Below, piece after piece: positions 1-48,249 of a stretch of 48,249 bases of DNA (the stretch's first letter is position 1; every line of letters begins with the position of its first letter). The position numbers were made by a program, and so were the translations under genes. A model generated the notes under the pieces. It saw only the letters and a list, made by a program, of their open reading frames with translations. It was not told the origin of the DNA and did not search any database. Origin of the DNA: Clostridia bacterium (GTDB lineage: Bacteria > Bacillota > Clostridia > Oscillospirales > Acutalibacteraceae); contig JAFVSK010000017.1 in assembly GCA_017503785.1 (NCBI GenBank), positions 1 to 48,249 of the forward strand. Direction: 5' to 3'.

Positions 1-23
1 CAGGGTATCAAGCCTTGAGAATA

Positions 24-139
24 GTTGGTGTCGATGGCGGTGAGGGTACACCCGTTCCCATTCCGAACACGGCAGTTAAGCTCACTTGCGCTGACAATAC
101 TTGGCTGGTAGCGGCCCGGGAAGATAGGTAGACGCCAAC
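24..139 (+). rRNA. rrf: 5S ribosomal RNA
   Basis: The sequence has the classic bacterial 5S layout. Complementary ends (GTTGGTGTC near 24 and GACGCCAAC near 131-139) form helix I. Inside are the conserved CCCGTTCCCATTCCGAACAC block and the AGTTAAG segment. Length is about 116 nt, normal for the molecule. A strong intrinsic terminator follows within a few bases, so this is the 3' end of an rRNA operon whose 16S/23S genes would lie to the left of the window. Exact ends are good to a few bases. Confidence 0.96.
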
Positions 140-144
140 ACAAA

Positions 145-180
145 AGCACTCAACCGATTGGTTGGGTGCTTTTTCTTTTT
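145..180 (+). terminator. rRNA operon terminator
   Basis: An 11-bp stem AGCACTCAACC / GGTTGGGTGCT (one G-U pair) with a 4-nt loop is followed by a T-rich run. It lies immediately after 5S rRNA. Confidence 0.9.
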
Positions 181-184
181 CGAG

Positions 185-511
185 ACTGTAGGGGCCGATG
201 CCTTCATCGGCCCGATCCTCGCATTTGTACAACCCTCGGCGGACCGTCCGGAGGCCGGTCCCTACAGGGCCGGTTTGGGATTGTGCGGATTTCGACGGGC
301 CGATGTGGGCATCGGCCCCTACGAGGCTGATTTTGGGTTGTAAGAATATTATGGCGGAAGGACACGCAGGTCGTTCTCTACGGTGTTGGTTTGAGATTGT
401 GGGAATGTGGTGGCAACTCCCCCAGTCGCCTGCGGCGACAGCCCCCTCGGGGAGGGGGCCTCGGCGGACCGTCCGGAGGCCGGTCCCTACAGGGCTGACT
501 TTGGATTGTGC
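185..511. repeat. G+C-rich intergenic repeat cluster, left copy
   Basis: No gene is supported here. The stretch is a mosaic of short units: a palindromic unit GGGCCGATG/CATCGGCCC (near 191-210 and 297-320), a GGACCGTCCGGAGGCCGGTCC unit core (240-262 and 467-489), and a block with CCCCCAGTCGCCTGCGGCGA (about 420-440). The part from about 295 to 511 recurs nearly identically, inverted, at 4981-5197. Related units recur at 39583-39865. Short open frames through these units are products of their base composition, not genes. Confidence 0.9.
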
Positions 512-601
512 GAACGTTGCGCCTTGTCCGAGTGTGTTCAATTGCTCAAAACACCAAAATTAGTCTAAAAACGAGCACAAACGGCCGATAATTGCGCAAA
601 A

Positions 602-631
602 TGCACAAAAGAATCTAAAAATCTTTGTGCA
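602..631. repeat. Inverted repeat upstream of the surface-protein promoter
   Basis: Arms TGCACAAAAGA (602-612) and TCTTTGTGCA (622-631) are complementary apart from one extra A. They lie about 30 bp upstream of the -35 box of the gene at 778. The rest of 512-660 is A+T-rich and shows no gene. This could be a regulator site or a weak hairpin. Confidence 0.5.
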
Positions 632-660
632 CTTTGCTTTTGTAAAGTCCAAAATTCCCC

Positions 661-689
661 TTGATTTTTGCAGATGGTTGAGGTATATT
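661..689 (+). promoter_or_regulatory. Sigma-A type promoter of the 1312-aa surface protein
   Basis: TTGATT (661-666) and TATATT (684-689) are separated by exactly 17 bp, leaving a ~85-nt leader before the ATG at 778. The leader carries a hairpin at 708-742: ATGGGA/TCCCAT outside and ACCC/GGGT inside. Confidence 0.7.
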
Positions 690-777
690 TATAAAGGAAA
701 CTAATCTATGGGATTCGTATACCCAAAAACAGGGTGTCCCATGGAAAAATTTCACTTTAGAAAGAGGAGAGAACACT

Positions 778-3700
778 ATGAAAATGACACGGCGAATTCT
801 TTCGTGGGTGCTGGCCATTGCTATGGTTGTCACCTGCGGCATCACCGGTCTGGTGTTGCCCGCTTCGGCAGATGCTCCCGCTGATCTGATCAACGGCCAG
901 GGCACCTTCGAAGACGGCACGACCCCCGCCAGCACGATCCTGACGGATATGGTGGGGAAATCAGACGCGGTTATCGTTGATAACCCCAGCGGTGAAGGCA
1001 AAGTTCTTCAGATCGGTAAATTTGTGGACGAGAACAGTGACGGCGTTAACGACGGCGCCTACACTCACACGTCCTATCCGAAATTCAAGAAGCTGTATGA
1101 TGCCGAAGCCGGCACGTACACCAAGTACATGACGGCAGGCAAGAGCTACACGCTGAAGCTGGATGTCTACGGCGACGGCGTTGGCCTGTACTTCCAGGGC
1201 AAGTACCACGTGACGTCCGAGAACGCGGACGACAAAGTCGGCGGCGGCAACGGCTGGTTCCAGCTGGGTAACGGCACCGAAGAGTGGAAGACCTACACCC
1301 TCGTCTTCTATGCGGACGAGGATATTGCCGAAGCCTACCACGCTGACTGGTGGTCCTGGGGCGTGAGCTGGTCCAAGACGAAGAGCTCCAGCTGCCAGCC
1401 CGGCAACGGCTTCACCTACATCGACAACATTCAGTTGTACGAGACGCAGGCGACCGAGATCGCGATCAACGAGAGCGATTTCGCTATGGAGCCCGGCGAC
1501 GTCGCTGAGGCGCTGACCGTGACGGCCACCCCCGTGCGTGCGGCGCATGCTGACATCGTGTGGTCCTCCAACGCGGAAGGCGTTGCGAAGGTCGATGCCA
1601 AGACGGGCGTGATCACCGCTGTTGCCAACGGCACGGCGACCATCACCGCCACCGCCGGCGCGCTGACCGATACCATCACGGTTAAGGTTCAGGAGGATAA
1701 GACCCAGACTTGGGCTGACCTGTCCGAGGCGTATTACACTGCCGGTGATAACAAGAATCAGAAGGTAACGCTCAACACCGATACGGCGACCGGCCTGGAG
1801 TACTTCTCCGTTAACGGTTCCGCTTCCGTGCGCGTGCCCAACTGGTGCGGTACGATCGAAAAGGGCCAGATGGTCGGTCTGACCTTCCTCACCCGTGTGA
1901 CCGACGCGGCGAACAACGCCGGTGCCGTCCGCGCTGCTGTGCAGCTGCAGGGTCTTGTCGAAGGTTACGTCCAGCCCGAGTTCTACGCCCGCTCTACGGC
2001 AATGGGCGGCGGCTGGGAGCGCGTGACCTTCTATGCGAGAGAAGAGTACGTCAACAGCTATCCTTACTTCGTGTTCATCTATCTTGCCGACGGTACCACG
2101 GCTGCCACTCCCAGCTACGACGTTGCGGACGTTTCCATCTTCCTGCCGGAAGCGGATGACGTCAACCGCTTCGGCGCCGGCGCTGACTTCGAAGAGGGCT
2201 ACGCCCCCGTTGCCATGGGTACCAACACGCAGACTGGTCTGTTGACCAAGGCGGATGCGGCGATCGTCGATGACCCGACGGGCGCCGACAACAAGGTGTT
2301 CCACATCTCGTCCGCCTCGGCGAACGGCGGTGCCGGTGACTACTGGTATGCGGCGTCCCTCTCCTATCACAACGAGGCTGGCGTTCGCCAGTCTACCAAG
2401 GTCTTTGAAAGCACCAAGATGTACAAGATCTCCTTCCGCGTGTACAGCGCAAGCGATGTTCTGATCGACTCCTACGGCGGCGCTTCCTTCAAGGGCACGA
2501 CCGGCACGAAGGCGAAGAGCGGCCAGTGGAGAACGGTGACCACCTATATGTACACCACCGGCTCCTTTAGCTCGGCCTATGCGCTGCACGTTCGTTTCTA
2601 CAACGAAGCGTACATCGACGATCTGGAAATGTACGAATGTGTCGATGCCACCGGCTTTGAGGTCAAGGGTGACAAGGAAATGACCATCGGCGAGTCGCAG
2701 ACTCTCGAGATTGTTTCGGTTCCCAAGCACTCCTTCCCCGGCACGCTCACCACCACGGTTAGCGGCACCGGCCTCACCCTGAGCGGCACCACCGTTACGG
2801 CAGCGGCTGTTTCCGGCGTTGAGGTTAAGGGCGGCACGGTTACCGTTACCAGTGATCTGACGGATGCCGAAACCGGCAACCCGATCACGGCTACCCTTGA
2901 CATTAAGGTTAACTATCCCGAAGAGCACTTCGTGAACGGTACCATGGATACCGGCAGCTTGGACGGCCTGTGGTTCAGCACCGACAAGCTTTCCGCCTCG
3001 GATGGCGCCTACGCCTTCGGCCTCGATGGTGTTGGTATCAACGGCACCAAGGGCGCGGCCATCTACTCCACCGGTGCGAAGTACTTCAAGAGCCAGTCCT
3101 TTAAGCTGAAGCCCAACTCCACCTATATCTTCTCCACCTATGCTCGTGCCAACGGCACCGGCGCTGCGCTGGAGCTCAACCTCGTTACCGGTAACAACAA
3201 CTCCGGCAACAAGGTTGTCACCGTTGCTCAGGCGGGCTACGGTGATATGAGAAGCAAGGTCGACACCGAGTGGACGAAGTTCGTTATGTATATCCAGACG
3301 GGTGCGACCACGACCTTCATGGATAGCAACTGGAACCTGTACTTCCAGATGCGTTCCGCGCCCACCGGCGTGGCCGACGGCGAGACCCCGGCGGTGTTCC
3401 TGGATAACATCAGCCTGCAGCTTATCAGCGAAGGTGATAACCACTACACCGGTCTGCCCGAGGCCTATGGCTTCGAGGAAGGCGAGCACGAATACTTCAC
3501 GCCGTATGCGTTCAGCAAGACGGACGATATGCTGGCCGAGGGCGAGGGTATCAACGGCTCCACCGCGCTGAAGGTTCCGAATGATAACAAGACCACGTCT
3601 TATATCATCAAGAACACGCCCATGCTCGACTCCTATGCGATCTACAAGCTGTCCTTCTGGACCAAGGCGGATCAGCAGTATATCGACGAGGGCGGTAAAA

Positions 3701-4716
3701 TGAGCCTGTACTGGGGCAGCAACAACGCCGGTGCGTTGTACGTTCAGTCCCAGACGAACGACGGTAACTTCTACGCCACTACCGAGTGGAAGAAGAACGA
3801 GTTCATCCTCGTGACGGACGGCAAAAGCAACTTGAACACCAACGTGTTCTACTTCAACACGTCGAACACCACGGTGGGTACCGGTAACATTTACTTCGAC
3901 GATATGAAGCTCGAGTGCATCGCTGCCGACAACTTCCTGTCTGCCGCTCAGAGCAGCACGTCGCAGGAGCTCTCCGCCGACGGTGGCGAGACCTGGAAAT
4001 CCTATCTGACGAACGTTGAGCCCGGCACGAAGGTTCTGGTGAAGAACTGGCAGTACAGCGGCCGTGTCATGGTTCCCGGCTCGCTGAAGGTCACCACGCC
4101 TGATGGCACTGCGACCAAGATCCTGAACAAGGATTATGATAACGGCTACACCAAGGAGAACTTCGGTGTCGGCGACGGCCGTATCTTCGAGTTCATCATG
4201 CCCGAAACCAGTGGTCGTGTGACGGCTACGTTCACCAACGATGCCGACAACACCTTCAACATGGACACCGTGGGTACCTCGCTGCGTTATAAGGACGCCG
4301 AGAACTACGACGGTATTCGCTTCCTCACTCGTTTGAACGTGAAGGCCGATACGCTCAAGGTCGTTGATGACGAGCTCACCATCACCGTGAAGTACGGCGG
4401 TGTTGACTACGAAGTCGTTGAGATCGGCTCTTGGCTGAAGCGCTACGAGGAGAACGAAGGCGTTGAGGTTGAACTGAACGCTGAAAACGCTCTGTGGACG
4501 GCTGTGTCCTACAAGAAGGGCGAGACCGATATGAAGCTGCTCGACTACACGGCTCAGTACATCGACTTTGCTTCGGTGATGCTGACCGAGTATGAGGATC
4601 GTGTGTACACGGCTCGCGGCTATATCGTTCTGGAAGATGCCGAAGGCGGCCAGGTTACCGTTGCTGCCGGCACGCAGTTGAGCAACAGCATTGCTTCTGC
4701 TGCAGAATTGCTGTAA
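778..4716 (+). CDS. Secreted multimodular CBM/BIG_2 surface protein
   Basis: A 1312-residue exported protein, probably a surface or extracellular polysaccharide-binding protein. ATG 778 follows AGGAGAG. Residues 1-32 are a signal peptide (RRILSWVLA hydrophobic core ending LPASA). Then come about five jelly-roll, CBM_4_9-like segments (roughly 38-225, 310-460, 462-622, 717-880, 885-1047), each typically opening with a (N)G-x-F/M-(E/D) strand and closing with a Y-(I/F)-D-(N/D) strand. One BIG_2 Ig-like domain (223-307) has the VTAVANGTATITATAG signature. A second Ig-like region is at 623-715. Residues ~1161-1312 form a C-terminal domain (GTSLRYKD...GIRFLTRL...ARGYIVLED) also found at the end of the 23982-28454 protein. 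No GH16 catalytic domain and no PxTG anchor are present. The binding substrate cannot be told from sequence. A 39-residue peptide gene follows 15 bp downstream. Confidence 0.88.
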   Translation: MKMTRRILSWVLAIAMVVTCGITGLVLPASADAPADLINGQGTFEDGTTPASTILTDMVGKSDAVIVDNPSGEGKVLQIGKFVDENSDGVNDGAYTHTSYPKFKKLYDAEAGTYTKYMTAGKSYTLKLDVYGDGVGLYFQGKYHVTSENADDKVGGGNGWFQLGNGTEEWKTYTLVFYADEDIAEAYHADWWSWGVSWSKTKSSSCQPGNGFTYIDNIQLYETQATEIAINESDFAMEPGDVAEALTVTATPVRAAHADIVWSSNAEGVAKVDAKTGVITAVANGTATITATAGALTDTITVKVQEDKTQTWADLSEAYYTAGDNKNQKVTLNTDTATGLEYFSVNGSASVRVPNWCGTIEKGQMVGLTFLTRVTDAANNAGAVRAAVQLQGLVEGYVQPEFYARSTAMGGGWERVTFYAREEYVNSYPYFVFIYLADGTTAATPSYDVADVSIFLPEADDVNRFGAGADFEEGYAPVAMGTNTQTGLLTKADAAIVDDPTGADNKVFHISSASANGGAGDYWYAASLSYHNEAGVRQSTKVFESTKMYKISFRVYSASDVLIDSYGGASFKGTTGTKAKSGQWRTVTTYMYTTGSFSSAYALHVRFYNEAYIDDLEMYECVDATGFEVKGDKEMTIGESQTLEIVSVPKHSFPGTLTTTVSGTGLTLSGTTVTAAAVSGVEVKGGTVTVTSDLTDAETGNPITATLDIKVNYPEEHFVNGTMDTGSLDGLWFSTDKLSASDGAYAFGLDGVGINGTKGAAIYSTGAKYFKSQSFKLKPNSTYIFSTYARANGTGAALELNLVTGNNNSGNKVVTVAQAGYGDMRSKVDTEWTKFVMYIQTGATTTFMDSNWNLYFQMRSAPTGVADGETPAVFLDNISLQLISEGDNHYTGLPEAYGFEEGEHEYFTPYAFSKTDDMLAEGEGINGSTALKVPNDNKTTSYIIKNTPMLDSYAIYKLSFWTKADQQYIDEGGKMSLYWGSNNAGALYVQSQTNDGNFYATTEWKKNEFILVTDGKSNLNTNVFYFNTSNTTVGTGNIYFDDMKLECIAADNFLSAAQSSTSQELSADGGETWKSYLTNVEPGTKVLVKNWQYSGRVMVPGSLKVTTPDGTATKILNKDYDNGYTKENFGVGDGRIFEFIMPETSGRVTATFTNDADNTFNMDTVGTSLRYKDAENYDGIRFLTRLNVKADTLKVVDDELTITVKYGGVDYEVVEIGSWLKRYEENEGVEVELNAENALWTAVSYKKGETDMKLLDYTAQYIDFASVMLTEYEDRVYTARGYIVLEDAEGGQVTVAAGTQLSNSIASAAELL

Positions 4717-4731
4717 TTCAAAAGGAGGAGT

Positions 4732-4851
4732 ATGAATATGAAAACGTATCAGAAGCCCCTTTTGGAGGTTATGGAACTGACTGCTGACGAAGCTCTGGCC
4801 GCTGTGGTTCAGAGTGAGCCCACCGTAGAGGACGACGACCTTTCCGTCTGA
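4732..4851 (+). CDS. 39-residue acidic-tailed peptide, function unknown
   Basis: ATG 4732 is preceded by an excellent Shine-Dalgarno (AAAGGAGGAG). The frame is ATG AAT ATG AAA..., so a start at 4738 is also possible. The product begins MNMKTYQKPLLEVMELTADE and ends in the acidic stretch VEDDDLSV. There is no Cys, signal peptide or membrane helix. It sits 15 bp behind the surface-protein gene and directly before a strong terminator, so it is very likely co-transcribed with it. The K-x-Y-x-K-P-x-L-E-V-x-x-L start resembles small unannotated peptides I recall from gut Clostridia. The leader-plus-acidic-tail look invites a modified-peptide reading, but no modifying enzyme is nearby, so that is speculation. 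Confidence 0.75.
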   Translation: MNMKTYQKPLLEVMELTADEALAAVVQSEPTVEDDDLSV

Positions 4852-4864
4852 TCTAGGCAGTAAC

Positions 4865-4904
4865 ACCCTCGCTCCGTGGAAACACGGAGCGAGGGTTTCT
4901 TTTT
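4865..4904 (+). terminator. Terminator after the surface-protein/peptide operon
   Basis: A perfect 14-bp stem ACCCTCGCTCCGTG / CACGGAGCGAGGGT with a GAAA tetraloop is followed by TTTCTTTTT. Confidence 0.95.
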
Positions 4905-4911
4905 GCCTAGC

Positions 4912-5197
4912 CCGCCGAAATCCGTGCAATCCAAAATCAGCCCCGTAGGGGCCGATGCCCACATCGGCCCGCCGAAATCTGTGCAACCCAAAGTCAGCCC
5001 TGTAGGGACCGGCCTCCGGACGGTCCGCCGAGGCCCCCTCCCCGAGGGGGCTGTCGCCGCAGGCGACTGGGGGAGTTTCCACCACATTCCCACAATCTCA
5101 AACCAACACCGTAGAGGACGACCTGCGTGTCCTTCCGCCACAATATTCTCACAACCCAAAATCAGCCCCGTAGGGGCCGATGCCCACATCGCCCCGT
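4912..5197. repeat. G+C-rich intergenic repeat cluster, right (inverted) copy
   Basis: This is the reverse-complement counterpart of the cluster at 185-511. The ~217-bp segment 4981-5197 matches 295-511 inverted with only a handful of mismatches (about 97% by eye). An extra palindromic GGGGCCGATG unit sits at about 4949-4971. No gene is supported between the terminator at 4904 and recA. The remainder, 5200-5351, holds the recA control region. Confidence 0.9.
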
Positions 5198-5234
5198 CAA
5201 GGTTTACGACAAGGAAAGGCCACAACAAAAACAA

Positions 5235-5248
5235 CAAACATTTGTTCG
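5235..5248. promoter_or_regulatory. Probable LexA (SOS) box upstream of recA
   Basis: CAAAC-ATTT-GTTCG differs by one base from the Gram-positive LexA consensus CGAAC-N4-GTTCG. It lies 18 bp upstream of the recA -35 element, a position compatible with repression. Inference from motif and context. Confidence 0.6.
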
Positions 5249-5266
5249 ATTTTTTCGCAAAACCCC

Positions 5267-5295
5267 TTGATTTCCGCGTAAATATGCGCTATACT
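5267..5295 (+). promoter_or_regulatory. recA promoter
   Basis: TTGATT (5267-5272) and TATACT (5290-5295) are spaced by 17 bp, giving a leader of about 50 nt before recA. Confidence 0.75.
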
Positions 5296-5351
5296 GGTAG
5301 CATAACACGAAAGAGAACGCCGCATAAGCGGCGGAAATGAGGTTGAAGGCT

Positions 5352-6500
5352 ATGGCGGAAAAGAAAAAGGCAGCAGTTGCGGCTGCTGCACCGGCGGGGA
5401 ATAAACAAAAGGCGTTGGAAACGGCGCTGGCTCAAATTGAAAAGAATTTCGGCAAGGGTGCCGTTATGCGCTTGGGCGAGAACAGCGGCATGAACGTGGA
5501 AACCATTTCCACAGGCTCGCTCACGCTCGATTTGGCGTTGGGTGTCGGCGGCTTGCCGCGCGGCCGTATCACCGAAATTTACGGTCCCGAGGCTTCGGGT
5601 AAAACCACGCTGGCGCTGCATGCTGTTGCCGAGGCGCAAAAGGCGGGCGGCGAAGCCGCGTATATTGACGTGGAGCACGCGCTCGACCCTGTGTATGCCA
5701 AGGCTTTAGGAGTCGATGTCGATTCCTTGTTGGTGTCGCAGCCCGATTCTGCCGAACAGGCGTTGGAAATCGCCGAAGCGCTCATTCGTTCCGGTGCGAT
5801 TGATATTATCGTCGTCGACTCAGTGGCCGCCTTGGTGCCCCGCCAGGAGATCGAGGGCGAAATGGGCGATGCACACGTTGGCTTGCAGGCACGCTTAATG
5901 TCGCAGGCCATGCGTAAGCTGGCGGGCGCCGTGGGTAAAACCGGTTGTGTAGCCATCTTCATCAACCAGCTGCGCTTGAAGGTGGGTATCGTGTACGGCA
6001 ACCCCGAGGTTACTGCCGGCGGTAACGCGCTGAAGTATTATGCCTCGGTCCGCTTGGACGTTCGCCGCCAGGAAACGCTGAAAAACGGCGGCGAGGCCTA
6101 TGGCTCGCACACCCGCGTGCGCGTGGTGAAGAACAAGGTGGCCGCGCCCTTTAAGGAAGCCGAGTTCGACGTTATTTACGGCAAGGGCATCTCCCGCATG
6201 GGCGAGCTGCTCGACTTGGCTATTGAGCTCGACGTTATTCAGAAATCGGGTTCGTGGTTCTCGTACAAAGAGGATCGCTTGGGCCAGGGTCGCGACAACG
6301 TGCGTGATTTCCTGCAGGCGAATCCCGATTTGAGCAGCGAGATCGAGGCGCAGGTTATTGCCATCATTCAGGCACGCAAGGAAACTGATGAGGAAGAAAA
6401 GCCTGCTGCCCAGCCGGTGGAAATTCCCATTGCTGCGGCCGCGCAGTACACGGCCGGCACTGCCCGTGCCTCCATTGACATTATGGTGGACGATCAATGA
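5352..6500 (+). CDS. recA: RecA recombinase
   Basis: RecA polymerises on single-stranded DNA, drives homologous strand exchange and stimulates LexA self-cleavage. From ATG 5352 the product is 382 residues, a normal length. It starts MAEKKKAA and continues with the family hallmark [16 protein letters not shown]. Walker [10 protein letters not shown] is at about residue 78-86 and Walker [11 protein letters not shown] near 152. The FINQLR and [17 protein letters not shown] (L2/core) segments are intact. An in-frame ATG at 5337 would add five residues; 5352 is preferred because GAGGTTGAAGG precedes it closely. The Ala/Lys-rich N-terminal extension is typical of related clostridia. It heads a tightly overlapping recA-recX-rimO-pgsA transcript. 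Confidence 0.98.
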
Positions 6501-7132
6501 TCGTCACAGCCGTGCGCCCCATTCGCGGGCATAAGGTATTGCTGACATTTGATGACGGCAGCGAAGCAGAACTCGATAAGACAGTTTGGGAGGAATCCCC
6601 CTACGGGGTGGATTCCTCTTTGTCGCGCGCGGAGGTCGATGCGCTGTGCGCGTTATCGCAGCGGCGGCGCGCCGAGAATAAAGCAGTGTTTTTGTTATCA
6701 AAGCGCGATCTGTCGTGCCGCGAATTGGAAGAAAAGCTCTGCCGCGAAAAGGGTCGCTACTGTGCCGATAATCGCGAGGTGGCGGCAAAAGCAGCTGCGC
6801 GGATGGTGGAGCTCGGTTACGTGAACGACGAAAATTACGCTCACCGTTTGGCCGAGCAGCTGGCGCGGGTAAAGCTGTATCCGCGGCGGCGTATTGTGGA
6901 CGAGCTGATGCGCAAGGGTATTGCCCGCGATCTGGCGCACGAAGCGGCCAACGCGCTGGAACTGGACGAAACCGAAATGGCTCTTGCTTTTCTGCGCAAA
7001 AAACGGTATACTGTACCCAAGAACAGTAACGAGGTGCAGCGCATTGCCGCCGCCATGGCGCGCTATGGCTATGCGGCGGAGGTCGTTCGCCGTGCGCTGC
7101 GTGTGTGGGGAGAAGATTTACCGGATGACTAA
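6497..7132 (+). CDS. recX: RecX regulatory protein
   Basis: A 211-residue RecX-family protein, a modulator of RecA filament assembly. Its ATG overlaps the recA stop (ATGA, 6497-6500), implying translational coupling. The helical three-repeat core is visible: [16 protein letters not shown] (first RecX repeat), then [20 protein letters not shown] and [20 protein letters not shown]. The N-terminal [21 protein letters not shown] segment is the beta-rich lead-in usual in Firmicutes. It overlaps the start of rimO by 8 bp. Confidence 0.93.
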
Positions 7133-8447
7133 CGTGGGAATGGTATCGCTGGGGTGCCCGAAAAATTTAATGGATGCCGAACTGATGCTGGCGAAGCTGC
7201 AGGCGGCGGGGTTTACCATAACCCCCGACAGCAGCAAAGCCGACGTGGTGATCATCAACACCTGCGGCTTCATTCAGGATGCCATGCAGGAGGCTATTGA
7301 TACCATTTTGGAATTTGCCGCCAAAAAGGCGGCGGGCGAAATTCGCGGCATCGTGGTAACGGGGTGCTTGGCTCAACGGTACAAAGAGGAACTTTGCCGT
7401 GAGCTTCCCGAATGTGATGCCGTGCTGGGGCTCGGCGCCAACGGCGACATTGTGGCCGCCGTGCAAGCAGCGCTGAACGGCGAAACGATGGCGAAGTTTC
7501 CCGCGTTGTCGCAATGGCCGCTGGACGGCGATCGCCTGCAATCCACGCCGCCGTTTTACGCCTACCTGCGCATTGCCGACGGCTGCGATAACCGTTGTAC
7601 CTACTGTGCCATTCCGCTCATTCGCGGCGGTCTGCGCAGTCGCAAAATGGAAACCGTGCTGGGCGAAGCTCGTGAACTGGCCGCCCGCGGCGTGAAGGAG
7701 ATCACGCTGGTGGCGCAGGATCCCACGGTATACGGCATGGATCTGGTGGGGAAATCGCGGTTGCCCGAGCTGCTCACCGAGCTGTGTAAAATTGACGGTC
7801 CGCAGTGGATCCGTTTGTTATATTGCTATCCCGAACACATTACCGACGAGCTTCTTGAGGTGATAGCGCGCGAGGAAAAGATCGTAAAATATTTGGATAT
7901 GCCGGTGCAGCACGCCAGCGGAGCCGTGCTGAAGGCGATGAACCGCAAGGCCGACAAAGAAAGCCTTACCGCACTGATGCACCGCATTCGCAAAACGGTG
8001 CCCGGCATTGTGTTGCGCACCACGGTGTTGGTTGGCTTCCCCGGTGAAACCGAGGAGGATTTTGCCGAGTTGTGCGAGTTCGTCAGCGACGTAAAATTCG
8101 AACGGTTGGGCTGCTTTGCATTTTCACCGCAAGAGGGAACTCCCGCGGCCGAGTTGCCGAACCAGCTGTCGGAGGACGTGAAACAAGAGCGCCGCGATGC
8201 GGTGATGGCGCTGCAGACCACCATTGCCGATGCCTACGCCGAGGCGCAGGCCGGTAAGGTAAAAACGGTGTTGGTGGAAGGCTTTGAGGAAGCCATTGGG
8301 CTGTGGTACGGTCGTTCGGCGGCGGAAGCGGCCGAGATCGATCCGAAGATCTATTTCGGAACCGAGCAAGAGGTACAGCCCGGCGACATGGTTGAGGTTC
8401 GCATTCTCGATCGTTGGGATTGCGATTTAGTGGGGGAAAGAACATGA
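7125..8447 (+). CDS. rimO: Ribosomal protein S12 methylthiotransferase RimO
   Basis: A radical-SAM methylthiotransferase that modifies an Asp of ribosomal protein S12. The start ATG 7125 lies inside recX and gives [19 protein letters not shown], the standard RimO beginning, and a normal 440 residues. The N-terminal UPF0004 domain has cluster cysteines C11, C47 (NTCGFI) and C81 (TGCLAQRY). The radical-SAM motif CDNRCTYC is at C154/C158/C161. DPTVYGMDL and the C-terminal TRAM-like domain are present. The SLGCPKN and CGFIQDA signatures distinguish it from the MiaB at 46269. Confidence 0.97.
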   Translation: MTNVGMVSLGCPKNLMDAELMLAKLQAAGFTITPDSSKADVVIINTCGFIQDAMQEAIDTILEFAAKKAAGEIRGIVVTGCLAQRYKEELCRELPECDAVLGLGANGDIVAAVQAALNGETMAKFPALSQWPLDGDRLQSTPPFYAYLRIADGCDNRCTYCAIPLIRGGLRSRKMETVLGEARELAARGVKEITLVAQDPTVYGMDLVGKSRLPELLTELCKIDGPQWIRLLYCYPEHITDELLEVIAREEKIVKYLDMPVQHASGAVLKAMNRKADKESLTALMHRIRKTVPGIVLRTTVLVGFPGETEEDFAELCEFVSDVKFERLGCFAFSPQEGTPAAELPNQLSEDVKQERRDAVMALQTTIADAYAEAQAGKVKTVLVEGFEEAIGLWYGRSAAEAAEIDPKIYFGTEQEVQPGDMVEVRILDRWDCDLVGERT

Positions 8448-9034
8448 ATTTACCGAACAAATTAACGGTGATCCGTATTGTGTTGGCGCCACTGTTTTTG
8501 CTGCTGACGTTGGTGGAGTTTCCGTTTCACAATCTGGCAGCCGGCTTGGTATTCGGTGCGGCTGCGCTGACCGATATGTTCGACGGCAAGATCGCTCGTT
8601 CTCGCGGTCTGATTACCAATTTGGGTAAGTTTTTAGATCCGCTGGCCGATAAAATGCTCACCACGGCGGCGTTTTTGTCCTTCCTTGCCACCGGCCATTT
8701 GGATGTTTGGGCGCTGATGGTGGTGCTCACGCGTGAATTTATGGTCACCTCGGTGCGCTTGGTCGCCGCTAAAGACGGCACCGTGATCGCCGCCAATTTT
8801 TGGGGTAAGCTGAAAACGGTCATGCAGTTCGTGGCCATTTTATTTGAACTGGCAGCGCTGGAGTTTGCCACCTGGCAAACAGGACTGTTGGCCGGTGCGG
8901 CGTTGCCCGCGGCGGTGTTCGATATTCCGCTGGTGATCGGCTACGTGCTGCTGTGGATCTCGGTGGTATCTACTGCCGTGTCCGGCGTGCAATACGTGTG
9001 GGTCAACCGTAAATTTTTCAAAGATGCAAAATAA
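8444..9034 (+). CDS. pgsA: CDP-diacylglycerol-glycerol-3-phosphate 3-phosphatidyltransferase
   Basis: Makes phosphatidylglycerol phosphate from CDP-diacylglycerol and glycerol 3-phosphate at the membrane. It is 196 residues from ATG 8444, which overlaps the rimO stop (ATGA). The CDP-alcohol phosphotransferase signature D-x2-DG-x2-AR-x8-G-x3-D-x3-D is complete in TDMFDGKIAR...GKFLDPLADK (about residues 45-70). Several hydrophobic helices flank it, including the first segment after MNLPNKLTVIRI. It is the last gene of the recA operon; no clear terminator hairpin follows before the next promoter. Confidence 0.95.
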   Translation: MNLPNKLTVIRIVLAPLFLLLTLVEFPFHNLAAGLVFGAAALTDMFDGKIARSRGLITNLGKFLDPLADKMLTTAAFLSFLATGHLDVWALMVVLTREFMVTSVRLVAAKDGTVIAANFWGKLKTVMQFVAILFELAALEFATWQTGLLAGAALPAAVFDIPLVIGYVLLWISVVSTAVSGVQYVWVNRKFFKDAK

Positions 9035-9056
9035 GGGTAGATTTTTTCAAAAAGTC

Positions 9057-9065
9057 TGCTATAAT
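9057..9065 (+). promoter_or_regulatory. Extended -10 promoter of the T-box/cysE/cysS unit
   Basis: TG-C-TATAAT is a perfect extended -10 element. No good -35 is seen 16-18 bp upstream, as is common for extended -10 promoters. It starts about 23 bp after the pgsA stop. Confidence 0.7.
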
Positions 9066-9071
9066 AGGTAA

Positions 9072-9302
9072 TGGTAAATGCATTGATCGGGAGAAGTACC
9101 CGCTCACACCCATGGCAGAGAGAAAGCGTCATTGGCTGAAAGCGCTTTTCGTGAGGCGGCGGCGAAATGCACCCGTGAGCAGGCAGGGGGAACAAAGTAT
9201 CCCTGCACGGCTGCCGCCGTTATCGGCTTTGAGTGAAACGCGAAGTGGAACCGTGTGAGAGCACCTTCGCCGCAGTGTAGGCTGCGGTGAGGGTGCTTTT
9301 TT
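9072..9302 (+). ncRNA. T-box riboswitch, cysteine-specific
   Basis: The leader has the T-box order of elements. Stem I is closed by GCTCAC (9102-9107) and GTGAGC (9175-9180), with AGAGAG (near 9117-9122) and GGCTGAAAGC inside. The specifier lies in GAAATGCACC, giving codon TGC (Cys) at 9168-9170. The antiterminator bulge reads TGGA (9246-9249) within AGTGGAACCGTG. TGGA pairs with UCCA, which fits tRNA-Cys because its discriminator base is U. The competing terminator is at 9260-9302. Uncharged tRNA-Cys should favour read-through into cysE and cysS. Confidence 0.93.
9260..9302 (+). terminator. Conditional terminator of the Cys T-box
   Basis: AGCACC...GCCGCAG pairs with CTGCGGT...GGGTGCT and is followed by TTTTTT. 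It overlaps the antiterminator region of the T-box. Confidence 0.9.
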
Positions 9303-9317
9303 GATAGGAGAGAGTGT

Positions 9318-9953
9318 ATGTTTGAGCGTTTTCGTGAGGATATTGCCGTTATCCGCGACAAAGACCCTGCGGCGCGATCGGGCGTGGAAATCGCCCTTTT
9401 GTATAACGGCTTCAAGGCGGTGCGGTCGTACCGCAAAGCCAACTGGTGCTATCGCCACGGCTTCAAGCTGTTGGCGCGTGCCATTTCACAGCGCTGCGTG
9501 CGGCGCACCGGTATTGAAATCCACCCCGGTGCCACCATCGGCCGCCGCTTGTTTATCGACCACGGCACAGGCGTGGTGATCGGTGAAACCACCATCATCG
9601 GCGACGATTGCACACTGTACCAGGGCGTCACACTGGGCGGCACGGGCAAGGATACCGGTAAGCGCCACCCCACCTTGGGTAATCACGTTATGGTTGGTGC
9701 CGGCGCCAAGGTGCTGGGTCCCATCACCATTGGCGATCATTCCCGCATCGCCGCCGGTGCGGTAGTGCTGGAGGATATTCCCGATAATGCAACCGCCGTG
9801 GGCGTTCCGGCGCGCGTGGTGCGCGTGGGCGGCCAAAAAGTGGTGGAGCAATTGGATCAGATCCATATCCCCGACCCGCTAATGCAAGAGATCGAGGCGC
9901 TCAAGGAGCGCTTGGCAATATTAGAATCGCAAGCAAAGGAGAAAGACGAATGA
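9318..9953 (+). CDS. cysE: Serine O-acetyltransferase
   Basis: Converts L-serine and acetyl-CoA to O-acetylserine, the precursor of cysteine. 211 residues; ATG 9318 follows AGGAGAGA. The N-terminal helical part is the short form (about 60 residues), followed by a left-handed beta-helix of hexapeptide repeats. Catalytic signature residues are present: D81/H82 in FIDHGTGVVIGET and H117 in GKRHPTLGN, with the glycine-rich GVTLGGTG loop. A charged helical tail (EIEALKERLAILESQAKEKDE) ends the protein. It is controlled by the upstream Cys T-box and overlaps cysS by ATGA. Confidence 0.96.
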   Translation: MFERFREDIAVIRDKDPAARSGVEIALLYNGFKAVRSYRKANWCYRHGFKLLARAISQRCVRRTGIEIHPGATIGRRLFIDHGTGVVIGETTIIGDDCTLYQGVTLGGTGKDTGKRHPTLGNHVMVGAGAKVLGPITIGDHSRIAAGAVVLEDIPDNATAVGVPARVVRVGGQKVVEQLDQIHIPDPLMQEIEALKERLAILESQAKEKDE

Positions 9954-11347
9954 AGATCTATAATACCATGGCACGCGACAAGGAGGAGCTTGTCACCTTA
10001 GAACCGGGCGTGGTACGCATTTACGCCTGCGGCCCCACGGTGTATAACTATATCCACATTGGTAACGCTCGCCCGCTGTGCGTGTTCGACGTGCTGCGCC
10101 GTTATTTGGAGTGGCGCGGCTGGGACGTGCGCTTTGTGCAGAACTTTACGGATATCGACGATAAGATCATCCGTCGCGCCAACGAAGAGGGAACGGATTA
10201 CAAAACCATCTCCGAGAGGTACATTGAGGAGTTTTGGACCGATGCCAAGGGCTTGGGCATCCGTGAAGCCACGGTGCACCCCCGCGCCACCGAAAATATT
10301 GATGAGATCATCGACATCGTTCGCACGCTGGAGGAAAAGGGCTACGCCTACCGCGCCGCCAACGGCGACGTGTATTTCCGCACCCGCAAGGATGCCGGCT
10401 ACGGCAAGCTGTCGCATCAGCCCATTGACGATTTGGAATCGGGCGCACGCATTGGCGTGGGCGAAGAGAAAGAGGATGCACTGGATTTCGCGCTGTGGAA
10501 AGCAGCCAAACCCGGCGAGCCGTTCTGGCCCTCGCCGTGGAGCGACGGTCGTCCCGGCTGGCACATTGAGTGCTCGGCCATGGCGCGCCGCTATCTCGGC
10601 GAATCCATCGACATTCATTGCGGCGGTCAGGATCTGATTTTCCCGCACCACGAAAACGAAGTCGCCCAAAGTGAATGCTGCAACGGAGCACCGTTTGCGC
10701 GGTACTGGATGCACAACGGCTATATTAACGTCGATAACAAGAAAATGTCGAAATCGCTCGGCAACTTCTTTACCGTGCGCGATGTGGCCGATAAGTTCGG
10801 CTACGAGCCCATTCGCTTCTTCTTGATCTCGTCGTCCTACCGCAGCCCCATCAACTACAACGACGAAAGCATCGAACAGGCAAAGGCAGCGTTGGATCGT
10901 TTGTATAACTGCCGCAGTGCCTTGGAGTTTGCTCTGAAAAACGCCCAAGACGGCGCTGTCGCTGCGGTAGTAACGGCGTTCTGCGATAAGCGCCGTGAGC
11001 AGTTCATTACCGCAATGGACGACGATATGAACACCGCCGATGCGATTGCGGCGTTGTTTGAGCTGGCAAAGGATTGCAACCTGATGCTCGCCAACAGCCA
11101 GCCCACAAAGGGCAGCGTGGAAGCGGCCTTAAAAGCGTTTAATGAGCTGGCCGACGTGCTGGGCCTGTTGTATGCTCGCGCCGCCGAAGGCGATGACGAT
11201 GCCGAGATCGAAGCCATGATCGAGGCGCGCAAAGCCGCGCGAGCGGAGAAAAACTGGGCCGAGTCCGATCGTATTCGCGACGAGCTGAAAGCCATGGGCA
11301 TCATCGTGGAGGACACGCCGCAGGGTATGAAGTGGCACCGTGCGTGA
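9950..11347 (+). CDS. cysS: Cysteinyl-tRNA synthetase
   Basis: Charges tRNA-Cys. 465 residues, standard for the family; the ATG overlaps the cysE stop. Class I motifs are intact: HIGN at 36-39 within CGPTVYNYIHIGNARP (zinc ligand C27), and KMSKS at 265-269. Further zinc-site segments GWHIECSAMA and FPHHENEVAQSE are present. The anticodon-binding helical C-terminus ends with the usual SDRIRDELKAMGIIVEDTPQG. Synthesis and charging of cysteine are thus placed under one Cys-sensing T-box. Confidence 0.98.
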   Translation: MKIYNTMARDKEELVTLEPGVVRIYACGPTVYNYIHIGNARPLCVFDVLRRYLEWRGWDVRFVQNFTDIDDKIIRRANEEGTDYKTISERYIEEFWTDAKGLGIREATVHPRATENIDEIIDIVRTLEEKGYAYRAANGDVYFRTRKDAGYGKLSHQPIDDLESGARIGVGEEKEDALDFALWKAAKPGEPFWPSPWSDGRPGWHIECSAMARRYLGESIDIHCGGQDLIFPHHENEVAQSECCNGAPFARYWMHNGYINVDNKKMSKSLGNFFTVRDVADKFGYEPIRFFLISSSYRSPINYNDESIEQAKAALDRLYNCRSALEFALKNAQDGAVAAVVTAFCDKRREQFITAMDDDMNTADAIAALFELAKDCNLMLANSQPTKGSVEAALKAFNELADVLGLLYARAAEGDDDAEIEAMIEARKAARAEKNWAESDRIRDELKAMGIIVEDTPQGMKWHRA

Positions 11348-11398
11348 ATAACCGACTCTTCGCAGGGGCATACTAGCCTGTGAAAAGGAGGCTATGTC

Positions 11399-11611
11399 AT
11401 GTTTTCCAAAGCGGAGTCGATCACCATGAAGCTGGACGGTATTCACGATGCCGCAAGTCGCCGCGCGGCGGTGCAGGTGTTGCGTGAAATGCCGGGAGTG
11501 CGCTCGGCATCGGTGCGGCAGGGGGCGGCAAACGTGTCGTTTTACCCCGATAAGACCACCGTGCCGGAAATGACAGCGGCCCTGGCCGACGCCGGCTTTT
11601 CGGTCATATAA
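11399..11611 (+). CDS. HMA-like small protein lacking CxxC
   Basis: A 70-residue cytosolic protein; ATG 11399 follows AAAAGGAGG. The pattern (ITMKLDGIHDAASRRAAVQVLREMPGVRSASV...VSFYPDKTTVPEMTAALADAGFSV) matches the ferredoxin-like beta-alpha-beta-beta-alpha-beta fold of heavy-metal-associated domains. The metal-binding CxxC that should sit after the first strand is replaced by HDAAS, so copper binding of the usual kind is not expected. A terminator follows 7 bp after the stop. It has no strong promoter of its own and may be read from cysS. Confidence 0.8.
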   Translation: MFSKAESITMKLDGIHDAASRRAAVQVLREMPGVRSASVRQGAANVSFYPDKTTVPEMTAALADAGFSVI

Positions 11612-11617
11612 AAAGAA

Positions 11618-11648
11618 AGCGCGTGCAGATAGTCTGCACGCGCTTTTT
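11618..11648 (+). terminator. Terminator after the HMA-like gene
   Basis: A 12-bp perfect stem AGCGCGTGCAGA / TCTGCACGCGCT with a 3-nt loop is followed by TTTTT. Confidence 0.93.
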
Positions 11649-11661
11649 GCGTTGGTGTACC

Positions 11662-11692
11662 AATAAAAACAGCGGCGACCACGGTCGCCGCT
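11662..11692 (-). terminator. Terminator of the XRE regulator gene
   Basis: On the minus strand, the stem AGCGGCGAC / GTCGCCGCT with a 4-nt loop is followed by GTTTTTATT. It directly abuts the stop codon of the minus-strand regulator. Confidence 0.9.
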
Positions 11693-11911
11693 TTATAAGG
11701 ATTGGTCGTTTTCGTCGGGTTCGTACCGCAAAATGTCATCGACTTGGCAACGAAGAATACGGCAGAGATCGTTGAGCTTCAACGTGCTGATCCCACGGTT
11801 GTGGCGCAGGCGATCAATCGTGGCGCTGCTGATATGATGATGGTGGATCAACGTATAGGTGGTTTCTTTTGATGCTTTTAGAGTTTTCCAAAACGGAGTG
11901 TATGAAATCAT
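11693..11911 (-). CDS. XRE/Cro-like helix-turn-helix regulator
   Basis: A 72-residue DNA-binding protein, essentially one Cro/CI-type HTH domain (MISYTPFWKTLKASKETTYTL...ISSATIDRLRHNRGISTLKLNDLCRILRCQVDDILRYEP). ATG at 11911 is chosen because AGGTGA lies 5 bp upstream; a GTG three codons earlier has none. The gene is divergent from the LRR/cell-wall-binding protein, whose promoter contains a 22-bp palindrome. The simple inference is that this protein binds that site and controls the divergent gene, itself or both. No ligand domain is present. Confidence 0.85.
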   Translation of the reverse strand: MISYTPFWKTLKASKETTYTLIHHHHISSATIDRLRHNRGISTLKLNDLCRILRCQVDDILRYEPDENDQSL

Positions 11912-11950
11912 AATTATCACCTGCTTTTATGATACGAGATAATTATTTTC

Positions 11951-11979
11951 TTGACTATAGTCGCAATTGTGACTATAAT
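11951..11979 (+). promoter_or_regulatory. Promoter of the LRR surface protein gene
   Basis: TTGACT (11951-11956) and a perfect TATAAT (11974-11979) are separated by 17 bp. The gene's SD (GGAGGGA) and ATG follow within 30 bp. Confidence 0.85.
11956..11977. promoter_or_regulatory. 22-bp palindromic operator between -35 and -10
   Basis: Arms TATAGTC and GACTATA flank an 8-bp centre (GCAATTGT). Only one base-pair position of the 22-bp dyad is mismatched. It overlaps the last base of -35 and the start of -10, an ideal repressor position, with an XRE gene divergently adjacent. Binding is inferred. Confidence 0.7.
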
Positions 11980-12008
11980 AAAACCAAAAGAATCTTGGAG
12001 GGATAATT

Positions 12009-13583
12009 ATGAAAAAAACAACTGCCATATTGGTAACGCTGCTGTTGATGGTAGGTATGCTGCCGCTGGGTGCTTTCGGTTTTACGGTAAGTGCTGCCAC
12101 CAGCGGTTACTATACCTATACAGTCGCCGATGGAAAAGTTACCATTACCGGCTACGACGAGTCAATTAACGGTGCGATAAGTATTCCAAGCACCGTAGGC
12201 GGCTGTGCCGTAACGGAAATCAGCGAAGTGGCATTTATGGGGTGCAAGGAAATTACAGCGGTAACTATTCCTGCCAGTGTTACCAAAATTGGGATGGGTG
12301 CTTTCTCGGGGTGTGAAAATCTCATGTCCATTTCGGTAGAAGCAGGGAATTCGGTGTATCACAGCGCCGGCAATTGCCTGATTGAAACCGAAAGTAAAAC
12401 GCTGGTTAACGGCTGTAGCTTTAGTGTGATTCCTACTGACGGTAGCGTAACAAAGATTGGCGGAGGCGCTTTTATGGGTTCCAGCCTTTCTTCCCTTACA
12501 TTACCCAGCGGCATAACGTATATCGGTGAAGCGGCTTTTCGGAACTGCTATAGTCTTGCCACAATTTCTCTTCCGAATACGATAAAGACTATCGAAGGCG
12601 GGGGAACGTTTTGGGATTGTGACAGCCTTGTATCAATTACGATTCCCGATGGTGCAGACATTGTCAATTGGTTTATGACATTCTTTGATTGTGATAACCT
12701 TACAACGGTGAAGTTGGGCAACGGAGTAACAAGCATTGGACAAGAAGGGTTTGAAGGGTGCGAGAATCTTACATCGATTACTATTCCGAAAAGTGTGACA
12801 AGTATTGGCACTGTTGCATTTGCCGGTTGTGATGCACTTGCCAATGTGTGGTACGGTGGAAACAATGCAGATAGAGAGGCAATAGATGTTGCTTTTGGCA
12901 ATGATGAATTACTGAACGCCACGTGGCATTACACGGAAGATAGCGTTCCTGCAAAAAGCGGTTGGGCACTGGACGGCGGTAAGTGGTATTTCTACGAAAA
13001 CGGCACGATGGTGAAAAACGCGTGGCGTAAGGATAGTGTCGGCTGGGTATTCCTCGGCAAAGACGGTGCGATGCTCACCAACGCCTGGTGCACCGACAGC
13101 CAAGGCTGGTGCTACGTGGGTGCCAACGGTTATGCCGTAACGAACTGCTGGAAGCGTGACAGCATTGGCTGGATCTGGTTGAACGCGAACGGCAGTATGA
13201 CCAAGAACGCGTGGGTGAAAGACGGCGGCAAGTGGTATTTCCTGAACGCTAACGGCTACATGGTAGCTAACGCGTGGAAAAAGGATAGCAAGGGTTGGGT
13301 CTACCTCGGCTCAAGCGGTGCTATGATGACCAACGCCTGGGTACGCGACAGCGTGGGTTGGTGCTATGTGGGTGCCGACGGTTATGCTGTGACCAACTGC
13401 TGGAAGCGTGACAGCGTGGGCTGGTGCTACTTAAACGGCAACGGCAGCATGACCAAGTCGCAATGGTTGTACGATGGCGGCCAGTGGTATTATCTGGATG
13501 CCAACGGCTACATGGTGACCGGTACGCGCGTGATCGGTGGCAAGACCTACAAGTTCAACGCCAGCGGCGTGTGGATCAGATAA
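12009..13583 (+). CDS. Secreted BspA-type LRR protein with cell-wall-binding repeats
   Basis: A 524-residue exported surface protein. ATG 12009 follows GGAGGGA. Residues 1-31 are a signal peptide (MKKTTAILVTLLLMVGMLPL...VSAA). Residues ~35-310 are LRR_5/BspA-type leucine-rich repeats of about 23 residues (pattern F-x-G/N-C-x-x-L-x-x-I-x-I-P-x-S/T-V-x-x-I). Residues ~318-524 are nine Trp/Gly-rich repeats of 21 residues plus a terminal partial one (AW-x-x-D-S-x-GW-x-Y/F-L-x-x-x-G), like choline/glucan-type cell-wall-binding repeats. Such proteins attach non-covalently to the envelope through the repeats and present the LRR face for adhesion. Base usage is somewhat more A+T-rich in the LRR part than in neighbouring genes, which may indicate separate origin. 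Confidence 0.9.
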   Translation: MKKTTAILVTLLLMVGMLPLGAFGFTVSAATSGYYTYTVADGKVTITGYDESINGAISIPSTVGGCAVTEISEVAFMGCKEITAVTIPASVTKIGMGAFSGCENLMSISVEAGNSVYHSAGNCLIETESKTLVNGCSFSVIPTDGSVTKIGGGAFMGSSLSSLTLPSGITYIGEAAFRNCYSLATISLPNTIKTIEGGGTFWDCDSLVSITIPDGADIVNWFMTFFDCDNLTTVKLGNGVTSIGQEGFEGCENLTSITIPKSVTSIGTVAFAGCDALANVWYGGNNADREAIDVAFGNDELLNATWHYTEDSVPAKSGWALDGGKWYFYENGTMVKNAWRKDSVGWVFLGKDGAMLTNAWCTDSQGWCYVGANGYAVTNCWKRDSIGWIWLNANGSMTKNAWVKDGGKWYFLNANGYMVANAWKKDSKGWVYLGSSGAMMTNAWVRDSVGWCYVGADGYAVTNCWKRDSVGWCYLNGNGSMTKSQWLYDGGQWYYLDANGYMVTGTRVIGGKTYKFNASGVWIR

Positions 13584-13599
13584 AGTAAACAGATAACAA

Positions 13600-13640
13600 G
13601 GCACCGCCGCCAACCAAAAGGTTGGCGGCGGTGCCTGTTT
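13600..13640 (+). terminator. Terminator after the LRR gene
   Basis: A perfect 16-bp stem GGCACCGCCGCCAACC / GGTTGGCGGCGGTGCC with an AAAA loop, followed by TGTTT. Confidence 0.9.
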
Positions 13641-13654
13641 CTATTGAGGGTTAT

Positions 13655-13696
13655 TTGTAGGGGACGGTGCCCTACGGTGTTGGCTTGAAATTGTGC
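13655..13696. repeat. Degenerate fragment of the G+C-rich repeat family
   Basis: GTAGGGGACGGTGCCCTA followed by CTACGGTGTTGGCTTGAAATT resembles the GTAGGGGCCGATG and CTACGGTGTTGGTTTGAGATT units of the 185-511 cluster. It is a short remnant only. Confidence 0.55.
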
Positions 13697-13720
13697 TTTT
13701 TCTTGCACGTAAACAAGCAC

Positions 13721-13760
13721 GGAAAATACAATTGCATTTTCCGCGCAAAGTTGCTATACT
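13721..13760 (+). promoter_or_regulatory. Promoter with overlapping 22-bp palindrome, 675-aa GH16 gene
   Basis: TTGCAT (13732-13737) and TATACT (13755-13760) are spaced 17 bp, with an extended TGC before the -10. A near-perfect 22-bp dyad (13721-13742; arms GGAAAAT and ATTTTCC, centre ACAATTGC) covers the -35 box and could be an operator. Its CAATTG centre matches that of the palindrome at 11956-11977. Confidence 0.7.
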
Positions 13761-13794
13761 GAAGATGTAATTTCTCACCGAAAGGGGTAAGCGT

Positions 13795-15822
13795 ATGAAC
13801 AAAACAAAACGAATCGTTGCGTTACTGGTTGTGATCGCGGTGTTATTTACCGTGGTGTGCAGCGGCTTGGCGGCAAGAGCCGAGGAAGCGCAGCCGATCG
13901 AGGCAACCTCGCTGGAGCTCAATCGTGAAGAGCTTACGATGCTGCCCGGTAAAACGCAGGAATTAAAGCCGCAACTGTTGCCTGCAGCAGCCGATGCCAC
14001 CGGCTTGGTGTGGACATCGGATAACGAGGATGTTGCTATCGCCTCCGGCGCTATCGTTACAGCGGTGGCTAAAGGCACGGCCACGGTGACAGCTACGCTA
14101 CCCAACGGATTAAAAGACACCTGCAAGGTTACGGTTGTCAGCGGTGAAAAGGTGCTCAACAACGGCGCGTTTGAAGAACAAAACCAAACGGCGTGGGTGT
14201 TGGGCGGCACGGCGGCGGTGGAAGCAAACGGCGGCCACGGTAACACGGCCTGTGTAAAAGTGGATTACACGAGCACCGTATCGCAGAAAATGAACAACTT
14301 GAAGCCCAACACCACCTACGTGGCAGCAGTGCGCGTGAAAGCCACCGAGGATGCCAACACCACCGTGCGTGTGCTTTCGCCGAACGGAACGGTTGTTGAA
14401 AAAGAGCTCTCACTCGGCAAAAGCTGGGGTAGCCGTCAATTCGAATTCACCACGCCCGCTGCCGTTGCCGACGTGCAGCTGGTGTTTGAAAACCCCAACA
14501 CGGCCGGTATGGTGTTCTACGTTGACAACGTGGTTGTTGCAGAAAAGCCTGCCGATGCCGATCTTATTGTGGAAAGCCTGGATTGGACGGGCGGCGACGG
14601 TCAGGTAAAGCCCGACACCGAGCTTACGTTCACGGTCAAAATTAAGAACGTCGGCACTGCCGATGTGACCGAGCCGTTTACGGTGGATATCGCGTTCGGC
14701 ACGGAAGTCATTCTTACCCTCACCTGTGAAGACGGCGTAAAAGCCGGCGAAACGGTAACGCTTACTTCGGCGACGTGGAAGGCCGTAGAGGGTGATAAAA
14801 TGGTGTCGGCACACGTCAACCCCGACCTTGCGGTAGCGGAATCCAACTACGCCACGAATAATACGTATCAAACTAACCTGCGCGTGGCGAACGATCGTTA
14901 CACGCCCGCCTACGATGCCGTGGCCGACGACGTTGCCGAGGCCGGTATGTTCGACTTGACCTTCAGCGACGATTTCAACGACCTCTCCGGCGTGGATACG
15001 CTGGCCAGCGGCTCGGTCGGCTACAAATGGTACGTCACTCGCCAGTGGAGCCAGGCGGATATGACACGTGAGGATTATTTTGTGAAAGACGGCGTGTTCA
15101 CCCTGCAGCACCTCGACAGTCGCTATGCCATCGGTGCCAGCACGGTGGATGCCGATACGCACACGGGCTATCTCTATAATAAAGGCTATCTTGAGGTGAA
15201 GCTCCGCATTCCGGTGCCGGAGGATATCAAGGGTGCCAACGGTAAGCCGGCCATTTGGTCGCTGCCCATCGGTAAATGGTGCGAGATCGCCGGTCAAAAC
15301 AAGCACTGGGTAGAGATGGACTGGCTGGAGTATTACGGCAACGGTCGTTACACCATCACCCTGCACGAACAGGAAAAACTGGACGATGGTAAGCTGAACT
15401 GGTACACCAGCGGCGACAACACCCGCTATGGTTTAGATGATAAGGAATGGCACGTCATGGGCTTCCTGTGGGAGGATAACCGCCTGCGCTGCTATTTAGA
15501 CGGTGAGCCGTTGCGCAGCCAAACGTGGGGTCCCAATGAAGTGCCGATCCCGCTGCACACCAATCAAGAGGGTGAGTTCAAGGTTGACGGTGTGTTCGAG
15601 ATCTTTGACGAGCAGGATATGCTGCTGTATATCGCGGGCGGCCGTGATATTCCGTTAGAGCTCGACTACGTGCGTGTGTGGCAGCTCGGCGGTGAGCAGC
15701 CTGCCGAGGATGCTCCCGAGCAGGAAGAAACACCGGCCACCGGTGTGGGCATCTCCGCCGTGTGTGCCTTGCTTACGGCAGCCTCTGCGGCCGGTGCCTG
15801 GCTCACTCGCAAACGTAAATAA
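13795..15822 (+). CDS. PxTG-anchored BIG_2-CBM-CARDB-GH16 surface glycoside hydrolase
   Basis: A 675-residue extracellular beta-glycanase candidate. ATG 13795 follows AAAGGGG. Order: signal peptide 1-31; BIG_2 domain about 35-118 (VTAVAKGTATVTATLP); CBM-like jelly roll 120-257 (LNNGAFEEQN...FYVDNVVV); CARDB-like spacer 259-365 (VESLDWTGGDGQVKPDTELTF); GH16 catalytic domain about 375-645. The GH16 motif ExDxxE is EMDWLE (E507 nucleophile, D509, E512 acid/base). The C-terminus has P-A-T-G at 647-650, a hydrophobic helix and a KRK tail, the layout of a sortase substrate with TPATG instead of LPxTG. No sortase is encoded here. Substrate (laminarin-, lichenan- or galactan-type) cannot be decided. 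This is the shortest of the four anchored-style paralogues in the window. Confidence 0.9.
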   Translation: MNKTKRIVALLVVIAVLFTVVCSGLAARAEEAQPIEATSLELNREELTMLPGKTQELKPQLLPAAADATGLVWTSDNEDVAIASGAIVTAVAKGTATVTATLPNGLKDTCKVTVVSGEKVLNNGAFEEQNQTAWVLGGTAAVEANGGHGNTACVKVDYTSTVSQKMNNLKPNTTYVAAVRVKATEDANTTVRVLSPNGTVVEKELSLGKSWGSRQFEFTTPAAVADVQLVFENPNTAGMVFYVDNVVVAEKPADADLIVESLDWTGGDGQVKPDTELTFTVKIKNVGTADVTEPFTVDIAFGTEVILTLTCEDGVKAGETVTLTSATWKAVEGDKMVSAHVNPDLAVAESNYATNNTYQTNLRVANDRYTPAYDAVADDVAEAGMFDLTFSDDFNDLSGVDTLASGSVGYKWYVTRQWSQADMTREDYFVKDGVFTLQHLDSRYAIGASTVDADTHTGYLYNKGYLEVKLRIPVPEDIKGANGKPAIWSLPIGKWCEIAGQNKHWVEMDWLEYYGNGRYTITLHEQEKLDDGKLNWYTSGDNTRYGLDDKEWHVMGFLWEDNRLRCYLDGEPLRSQTWGPNEVPIPLHTNQEGEFKVDGVFEIFDEQDMLLYIAGGRDIPLELDYVRVWQLGGEQPAEDAPEQEETPATGVGISAVCALLTAASAAGAWLTRKRK

Positions 15823-15838
15823 CCGCAAAAAAACACGG

Positions 15839-15870
15839 CAGCGCCTTGCTTTGTGCAGGGCGCTGTTTCT
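15839..15870 (+). terminator. Terminator after the 675-aa GH16 gene
   Basis: Stem CAGCGCCTT / AGGGCGCTG (with G-U pair) followed by TTTCTT. Confidence 0.8.
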
Positions 15871-15957
15871 TATTCTAAAGATTTTGTCATTTTTTTACAT
15901 ATTATAGGGGGCGGATTTGCACCTTTGGGCATATTTTTGTAAAATCGTACAAAATGC

Positions 15958-15987
15958 TTGCAATTTACAACGGTGGTATTGTATACT
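15958..15987 (+). promoter_or_regulatory. Promoter of the 2570-aa surface protein gene
   Basis: TTGCAA (15958-15963) and TATACT (15982-15987) with 18-bp spacing; about 95 nt of leader follow. Confidence 0.7.
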
Positions 15988-15996
15988 TATCTTGGT

Positions 15997-16038
15997 GTAT
16001 AACCTCCAAGGGAGTAGTGTTCCCTGTAGAGGCTATAC
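15997..16038 (+). other. Structured 5' leader hairpin
   Basis: Three nested helices form one bulged hairpin: GTATA/TATAC, CCTC/GAGG and AGGGA/TCCCT. A second small stem (CTCC/GGAG around 16051-16064) follows before the ribosome site. There is no T-run, so it is not a terminator; an mRNA-stabilising or translational role is possible. Confidence 0.6.
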
Positions 16039-16090
16039 ATTGCAACAACGATCTCCTTCCGGGAGAATATAGTTGAAAGGGGAAGTATGT

Positions 16091-19000
16091 ATGAAAACCT
16101 ACACACGTCGGTTGATCTCACTGGTAGCAGCACTTACGTTGCTGGTTACCTGTGTCATCACCGGTCTGGTGCTGCCCGCTACTGCCGGCGTAACCAATTT
16201 GGTTAACAACGGTGATTTCGAGCAGGGCGCTACCGGATGGACGAGCAGCTCCGATATTAAGGAGGGTGTCGGCAAGGATGGCTCTTGGGGCCTCGAAATG
16301 CCTGTCACCAGCGCGAGTACCATGGCTTCAAGCAGCCACTGGTACAGCGGTAATATCTGCTCTGTTCTTGAGGTTGGCGAAACCTACGTCGTCAGCCTGG
16401 ATTACAACATCACCAAGGGTTCGGGCACGTTTGTACAGTTCGACGTGTTCGCCGATGCCGCTTTGAACCAGTGGCTGAAGACCCAAAAAGTGCATCAAGG
16501 TGTTACCGACGGTTGGCAGACCTGGACTTACGAGTTCACGGTCGGCGACAGCCTGCCCAACGTAGCCTCTAACGTAGCTAACGGCTATACGTTTGAGATC
16601 CGCGCCGTCAACTACGGTGTGGCTTCGCAGGAAAGCATGGCTTACGTCGATAACGTCAGCATCGTGAAGAAGAGCGAGCTGGAAGAAGCCGCTGCCACGG
16701 TTTGGTGCGAGGATTACGAGGGTGATACGCGCGTAAACGGCATCAAGAGCTGGACCGCCAAGGGCGAGATCACGGCCGACCCGAAGGATGCCACCAACAA
16801 GGCGCTGAAGTTAACGGCGGCAGCCTCCACCACCTACAACGGTGCAAGCATGGGCCTGGAGAAAAACAAGGTCTATGCTCTGAGTCTGGATTATATGGGC
16901 GGCAGCGTAACGGTGAAGTTTAACGGCAGCAAGGGCTTCTTTGCTCCGGGCAACCTCACCTATGCTGCTACCGACGATTGGAAGACGGTCACCTATTATA
17001 TCGTCACCAAGGATACGATGGTCAGCGATGGCTACACCATGAACCTGAATGCGCCTGTCGATACGTATCTCGACAATATCACGCTGAAAGAAATCGGCGA
17101 TAAGGGCGACATTGCGGCCGATACCAACGGCCTGCTTCCCGGCGCCGATTTTGAAGCAGCGAACCCTGCACCGTGGAAGTCTCTCATGGATCAGGGCGCT
17201 ACCATCGTTGCCGACCCCTCGGGCGCCGACAACAAGGTACTGTATTTCCCTGCCGGCTACGGCAAGGGTGCCTATTGGAACTATATGAGCCAGGGCCTGG
17301 AGCCCAACACTGCCTACACCATCTCGATGGACGTGTACGGCGATGCGATCTGGCTGTATCTGAACGGCGATAAGGGCATTACCGAAGGCGCCGGCTGGAT
17401 CAAGATCGCTGCCACCGGCAACGAATGGTCCACGGTAACGCACAACTTTACCACCGGCAGCAGTGTTGAAAATGGTATCTATATGCTCGGCTACGGCGTG
17501 GACATTAACTCCACCACCGGCCTGTACATGGATAACGTCAAGATCACCGAGATGGATGCGGTGCTCACCGGCATCACTCTTAACAAGACCACGGCTACCG
17601 TAACCGCTGGTAAGAAGGTTACGCTCACGGCCACGGCCGTGCCTGCCGATGCACCGCTCACCGGCCTCACGTGGGAAAGCAACAATGAGGCGGTCGCCAC
17701 GGTTGCCGACGGCGTGGTAACGGCAGTTGCCGCCGGTACGGCCACCATCACCGCTAAGGTGGGCGACATTACCGCCACCTGCACCGTCACGGTGGAAGAG
17801 GCAGACCTCAATGTTCTGTATGAGGATGATTTTGAAAACGGCGCTCAGGGCTTGTTTGCCGGCGCCACTACCGCCAACTGGAGCATTGCCGACGGCGGTG
17901 TGAACGGCGGCAAAGCGCTTGCCATCGGCTACAAGGTAAGCGACCGCTGGCTGAAGTGGAACACGCTCACCTTCGAGGCCAACACGCGCTACAGCATCAC
18001 GTTCTTGGCTAAGGGTCCGGAAGTTCGTTTCAGCTGCTACAAGTATGCCGGCTCGGCAACGGTATTGGGCGATACGAACATCTACACCGTACCGTATCAA
18101 GACGGTTGGACCCAGTATCGCTATGAGTTTATTACCGGCGCAAACGGCTACGGTAACGACCCGAACAACTCGAACTACGGTTTGTTCTTTACTCGTCGTT
18201 CCAATCTGGCCGATACGACGGCAGTAACTCTCATCGACAACTTCAAGATCGAAAAGACCGATGAAACCTCCGAGCGCGTACTGGGTGGCGACTTCACCTA
18301 TCCCGGCATGCAGCAGTGGAACGGCAAACACCTCAGCAATAGTGCGGTATTCTCGGTGGTGGCCGATCCGGCCGATGCCACCAACAAGGTGTTCAAGATT
18401 GCTGCTTCCGACGCTGCGCTCGGCGATAAGTTCCTGCAGAACCTGTATTTGGAAGCGGGCCTTACCTATCAAATGACGGTTAGAGCCAAGGGCGCTCCCG
18501 TTTCCTTCTACTTCCATCCCAACTCCGTTACGGGCGATGTGGCCGGTGAGTGGGCAAGCACGGAAGAAACTGCCGACTGGAAGACCTATACGTATGTCTT
18601 TACGGCAGGTACGAGCGCCAGAGATAATAACGACTGGGTGCTGAACATCACCCGTAATGCGGCAGCTGCCACCGACTCGTATTTAGACGATCTCAGCATT
18701 GCGGTTACCGAAATCCCCAATGCCACCGCGATCGAGCTGAATAAGACCTCGCTGAAGCTGGGTGTTTCCGGTTCGGAAACGCTGACGGTTGCCACCACGC
18801 CCGATGGTGCGAAGTACGATTCGCTCTCTTGGGTTTCCAGCGATCCCACGGTTGCCACCGTGGTAGACGGCGTGGTTACCGGTGTGAAGGCCGGCACGGC
18901 CACCATCACCGCTACGGCTATGGTCGGCACCACGCCGCTGACGGCCACTTGCGAAGTCAACGTGGTTGTTAAGGCGACGGCGTTTAACATTGTTCAGGAT

Positions 19001-22000
19001 GAGATCTACCTGTCCACCTCGGTCAACAACGATCGCGTGTGGGCGCAGGATGAGCTTATTCTCACCACCACTCCTGCCGATGCCGATACGAGCGGCCTCA
19101 CCTGGAGCTCGAACAACACGGCGGTTGCTACCGTCGAGAACGGCATCGTTAAGGCTCATGCTGCCGGTACGGCTACCATTACGGTAACCAACGGCGAAGT
19201 GTCCGACACCGTCACCGTCAAGGTCGACGATCAGGGCGAGCGCATCTCCGGCGGCGACTTCGAAGGCAACGACTGGAACGTCGAATACTGGACGAAGTAT
19301 ATCATCAAGAGCGGTTCCGGTTCGTTAGAGGCCGATCCCACCAATGCGGATAACACCGTGCTGGCAATTCCCGGCAACACGGGCAGCGCAAAGTGGATGT
19401 GGCCTGCGCACGTAACGGGCAACCGCACCTACAAGCTGACCTTCAAAGCGATGAACGCCGACGGTCAAGCGGTATTGCACGTAACGCCCGATTACGCTGC
19501 TAACGGCGGCGGATGGCTGTATAAGACCATTGCCACCGAAGGCTGGACAGAGGTTACCTACATTATCTCCACCGTGGCACCCGGCGATCTGAACCGCAAC
19601 TATCTGTTCGGCTTTGGTAACCAAAAGAGCAGCACGCTGTACATTGACGATGTCAGCATGGTCGAGCTGCCTTTGGCTACCGATCTGACGATCGAAAACG
19701 TTGAGGTTCCCGTAAAGGGCTCGGCGGCAATGAAGGTCACCACGACACCTGCTGAAGCCAGCATTGGCTCGCTCACCTGGACTTCGTCCGATCCGTCCAT
19801 CATCTCGGTGGATGCCAGCGGTAAATTGAAGGCTGTGGGCGGCAGCGGTTCGGTTACCATTACGGTCACGAACGGCACCATCACCAAGACCGCCACGGCC
19901 ACCATCACCGGTGAGCCTGCCACGGCGATCAAGACCAGCAAAACCAAGGTATACCTTCCCAAGAACGGCGAAACGACTTTGACCGTTAACACCGTTCCTG
20001 CCATTGCTACCTACGCTCCGTTCGCTTGGACGAGCAGCGACACGACCATTGCTACGGTCGATGACAACGGCAAGGTTACCGTAACCGATAAGCTGGGCAC
20101 GGCCATCATTACCGTTACCTCCGGCGAGCTCACCGCCACCTGCGAGGTTACCGTGATGAACGATGCCGACAGCTTCGTTCTGAAGGACGAAACCATTAAG
20201 CTGGCCCCCGGTATCGGTGGCACGCTTCGTGTAAAGAAAACGCTGGATATCGTTACCACTCCCGCCAACACCTATGCGGGCGAGGTAACTTGGAGCTCCA
20301 GCGATGACTCCGTTGCTACCGTTGATGAAAACGGTCAGGTAACGGCAGTAGCAGCCGGTACGGCTACCATCACCGTTTCCAAGAACGGCACGCCGGTCGA
20401 CACCTGCGAGGTCGTTGTGGTTTGGAACGGCGAGCGCATCACCGGCGGTGATTTTGAAGATACCGATTGGAATGTTCCGGCCTGGACGAACAACATCGTC
20501 AAAGCCGGCAAGGGCAGCATCACGACCGATCCTGCCGATGAGAACAACACCGTGTTGGCACTGCCGAACGACAACAGCAAGCTGGATGCCCTGTGGATCA
20601 GCAACCTGCACGTCAACGCCGGTAAGTCCTACAAGCTCACCTTCAAGGTCAAGGGCGATGGCGTTACCGAAAGCCAGCAGCTGGCCGCTTACTTCCACGG
20701 TACCTCTACCAGCTTGAACGGTTGGAAGTACACCAGCCTTAACGGCGAGTGGAAGGAAGTTTCCTACGTCTTCGCCACCAACGCGTTAGATAACGGAACC
20801 TCGGCAGCACTCAACCGCAACTATTGCTTCGGTATTGATAACAACCGCGAGGGCACCATTTATTTGGACGACTTCTCTATGGTCGAATTGCCCGACGCTA
20901 CGGCCCTCGAACTGGGCGACGAAGTAAAACTGTGGCCCACCGGCAGCCTCACGCTGGGCGTGCAAACTGTGCCCGCAGAAGCCAGCGCCGGTAAGCTGAC
21001 TTGGACCTCCAGCGACCCCAATGTGGTTGCGATCGATCAGAACGGTCGCGTAACCGCCGTTGCCGACAGCGGCGAGGCGACGATCACCGTCACCAACGGT
21101 ACCCTGTCCGATACGGTCAAGGTCGTTATTGACGAGTATGCTAACCTCCTCGAAAACGGCGACTTTGAGCAGGGCGGTCTGAACTGGGATTCCGCAGCCG
21201 TCATCCAAGCCGGTGTCGGCAAAGACGGCAGCAGCGGTATGGTTTTGGATAACCCTGTCAGCACAACGAAGAAAGACTTCTACTACAAGGGCAACCTGCC
21301 TATGGATCCCGGCACCACCTACATTGTGGAATGGGATTATCTGCCCACCACCGACGCCGAATTCCGTCTGTGGGCCGGCAACCTCGGTTTGTCGCTGGGT
21401 GCTTCGTCCGGTAACGGCACCGAGTGGAAGCACGGCAGCAAGATCTTCACTACCCCGACCAGCATGGTCGATATCAACAATGCCAAGTACAAGGGCTGGG
21501 TCTTTGCCGTTGTTAGCGACATTGAGGGTGCTTCGCAGGCAATCGTTGATAACATTACCATTAAGCTGTACAATTCCGGTGTCAAGGCTGAGTCGATCAA
21601 GCTCACGCAGGATAAACTCACCATGATGCCCGGCCGTACCGAAAATCTCGGTATTATGGCAACTCCGGCCAATGGTGACGTGAACAAGTCGATTTGGACC
21701 TCCAGCGATGAAAACGTAGCCACCGTCGAGTACGGTATCGTTACCGCTGTGGGTAAGGGCACGGCCACCATCACCGCCACCACGCGCGACGGCGTTTCTG
21801 CTTCCTGCGAGGTTACGGTATCCGGTAATCCGGCTTTCATCACCAACGGTACCTTCGACGATGCTACCGACAATACCTGGGGTATGACCGGCGGCACTGC
21901 CATCGAAAACGGTATCGGTACGTTGGGCAGCAAGGCTGCTTCTATCGCAGCCGATGGCACGCTCACCTACGAAATTAAAGATCTCCAGCCCGAAACCACC

Positions 22001-23803
22001 TACCAGTTTTTCATCCGCCATCGCTCGCCCGCTAACGGCAAGCTGAAGATGACGCTGGTAAACGGCGAGGAAGACCTCCTCAAGGGCAAGACGGTAGGCA
22101 CCAGCGCCTCTTGGGCAAAGGAAACCTACGAGTTTACGACCGGCACCACGGTAGCCGATACGTATAAGCTTACCTTGGCTCCGACTGATGGCACAGGCCC
22201 GATCTACGTGGATAACATTCTGCTCACGCAGAAGGCTACCTTGATCGACTTCGTGGTTGAAAGCCTGGTCTGGACGGATGGCGAGCAGGTGAAGCCCGGC
22301 ACGGAACTGCTGTTTGCGGTGTTCATCAGCAACATCGGTAAGGATCCTGTTAAGGCCGGTTCCACCATCAATATTGATATCTGCATGGATAGCAAACCCA
22401 TCCAAACGCTTACCTACACCTTCGAAACGGAATTTGCAGCCGGCGCCATTACCGATGCTCCCATTATGAGCACCGAGCCGTGGGCCGCTGTGAAGGGCGA
22501 CCACGTCATTTCGGCGCGCGTCAACTCCACGCTGTCGGTTCTGGAAAGCAACACCGATAACAACAACATGGTTCAGTCCGATCTCCGCGTATACGATGAG
22601 ATCCTGGAGGTTCCCGAATTGGCAGAACAGGCTGGCTTCACCACGCTGGACTTCAGCGATGACTTCAACAGCCTGGATACGATCGATATGGGTGCCACGG
22701 GTGCCGACGGTTATAAGTGGTATGTGACTCGTCCTTACGGTTCCACCTCGTTGACCACCGAGGATTACTCCATCGATGATGGTATCCTCACCATGAAGAA
22801 CGTCATTCCCACCTATAACATGGGCTTCAGCTCGGCCGACTGCAAGACCGGCCGCGGTTATGCCTTCAACCAGGGCTATCTGGAGTATCGCATTCGTATC
22901 CCGCGCCCGCGTGAAAACACCAAGGGCGAAGATGGTATCCCCGCCGTATGGTCGCTGCCGCTCGACAAACTGATGTCTGTCAGAGGCTCCGACTGGGTGG
23001 AAATGGACTGGATGGAATACTGGGGCTTCGACGGTGGCAAGAAGCCGGAAGGCTACTACACCATCACCCTGCACGACCAGGGCACCGATGAAAACGACGT
23101 GCAGACCTGGTACAACAAGAACAAGAACTATTCGAAGCGTGGCCTGGGCGACGGCGAGTGGCACACCATGGCGTTCCTGTGGGTACAGGATCTGCTTCTC
23201 GGCTACCTCGACGGCGAAGAAGTGTTCCGCCTGGCTTACGATGAGAACAGCTTCTCCGATCCCATGCAGTCCACCATCGTGCCGGATGAAAGAGGCGGCC
23301 TTGGTGCCTTCTCCTACATGAACATCCAGGAACTGGTACTGCACATCGGCGGCTCCAAGGATAACCCCCTGGAAATGGATTACATCCGCGTGTGGACCAG
23401 CGTTGGCGGTAGCGAATTTACTCCCGATCTGGGCGGCGACGACGATGAAGAACTCGGCGACGGCGACTTCATTGTGGATATCCCGGCTATGGACTTCTGG
23501 GAGAACTACTGCACCGACGACTGGGGCGATCCCATCACGGTGATCGACGAGTACAACTACGAGTACATCCTGATGGGTGGCGAGTATTGGAGCTACCTCA
23601 GCGACGAGCGCAAGGCCGAGATCAACGCGCTTCTTGCTGCAAACGGGCAGCCCACCTTCGAGGAATTGTTGGCAATGGCACAAGCCTTTGCTAACGGCGA
23701 AGAGCCTCCCGCAACGGGTGTCACCACCGCTCTGCCGGCAGTTGCATCGGCAATGCTGATCAGCGCCGCAGGCCTGTGGGTCAGCCGCAAACGCAAAAAA
23801 TAA
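16091..23803 (+). CDS. Giant PxTG-anchored BIG_2/CBM/GH16 surface protein
   Basis: A 2570-residue surface protein with a GH16 enzyme at the end of a long stalk. ATG 16091 follows GAAAGGGGAAG; a TTG six codons upstream is rejected. After the signal peptide (ends GLVLPATA) come nine CBM_4_9-like modules and eight BIG_2 domains in mixed order (BIG_2 near 490-573, 877-960, 962-1048, 1197-1275, 1276-1356, 1358-1448, 1602-1683, 1829-1913). A CARDB spacer is at ~2052-2167. The GH16 domain is ~2170-2438 with EMDWME (E2304, D2306, E2309). An acidic linker, a ~75-residue FWENYC module, P-A-T-G at 2540-2543, a hydrophobic helix and SRKRKK finish it. The last module is shared with the 31612 protein. The stalk would project the enzyme beyond the wall; the CBM-like units probably hold the glycan. 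It is monocistronic, with its own promoter and terminator. Confidence 0.92.
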   Translation: MKTYTRRLISLVAALTLLVTCVITGLVLPATAGVTNLVNNGDFEQGATGWTSSSDIKEGVGKDGSWGLEMPVTSASTMASSSHWYSGNICSVLEVGETYVVSLDYNITKGSGTFVQFDVFADAALNQWLKTQKVHQGVTDGWQTWTYEFTVGDSLPNVASNVANGYTFEIRAVNYGVASQESMAYVDNVSIVKKSELEEAAATVWCEDYEGDTRVNGIKSWTAKGEITADPKDATNKALKLTAAASTTYNGASMGLEKNKVYALSLDYMGGSVTVKFNGSKGFFAPGNLTYAATDDWKTVTYYIVTKDTMVSDGYTMNLNAPVDTYLDNITLKEIGDKGDIAADTNGLLPGADFEAANPAPWKSLMDQGATIVADPSGADNKVLYFPAGYGKGAYWNYMSQGLEPNTAYTISMDVYGDAIWLYLNGDKGITEGAGWIKIAATGNEWSTVTHNFTTGSSVENGIYMLGYGVDINSTTGLYMDNVKITEMDAVLTGITLNKTTATVTAGKKVTLTATAVPADAPLTGLTWESNNEAVATVADGVVTAVAAGTATITAKVGDITATCTVTVEEADLNVLYEDDFENGAQGLFAGATTANWSIADGGVNGGKALAIGYKVSDRWLKWNTLTFEANTRYSITFLAKGPEVRFSCYKYAGSATVLGDTNIYTVPYQDGWTQYRYEFITGANGYGNDPNNSNYGLFFTRRSNLADTTAVTLIDNFKIEKTDETSERVLGGDFTYPGMQQWNGKHLSNSAVFSVVADPADATNKVFKIAASDAALGDKFLQNLYLEAGLTYQMTVRAKGAPVSFYFHPNSVTGDVAGEWASTEETADWKTYTYVFTAGTSARDNNDWVLNITRNAAAATDSYLDDLSIAVTEIPNATAIELNKTSLKLGVSGSETLTVATTPDGAKYDSLSWVSSDPTVATVVDGVVTGVKAGTATITATAMVGTTPLTATCEVNVVVKATAFNIVQDEIYLSTSVNNDRVWAQDELILTTTPADADTSGLTWSSNNTAVATVENGIVKAHAAGTATITVTNGEVSDTVTVKVDDQGERISGGDFEGNDWNVEYWTKYIIKSGSGSLEADPTNADNTVLAIPGNTGSAKWMWPAHVTGNRTYKLTFKAMNADGQAVLHVTPDYAANGGGWLYKTIATEGWTEVTYIISTVAPGDLNRNYLFGFGNQKSSTLYIDDVSMVELPLATDLTIENVEVPVKGSAAMKVTTTPAEASIGSLTWTSSDPSIISVDASGKLKAVGGSGSVTITVTNGTITKTATATITGEPATAIKTSKTKVYLPKNGETTLTVNTVPAIATYAPFAWTSSDTTIATVDDNGKVTVTDKLGTAIITVTSGELTATCEVTVMNDADSFVLKDETIKLAPGIGGTLRVKKTLDIVTTPANTYAGEVTWSSSDDSVATVDENGQVTAVAAGTATITVSKNGTPVDTCEVVVVWNGERITGGDFEDTDWNVPAWTNNIVKAGKGSITTDPADENNTVLALPNDNSKLDALWISNLHVNAGKSYKLTFKVKGDGVTESQQLAAYFHGTSTSLNGWKYTSLNGEWKEVSYVFATNALDNGTSAALNRNYCFGIDNNREGTIYLDDFSMVELPDATALELGDEVKLWPTGSLTLGVQTVPAEASAGKLTWTSSDPNVVAIDQNGRVTAVADSGEATITVTNGTLSDTVKVVIDEYANLLENGDFEQGGLNWDSAAVIQAGVGKDGSSGMVLDNPVSTTKKDFYYKGNLPMDPGTTYIVEWDYLPTTDAEFRLWAGNLGLSLGASSGNGTEWKHGSKIFTTPTSMVDINNAKYKGWVFAVVSDIEGASQAIVDNITIKLYNSGVKAESIKLTQDKLTMMPGRTENLGIMATPANGDVNKSIWTSSDENVATVEYGIVTAVGKGTATITATTRDGVSASCEVTVSGNPAFITNGTFDDATDNTWGMTGGTAIENGIGTLGSKAASIAADGTLTYEIKDLQPETTYQFFIRHRSPANGKLKMTLVNGEEDLLKGKTVGTSASWAKETYEFTTGTTVADTYKLTLAPTDGTGPIYVDNILLTQKATLIDFVVESLVWTDGEQVKPGTELLFAVFISNIGKDPVKAGSTINIDICMDSKPIQTLTYTFETEFAAGAITDAPIMSTEPWAAVKGDHVISARVNSTLSVLESNTDNNNMVQSDLRVYDEILEVPELAEQAGFTTLDFSDDFNSLDTIDMGATGADGYKWYVTRPYGSTSLTTEDYSIDDGILTMKNVIPTYNMGFSSADCKTGRGYAFNQGYLEYRIRIPRPRENTKGEDGIPAVWSLPLDKLMSVRGSDWVEMDWMEYWGFDGGKKPEGYYTITLHDQGTDENDVQTWYNKNKNYSKRGLGDGEWHTMAFLWVQDLLLGYLDGEEVFRLAYDENSFSDPMQSTIVPDERGGLGAFSYMNIQELVLHIGGSKDNPLEMDYIRVWTSVGGSEFTPDLGGDDDEELGDGDFIVDIPAMDFWENYCTDDWGDPITVIDEYNYEYILMGGEYWSYLSDERKAEINALLAANGQPTFEELLAMAQAFANGEEPPATGVTTALPAVASAMLISAAGLWVSRKRKK

Positions 23804-23814
23804 TCTCTAACGGC

Positions 23815-23852
23815 AACGGCCGGAGCTTGTAGCTCCGGCCGTTTTCTTTTTT
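23815..23852 (+). terminator. Terminator after the 2570-aa gene
   Basis: A perfect 13-bp stem AACGGCCGGAGCT / AGCTCCGGCCGTT with a 3-nt loop, then TTTCTTTTTT. Confidence 0.95.
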
Positions 23853-23905
23853 GTAAAAAGAGAGCTTTAAAGAATTATAGAAAAATTATACAAAAAAGAT
23901 TGTAA

Positions 23906-23934
23906 TTGACAAAAAAATATGGTATCATTACAAT
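23906..23934 (+). promoter_or_regulatory. Promoter of the 1490-aa GH16 protein gene
   Basis: Consensus TTGACA (23906-23911) and TACAAT (23929-23934) are 17 bp apart. The ~40-nt leader contains a small hairpin TCTGC/GCAGA (23946-23950 and 23964-23968) just before the ribosome site. Confidence 0.85.
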
Positions 23935-23981
23935 GCTTATGTTTGTCTGCACTTAAATTCAAAGCAGAAAGAGGTTGTTCT

Positions 23982-26900
23982 ATGAAACGCAGCTCGCTCA
24001 AAGGCCTATTGGCCGGTATTGTCGTATTGGCAATACTCATCTCCTGCGTATTACCCGGTTTGGTTTTACCGGCAGCCGCAGCAGATGTTACGTATTCCAC
24101 TCCCACGTTGCAGCTCCCGAATCTTTGGATCATGACGGGGCGCTACCGCACGATGGGCAATTCAACACTAAAGGATTCAGCAGGTACTACGGTATCGGTT
24201 GCTCCCGAGCAGATGACCTGGTCGATTGCCGACACCGGCGTTGCCACGGTCGATGCTACGGGTAAGGTTACACCGGTCAAGGTGGGCGTAACCACCCTCA
24301 CCGGTGCGTTCCCGGCCGAGTATAAGGATACTTCCGGCAACACGCTCAGCAAAACCATCGACCTGCACGTGGTCGACGGTTCGGATTACGTGTATTTCAA
24401 TCCCGACTATACACTGGGCAGCAATGTCGTCCCCAACGGCGATTTTGCAAACGACCTTTCGAGCTGGTATATGCGTACCAACCCCAATGCGGATCCCTCT
24501 CCCGCCACCACCGACTATACGGCCACCGGCGGTAAAGACGGCACCGGCGGCTTACAGTTCAAAAGTGGTGCCTCCTGGCGCAATACCACCTCTTTGGGTG
24601 GCGTGGTAAAGGCCGGCACCAACTATGTTTTCAGCTTCGATTACTTGGCTGCTCCCGGTAACTCGTTTGAGCTTTACGGCGGTAATTTAGATATTCCCAC
24701 CAAGGTCTTCACGTTTGGCGACTCCGCCGACGGCCAGTGGCATACCTATACCCGTATGTTCCAGATGCCGTATATCGATGCAGGCACGCGGTATATCTAT
24801 TTTAACGTTAAAACCGTTAACGCAGCGAACCCCGTGGTTATTGATAACGTGTCTTTGTGCGAATATCATTCCGAGTTGGAATATAGCGAGTTTTTCCTCA
24901 ACCATGCAGAAAAGAAGCTGATGGTCGGTCAGACCCAGCGGTTAGAGGCATTAACAGAGCCGTTTGGCGGCGATCTGAGTGGTATCACGTGGTCTACCTC
25001 TAACGATGAGGTAGCCACTGTAAAGAACACCAACGGCACGCTTCCGAGCAATAGTGAGATCATTGGTTACGGCCTGGTCACAGCGGTGGGTGTGGGTACC
25101 GCCACCATCACGGCTACTCTCCCGTCCGGTCTTACCGCTACGTGCGAGATCAGCGTATCCGCTCCCAGCGGCGCTCAGGTCCTAAAGGAAGAGTGTAACA
25201 AGGCCGATAAGAGCATTTGGAAATCGGTGGCGAACGCCAACGTACGCTTTAACACCACCGGCGGTAAAGACGGTTCTTCGGCACTGCTTGTTGGCCGCAC
25301 GCAGCCGGTGCGTCGGGTGTTCACCGGCTTGGAGCCGAACACCACCTACACGCTGCAGGGCTTTGCCGATCTGCCTGCGAACAGCTATTTTGTGGTTACG
25401 CTCATCAACGGTGAGCAGGTGCTTACCACCCTTAAAGAACAGTATAACGGCGAGTGGGATACCGCCGCTTCCGGCGAGCCCACGCAGCTGAGCTCCGGCT
25501 TCAAGTTCACCACGCCCGCAACGCTGGAAAGCGATACTACCGAGCTTCATATTGCCGTATTGAAGGCAGAAGACGATACCGCCGCCACCGTGGTGGGCAG
25601 CAGCGCTGCCGGCTCCGCCGACGGAAAAGTGGATCAGGGCGAAGGCGAAGTCACCGATGAGGAAGACGATATCTCCGTCAATTACCAAGCTGTTGTCGAC
25701 AGCATTAGCATTTTCGAGCCTGCCGTTGAAGGTGTCGATTTGACCCCCACCTACGTGCAGTGGAAAGGCGACACGAATAACGACGGTCAGGTAACTCCCG
25801 GCACCCAGATCACCTTCCAGGTTCCCGTAAAGAACGTGGGCGCGAACGATCTGCCCGCCGGTGAAGCGTTTGATATTGCCATCGCCGCGAACGGCGAAGT
25901 GATCCGCACCATCACCTACGACGGTGGCATCGCCGTGGGCGAAACGGTACTCGTTACCGATACCGCCGCTTGGACGGCAACGGCGGGTGACTACATGATC
26001 TCCGCTCGTGTCAATGCAAGCTTGAAGATCAACGAAACGAACCTCACGACCAACCAAACCTATCAGCTTAACCTGCGTGTGGCGAACGATATCTACACGC
26101 CCGCCTATAACAGCGACATTATTGCTCAGGCCGGTATGGATCGCCTCACGATGAGTGATGACTTTACCGATCTCAGCGCGGTGGATACATTGGCCAGTGG
26201 TAATGAGGGCTATAAATGGTATGTAACTCGTCCGTGGAGCGGCGACCGTTTGACCCCGTATGATTATATGGTGAACGATGGCGTGCTTACCTTGATGAAC
26301 GAGGTTTCCACCTACGGCATTGGCTTTAACAGTGTGGACGTAAAAACCAACAACGGCTACCGTTATAAGCACGGCTACTTAGAAGTGCGCTTGCGCATTG
26401 TCCGTCCCAGCCCGAACGACGATCATGAAAGCGGTGTCCCCACCGTGTGGTCGTTCACGGAAGACAAGGCTCTGGAAAATATTACAGGCAATGACACTCA
26501 CTGGGTCGAGCTCGACTGGCTTGAGTACTGGGGCAACACCAATCAGTACCCCGGCGGTTACTACACCACCACCTTCCACCAGTCCACCACTGTGGATGCA
26601 GATCCGTCCTATTCCAACTCCAACCACAGCCTGCAAGCCCTTGGCGATGCGGAGTGGCACGTAATGGGTTGGTTGTGGGAAAACAACAAGATCCGCACCT
26701 TCGTGGATGGCGTGGAAATGATGAACCTGTTCATCGACAAGGATGCCCCGCTGGTACCCGGCGCTCGAGTGAACAAAGAAGATGAAAACGGCAACCCGGT
26801 CGGCAAATCCAACGACATTGGTTTGTTCTCGTGGGCAAACATGGAAGAGGCCGTGCTGTACCTCGGCGGCTCCAAGGATAACCCGCACGAGATCGACTAC

Positions 26901-28454
26901 GTGCGTATTTGGCAAACCGGCGAGCCGGAAACCGTTTCCGATAATATGACTATCGACAAAACGGAGATCACCCTGGCTGAAAGATCTCGCGAGTTCCTGA
27001 ATGTCACGGTGCCCGACGGCGAGGATGCCGGTACCCTGACTTGGGCCTCCAGCGATCCCGCGGTGGTTACCGTTCACGGTAATGGTGAACTGTATGCTCG
27101 TGGTAATGGTAAAGCCGTGGTAACGGCCACCAACGCCAACGGCATTTCGGTGATGAGCACCGTCACGGTAACGCACAACCTGTTCACGGGCGGCGATTGC
27201 GAGGAAACCAACGATCTGCTGCACAAGGCGTGGGGGAACCTGCTGAGTAACAGCAACTACCAGATCGTGGATGACGGCACGGGTAACCACGTATATAAAA
27301 TGCCGTACAGTGCCAGTGCGGTATACTATTACAACAGCTGGCCCGTGAAGAAGAATACCACCTACGTGTTAAGCGGCCGTTATAAAGGGCCCAACAACAT
27401 GTACGCCTTTGTCCACGGCTCGTATTGCTCCGGTACGAACGGCACCACAATCGGCGACATTTCGCTGGGCACGGGTGGCAGCAGCGGCTGGAAATCCTTC
27501 TCCATTGAATTTACCACGAAGGATGTTTCCATGAACTCCTACTACATTTTCGGTTTCCGCAACAAGTACGGTAATTCCAGCCTCACGCGTAAAGATTGCT
27601 ACCTCGACGATCTGGTGCTGGTAGAAAAGAACAAGGCATCGCAGAGCACCTACACCCTCACGGTTGACGAAATGACCAACGGCTCCGTCACGCTCACGGC
27701 AAACGGCAGCCCCATTTCCAGCGGCGCTTCGCTTGCTCCCGGCACCTACGTAGACGTAAAGGTAACGCCGAACAGCGGCTATCAGCTGAAGTTGGGCAGC
27801 TTGGAGTATGCTTACGCGTTGCCTACGTTCAACGGCACTAACGCGCACACTCGTGAGGTGCTGAACAAGAATAACACCAACTTCGGCGTCGACACGGCAA
27901 ACACCTTCCGCTTTGTAATGCCTGCTGAAGATACCACGCTGAGCGCGTTGTTCGAGCAGGTAGCCGATGCGGCACAAACGCCGCTGGCCACACTGGGTAC
28001 CTCGGTGTATATCAAGAACGAAACCGATATCAGCGGTGTTCGCTTCCTCAACCGTTTGTACTACTCGCGCTTGGACGGCGACGACCTGTACGTAATGTAC
28101 AACGGCGCAGAGCACAAGGTAACGCAGTTCGGTTCGTTGCTCAAGCGTTCCACGAACGAGGGCGAGCTCACCTTGGCCGCCTACGACGAGCACAAGAACG
28201 ACAGCGGTGCTACCCGCATCTGGAAGCACACGGCCTATGCCGGTCAGAACATTAACGTGCACGACTACACGAACAGCTACATGGATTTCACCATCACGAT
28301 GACTTCGTCGGTCGCTAACCGTTATGCGTTCTTGAACCGCGGCTACACCATCTGCGCCTATATGGTGCTGGAGGATGGCACGGTGGTATACGGCGATGCA
28401 TTTACCGATTCGGTGCTTAACGCTTACACGCGTTACACCTATGCCGCCGCGTAA
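23982..28454 (+). CDS. Secreted BIG_2/CBM/CARDB/GH16 protein with alternative C-terminal domain
   Basis: A 1490-residue exported glycoside hydrolase. ATG 23982 follows AGAGGT; an in-frame ATG 63 bp upstream falls on the promoter and is rejected. Signal peptide 1-34 ends GLVLPAAAA; a lipobox-like LISC also occurs in it. Then: Ig-like domain ~37-140, CBM-like 149-297, BIG_2 302-395, CBM-like 399-582, CARDB 585-702, GH16 707-982 with ELDWLE (E843, D845, E848), BIG_2 984-1065, CBM-like 1067-1217. A bacterial repeat segment follows at 1220-1327 (YTLTVDEMTNGSVTL...FRFVMPAEDTTLSALFE). The C-terminal domain, 1334-1490 (GTSVYIKN...GVRFLNRL...NRGYTICAYMVLEDG), matches that of the 778 protein. Unlike the other large GH16 proteins it has no PxTG signal, so attachment, if any, must use the C-terminal domain or a module. 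Confidence 0.92.
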   Translation: MKRSSLKGLLAGIVVLAILISCVLPGLVLPAAAADVTYSTPTLQLPNLWIMTGRYRTMGNSTLKDSAGTTVSVAPEQMTWSIADTGVATVDATGKVTPVKVGVTTLTGAFPAEYKDTSGNTLSKTIDLHVVDGSDYVYFNPDYTLGSNVVPNGDFANDLSSWYMRTNPNADPSPATTDYTATGGKDGTGGLQFKSGASWRNTTSLGGVVKAGTNYVFSFDYLAAPGNSFELYGGNLDIPTKVFTFGDSADGQWHTYTRMFQMPYIDAGTRYIYFNVKTVNAANPVVIDNVSLCEYHSELEYSEFFLNHAEKKLMVGQTQRLEALTEPFGGDLSGITWSTSNDEVATVKNTNGTLPSNSEIIGYGLVTAVGVGTATITATLPSGLTATCEISVSAPSGAQVLKEECNKADKSIWKSVANANVRFNTTGGKDGSSALLVGRTQPVRRVFTGLEPNTTYTLQGFADLPANSYFVVTLINGEQVLTTLKEQYNGEWDTAASGEPTQLSSGFKFTTPATLESDTTELHIAVLKAEDDTAATVVGSSAAGSADGKVDQGEGEVTDEEDDISVNYQAVVDSISIFEPAVEGVDLTPTYVQWKGDTNNDGQVTPGTQITFQVPVKNVGANDLPAGEAFDIAIAANGEVIRTITYDGGIAVGETVLVTDTAAWTATAGDYMISARVNASLKINETNLTTNQTYQLNLRVANDIYTPAYNSDIIAQAGMDRLTMSDDFTDLSAVDTLASGNEGYKWYVTRPWSGDRLTPYDYMVNDGVLTLMNEVSTYGIGFNSVDVKTNNGYRYKHGYLEVRLRIVRPSPNDDHESGVPTVWSFTEDKALENITGNDTHWVELDWLEYWGNTNQYPGGYYTTTFHQSTTVDADPSYSNSNHSLQALGDAEWHVMGWLWENNKIRTFVDGVEMMNLFIDKDAPLVPGARVNKEDENGNPVGKSNDIGLFSWANMEEAVLYLGGSKDNPHEIDYVRIWQTGEPETVSDNMTIDKTEITLAERSREFLNVTVPDGEDAGTLTWASSDPAVVTVHGNGELYARGNGKAVVTATNANGISVMSTVTVTHNLFTGGDCEETNDLLHKAWGNLLSNSNYQIVDDGTGNHVYKMPYSASAVYYYNSWPVKKNTTYVLSGRYKGPNNMYAFVHGSYCSGTNGTTIGDISLGTGGSSGWKSFSIEFTTKDVSMNSYYIFGFRNKYGNSSLTRKDCYLDDLVLVEKNKASQSTYTLTVDEMTNGSVTLTANGSPISSGASLAPGTYVDVKVTPNSGYQLKLGSLEYAYALPTFNGTNAHTREVLNKNNTNFGVDTANTFRFVMPAEDTTLSALFEQVADAAQTPLATLGTSVYIKNETDISGVRFLNRLYYSRLDGDDLYVMYNGAEHKVTQFGSLLKRSTNEGELTLAAYDEHKNDSGATRIWKHTAYAGQNINVHDYTNSYMDFTITMTSSVANRYAFLNRGYTICAYMVLEDGTVVYGDAFTDSVLNAYTRYTYAAA

Positions 28455-28463
28455 TAACTAATA

Positions 28464-28497
28464 AAAATGACCGAAATGTAAATTTCGGTCATTTTTT
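28464..28497 (+). terminator. Terminator after the 1490-aa gene
   Basis: A 14-bp perfect stem AAAATGACCGAAAT / ATTTCGGTCATTTT with a GTAA loop and T-run. Its symmetry allows weak bidirectional use. Confidence 0.92.
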
Positions 28498-28498
28498 A

Positions 28499-28527
28499 TT
28501 GCGCATAAAAGCGGCTTATGGTATACT
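28499..28527 (+). promoter_or_regulatory. Promoter of the 241-aa membrane protein gene
   Basis: TTGCGC (28499-28504), 17 bp, then an extended -10 TG-G-TATACT (28519-28527). Confidence 0.65.
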
Positions 28528-28559
28528 GACATACGAAATGCGGAGAAAGGAGAACAGTC

Positions 28560-29285
28560 ATGGCAAGAGAACGGTATTTGTTGGGTGTTGATCCTGAAGA
28601 ACTCAAGAAACAACCTGCTCCGCAGCAGCCGCAAACCCCGCGGGGAAAATGGGAAAACTTTTGGTATCACTACAAATGGCTCACCATCGGCATTATCGTT
28701 GCCGTGGCCATCGTGGTGGGGCTCACCGTCCAATCGGTCACACGCGTTGAGCCGGATTATATGATCTGCATGGTAACCATGCAGGAGGTAAGTATTGATT
28801 CCGATGCCCGCTTGGAAGAGATTCTCAGCACCTACGCCCACGACCGCAACGGCGACGGTAAGGTGCGGGTTGAGGTGCGCTGTCTTAACGTATCGCAGGG
28901 TGATGGCGAGATAAGCAATCCGGCGGCCGTTACCAATCAGCAGGCGGTAATGGGGCACATTTTAGTACGCGACGTTGATTTGTGGGCCGTGGCTCCCGAG
29001 TTTTATAACGGCACCTTGAGCAACGCGTTCAACGGCGATCCGGCTTCGTTTTTTATGCCGCTGGATACAATGTCCGTGCCCGGAATCAGCGAAAACGGAA
29101 AATACTGGAATTGGGAAGGACTGCCGATTTTAGAAACCGATAAAGAACTGTGGAGCATGCCCGATACGTTGTACTGGGGCGTTCGCGTTATGGCCGAGGA
29201 TGCCGATGAGGAAACGGTAACGCAGGTGAACGATATGCTGGCGCTGCTGAAAGCTTTTGCCGAAGAACAAACGGCAGCGGAATAA
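28560..29285 (+). CDS. Single-pass membrane protein of unknown function
   Basis: 241 residues; ATG 28560 follows AAAGGAG. A short cytosolic N-terminus (MARERYLLGVDPEEL, Pro/Gln-rich) leads to one transmembrane helix at about 41-59 (LTIGIIVAVAIVVGLTVQS), then an extracytoplasmic domain of ~180 residues. I do not recognise a characterised family. The layout (polar N-terminus, single anchor, soluble outer domain with DRNGDGKVRVEV and a Trp-rich middle) recalls conserved hypotheticals of Oscillospiraceae. There is no catalytic motif. The DRNGDGKVRVE stretch resembles a loop with Asp/Asn ligands, but one copy alone is weak evidence for calcium binding. Confidence 0.85.
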   Translation: MARERYLLGVDPEELKKQPAPQQPQTPRGKWENFWYHYKWLTIGIIVAVAIVVGLTVQSVTRVEPDYMICMVTMQEVSIDSDARLEEILSTYAHDRNGDGKVRVEVRCLNVSQGDGEISNPAAVTNQQAVMGHILVRDVDLWAVAPEFYNGTLSNAFNGDPASFFMPLDTMSVPGISENGKYWNWEGLPILETDKELWSMPDTLYWGVRVMAEDADEETVTQVNDMLALLKAFAEEQTAAE

Positions 29286-29308
29286 AAAGCCAATCCCGTG
29301 GGCATACT

Positions 29309-29335
29309 GTTGTTGACATCACCGATGTCAACAAC
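29309..29335. repeat. Perfect 12-bp inverted repeat upstream of the NEQNKK peptide gene
   Basis: GTTGTTGACATC (29309-29320) and GATGTCAACAAC (29324-29335) are exact inverse complements around ACC. No T-run follows on either strand, so it is not an intrinsic terminator. It is either an operator or a hairpin in the peptide gene's leader, 22 bp before its ATG. Confidence 0.8.
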
Positions 29336-29356
29336 AAACCAAGGGAGGCTGTTACA

Positions 29357-29467
29357 ATGAACGAGCAGAACAAGAAGAACGAGCAGAACAAGCAGAATCA
29401 GCAGAACGAGCAGAACAAGAAGAACGAACAAAATAAGAAGAACGAGCAGAACAAAAAGAATTACTAA
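29357..29467 (+). CDS. 36-residue Asn/Gln/Lys/Glu repeat peptide
   Basis: ATG 29357 is preceded by AAGGGAGG at good spacing. The product is built almost entirely from the unit N-E-Q-N-K-K (with one NKQNQQ variant) and ends NKKNY. Only M, N, E, Q, K and Y occur. It has its own terminator. The peptide would be extremely hydrophilic and disordered, with alternating charge. Small Asn/Gln-rich peptides occur in Clostridia and as gamma-type spore proteins of Bacillus, but no real homology is visible. Codon variation (AAC/AAT, AAG/AAA, GAG/GAA) between units suggests the repeats are maintained as protein. Confidence 0.7.
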   Translation: MNEQNKKNEQNKQNQQNEQNKKNEQNKKNEQNKKNY

Positions 29468-29475
29468 TGTAAAGG

Positions 29476-29503
29476 GAAGCACCGCGATGGCGGTGCTTCT
29501 TTC
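29476..29503 (+). terminator. Terminator after the NEQNKK peptide gene
   Basis: Stem GAAGCACCGC / GCGGTGCTTC with a 4-nt loop followed by TTTC. Confidence 0.85.
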
Positions 29504-29532
29504 GTTGTGTGAGTCTCGCTGTCATAAAACCC

Positions 29533-29561
29533 TTGCGTTTCGGCAGCAAGTGTGATAAAAT
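29533..29561 (+). promoter_or_regulatory. Promoter of the divIVA-ydbC-uppP group
   Basis: TTGCGT (29533-29538), 17 bp, and TAAAAT (29556-29561) preceded by TGA (extended -10). Confidence 0.65.
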
Positions 29562-29603
29562 AAGAAAACGCTACTATATATTTAGTAAAAGGGTGGATAG
29601 CTT

Positions 29604-30188
29604 ATGGGCGAACAGTATGGGTTCAAAACCGGTTTTCGCGGTTTTTCCCGGCAAGATGTCCTAAACTATATTGACGAGCTGCGCCGTGAATCGCACGAGG
29701 AGCAAGAGGCGTATCGGCAGGAAAACGAAGAACTGCGCAAAAAGCTGGCCGATGCCGAAGCGCAACTGGCCGATGCACCGCAGGCTGTCCAACGCGAAGA
29801 AGCGTTGCGTGCCGAGCTGGCGGCAGCCGAGGATACCATCAACGCGTTGCGCCAGCAGATCGAAGCACTCACCACCGAGCTGAAAACACTGCAGGCCGAG
29901 CTGGAGTCGGGGCGCGAAGAAACCGAAGCCTTGGCAGCGGCCCGTGCCGAAATGCAGGCCCTGCGCGAGCATGAAAATGAACTGAACGCACAGCTGGCAG
30001 AAACGCACCAAGCGGTGGCAGCTCTGTGGCAGGAAAAGGATGCTGCCGAGCGCAAGGTAACGGTGGCGCTGGCGTATGCCGATGCACAGCAACAGGCGGC
30101 TCGTGAACTGAAGCAGCAGTTAAACGGCGAAGCTCCGTCGGCCGAGGAAGCTTCGGCGAGCAAGCCGATGGAACGTTGGTTATTTTAA
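29604..30188 (+). CDS. DivIVA-family coiled-coil protein
   Basis: 194 residues; ATG 29604 follows AGGGTGGA. The N-terminus GFKTGFRGFSRQDVLNYIDELRRE is the DivIVA-type membrane-curvature-binding start, followed by a long Glu/Ala/Leu-rich coiled coil (about 25-175) and a Ser/Ala-rich tail ending MERWLF. DivIVA proteins mark poles and septa and recruit division or envelope factors. The short length and location away from the ylm/sep cluster suggest a paralogue rather than the main DivIVA. It appears to lead a small operon with ydbC (17 bp gap) and uppP (9 bp gap). Confidence 0.85.
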   Translation: MGEQYGFKTGFRGFSRQDVLNYIDELRRESHEEQEAYRQENEELRKKLADAEAQLADAPQAVQREEALRAELAAAEDTINALRQQIEALTTELKTLQAELESGREETEALAAARAEMQALREHENELNAQLAETHQAVAALWQEKDAAERKVTVALAYADAQQQAARELKQQLNGEAPSAEEASASKPMERWLF

Positions 30189-30205
30189 TTTAAGGAGAAT
30201 GTGAT

Positions 30206-30427
30206 ATGGCTGAACTCAAGTATGAAGTAGTAAAAGAACTGGGCGTGTTGTCGGAATCTCCCACGGGCTGGCGCAAAGAGATCAATCTGGTAAGCTGGAA
30301 CGATCGCGAACCGAAATACGATATCCGCGATTGGGCTCCCGATCGCGCCAAAATGGGCAAGGGTGTCACCCTCACTGCCGATGAAGTGATCCTCCTGCGC
30401 GACCTGCTGGGCGAGATCGACCTGTAA
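30206..30427 (+). CDS. YdbC/PC4-like single-stranded nucleic acid-binding protein
   Basis: 73 residues; ATG 30206 follows AAGGAGAATG. It matches the bacterial PC4/Sub1-like YdbC family along its whole length: KYEVVKELGVLSE, then GWRKEINLVSWNDREPKYDIRDWAPD, KMGKGVTLTADE and LLRDLL. Members bind single-stranded DNA as dimers; the role in the cell is not well settled. Full, uninterrupted domain with no extra parts. Confidence 0.93.
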   Translation: MAELKYEVVKELGVLSESPTGWRKEINLVSWNDREPKYDIRDWAPDRAKMGKGVTLTADEVILLRDLLGEIDL

Positions 30428-30436
30428 GGTGCCGCT

Positions 30437-31285
30437 ATGGATACAATTTGGGAAGTTCTGAAAGCGCTCCTGCAGGGCGTGGTACAGGGCATCAGTGAAT
30501 GGCTGCCCATCAGCAGCACAGGGCATCTCATCTTGGTTGACCGATTCTTGCCGTTTTCGTTTTCGCAGGATTTCTTCGACCTGTTTAAGGTGCTCATTCA
30601 GCTAGGCTCTATTTTTGCGGTAGTTGTGCTGTATTTCCGCAAACTCAATCCGTTTGCGCTCAGCAAAACGTCGCAGGAGAAAAAGGCCACGTGGCGGCTG
30701 TGGGGTATGGTCCTTATTGCCAGTATTCCTGCCATGATCGTCGGTGTTCCGTTGGACGATCTGATCGACGGCGTGCTGTCCGACCCCATCGTGATCGCAG
30801 CCACGCTCATCATTTACGGTATTTTGTTTATTTGGATGGAAAGCCGTCCGCGCACCCCGCGGGTACATACTCCCGGTGAGGTAGGCTGGCGCTTGGCTTT
30901 GGGCATCGGTTGCTTCCAGGTGTTAGCGCTCATTCCGGGCACGTCGCGTTCGGGTGCCACCATTTTGGGTGCGGTGCTGCTGGGCTGCTCTCGCTATACG
31001 GCGGCGGAATTTTCGTTTTTCATGGCCATTCCCGCTATGGCGGGTGCCAGTGCGTTAAAGGTGCTGAAATTCCTGCTCGATGGATTGGCGTTGTCGGCCG
31101 TGGAATGGCTGGTACTGATGGTCGGTATGGTCGTGTCGTTTGTGGTATCCCTGCTGGTGATCCGTTTCTTAATGGATTTCATCAAAAAGCACGATTTCAA
31201 GCCCTTTGGCTGGTATCGCATTGTTCTCGGCCTTGTGCTGATTTTGCTGATCACACTCGGTGCGTTGGATTCTATAATAGCGTAA
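30437..31285 (+). CDS. uppP: Undecaprenyl-diphosphatase UppP
   Basis: An integral membrane phosphatase that recycles undecaprenyl pyrophosphate to the carrier lipid for peptidoglycan and other glycans. 282 residues with about eight hydrophobic helices. Family motifs: QGISEWLPISSTGH (E21, S26-H30) and PGTSRSG (168-173). It is also known as BacA because overproduction can give bacitracin tolerance. Ribosome site AAGGTG is moderate; the gene starts 9 bp after ydbC, implying coupling. Confidence 0.97.
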   Translation: MDTIWEVLKALLQGVVQGISEWLPISSTGHLILVDRFLPFSFSQDFFDLFKVLIQLGSIFAVVVLYFRKLNPFALSKTSQEKKATWRLWGMVLIASIPAMIVGVPLDDLIDGVLSDPIVIAATLIIYGILFIWMESRPRTPRVHTPGEVGWRLALGIGCFQVLALIPGTSRSGATILGAVLLGCSRYTAAEFSFFMAIPAMAGASALKVLKFLLDGLALSAVEWLVLMVGMVVSFVVSLLVIRFLMDFIKKHDFKPFGWYRIVLGLVLILLITLGALDSIIA

Positions 31286-31289
31286 ACAA

Positions 31290-31316
31290 AAACACCCTGC
31301 TTTGCAGGGTGTTTTT
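31290..31316 (+). terminator. Terminator after uppP
   Basis: Stem AAACACCCTGC / GCAGGGTGTTT with TTT loop followed by TTC. Confidence 0.9.
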
Positions 31317-31436
31317 CAATGCAGAGAACAATCGGGGTGTCGTTCTTCATCGGGATATGTGCAACCTAAAGTGCTGCTGGTTTTGTTGTTCCTCATTTTT
31401 GAAATAATATGCAATATGAACAAAGAACAATTCAAT

Positions 31437-31463
31437 CAATTGGTTAAAGTGCTTAACTAATTG
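31437..31463. repeat. Imperfect inverted repeat in the uppP/surface-protein gap
   Basis: CAATTGGTTAA (31437-31447) and TTAACTAATTG (31453-31463), one mismatch, lie in the 300-bp gap 31317-31611. The gap otherwise holds A+T-rich DNA with no supported gene, only a 14-codon frame at 31417 without a convincing ribosome site. Confidence 0.5.
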
Positions 31464-31526
31464 CAAAAAAATGTACAAATATATTAGAAAAATAACCGAA
31501 TTTACACTCCATTATAGTACGAGGGT

Positions 31527-31535
31527 TGGTATGAT
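31527..31535 (+). promoter_or_regulatory. Possible extended -10 promoter, 1962-aa gene
   Basis: TG-G-TATGAT with no clear -35. A TATAGT at 31513-31518 is an alternative. Weak evidence. Confidence 0.4.
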
Positions 31536-31552
31536 TAAAGAGAAGTAACGAG

Positions 31553-31589
31553 GGCTTTGTGCTGCCTGTCGGGTAAGCGGTACAAAGCC
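31553..31589 (+). other. Structured 5' leader hairpin
   Basis: GGCTTTGT (31553-31560) pairs with ACAAAGCC (31582-31589), with an inner GCT/AGC pair. It ends about 12 nt before the AGGAGGAG ribosome site of the 31612 gene. There is no T-run, so termination is unlikely. Confidence 0.6.
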
Positions 31590-31611
31590 ACCGATTTTAG
31601 GAGGAGATCGT

Positions 31612-34600
31612 ATGAAACAGTACACAAAACGGTTGTTATCGTGGGTGCTGGCGGTATCGCTTCTTATTACCTGCGGTATTTCCGGCTTGGTGCTGCCGGC
31701 GTCGGCTGATGCCAATGACAACTTGTTTGTCAACGGCGACTTTGAGCAAGGCGCCACAACCGAGTGGGAGAGCAGCACGCTGATCGTGTCCGGCCAAGGT
31801 AAAGGCGGCGGCTGGGGCTATTACTACGATCGTACCGAAACCAACACCAACGTAGGTGCCGGTATGGTGCGCTATAAGAAGGCCCTGCTGAGCAAAATGG
31901 AAGCCTCTACGGCCTATATCTTGAGCTTCGATTACAAGACCTCGGGTAACGCGCAGGCTCAGTTGTATATGGATAAGAATTTCGGTCCTCGTTCGGATGC
32001 CGAAAGTAATTTGTACGGCGGCCTTTGGCTGACCAAATCAGTCGACACCTGGACGTCGATGAGCATTCCGTTTACAACGCTGGATTCGATCTCGGCAGGA
32101 ACGGGCTATGAGTTTGCCATCCGCACCGTCGGTGGAGCCGGCGGCGTGTGGTACGACAACTTCAAGCTGATTAAAGCCCCCACGGCGGCAACCACCTTAA
32201 CGCTGAACAAAACGGTGTTGTCGCTTGAGGTCGGTCAGGATGAAACGTTAACGGCAACCACCCTGCCCGAGGGTGCCGCTGCCGAACCCATCGTGTGGAC
32301 TACCTCCGATTCTGCGGTTGCCACCGTGACAGCCGGTAAGGTTACGGCTGTGGCTGCCGGTACGGCAACCATCACGGCTACCGCCGGCACGCTGACGGCT
32401 ACCTGTGCGGTCACCGTCACGGCCACCACGCCGCCCCCCGTTTCGGGCAGTTTGGCCATGCCCAACGGTGACTTTAACGCCGCTGCTTCCGGCTGGAAGT
32501 ATGCGAGCACCGTGGCAGGCCAGTTCAACGCCGGCGATCCCGTGCCGGTTCAAACCGATGCTGCGGGGAATAAGTACATTCAGATCCCTGCTAACGGCAA
32601 GGTGATCAAAGGTCCCACCGTCACCTGTGATGTTAAGGCGAACGATTGGATCCGTGTGGATATGAAGGTACGCAAAAACAGTGCCGGTAAAATGCGCTTC
32701 GCCATGCAGGTGCAGGGCATCACCGGTGGGTATTTGCAGCCTGACTGGATTATTTCGACTTCCGACACCGGCAGCAGTAACGACGGCAAATGGATGACCT
32801 TCACCTTCTTTGCCAAGGCTGAGAAGGATGCCACCTCGTTGTATCTGCAGGCGTTGGAGATCGCGGGAAACACCACCGCCGACTTGACGCTGGATCTCGA
32901 CGACATCAAACTCACCAACCTTGGTCAGGTTGCCGACACGGCGATCCCGTTGTTTGCCAACGGCAGCATGGATGAGCCTGCGGCAGAATTTAATGACTAC
33001 AGCTACGGCGGCCTGTTTAACGATGGCGGCGAGATCGTTGCCGATCCCGACGACGCGAGCAACAATGTGCTGAAAATGACAAGCGCCGGTATGGCCTATT
33101 TTCTGCCCAGTGTTCGCACGTGGCGCGAAGGAAACGCCACAAAGGTTGCTTCCTATAAAGCCAATACGCTGTATAAATTGACCTATCGTATGAAGGGAAC
33201 GGGCACCACCTCGGTGAGCACCTCGGCGGCGTACGCTACGCTGGCGGAAGTTATCGGCGAGCCGAATAAGGCCTCGGCCGAGTGGAAGACCATCGTCGCC
33301 TACGTACGAACCACGGGTTCGCTAAATGCAAACTACACCTTCGTGTTCCGCACCAGTGGCGAGGTCTATCTCGACGATATGACCCTCACCGAGGTAACGG
33401 ATGTTGATTCCATCGTATTGGATAAAACGAGCGTCAGCGAGCTGATGCCCGGTGACGAAGAACAGCTTACCGCCACCACGACACCGTCGGGCTACACGGT
33501 AGTTTGGAGCACGTCGGATGCCACGGTTGCCACCGTGGAGAACGGCAAGATCACGGCGGTGGGCGAGGGTACGGCCACCATCACTGCTACGGCAGGCACC
33601 AAATCCGCCGCCTGCACCGTCACGGTCGTCGACCCCGGTAAGGCTACGGCGATCACGCTGAACAAAACCGAGATCTATTTGGTTAAGGGCAACAGTGAAA
33701 CGCTCACGGTCATCACGCAGCCCGAAGCCTCTCGTTACGACAGCTTGAGCTGGGACACCTCGGATGCCACCTTGGCCACGGTGGTGGACGGTGTCGTTAC
33801 CGCCGCTGCCGACAAGGAAGGCGTTGTCACCATCACGGCTACGGCAATGGTCGATGGCACGCCGCTCACGGCTACCTGTAAGGTCACCGTGGTCGGTAAC
33901 GCAACCGGCATTGAGGCCACGGTTGAGGAGCTGCATCTGGCTGAGCAAGTCAGCAATACCCTTAACGTATCCGAAACGATTGAATTGAAAATAACGCCCA
34001 CGGGTGCCTATACCGGCGCTCTTACCTGGACCACCGGCGATGCCTCCGTTGCCACCGTGGAAAACGGCAAGGTAACGGCGCATGCAGCCGGTACGACCAC
34101 CATCACCGTGTCCAACGGCACGCTGTCCGACACCGTGACCGTTAAGGTCGACACCTTCGGCGAGCGCATCACCGGCGGTGACTTTGAGGGCACCGATTGG
34201 AACACGCCCTACTGGACCACGAACGTGATTAAAGACGGTCGCGCTACGTTGGTGGCCGATCCCGCCAATCCCGAAAACACCGTGCTGTCCATTGCGGGCA
34301 AGTCCACGGCGGGCTGGTATTTGTGGCCCACGCAGGTCAATGCAGGCCGCACCTACAAGCTCACCTATAAAGCGATGAACGCAAATGGTAGTGCCTACGG
34401 CATCTACTTAGAGTCCAGCAAGGCGGTTGCCAACGGCGGCTGGAAGCGTCAATCCATTGCCAAAGAGGGCTGGACGGAGGTCAGCCACATTTTCACCATG
34501 TACGGCAGCGACATTAACCGCAACTACGTCATTGCTTTCGGTAACCACGACAGTGCTACGCTGTATATCGACGATATCTCGTTGGTCGAGCTTCCCGAAG

Positions 34601-37500
34601 CCACGGCGGTCAAAATTGTTCCCGGCGGTGAGGTTAAGCTCATGCCCAACGGCAGCACCACGCTTTCGGCAACCACGGTTCCTGCCGAAGCCAGCGCCGG
34701 TGTGTTGACCTGGACCTCCAGCGCTCCCGAAATCGTAGCAGTTGATAGCAAGGGCGTGATCACCGCCGTTGCCGAAAGCGGCAGTGCCGTTATCACCGTC
34801 ACCACCGATAAGGGCTTGACCGACAGTGTCACCGTTACGGTCGACGAATACGCCAACCTGCTGGAAAACGGCGATTTCGAAAGTGGCAATGCGCTGTGGG
34901 GCGGCACGTGGGCAGAGTCCATGATCCAGCCCGGTATCGGCAAAGACGGCAGCTATGGCTTCCTCGTACACAATACCACCGGCTCAAGTCGTGCCGAGTG
35001 CTATTACAAAAAGGCTATTCCGGTACAGCCGGCAACCACCTATATTTTAACCTTCGATTACTATGCTACCGCAAGCTCGAAGTCGTTGCGAATCTACAGT
35101 GGCACCCTGAATATCGGCAGCAAGTATGCGGCCAACGGCGAAGGTGAGTGGAAAACGGCAACGCATGTGTTCACCACCAAGGCTGATATGAAACTTAACA
35201 CCAACTATGATCTCGCCATCGTGTGCGACGGCGAAGGCGGCGAGGACGTTGTTATTGACAACATCTGCCTTAAGCTGTACGATACCGGTGTGGAGGCTAC
35301 CTCCATCAAGCTGAATCACGAAACGCTGACGCTGATGCCCGGCCGCACGGGTGCACTTACCATCAACCCGTTCCCGACCAACGGCGATATCAACCGCGCG
35401 GTGTGGAGCTCCTCCAACGAGGACGTTGCCACCGTGGAATATGGTGTGGTAACCGCTGTCGGTAAGGGTGAAGCCACCATCACGGCGAAGCTGCGTAACG
35501 GCCTCACCGCTACGTGTAAGGTTACCGTATCGGGCGAGGAAGCACTGATTAAAAACGGCACCTTCAGCGATAATGACAACTGGGAGCTCACCGGCGCTTC
35601 GGCAATTGCCGACGGTCTCGGCTCGGTTGCCAAGGATGGCACCATTCGCCAAACCGTTACCGGCCTGAAGCCCGAAACCACCTATCAGCTGTTCGTGCGT
35701 TATCGCTCGGAAAACGGCAGCAAGGTGGGTATTGCGCTTACCAATGGCACCGCTTCCTTACTGGAGGCCGCCGAAAGTGCAAACGCCGCCTGGACGAAAA
35801 AGACCTTTGAATTCACCACGCCGGCCGCGGTGGAATCCACCTCGGTGCTGACGTTTACGGTGAACAGCGGCAATGGCCCCGTGTATATCGACCACATCCT
35901 GCTGGCTCAGAAAGCCACCTTGGTTGATCTGAAGGTCGACAGCGTGGTGTGGGACGGTGGCTACGAACAGGTCAAGCCCGGCACGGAGCTTACCTTTGCC
36001 GTTACCTTCTCCAACTACGGCGAGGATGCTGTTAAAGCAGACTCCACCATCGATATCGATATTTGCCTTGACGGTAAGCCGATTCAGCGCCTCACCTACA
36101 CGGTGGGCAACGCCGGCTTTGCCAAAAACGAGACGGATATGGTTATCGGTACCGAAAAATGGGCGGCTGTTGCGGGCGATCACGTGATTTCAGCCCGTAT
36201 AAACGCCTCGCTCTCGGTATTGGAAATGAACACCGATAACAATAACACCGTACAGTCTAACCTGCGTGTGGCCGAGGAGTTTATTGAAACTCCGGAAATT
36301 GCCGAAAATGCCGGATTTACGCATCTGACCTTCAGCGATGATTTCAATTCGCTGCACACGATCGATCAGTTTGGCACAGGTGCCGACGGTTACAAGTGGT
36401 ATATCACGCGTCCCTACAGCGCCCCCAATGTGGAAACCGACGATTACGAGATCAAAGACGGTTACATGAACCTGCGCTTGAAAAAGCCGAACTACAACTA
36501 CGGCTTGGGCACGATGGATATCAAAACCGGTATTGGCTACGAATTCCAGTACGGTTATATGGAATTCCGCATCCGCATGCATCCGTATGACAGCGAGGGC
36601 GAAGGCGGCCCGGCCATCTGGTCGCTGCCGTATGACAAGCTGACGAATCAGTGCACGCGCTGGGTGGAAATGGACTGGATGGAATACTGGGGTACGCCCA
36701 GCTATGCCAAGGAAGGTCGCTTCACCGTGACGATGCACGATAACACCAGTGGCGACGAGGGCGGCGAGCATTGGTATAAGAACCCCAATCATGCTGTCAA
36801 CGGCATGGGCGACGGCGAATGGCACACGCTCGGCTTCCTGTGGGATTACGGCGTTATCATCGCCTACATGGATGGCCGCGAGATTATGCGCCAGACCTAT
36901 GATTTGGAAGGCGGTGTCAACCCGATGGCCACTGTGGCCGAGGGTGAAAATCCGTTCCCGGCAGATGCCTACCAGCCCATGAACACCCATGCATTACCCT
37001 TCACCATTTGCGGCTCGCTGGATAACCAGATGGATATTGATTACCTCTACGTTTGGACCGGTACGGGCGGCGGCTCGCTCCCTGAACCTGACAAGGGCGA
37101 GAACGATGACGACGAGGAAATCGAGGGCGACCTCGGTGACGGTGACGTGATCGTGGATATTCCGGCACAGGAATTCTGGGAGAACTATTGCACCGACGAT
37201 TGGGGCGATCCCATTCTCGCGATCAACGCCGAAAACAAAGCCTACGTGTTGATGGGCGGCGAATGGTGGTCGTATTTGAGCGCTGAGCGCAAGGCAGAGA
37301 TCAATGCGTTGCTTGCGCAAAACGGCCAGCCCACCTTCGACGAACTGTTAGCAAAGGCGCAGGGCTTTGCCGAAGAAGGCGAAGACACCGAGCAAACACC
37401 CCCCACGGGCGTTACCACCGCGTTGCCCTTGTTGCTCACGGCAACGCTGTTCAGCGCCGCTGTGCTGGTGATTACTCGCAAGCGTAAAGTAAAACAATAA
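31612..37500 (+). CDS. Large PxTG-anchored BIG_2/CBM/GH16 surface protein
   Basis: A 1962-residue paralogue of the 2570-aa protein. ATG 31612 follows TAGGAGGAG. Signal peptide 1-32 (KRLLSWVLAVSLLITCGISGLVLPASA). Six CBM_4_9-like modules (~32-191, 280-439, 443-597, 850-997, 1081-1224, 1312-1435) alternate with six BIG_2 domains (~193-276, 597-678, 679-763, 765-850, 997-1080, 1225-1311). A CARDB spacer is at 1437-1553. GH16 lies at ~1557-1816 with EMDWME (E1686, D1688, E1691). The Asp/Glu-rich linker is followed by the FWENYC module (1843-1926), P-P-T-G at 1930-1933, a hydrophobic helix and RKRKVKQ. Several modules (for example ERITGGDFEG..DWN and NLLENGDFE) are very close to those of the 2570-aa protein, showing duplication and module shuffling between the two genes. 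Likely wall-linked by a sortase encoded elsewhere. Confidence 0.92.
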   Translation: MKQYTKRLLSWVLAVSLLITCGISGLVLPASADANDNLFVNGDFEQGATTEWESSTLIVSGQGKGGGWGYYYDRTETNTNVGAGMVRYKKALLSKMEASTAYILSFDYKTSGNAQAQLYMDKNFGPRSDAESNLYGGLWLTKSVDTWTSMSIPFTTLDSISAGTGYEFAIRTVGGAGGVWYDNFKLIKAPTAATTLTLNKTVLSLEVGQDETLTATTLPEGAAAEPIVWTTSDSAVATVTAGKVTAVAAGTATITATAGTLTATCAVTVTATTPPPVSGSLAMPNGDFNAAASGWKYASTVAGQFNAGDPVPVQTDAAGNKYIQIPANGKVIKGPTVTCDVKANDWIRVDMKVRKNSAGKMRFAMQVQGITGGYLQPDWIISTSDTGSSNDGKWMTFTFFAKAEKDATSLYLQALEIAGNTTADLTLDLDDIKLTNLGQVADTAIPLFANGSMDEPAAEFNDYSYGGLFNDGGEIVADPDDASNNVLKMTSAGMAYFLPSVRTWREGNATKVASYKANTLYKLTYRMKGTGTTSVSTSAAYATLAEVIGEPNKASAEWKTIVAYVRTTGSLNANYTFVFRTSGEVYLDDMTLTEVTDVDSIVLDKTSVSELMPGDEEQLTATTTPSGYTVVWSTSDATVATVENGKITAVGEGTATITATAGTKSAACTVTVVDPGKATAITLNKTEIYLVKGNSETLTVITQPEASRYDSLSWDTSDATLATVVDGVVTAAADKEGVVTITATAMVDGTPLTATCKVTVVGNATGIEATVEELHLAEQVSNTLNVSETIELKITPTGAYTGALTWTTGDASVATVENGKVTAHAAGTTTITVSNGTLSDTVTVKVDTFGERITGGDFEGTDWNTPYWTTNVIKDGRATLVADPANPENTVLSIAGKSTAGWYLWPTQVNAGRTYKLTYKAMNANGSAYGIYLESSKAVANGGWKRQSIAKEGWTEVSHIFTMYGSDINRNYVIAFGNHDSATLYIDDISLVELPEATAVKIVPGGEVKLMPNGSTTLSATTVPAEASAGVLTWTSSAPEIVAVDSKGVITAVAESGSAVITVTTDKGLTDSVTVTVDEYANLLENGDFESGNALWGGTWAESMIQPGIGKDGSYGFLVHNTTGSSRAECYYKKAIPVQPATTYILTFDYYATASSKSLRIYSGTLNIGSKYAANGEGEWKTATHVFTTKADMKLNTNYDLAIVCDGEGGEDVVIDNICLKLYDTGVEATSIKLNHETLTLMPGRTGALTINPFPTNGDINRAVWSSSNEDVATVEYGVVTAVGKGEATITAKLRNGLTATCKVTVSGEEALIKNGTFSDNDNWELTGASAIADGLGSVAKDGTIRQTVTGLKPETTYQLFVRYRSENGSKVGIALTNGTASLLEAAESANAAWTKKTFEFTTPAAVESTSVLTFTVNSGNGPVYIDHILLAQKATLVDLKVDSVVWDGGYEQVKPGTELTFAVTFSNYGEDAVKADSTIDIDICLDGKPIQRLTYTVGNAGFAKNETDMVIGTEKWAAVAGDHVISARINASLSVLEMNTDNNNTVQSNLRVAEEFIETPEIAENAGFTHLTFSDDFNSLHTIDQFGTGADGYKWYITRPYSAPNVETDDYEIKDGYMNLRLKKPNYNYGLGTMDIKTGIGYEFQYGYMEFRIRMHPYDSEGEGGPAIWSLPYDKLTNQCTRWVEMDWMEYWGTPSYAKEGRFTVTMHDNTSGDEGGEHWYKNPNHAVNGMGDGEWHTLGFLWDYGVIIAYMDGREIMRQTYDLEGGVNPMATVAEGENPFPADAYQPMNTHALPFTICGSLDNQMDIDYLYVWTGTGGGSLPEPDKGENDDDEEIEGDLGDGDVIVDIPAQEFWENYCTDDWGDPILAINAENKAYVLMGGEWWSYLSAERKAEINALLAQNGQPTFDELLAKAQGFAEEGEDTEQTPPTGVTTALPLLLTATLFSAAVLVITRKRKVKQ

Positions 37501-37513
37501 CGCTTTATCCCAA

Positions 37514-37548
37514 CGGCGCTTCCCCGCACCGGGGAAGCGCCGCTTTTT
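37514..37548 (+). terminator. Terminator after the 1962-aa gene
   Basis: A 13-bp perfect stem CGGCGCTTCCCCG / CGGGGAAGCGCCG with CAC loop and CTTTTT. Confidence 0.93.
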
Positions 37549-37573
37549 GCGGCGAGCGTCCACGCCGTGTCTA

Positions 37574-37620
37574 TGCCGCGGGGAGATCGGTCTGCCCCTT
37601 TCGGTCGATCTCCCACGGCA
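37574..37620 (+). other. Long hairpin in the leader of the first signal-less GH16 gene
   Basis: TGCCG/CGGCA (37574-37578 and 37616-37620) encloses GGGAGATCG/CGATCTCCC (37581-37589 and 37606-37614). It ends 24 nt before the start codon and has no T-run. No obvious promoter lies between the upstream terminator and this hairpin. Confidence 0.75.
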
Positions 37621-37644
37621 TGGTCAATTTATGGAGGTGATCCG

Positions 37645-38520
37645 ATGAGCTGTAAAACCGTTCCCGTTCCGGAAGCGGCAGCAGAAGCCGGTTTATTTAA
37701 GCTAGCCTTTTGCGAGGACTTTGAAAACGATTTTGCGATCGATTTCAGCGGTGAGGGAAAACCTGGTTATAGCTTTTACGTCAATCGCGCGAGGAGACGA
37801 CCGCTACTGGTGCAGTCACAAGCGGAAATGCGCAAATCCGTGCTGTATCTTCGTCCCGGTTCGGCCATGGAATCGGTTTCCATTTGCACCTGCAGTTCCC
37901 AAACGCAAAACGGCTTTTCCATGCATTTTGGGTATATTGAAGCGCGTATTCGAGTAGACCGTCCTCTCGGCCGTCACAATCACTGGCCCAAGTTTTGGGG
38001 CACCGGCAAGGAATATATCCACAACGAAAACCCCGGCCACAGAGCCGAACTGGTGGTTGTGGAGTTTACCGACCCCTTGGATAAAGGTCTCAGCCGCAGC
38101 CGCGGCAAGGATATGATCTATGTTGGTACCCTGCACGATCATTCGTGGGAGAAGGAAAACGGTGTGTGGAAACACCGCTTGTGCACCAATTCCGTAAACG
38201 CAACCGGCTATAACGATCAATTCAACTACGTCGACACCGATTGGCACACCTACGGTGCCTTGTGGGAGCCGGGGCACGTGGCCTGGTACATGGATAACGA
38301 ACTGATGCATTCGGTGCGCTTTGTCGGCGGCTCGCTGCCGCAGTATTATTACCGCGACGACCCCCGCCCTTTACCTCGCATTGAAGAGCGTTTCCCCGAA
38401 ATGAATTTTCAGGTATGGGAAGGTGCGCACACCGTGACCGACCGTGAGACCATGGCCTTTTCGTTGGGCTGCCACCGTTACTGGACCATGGACGTCGACT
38501 GGGTTCGCGTGTGGCAATAA
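37645..38520 (+). CDS. GH16-family protein without signal peptide, altered catalytic motif
   Basis: 291 residues, essentially a bare GH16 jelly roll. ATG 37645 is set by GGAGGTGATCC, a perfect 11-nt complement of the usual 16S 3' end. No signal peptide (MSCKTVPVPEAAAEAGLF), stalk or anchor is visible. The fold-wide segments (FCEDFEN, GYIEARIRV, DWHTYGALWEPGHVAWYMDNE, VDWVRVWQ) are intact. The catalytic motif reads ELVVVE: E135 and E140 remain, but the Asp between them is V137. In GH16 that Asp tunes the nucleophile, so activity is probably weakened or lost. The intact paralogue follows 99 bp downstream. A binding or regulatory role is possible. Confidence 0.88.
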   Translation: MSCKTVPVPEAAAEAGLFKLAFCEDFENDFAIDFSGEGKPGYSFYVNRARRRPLLVQSQAEMRKSVLYLRPGSAMESVSICTCSSQTQNGFSMHFGYIEARIRVDRPLGRHNHWPKFWGTGKEYIHNENPGHRAELVVVEFTDPLDKGLSRSRGKDMIYVGTLHDHSWEKENGVWKHRLCTNSVNATGYNDQFNYVDTDWHTYGALWEPGHVAWYMDNELMHSVRFVGGSLPQYYYRDDPRPLPRIEERFPEMNFQVWEGAHTVTDRETMAFSLGCHRYWTMDVDWVRVWQ

Positions 38521-38588
38521 CAGAAAAATATGGACGATAATCCCCGATCCGTATTCAATTTTATCTTTCTTTTGAGGAAGGATACCGC

Positions 38589-38594
38589 TATAAT
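38589..38594 (+). promoter_or_regulatory. Possible -10 of the second signal-less GH16 gene
   Basis: Perfect TATAAT about 25 bp before the start codon; the matching -35 (TTTCTT, about 17 bp upstream) is poor. Confidence 0.5.
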
Positions 38595-38619
38595 TAAAAG
38601 CAGAAAGTGAGGAATATCT

Positions 38620-39510
38620 ATGAGCTGTAAAAACGTTCCGATTCCTGCAGCTGCGGAAGCAGCAGGAATGACCAATCTGGTATTTTGTGAGGATTTTGAC
38701 AACGAAAGATCCATCGACTTCAGCGGCGAGGGCCGCCCCGGCTATAGTTTTTATGCCGACCGTCCGTACGGTGGCACTACGCTGACTCCCGAGGAGTGTC
38801 AGCTGCGTGATTCGGTGTTGTATTTCAAGCCCGAAGAATGTGCTGCTGCTATCGGCTTGGTTACCTATAGCAAAAAAGGCCGCACTGGCTTCACCATGCA
38901 CTATGGCTATGCCGAGGCGCGCATCCGCGCCGATCTTCCCGCAAGCGCCGATTACAACGGCTGGCCGGCTTTCTGGGGCATGGAAAAGGCCGATATGATG
39001 GGCGAGCCGTGGGAGCGCTGCGGTGAATTGGATATTTTGGAAATGGTCGATCCCAAAGAAAAGGGCCGTCACGGTGAAGTGGGCAAAGACGTCATCTACA
39101 CCGGCACACTGCACGAGCATTGGCGCACAGGCGAGAAGCGTGAAAACGGCCGTCCCGTAACGGTGTTCGCCTCCAGTTCGGTCATTGCCAGCGGCTATCA
39201 AGATAACTTCGATTATATTGATGCCGATTGGCACACCTATGCAGCCTTGTGGGAGCCCGGTTACATTGCGTGGTATATGGACAACAAGCTGATGCATGCC
39301 GCGCGGTTTAACGCTACCGATATTCCCGAATACTATTACCGCGACGATCCCAAACCGGTAAAGCGGTTGGGCGAGGTGTATCCCAATTTGGTGGAAAGAA
39401 CCTGGCCGGGTGCTCATAACGTTATGGAAACCGCCGAGGAGATCTTGTGCCTGGGTTGCCATAAAAACTGGCCGATGGAAGTCGATTGGGTTCGCGTGTG
39501 GCAGAAATAA
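38620..39510 (+). CDS. GH16-family glycoside hydrolase without signal peptide
   Basis: 296 residues; ATG 38620 follows GTGAGGA. Clear paralogue of the preceding gene (both open MSCK-x-VP-x-P and share FSGEGRPGYSFY and WHTYAALWEPGYIAWYMDN). Here the motif is intact: ELDILE with E136, D138 and E141. The protein is the catalytic domain alone, beginning just where the GH16 domain begins in the large surface proteins, so it belongs to the same subfamily. With no signal peptide it may act on imported oligosaccharides in the cytoplasm or leave the cell by another route. The substrate is not evident. Confidence 0.9.
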   Translation: MSCKNVPIPAAAEAAGMTNLVFCEDFDNERSIDFSGEGRPGYSFYADRPYGGTTLTPEECQLRDSVLYFKPEECAAAIGLVTYSKKGRTGFTMHYGYAEARIRADLPASADYNGWPAFWGMEKADMMGEPWERCGELDILEMVDPKEKGRHGEVGKDVIYTGTLHEHWRTGEKRENGRPVTVFASSSVIASGYQDNFDYIDADWHTYAALWEPGYIAWYMDNKLMHAARFNATDIPEYYYRDDPKPVKRLGEVYPNLVERTWPGAHNVMETAEEILCLGCHKNWPMEVDWVRVWQK

Positions 39511-39522
39511 TTTCATAAAACC

Positions 39523-39552
39523 AAAGCCCCTGACTGTGTCAGGGGCTTTTTG
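39523..39552 (+). terminator. Terminator after the GH16 pair
   Basis: Stem AAAGCCCCTGA / TCAGGGGCTTT followed by TT. Confidence 0.92.
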
Positions 39553-39582
39553 CGTTTTGCACACCGGCACGATCCGAAACCA

Positions 39583-39865
39583 CCCCGTCAAGGCCCCCCT
39601 CTCCGAGGGGGCTGTCGCCGAAGGCGACTGGGGGAGTTCCCTCGCATTCGCACGAACTCAAGCCAACCCGGTAGCTGTCGCCGAAGGCGACTGGGGGAGT
39701 TCCCTCGCATTCGCACGATCCCAAGCCAACCCGGTAGGGGCCGATGCCCACATCGGCCCGTCAAGGCCCCCTCTCCGAGGGGGCTGTCGCCGAAGGCGAC
39801 TGGGGGAGTTCCCTCACATTCGCACGATCCCAAGCCAACCCGGTAGGGGCCGATGCCCAAAAGGA
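39583..39865. repeat. G+C-rich intergenic repeat cluster (third)
   Basis: Three tandem-like copies of a unit built on GTCGCCGAAGGCGACTGGGG plus TTCCCTC(G/A)CATTCGCACGA and AAGCCAACCCGGTAG (starts near 39611, 39674 and 39786), with palindromic GGGGCCGATGCCC units at about 39736 and 39846. The last copy is cut off inside the palindrome by unrelated sequence that becomes the metF promoter. The units are related to the clusters at 185-511 and 4912-5197. No gene is supported in 39511-39926. Confidence 0.9.
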
Positions 39866-39879
39866 GAGAATTCTTGTGA

Positions 39880-39909
39880 TTGACAGATGCTTTTTTGCAG
39901 GTGTATACT
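39880..39909 (+). promoter_or_regulatory. metF-metH operon promoter
   Basis: TTGACA (39880-39885), 18 bp, TATACT (39904-39909). Transcription would start near 39916, leaving only about 11 nt before the chosen metF ATG, so no riboswitch leader is possible from this promoter. Confidence 0.8.
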
Positions 39910-39926
39910 AAAAGATGGTGATGTAT

Positions 39927-40802
39927 ATGAAAATCAAGGACCTGTTAACTCAAAACAAACTAACCATGTCCTTCGAGGTGTTTCCACCCAAAACGGAAAG
40001 CAGCTTCGATAGTGTAAAATCCGCCACCGAGGAGATCGCCGCCCTGCGACCGGCGTACATGAGTGTTACCTACGGCGCCGGTGGCGGTACCAGTCGTTAC
40101 ACGTTGGATATTGCCAAAACCATTAAAGCACAGCATGGCGTTCCCACGCTGGCGCATCTCACCTGCGTGTCCTCCACCCGCGAAACCGTGCGCGAGAAGA
40201 TCGCAGCCATTCGGGAGGCGGGCATCGAAAACGTCATGGCTCTGCGCGGTGATATTCCTGCCGATCTGCGTGATGCCGACCGCAGCGGTTGGGCGTATCA
40301 TTACGCGATCGACCTCGTGCGTGAGCTGAAAGCCGCCAACGCCGATTTCTGCATCGGCGGCGCGTGCTATCCGGAGATCCATCCCGAAAGCGCCGATCAA
40401 AAGGCCGACATTCAGCACTTAAAAGAAAAGGTGGAGGCGGGCTGCGATTTTCTCACCACCCAAATGTTTTTTGATAATAATTTGCTGTACAATTTCTTGT
40501 ATAAGATCCGCGAAGCCGGGATCACCGTTCCCATCATTCCGGGCATTATGCCCATCACCAACGCCAACCAGGTGGCGCGTTCCATTCAGCTGTCGGGCTC
40601 GTTTATGCCGCAACGCTTTAAAAGCTTGGTCGATAAGTTCGGTCACGATCCTGCTGCGATGAAGCAGGCAGGCATTGCCTACGCCACCGACCAGATCATC
40701 GACTTGTACGCGAACGGTATTACCAACGTGCACGTGTATTCCATGAATAAGCCCGACGTGGCGCGCAGCATTTTGCGCAACGTGTCCGATATTTTGGGGT
40801 GA
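39927..40802 (+). CDS. metF: 5,10-methylenetetrahydrofolate reductase
   Basis: Reduces methylene-THF to methyl-THF, the methyl donor for the MetH encoded downstream. 291 residues from ATG 39927; an ATG at 39915 would add four residues but sits at the predicted transcription start. Family features: MSFEVFPPKTE start, VTYGAGGGTSRYT, THLTCV-like LAHLTCVSS, NVMALRGD (flavin site), and TQMFFDN. TIM-barrel fold, cytosolic. Clostridial MetF enzymes may pair with other electron carriers; nothing here shows which. Confidence 0.96.
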   Translation: MKIKDLLTQNKLTMSFEVFPPKTESSFDSVKSATEEIAALRPAYMSVTYGAGGGTSRYTLDIAKTIKAQHGVPTLAHLTCVSSTRETVREKIAAIREAGIENVMALRGDIPADLRDADRSGWAYHYAIDLVRELKAANADFCIGGACYPEIHPESADQKADIQHLKEKVEAGCDFLTTQMFFDNNLLYNFLYKIREAGITVPIIPGIMPITNANQVARSIQLSGSFMPQRFKSLVDKFGHDPAAMKQAGIAYATDQIIDLYANGITNVHVYSMNKPDVARSILRNVSDILG

Positions 40803-40807
40803 CGCGT

Positions 40808-41380
40808 ATGGTGTTGGTAAAGCACGTTGAGGAACCGCCGTTTGAAGCCATGAACGCGCTTCGTTATGCCGGTTGCCCCGAGGCCGATGCGGCCACGCTG
40901 GATCTGCTGTATTCCTGTTATGAGGAACTGCGAAGCGGCCTTCGCTATGCCGTGTGCAGCTGTGAATTGCCGCTGACTGTAAAAAACGGCACGTGCGAGC
41001 TTGGTAGCCTTTCGCTGCCGTCGACCGATCTTACAAACTATTTCGGCGATTGCCGTCGCGCGGTGCTGTTCGCCGCCACGGTGGGCGTTGCCCCCGATCG
41101 GTTGATCGAGCGGTACAGCCGTGTTTCGCCGTCGCGGGCGCTGATGCTGCAAGCCATCGGTGCCGAGCGTATTGAAGCTTTGTGCGATGCGTTTTGTGCC
41201 ACGCTGGAGGGTGCACTGCCGTCGCGCTTCAGTCCGGGCTACGGCGATCTGCCGCTGTCTGTGCAGCAGCAGCTTATTCGCGTGCTGGATACCGAACGCA
41301 AAATCGGTGTCTGTTTAAATGAAAGCTTATTAATGTCGCCCACCAAATCGGTTACCGCCTTGGTGGGACTTAAAGGGTGA
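40808..41380 (+). CDS. Stand-alone MetH reactivation-domain protein
   Basis: 190 residues resembling the SAM-binding activation domain normally fused to the C-terminus of cobalamin-dependent methionine synthase. Key segments: EALRYAG-like MNALRYAGCPEAD, VLFAATVGVAPDRLIERYS, AERIEALCDAFCATLE, and the SAM-site SRFSPGYGDLPL with IGVCLNESLLMSPTKSVTALVGL. ATG 40808 is chosen because GGGGTGA, overlapping the metF stop, lies 5 bp upstream; a GTG at 40799 lacks a site. Thermotoga encodes a comparable separate protein. Placed between metF and a MetH that lacks this domain, it very likely supplies reductive remethylation of inactive cob(II)alamin. Confidence 0.92.
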   Translation: MVLVKHVEEPPFEAMNALRYAGCPEADAATLDLLYSCYEELRSGLRYAVCSCELPLTVKNGTCELGSLSLPSTDLTNYFGDCRRAVLFAATVGVAPDRLIERYSRVSPSRALMLQAIGAERIEALCDAFCATLEGALPSRFSPGYGDLPLSVQQQLIRVLDTERKIGVCLNESLLMSPTKSVTALVGLKG

Positions 41381-41385
41381 ACCAC

Positions 41386-43779
41386 ATGAAGTTCTTGGAG
41401 TTTTTACAAAGCAATATCGTCATTCTCGACGGCGCGCTCGGCACGTTGTTGCAAGCGCGCGGCCTGCAGCCGGGCGAATATCCCGAACGGTGGAATCTGT
41501 CGCACCCCGAGGTGCTGGTGGATATCCACCGTCAGTATTACGATGCCGGCAGCAACGTGGTGTGCACCAACACGTTTGGCGCCAATTCGTTAAAATTCGG
41601 GCATGAGGAATTGGAGCAGCTGATCCAAGCTGCTTTAAAGAACGCCCGCACGGCGGCCGAGCAAAGCAGCTCGTCGGCAGAAAAGTTTGTGGCGCTCGAT
41701 ATCGGCCCCACCGGTCGCATGCTGCGGCCCTTGGGCGATCTGGATTTTGAAGAAGCTGTGGCGGTGTTTGCCGAAACGGTGCGCTTGGGTGAAAAGTACG
41801 GTGCCGATCTTATCTTGATCGAAACCATGAATGACAGCTACGAAACCAAAGCAGCGCTGCTGGCGGCTAAGGAAAACAGCTCGCTGCCGGTTTTGGTCAG
41901 TAACGCCTACGGTGACGATGGCAAGCTGATGACAGGCGCCTCGCCGTCGGCTATGGTGGCCATGCTGGAGGGTATGGGTGCCGATGCCCTCGGTGCCAAC
42001 TGCTCGTTGGGCCCGCGCCAGCTGCGCGGCGTTGTGGAAGAACTGCTTCGCGTCGCCTCGGTGCCGGTGCTGCTCAAGCCCAACGCGGGTTTGCCGCGCG
42101 TTGAAAACGGCAACACCGTGTTTGACGTTACGGTAGATGAGTTTGCCGACGAAGTGGCCTCGCTTGCTGCGGCAGGTGTGCGTGCGGTGGGCGGCTGCTG
42201 CGGCACCACCCCTGCATACGTGAAAGCCCTTTCCGCGCGGCTGGCGGGCAGGACCCCCGTGCCGCTTACCGATAAGGCCGTCACAACGGTGTCGTCCTAC
42301 ACCCACACCGTTACCTTTGGCAAAGAACCGCTGCTCATTGGCGAGCGCATTAACCCCACGGGTAAAAAACGGTTTAAGCAAGCGCTTGTCGAGCGTGATA
42401 TGGGCTACCTGCTCAACGAAGGTCTTCGGCAGCAGGAAGCAGGCGTGCACGTTCTGGATGTAAACGTGGGTCTGCCCGAGATCGACGAGGTGGCGATGCT
42501 GCGCGATGCCGTGTGCGAACTGCAGGCTGTTACCGATCTGCCGTTGCAGATCGACACCGCCAACCCGACAGCCATGGAGGCCGCCCTGCGCCGTGTCAAC
42601 GGCAAGGCGCTGGTCAATTCCGTCAGCGGTAAAAAGGAAAGCATGGCAGCGGTGTTTCCGCTGGTAAAAAAATACGGCGGTGTGGTGGTGGCGCTCACGC
42701 TGGACGATGACGGCATTCCCACCACTGCCGAGGAACGCGTGGCCATTGCTCGCCGCATTTTGGACACGGCCGCGCAATACGGCATTGCCAAGAAAAACAT
42801 TATTTTTGACACGCTGGCCATGACCGTCAGCGCCGATGCCGCTGCTGCAGCCGTCACGCTGGAAGCGCTTCGCCGTATTCGGCAGGAGTTGGGCTGCTAC
42901 ACCTCGCTGGGCGTATCTAACGTGTCGTTCGGCTTGCCTGCGCGGGATGCCGTTAACAGCACCTTCTTCACGCTGGCGCTGGCGAGCGGCTTGTCGGCGG
43001 CAATCATGAACCCCTATTCGGTGGATATGCGCAAGGCGTACTACGCCTACCGCGCCTTAAACGGCATGGACACCAATTGTGAGGAATATATCCGTCAGTC
43101 GGCAGGCTTTGCCACGGTAGCCGCTGCCCCCACGGCTGCCACGGCCGTCATCAATGGCCGCAGCGCCTTGCAGGATGCCATTGTGAAAGGTCTGCAGGAA
43201 CAGGCGGGTTCTCTCACGGAAGCGTTGCTGCAAACCGAAGCGCCGCTGGATATTGTCAATAAGGAGATCATTCCCGCGCTCAACGCCGTGGGGGAGGGAT
43301 ACGAAAAGAAAACCGTCTACCTGCCGCAATTGCTCATGAGTGCCGAAGCCGCCAAGCGAGCGTTTGAAAGCATCAAGAAAACCATGACCGCTGCCGAAAA
43401 CACGGTCACCAAAGGTGCGTTCGTGCTGGCAACGGTTCGTGGCGACATTCACGATATTGGTAAAAACATCGTGCGCTTGTTGCTGGAAAACTACGGCTAT
43501 CAGGTAATTGACCTCGGCCGCGACGTACCGCCCGAAGCGGTGGTCGATGCTGTCGAACAGCACCACGCCGCCGTGGTTGGTCTCAGTGCTTTGATGACCA
43601 CCACCGTCCCCGCAATGGAGGAAACCGTCAAGCTGCTGCGCGCACGTACACCGTGGTGCAAGATCATCGTCGGCGGTGCCGTGCTCACGCAGGAATACGC
43701 CGATGCCATCGGCGCCGATCACTACGGCCGCGATGCCATGGAAGCCGTCCGCTATGCCGAAGCAATCATAAAGGCATAA
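41386..43779 (+). CDS. metH: Cobalamin-dependent methionine synthase, short form
   Basis: Transfers a methyl group from methyl-THF to homocysteine through cobalamin. 797 residues from ATG 41386 (GGGTGA 5 bp upstream overlaps the previous stop; a GTG at 41377 is less likely). Domains: homocysteine S-methyltransferase ~1-290 with zinc ligands C206 (NCSLGP) and C271/C272 (GGCCGTTP); pterin-binding ~305-570 (LIGERINPTGKKRFK, HVLDVNVGLPEID); cobalamin cap ~590-670; B12-binding ~675-797 with base-off D-x-H-x-x-G (D687, H689, G692). The C-terminal activation domain is absent and is encoded by the upstream gene. Confidence 0.97.
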   Translation: MKFLEFLQSNIVILDGALGTLLQARGLQPGEYPERWNLSHPEVLVDIHRQYYDAGSNVVCTNTFGANSLKFGHEELEQLIQAALKNARTAAEQSSSSAEKFVALDIGPTGRMLRPLGDLDFEEAVAVFAETVRLGEKYGADLILIETMNDSYETKAALLAAKENSSLPVLVSNAYGDDGKLMTGASPSAMVAMLEGMGADALGANCSLGPRQLRGVVEELLRVASVPVLLKPNAGLPRVENGNTVFDVTVDEFADEVASLAAAGVRAVGGCCGTTPAYVKALSARLAGRTPVPLTDKAVTTVSSYTHTVTFGKEPLLIGERINPTGKKRFKQALVERDMGYLLNEGLRQQEAGVHVLDVNVGLPEIDEVAMLRDAVCELQAVTDLPLQIDTANPTAMEAALRRVNGKALVNSVSGKKESMAAVFPLVKKYGGVVVALTLDDDGIPTTAEERVAIARRILDTAAQYGIAKKNIIFDTLAMTVSADAAAAAVTLEALRRIRQELGCYTSLGVSNVSFGLPARDAVNSTFFTLALASGLSAAIMNPYSVDMRKAYYAYRALNGMDTNCEEYIRQSAGFATVAAAPTAATAVINGRSALQDAIVKGLQEQAGSLTEALLQTEAPLDIVNKEIIPALNAVGEGYEKKTVYLPQLLMSAEAAKRAFESIKKTMTAAENTVTKGAFVLATVRGDIHDIGKNIVRLLLENYGYQVIDLGRDVPPEAVVDAVEQHHAAVVGLSALMTTTVPAMEETVKLLRARTPWCKIIVGGAVLTQEYADAIGADHYGRDAMEAVRYAEAIIKA

Positions 43780-43815
43780 AAAACTCCCTGTGGTTGTTAC
43801 CACAGGGAGTTTTTG
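43778..43815. terminator. Bidirectional terminator between metH and the minus-strand murC operon
   Basis: AAAAACTCCCTGTGG pairs perfectly with CCACAGGGAGTTTTT around a 6-nt loop. It has A- and T-runs on both sides, suiting both converging transcripts. Confidence 0.93.
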
Positions 43816-43818
43816 TTT

Positions 43819-44715
43819 TTATAAACAGTCGTTTAACAGCAGATTGCCCACGTGAGCCCCCAGCGTAAACGCCGCCGCATTGCTGGAGGGCAGCATCATT
43901 GCGTACAACGCCTCACGTACAGTCAGCGTGTCGCCTGCCTTGAGATCGCCCACATAAAAGCCGCTTGGCTGAATGGCGTCCAACACGTCCTGACGGATCG
44001 TCAGCACGTCGTCGAGATCGTTCACCTGCTCTGCCACGATCGCCGCCGTGAGCATTTTGGTCATAGAGGCCGGCCGCAGCTGCTCGCCCGCGTTCTTTTC
44101 GTACAAAATGTCTAACGTGGCATGATATTCACTGCCCGCCAACGGCGGTACCACACACACGATCGCGCTTTGCGCACACACCTCGGCTTTTGTGTTGTCC
44201 ATCGAGCGGTTGCGATATTTGGCAACCGCCGCATCCAACGCCTCGCGCGCAGCTTGATAGCGATTGCGCGGCTTGTCTGTGCCCTCGTCTGCCCCCATGA
44301 TGGTGCAGGCGAGCAGCACGTCGCTGTCGGGCATCCGCACGATCACCGACAGATTATTCATGTTGTACCGTGTCAGCTGTCCGGTCTTGCCACCGATAAC
44401 CTCGTAATGCTCCGTGAGCAGGGGAGAGGCAGCATCCTCCAGCACGGTTGAGTGCAATGCCCATTCTCGCGGCTGCTTGCCGCCCAGTGCCACCGTGTAA
44501 TGGGGCGTGCCCCACACGGCGCGCAGTGCCTCACATTCATTGCCGCGAATAAGACAGCGCAGCATATCTCGTGCTGTCGATACGTTGTCGATCCCGCACG
44601 GATCGCGGAACAGGGTGTTGTTCGACAACCCCAGCTCCTCAGCCTTCACTTCCATGTACTCGCAGAACACACTCAAGCAGTCCTGCACAGGAAATTCCAA
44701 TACGTCCTTTTTCAC
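43819..44715 (-). CDS. Circularly permuted S11-type (DacA-like) serine DD-peptidase homologue
   Basis: 298 residues. The GTG start at 44715 is fixed by AAGGGG overlapping the murC stop, 13 bp away. All S11 motifs are present but in rotated order. Residues ~11-50 hold what normally follows the SxN helix (FCEYMEVKAEELGLSNNT, CGID, STARDM); GGKTGQ is at 108-113 (KTG 110-112). After the usual C-terminal RYQAAREALDAAVAKY comes a fresh N-terminal half: LDILYEKNAGEQLRPASMTK with S217 and K220 (SxxK), then MLPSSNAAAF with S277/N279 (SxN). It ends GNLLLNDCL. The join matches a continuous canonical fold cut between the SxN helix and the next helix. No signal peptide, PBP5 C-domain or anchor is seen, so location and activity are uncertain. 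It would cut D-Ala-D-Ala ends or do related acyl chemistry if active. Confidence 0.85.
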   Translation of the reverse strand: MKKDVLEFPVQDCLSVFCEYMEVKAEELGLSNNTLFRDPCGIDNVSTARDMLRCLIRGNECEALRAVWGTPHYTVALGGKQPREWALHSTVLEDAASPLLTEHYEVIGGKTGQLTRYNMNNLSVIVRMPDSDVLLACTIMGADEGTDKPRNRYQAAREALDAAVAKYRNRSMDNTKAEVCAQSAIVCVVPPLAGSEYHATLDILYEKNAGEQLRPASMTKMLTAAIVAEQVNDLDDVLTIRQDVLDAIQPSGFYVGDLKAGDTLTVREALYAMMLPSSNAAAFTLGAHVGNLLLNDCL

Positions 44716-44728
44716 TGTTGTTATCCCC

Positions 44729-46099
44729 TTATTGCTTCAGCAGATCGCGGATCATCCGCGCGCACTTATACACGTCGCCACCGCCCATGGTGATCACCAG
44801 ATCCCCTTCGCGCGCGTTGGCAGCCACAAAACGGCTGATTTCCTCAAAGGTGGCCAGATAATGCGCTCCGTCGATCTGATCGGTGATCTGCTGCGACGAC
44901 ACGTTCCACTCATTTGTTTCGCGAGAACCCATAATATCGCTCACGACCACCTCGTCGGCCACCGACAGCGCTTGAGCAAACTCGTTCAAGTGCCGTGCCG
45001 TGCGTGAAAACGTAAACGGCTGGAAAACCGCCCACACGCGCTCATACGGCATCGCCTGTGCCGTACTCAGCGTGGCACGGATCTCGGTGGGATGATGCGC
45101 GTAATCGTCCACAATGGTCACACCGGCGAAGGTTCCCAAAAACTCAAATCGCCGTCCGGCTCCGCAAAACGCTGCCAAACCGGCAGTAATCTCCTCCATG
45201 GTCGCACCGCACAGATGCGCCACCGCTGCCGCGCCCAGCGAATTCAGTACGTTGTGCTTCCCCGGCACACCCAAGCGAATGTGTGCCGCTTTCTCGCCGT
45301 TGTGATATAAATCGTAGCAACCGTAAGCGCCGTCAAATTCGCCCACGTTGCGGGCTTGCCACTCGCAACTGCCGTCAAATCCGTAGCGAATGATCGGCAC
45401 GTGCGTGAGCCCCTCCACCGCGATCAGCGTTTCGGGGTCCTCGGCATTTACCACCAACGCACGCGTGGTCTGCTTGGCAAACTTACGGAACGAGGCGATC
45501 ACGCCCTCCAGTGAACCGAAATAATCCAAATGATCGGCATCCACGTTCAGAATGAGCGAGATTGCCGGCTCCATTTCCAAATAATGATCCTGAAACTCGC
45601 ACGCCTCGCAAACAAACACGTCCGACTCACCGGCGCGGCCGTTGGCATCGATCAGCGGTAACCGACCGCCGATAAACACCGACGGATCGTGTCCGCCCTG
45701 CAGCAGGATTTGCGATACCATGGACGACGTGGTGGTTTTTCCGTGCGTACCTGCCACCGCCACCGTCGATGCAAAACTGCGTGAGAGCAACCCCAAAAGC
45801 TTGGCACGCTCCATCAGCGGGATCCCGCGGTCGGCAGCGGCCACCAGTTCGGGATTATCGGCCCGCACCGCGGCGGTATATACCACCAGCTCCGCGTCAC
45901 CCACGTTTTCGGCGGCCTGCGGCATCATCACGGTGATGCCCAACCGCCGCATCCGCGCGAGGTTGTCCGACTCATTCACGTCCGAACCGGTAACGGTAAA
46001 GCCCTGCGAATGTAATATTTCGGCCAACGGGCTCATTCCCGAGCCGCCGATCCCCACAAAATGTACCCGATGAATATTCGGGAGAAAGGTGTTCAACAT
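44729..46099 (-). CDS. murC: UDP-N-acetylmuramate-L-alanine ligase
   Basis: Adds L-Ala to UDP-MurNAc, the first amino-acid step of the peptidoglycan stem peptide, in the cytosol with ATP. 456 residues from ATG 46099, preceded by GGAGGGG; a TTG five codons upstream lies on that ribosome site and is rejected. Motifs: GIGGSGM (16-22, UDP binding), GTHGKTTT (117-124, ATP loop), NVDADHLDYFG, and DDYAHHPTEIRATL in the C-terminal domain. Full length. First gene of a minus-strand unit with the S11 homologue. Confidence 0.97.
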   Translation of the reverse strand: MLNTFLPNIHRVHFVGIGGSGMSPLAEILHSQGFTVTGSDVNESDNLARMRRLGITVMMPQAAENVGDAELVVYTAAVRADNPELVAAADRGIPLMERAKLLGLLSRSFASTVAVAGTHGKTTTSSMVSQILLQGGHDPSVFIGGRLPLIDANGRAGESDVFVCEACEFQDHYLEMEPAISLILNVDADHLDYFGSLEGVIASFRKFAKQTTRALVVNAEDPETLIAVEGLTHVPIIRYGFDGSCEWQARNVGEFDGAYGCYDLYHNGEKAAHIRLGVPGKHNVLNSLGAAAVAHLCGATMEEITAGLAAFCGAGRRFEFLGTFAGVTIVDDYAHHPTEIRATLSTAQAMPYERVWAVFQPFTFSRTARHLNEFAQALSVADEVVVSDIMGSRETNEWNVSSQQITDQIDGAHYLATFEEISRFVAANAREGDLVITMGGGDVYKCARMIRDLLKQ

Positions 46100-46121
46100 A
46101 CGGTTCCCCTCCAATAAGGCT

Positions 46122-46127
46122 ATTATA
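46122..46127 (-). promoter_or_regulatory. murC promoter -10
   Basis: On the minus strand a perfect TATAAT lies about 23 bp before the murC ATG. The -35 candidate (TTTATT, 17 bp upstream) is weak. Confidence 0.6.
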
Positions 46128-46199
46128 TTGCTTCGCGCTCCAAAAATAAACCCCTTTTTAAAATTTTATAAAATCTTTTCAATTGTATGCGATTACCTG

Positions 46200-46228
46200 T
46201 TGAAGTTCGGCGCAGAATTTGTTATAAT
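46200..46228 (+). promoter_or_regulatory. miaB promoter
   Basis: TTGAAG (46200-46205), 17 bp, perfect TATAAT (46223-46228); about 35 nt leader. Confidence 0.85.
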
Positions 46229-46268
46229 TAATCTAATTATCGGAATCATCTTGGAAAGGGACTTTTGT

Positions 46269-47678
46269 ATGGCCAAAACCCGCGTTATCACTCCGGAGGA
46301 GCTGGAACAGCAAGAGCCGTTTAAAGAACAGCTTCGTCGGTTTTACGAACAACGTCAGCCGGGCGTTGCCCCGCTGGCATATATACGCACCTACGGTTGT
46401 CAGCAAAACGTTGCCGATTCCGAACGCATGAAGGGTCAGCTGGCCCAGATCGGCTTCGGCTTCACCGACAAGCCTGAAGAAGCCGACTTTATTTTGTTCA
46501 ACACCTGCGCCGTGCGCGAGCACGCCGAAGACCGCGTGTTCGGCAACGTGGGTGCGCTCAAGGCGCTCAAGCGCCGCCGCCCCGAAATCCTGATTGCGCT
46601 GTGCGGCTGTATGGTGCAGCAGGAGCACATTGCCAAAAAGCTCTATCAAAGCTATCCGTTCGTTGGCTTGGTGTTCGGCACGCACGTGCAGCACCGTCTG
46701 CCCGAGTTGATGGTGCGCACATTGGTGGAACGCCGCCGCGTGGTCGAGATCCCCGAATGTGACGGCGTTATCACCGAAGGTATTCCCGCCGAGCGCGACG
46801 GCACGTTTAAAGCCTTTTTGCCCATCATGTACGGTTGCAACAATTTTTGCACCTATTGCATCGTTCCGTACGTGCGCGGGCGCGAGCGCAGCCGCGACCC
46901 CGAGTTCATCATAGCCGAAGCCAAGGAGCTGGTGCGGCAGGGCTACCGCGAGATCACGCTGCTGGGGCAAAACGTCAATTCCTATGGCAAGGGCGAAGCA
47001 CACGGCGTAGATTTCCCGGAGCTTCTTAAGCGCCTAAACGCCATCCCGGGCGACTTTTTAATTCGCTTTATGACCTCACACCCCAAGGATGCCACCCCCC
47101 GTCTGTTCGATACCATCGCCGCGTGCGAAAAGGTGTCGCGGCATTTCCATTTGCCGTTCCAGTCGGGCAGCAGTCGGGTACTTCGGGAGATGAATCGCGG
47201 CTACACGCGTGAGCAATATCTCGAGCTCATCCGCTACGCCCGTAAGGCTGTCCCGGGCATCGCCTTCACCAGCGACGTTATCGTGGGCTTCCCCGGCGAG
47301 CAGCGCGAGGATTTTGAGGAAACGCTGTCCCTCATTCGTGAGGTTGGGTTCGTATCGCTGTTCACGTTCATCTATTCCCCGCGCGAGGGAACGCCGGCAG
47401 CAAAAATGCCCGACCCCATCACGGCCGAAGAAAAAACCGCGTGGTTCCAAGAACTCACGGCGCTGCAGGAAAGCTTGTCGGCCGAGCGGCTGCAAAAGCT
47501 GGTGGGTACCGAGCAGCGGGCGCTCTTAGAAACCGATGCCGGCGACTATTTGGAGGCTCGTTTGGCCGAAAACAGCGTTGTCCGTGTGCAGGGCGACCCT
47601 GCGCGTATCGGCGAGTATGTCACCGTGCGTATCACAAGCGCACGCAGTTATATTGTTACCGGTGATATTGTAGACTAA
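46269..47678 (+). CDS. miaB: tRNA-2-methylthio-N6-dimethylallyladenosine synthase MiaB
   Basis: A radical-SAM enzyme that methylthiolates i6A37 of tRNAs reading UNN codons. 469 residues from ATG 46269, preceded by GGAAAGGGA; in-frame sequence upstream includes the promoter and is not coding. UPF0004 cluster cysteines: C44 (TYGCQQN), C80 (NTCAVRE) and C114 (CGCMVQ). Radical-SAM C190/C194/C197 (CNNFCTYC). IVPYVRGRERSR and GQNVNSYG are typical of MiaB, as is the C-terminal TRAM domain. Upstream of a YlbF-family gene, as miaB (ymcB) is next to ymcA in Bacillus. Confidence 0.97.
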   Translation: MAKTRVITPEELEQQEPFKEQLRRFYEQRQPGVAPLAYIRTYGCQQNVADSERMKGQLAQIGFGFTDKPEEADFILFNTCAVREHAEDRVFGNVGALKALKRRRPEILIALCGCMVQQEHIAKKLYQSYPFVGLVFGTHVQHRLPELMVRTLVERRRVVEIPECDGVITEGIPAERDGTFKAFLPIMYGCNNFCTYCIVPYVRGRERSRDPEFIIAEAKELVRQGYREITLLGQNVNSYGKGEAHGVDFPELLKRLNAIPGDFLIRFMTSHPKDATPRLFDTIAACEKVSRHFHLPFQSGSSRVLREMNRGYTREQYLELIRYARKAVPGIAFTSDVIVGFPGEQREDFEETLSLIREVGFVSLFTFIYSPREGTPAAKMPDPITAEEKTAWFQELTALQESLSAERLQKLVGTEQRALLETDAGDYLEARLAENSVVRVQGDPARIGEYVTVRITSARSYIVTGDIVD

Positions 47679-47699
47679 ATCTCAAGGAGGATTTTTATT

Positions 47700-48107
47700 A
47701 TGGAAAAACTGTTGGAAATGGCAAAAGAACTGGGTCACGCCATCCAGGCCGACGAGCGCTTCGTGCGCACGCAAATGGCGCAGAACGCCGCCGATGAAGA
47801 CGAAGCGCTGCAGGCGCTCATCGGCGAATTCAACTTGAAGCGCATGGCCATCAACGCCGAAGCCGCCAAGGGTGAAGAGCAGGATGAAGCCAAAATGCGC
47901 ACGCTCAACGAAGAACTGCGCGCGGTGTATGCCCGCGTTATGGCCAACGAGTCCATGTCTGCCTACAACGAAGCCAAGACGGAACTCGACAAGGTCACCA
48001 ACGCCATCGGTGCCATTCTCAACATGGCAGCACAGGGCCTCAACCCCGACGATTACGACGAGCATTCCTGCAGCGGCAATTGCAGCAGCTGCGGTGGCTG
48101 CCATTAA
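47700..48107 (+). CDS. YlbF/YmcA (RicA/RicF)-family protein with Cys-rich tail
   Basis: 135 residues; ATG 47700 follows AAGGAGGA, 21 bp after miaB. The all-helical YlbF/YmcA domain spans about 1-115 (MEKLLEMAKELGHAIQADERF...LNEELRAVYARVMANESMSAYNEAKTELDKV...ILNMAAQG). The tail ends CSGNCSSCGGCH, with four closely spaced cysteines and a terminal His. In Bacillus, RicA, RicF and RicT form a complex carrying two iron-sulfur clusters that influences RNase Y; ymcA lies beside the miaB homologue there. The same neighbourhood and the cysteines support a cluster-binding RicA/RicF role here. Which of the two it is cannot be said. Confidence 0.9.
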   Translation: MEKLLEMAKELGHAIQADERFVRTQMAQNAADEDEALQALIGEFNLKRMAINAEAAKGEEQDEAKMRTLNEELRAVYARVMANESMSAYNEAKTELDKVTNAIGAILNMAAQGLNPDDYDEHSCSGNCSSCGGCH

Positions 48108-48113
48108 GGTATA

Positions 48114-48160
48114 GCCGAAGGGAGTCGAACTCCTAACCGCCCATAGGGCGGCTTTTCGGC
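48114..48160. other. Compact three-way-junction element after ylbF
   Basis: GCCGAA (48114-48119) and TTCGGC (48155-48160) enclose two hairpins: GGAGT-CGA-ACTCC (48121-48133) and CCGCCC-ATA-GGGCGG (48137-48151). It begins 7 bp after the ylbF stop and may act as its transcript end, although no long T-run follows. Confidence 0.7.
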
Positions 48161-48199
48161 ATAAAGCTTGTTTCGCCGCTTGAAATACGCGCGTATGTC

Positions 48200-48238
48200 G
48201 GCGCGGCTCAACTTCGTTTCTGCACGAAAAGCCGCGCC
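48200..48238. repeat. Long hairpin at the right window edge
   Basis: GGCGCGGCT (48200-48208) pairs with AGCCGCGCC (48230-48238), with inner TTCGT/ACGAA. The segment from about 48225 on (CGAAAAGCCGCGCCTATGGG) is an inverted near-copy of 48138-48157. The element is probably cut by the window end. Confidence 0.7.
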
Positions 48239-48249
48239 TATGGGTTGCC

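Follow-up and report, generated by a model that had tools for sequence, protein, structure and literature searches.

A probable natural circular permutant of the peptidase S11 domain encoded behind murC in a Clostridia bacterium

The DNA analysed here, which we call the window, is a stretch of 48,249 nucleotides from a 2.06-Mb metagenome assembly in 64 contigs. In the window, a gene for a predicted SxxK acyl-serine protein lies between murC and a convergent metH-like gene, the latter named by sequence reading. The features of the locus are as follows.

41377-43779, + strand: metH-like gene, convergent with the permuted gene; also the neighbor of murC in the congeneric genome G007
43779-43814, no strand assigned: terminator-like hairpin of 16 pairs that separates the permuted gene from metH and has T runs on both strands
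43819-44715, - strand: gene of the circularly permuted S11 protein (SxxK acyl-serine type; 298 aa, with GTG as start codon), without signal peptide
43846-44121, - strand: second segment, residues 199-290, corresponding to the N-terminal part of canonical S11 from the SxxK helix to the SxN helix
43879-43887, - strand: SxN motif (SSN), residues 277-279
44056-44067, - strand: SxxK motif (SMTK), residues 217-220
44170-44673, - strand: first segment, residues 15-182, corresponding to the C-terminal part of canonical S11
44380-44388, - strand: KTG motif, residues 110-112
44725-44731, - strand: ribosome-binding site (AGGGG) over the murC stop codon TAA, read directly
44729-46114, - strand: murC (461 aa), ending 13 nt before the start of the permuted gene

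The open frame of the gene comprises 305 aa and is bounded by an in-frame stop upstream. The original prediction had argued that the start is fixed by a ribosome site overlapping the murC stop, and both the GTG start and the site were as it described: the sequence TAAGGGGATAACAACAGTG places the ribosome site against that stop codon (44729-44731). The motifs of the 298-aa protein are arranged in the order helix/STARD, K110-T-G, S217-x-x-K220, and S277-x-N279, and the first segment holds the FxxxMNxKAxxLG-type helix, STARD, KTG, and the C-terminal strands and helix. The original prediction had named loss of conservation of S217, K220, S277, and KTG as evidence against itself. In an alignment of permuted proteins, KTG, the Ser and Lys of SxxK, and the Ser and Asn of SxN were invariant in 11 of 11 rows, and SxxK, SxN, and K-T/S-G were kept in 16 of the 17 permuted members known in total, the free-standing ones included, and lost in one. 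The absence of a signal peptide was also borne out by hydropathy. The maximum 15-residue Kyte-Doolittle mean within the first 45 residues of the window protein was 0.96, compared with values of at least 1.6 before SxxK in all 121 canonical S11 ORFs. More broadly, the export signal or membrane segment that precedes SxxK in Peptidase S11 (PF00768) was absent by this measure from all free-standing permuted proteins (hydrophobic N-terminal stretch in 0/8 versus 121/121), of which two are near copies and one, L091, was read from an internal ATG.

Both parts of the protein were recognized by S11 profiles, in crossed order. Pfam Peptidase_S11 (PF00768) matched the window protein in two stretches with an E-value of 1.9e-19 and 70.5 bits, against a curated cut-off of 27.6. 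With a canonical profile of 131 ORFs, made before cleaning of the set, residues 15-182 corresponded to profile positions 152-312 and residues 199-290 to positions 57-148. Crossed two-stretch matches with a common seam were obtained for all 15 permuted proteins (15/15), the first stretch starting at position 150-154 (158 in L091) and the second ending at 145-151. Two members found later were crossed alike, the first stretch of the degenerate L239 starting earlier, at position 118. In a phmmer comparison with solved S11 structures, residues 199-290 aligned with residues 17-109 of the Streptomyces K15 enzyme (1es4_A; 1.2e-8), and residues 17-80 aligned with 121-186 of the same chain at an i-Evalue of 370, which alone is far below significance.

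For the trees and for a rotation scan, rows were aligned to the 131-ORF profile, and 60 cleaned canonical rows were used in the scan and in the later trees. Taken out of the canonical rows were the full-length L171 ORF, three spurious ORFs, L107, L170, L172, L173, L174, L064, L065, and L057; L107 is canonical, yet it is absent from the cleaned set. Rotation raised the score of the window protein from 103.1 bits to 137.8 bits at a sole peak located at the seam, and the mean over the 15 permuted proteins from 77.7 to 122.5 bits. In a control with 200 shuffles of the protein, 131 scored at all against the rotated profile, none of them above 7.2 bits, versus 137.6 bits for the real protein. Because crossed matches were found in 15/15 proteins and the rotated profile fitted best, the window protein is a permuted relative and not a canonical S11 member, and these sequence comparisons support its being a natural circular permutant of the S11 domain. 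The permuted motif order with all three motifs kept, the core of the original prediction, was corroborated in this way by homologues, crossed profile matches, the rotation scan, and the single-clade tree described below. Structure prediction, proposed earlier as a check, gave a confident AlphaFold2 model (pLDDT 89.5, pTM 0.90) in agreement with the permutation; its comparison with known structures covered the first half alone, the second half being barely tested. We infer that the permuted protein would fold like S11 enzymes.

Distant permuted relatives with 24-36% identity occur in Staphylococcus phages and plasmids, in prophage tail proteins, and in a giant Erysipelotrichaceae protein. By tblastn, collinear homologues were present in two of 19 matching phage records, those of the Staphylococcus phages ZCSS1 and UHP46, and in five of 12 matching plasmid records, all from Staphylococcus; being collinear with the query, they are therefore equally permuted. 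These genes, annotated merely as 'serine hydrolase', align over 93-97% of the query at 24-29% identity, and the phage copies, unlike the window protein, are fused to a tail-fibre N-terminus. Among the best 80 loci listed in a scan of species genomes, full-length permuted matches were present in an Erysipelotrichaceae genome, Bacillus sp. HF117_J1_D, Vagococcus vulneris, S. simulans, and S. microti, among others. Scans of IMG/VR contributed L171 and two near-identical sequences, L173 and L174, and also retrieved the prophages of Bacillus and Vagococcus as viral contigs; viral-contig scans with the queries A1, P0008, and the ZCSS1 domain gave no match. Within the staphylococcal family, a search with the permuted profile detected a member in seven of 108 genomes, in one case as a split or partial copy. 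In the remaining groups the counts are lower bounds, since scoring covered about 6 to 9 candidates per genome: at least 1/272 genomes in the family of the Erysipelotrichaceae genome, at least 1/391 in the class of the window (the window genome itself), at least 1/387 in the order of the Bacillus genome, and at least 3/395 in the order of the Vagococcus genome. The window protein is therefore not unique but one of a scattered family of permuted proteins, phage tail modules among them.

The family appears in two guises. In phages and prophages, the permuted domain is carried at the C-terminus of tail or tail-like proteins. The ZCSS1 tail protein (439 aa) joins a tail-fibre N-terminus to it. The other such proteins measure 488 aa in a Bacillus prophage (L064), 842 aa in a Vagococcus prophage, 743 aa in an IMG/VR phage, where collagen-like repeats are present, 515 aa in a metagenomic phage, and 506 aa in a Staphylococcaceae prophage. 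Except for ZCSS1, the neighboring tail, holin, and amidase genes were recognized by reading of ORFs. In the Erysipelotrichaceae genome (L063 6001-6804; G342:C207), the domain lies within a 5,899-aa open frame, of which 4,268 aa were scanned and contained SASA and GDSL esterases, leucine-rich repeats, DUF4886, and the permuted S11 domain. As a free-standing gene, the domain is found in the window and in G007, in several staphylococci and plasmids of theirs, and, with 311 aa, in one genome of the Vagococcus order. One permuted member, L239 5131-6570, lacks the SxxK Ser and the KTG Lys and carries an N-terminal extension; judged from its sequence, it may be a binding-only derivative. In Staphylococcus plasmids and S. 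borealis, the permuted gene is convergent to a Mur ligase family gene (L060 6127-7857, L068 1000-3054, and L059 6121-8172), and a 538-aa gene comes next in L060 and L068, annotated in L060 as poly(glycerol-phosphate) alpha-glucosyltransferase.

A whole-genome search found the full-length permuted gene in two of the nine genomes of the genus, several others being incomplete: the window genome and G007 (Clostridia bacterium RGIG9064, from water deer rectum). The G007 homologue shares 63% identity by BLAST (61% by alignment) and occupies a different locus, where it is preceded by a terminator-like hairpin and by the hexamers TTGACA and TACAGT, which by eye resemble a promoter. The order miaB/murC/metH is shared by G007, but there no gene separates murC from metH; the stop codons of these two are 35 bp apart with a hairpin between them. 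The surroundings of murC were read in eight congeners, several contigs of which end nearby, and in L202 an antisense ORF masked murC in the ORF listing. The coupling to murC claimed at the outset thus stands for the window genome, where the gap is 13 nt, but not for G007, whose copy is not beside murC. With just 2/9 genomes of the genus carrying a full-length gene and the G007 copy away from murC, a conserved murC linkage was not supported. For the permuted pair of the window and G007, NG86 estimates were dN 0.33 and dS 2.29, and those for murC of both genomes were 0.13 and 1.95; on these codon comparisons the permuted gene is evidently under purifying selection, dS being saturated. The source assembly also contains a 3,322-base contig (G000:C16, L034) that repeats window 43767-47088 at 99.97% identity with one mismatch and is redundant rather than a second gene; redundancy of this kind may make up part of the 6% contamination estimate.

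Since the assembly is metagenomic, is split into 64 contigs, and includes a redundant contig with the same gene, the halves of a normal S11 gene could in principle have been joined in the wrong order. Permuted homologues, however, come from named isolates, from records of phages and plasmids, from contigs of IMG/VR, and from a second assembled genome of the genus, in which the locus differs, and the window gene has its own ribosome site and terminator-like hairpin. We consider an assembly or binning artefact to have a negligible chance of being correct, and assembly error as the source of the permuted order was ruled out by the independent permuted homologues. Unrooted trees on canonical-order columns with 60 canonical S11 rows placed the permuted proteins in one clade at 100/100, both for the original 15 of 15 and for 17 of 17 with the two later members. 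Each half alone also gave one permuted clade (SH-aLRT 92 and 99 in the two half trees), which makes a chimera of two S11 lineages unlikely. The permuted clade grouped with four canonical rows at 97/86, so that the permutation is derived unless the root falls inside that group; within the clade, the window protein and its G007 homologue joined the domain of the giant protein at moderate support (95/79). The seam lies in a loop that probably tolerates a cut, and the hosts of the family are scattered and distant from one another, as would be expected if several independent permutations had occurred at one structurally favored loop. The single clade at 100/100 among the 60 canonical rows, with both halves agreeing, argues against this, as does the fact that these rows include S11 paralogues from the same Bacillus, Vagococcus, Staphylococcaceae, and Erysipelotrichaceae genomes, and we regard repeated permutation as very improbable. 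These trees support a single origin of the permutation among S11 proteins. Circular permutants usually arise by duplication and fusion followed by loss of the outer halves. The window protein has DCL at both termini, encoded by different codons (GACTGCTTG and GACTGTTTA), which could plausibly be a retained overlap from duplication, three residues being weak evidence. No tandem ORF with two full S11 domains was present among 121 canonical ORFs, so no duplication intermediate was found; the proposed origin by duplication and truncation at both ends is accordingly plausible in its overlap and lacks an intermediate among those ORFs.

By sequence, the chain of the window protein opens in the stretch that links the helix after SxN to the FxxxMNxKAxxLG helix, and the former C-terminal part continues into the former N-terminal part, so that the motif order is KTG-SxxK-SxN with all three present. 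S11 chemistry is likely because both halves and the catalytic residues are conserved. Ser217, activated by Lys220 in a site that also comprises Ser277/Asn279 and Lys110, would attack a D-Ala amide or ester; the enzyme would be acylated at Ser217 and hydrolyze D-Ala-terminated or D-Ala-ester substrates. For the domain in tail and surface proteins, the context points to wall peptide or D-alanylated teichoic acid as the probable substrate. The window gene presumably came to stand behind murC and to be co-transcribed with it, and its product would be made in the cytoplasm and stay there unless lysis releases it. Taken jointly, a natural S11 permutant of single origin, in two guises, with S11-like fold and chemistry and a cytoplasmic product behind murC is the reading that we favor, at a probability of about 0.85.

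Two other views of the function were weighed. The missing export signal and the proximity of murC at 13 nt, together with a Mur ligase family gene next to the permuted gene in two staphylococcal plasmids and S. borealis, could point to a cytosolic carboxypeptidase working with MurC that trims UDP-MurNAc-pentapeptide or recycled peptides. Against such a role stand the congener without murC linkage, the convergent orientation of the staphylococcal Mur ligase genes, an S. simulans plasmid copy without a Mur ligase gene in its annotated neighborhood, and the cost of precursor trimming to the cell, and we consider it unlikely. Similarly, the tail-fibre context and the loss of both catalytic residues in L239 would suit a binding protein or pseudoenzyme, a receptor-binding tail part whose permuted fold recognizes D-Ala-ended wall polymers with no need for catalysis. 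This too seems improbable to about the same degree, since all three motifs are intact in 16/17 members, free-standing ones included. Beyond the favored reading of an S11 permutant of single origin, it is conceivable, though we hold it doubtful, that one permutation within S11 gave a mobile module for phages and giant surface proteins directed against D-Ala-bearing wall polymers, and that this module repeatedly escaped as leaderless genes, to our knowledge the first cytoplasmic acyl-serine DD-peptidase-type enzymes.

Penicillin-binding proteins, of which S11 represents the low-molecular-weight kind, are among the most studied enzyme families. The window protein resembles Peptidase family S11 (PF00768; DacA/PBP5, the Streptomyces K15 DD-transpeptidase, and B. 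subtilis DacB) in SxxK, SxN, KTG, and the similarity of both halves, and it groups among S11 proteins in the tree. It is unlike canonical S11 in its order KTG-SxxK-SxN, in having its termini in the helical part, and in the absence of a signal peptide. Class A beta-lactamases and S11 belong to the same superfamily, and PF13354 (Beta-lactamase2) matched window residues 207-292 at 7.9e-8. The NCBIfam class A beta-lactamase model gave 20.6 bits, below its cut-off of 200, and no NCBIfam model matched the window protein at its own cut-off. In line with the earlier remark that no natural permuted member of the family was known to have been described, no description of a natural permuted S11 enzyme, or of a tail-fused one, was found in the open-licence papers searched. 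Two of these papers describe natural permutants of enzyme folds with scattered distribution, namely cpRAS GTPases (PMC2430557) and the cpCone clade (PMC12419801), on folds unrelated to S11, and PMC2408556 concerns GFP permutants. A permuted clade of apparently single origin, spanning phage tails and leaderless genes, tests the tolerance of the fold for new termini and adds an enzymatic tail module now annotated as 'serine hydrolase', and the leaderless genes raise the question of whether an acyl-serine DD-peptidase is able to work in the cytoplasm.

Elsewhere in the window, three predicted proteins of giant size (2576, 1511, and 1962 aa) are encoded within positions 16073-37497; all contain Big_2 repeats, and two also gave CBM_4_9 or GH16-like matches. 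Positions 12009-13580 encode a protein that combines leucine-rich repeats with choline-binding repeats. Near the left end, positions 294-508 and 4984-5198 form an inverted repeat pair of 215 bases at 97% identity, and a cluster of short, near-identical direct repeats occupies 39584-39859.
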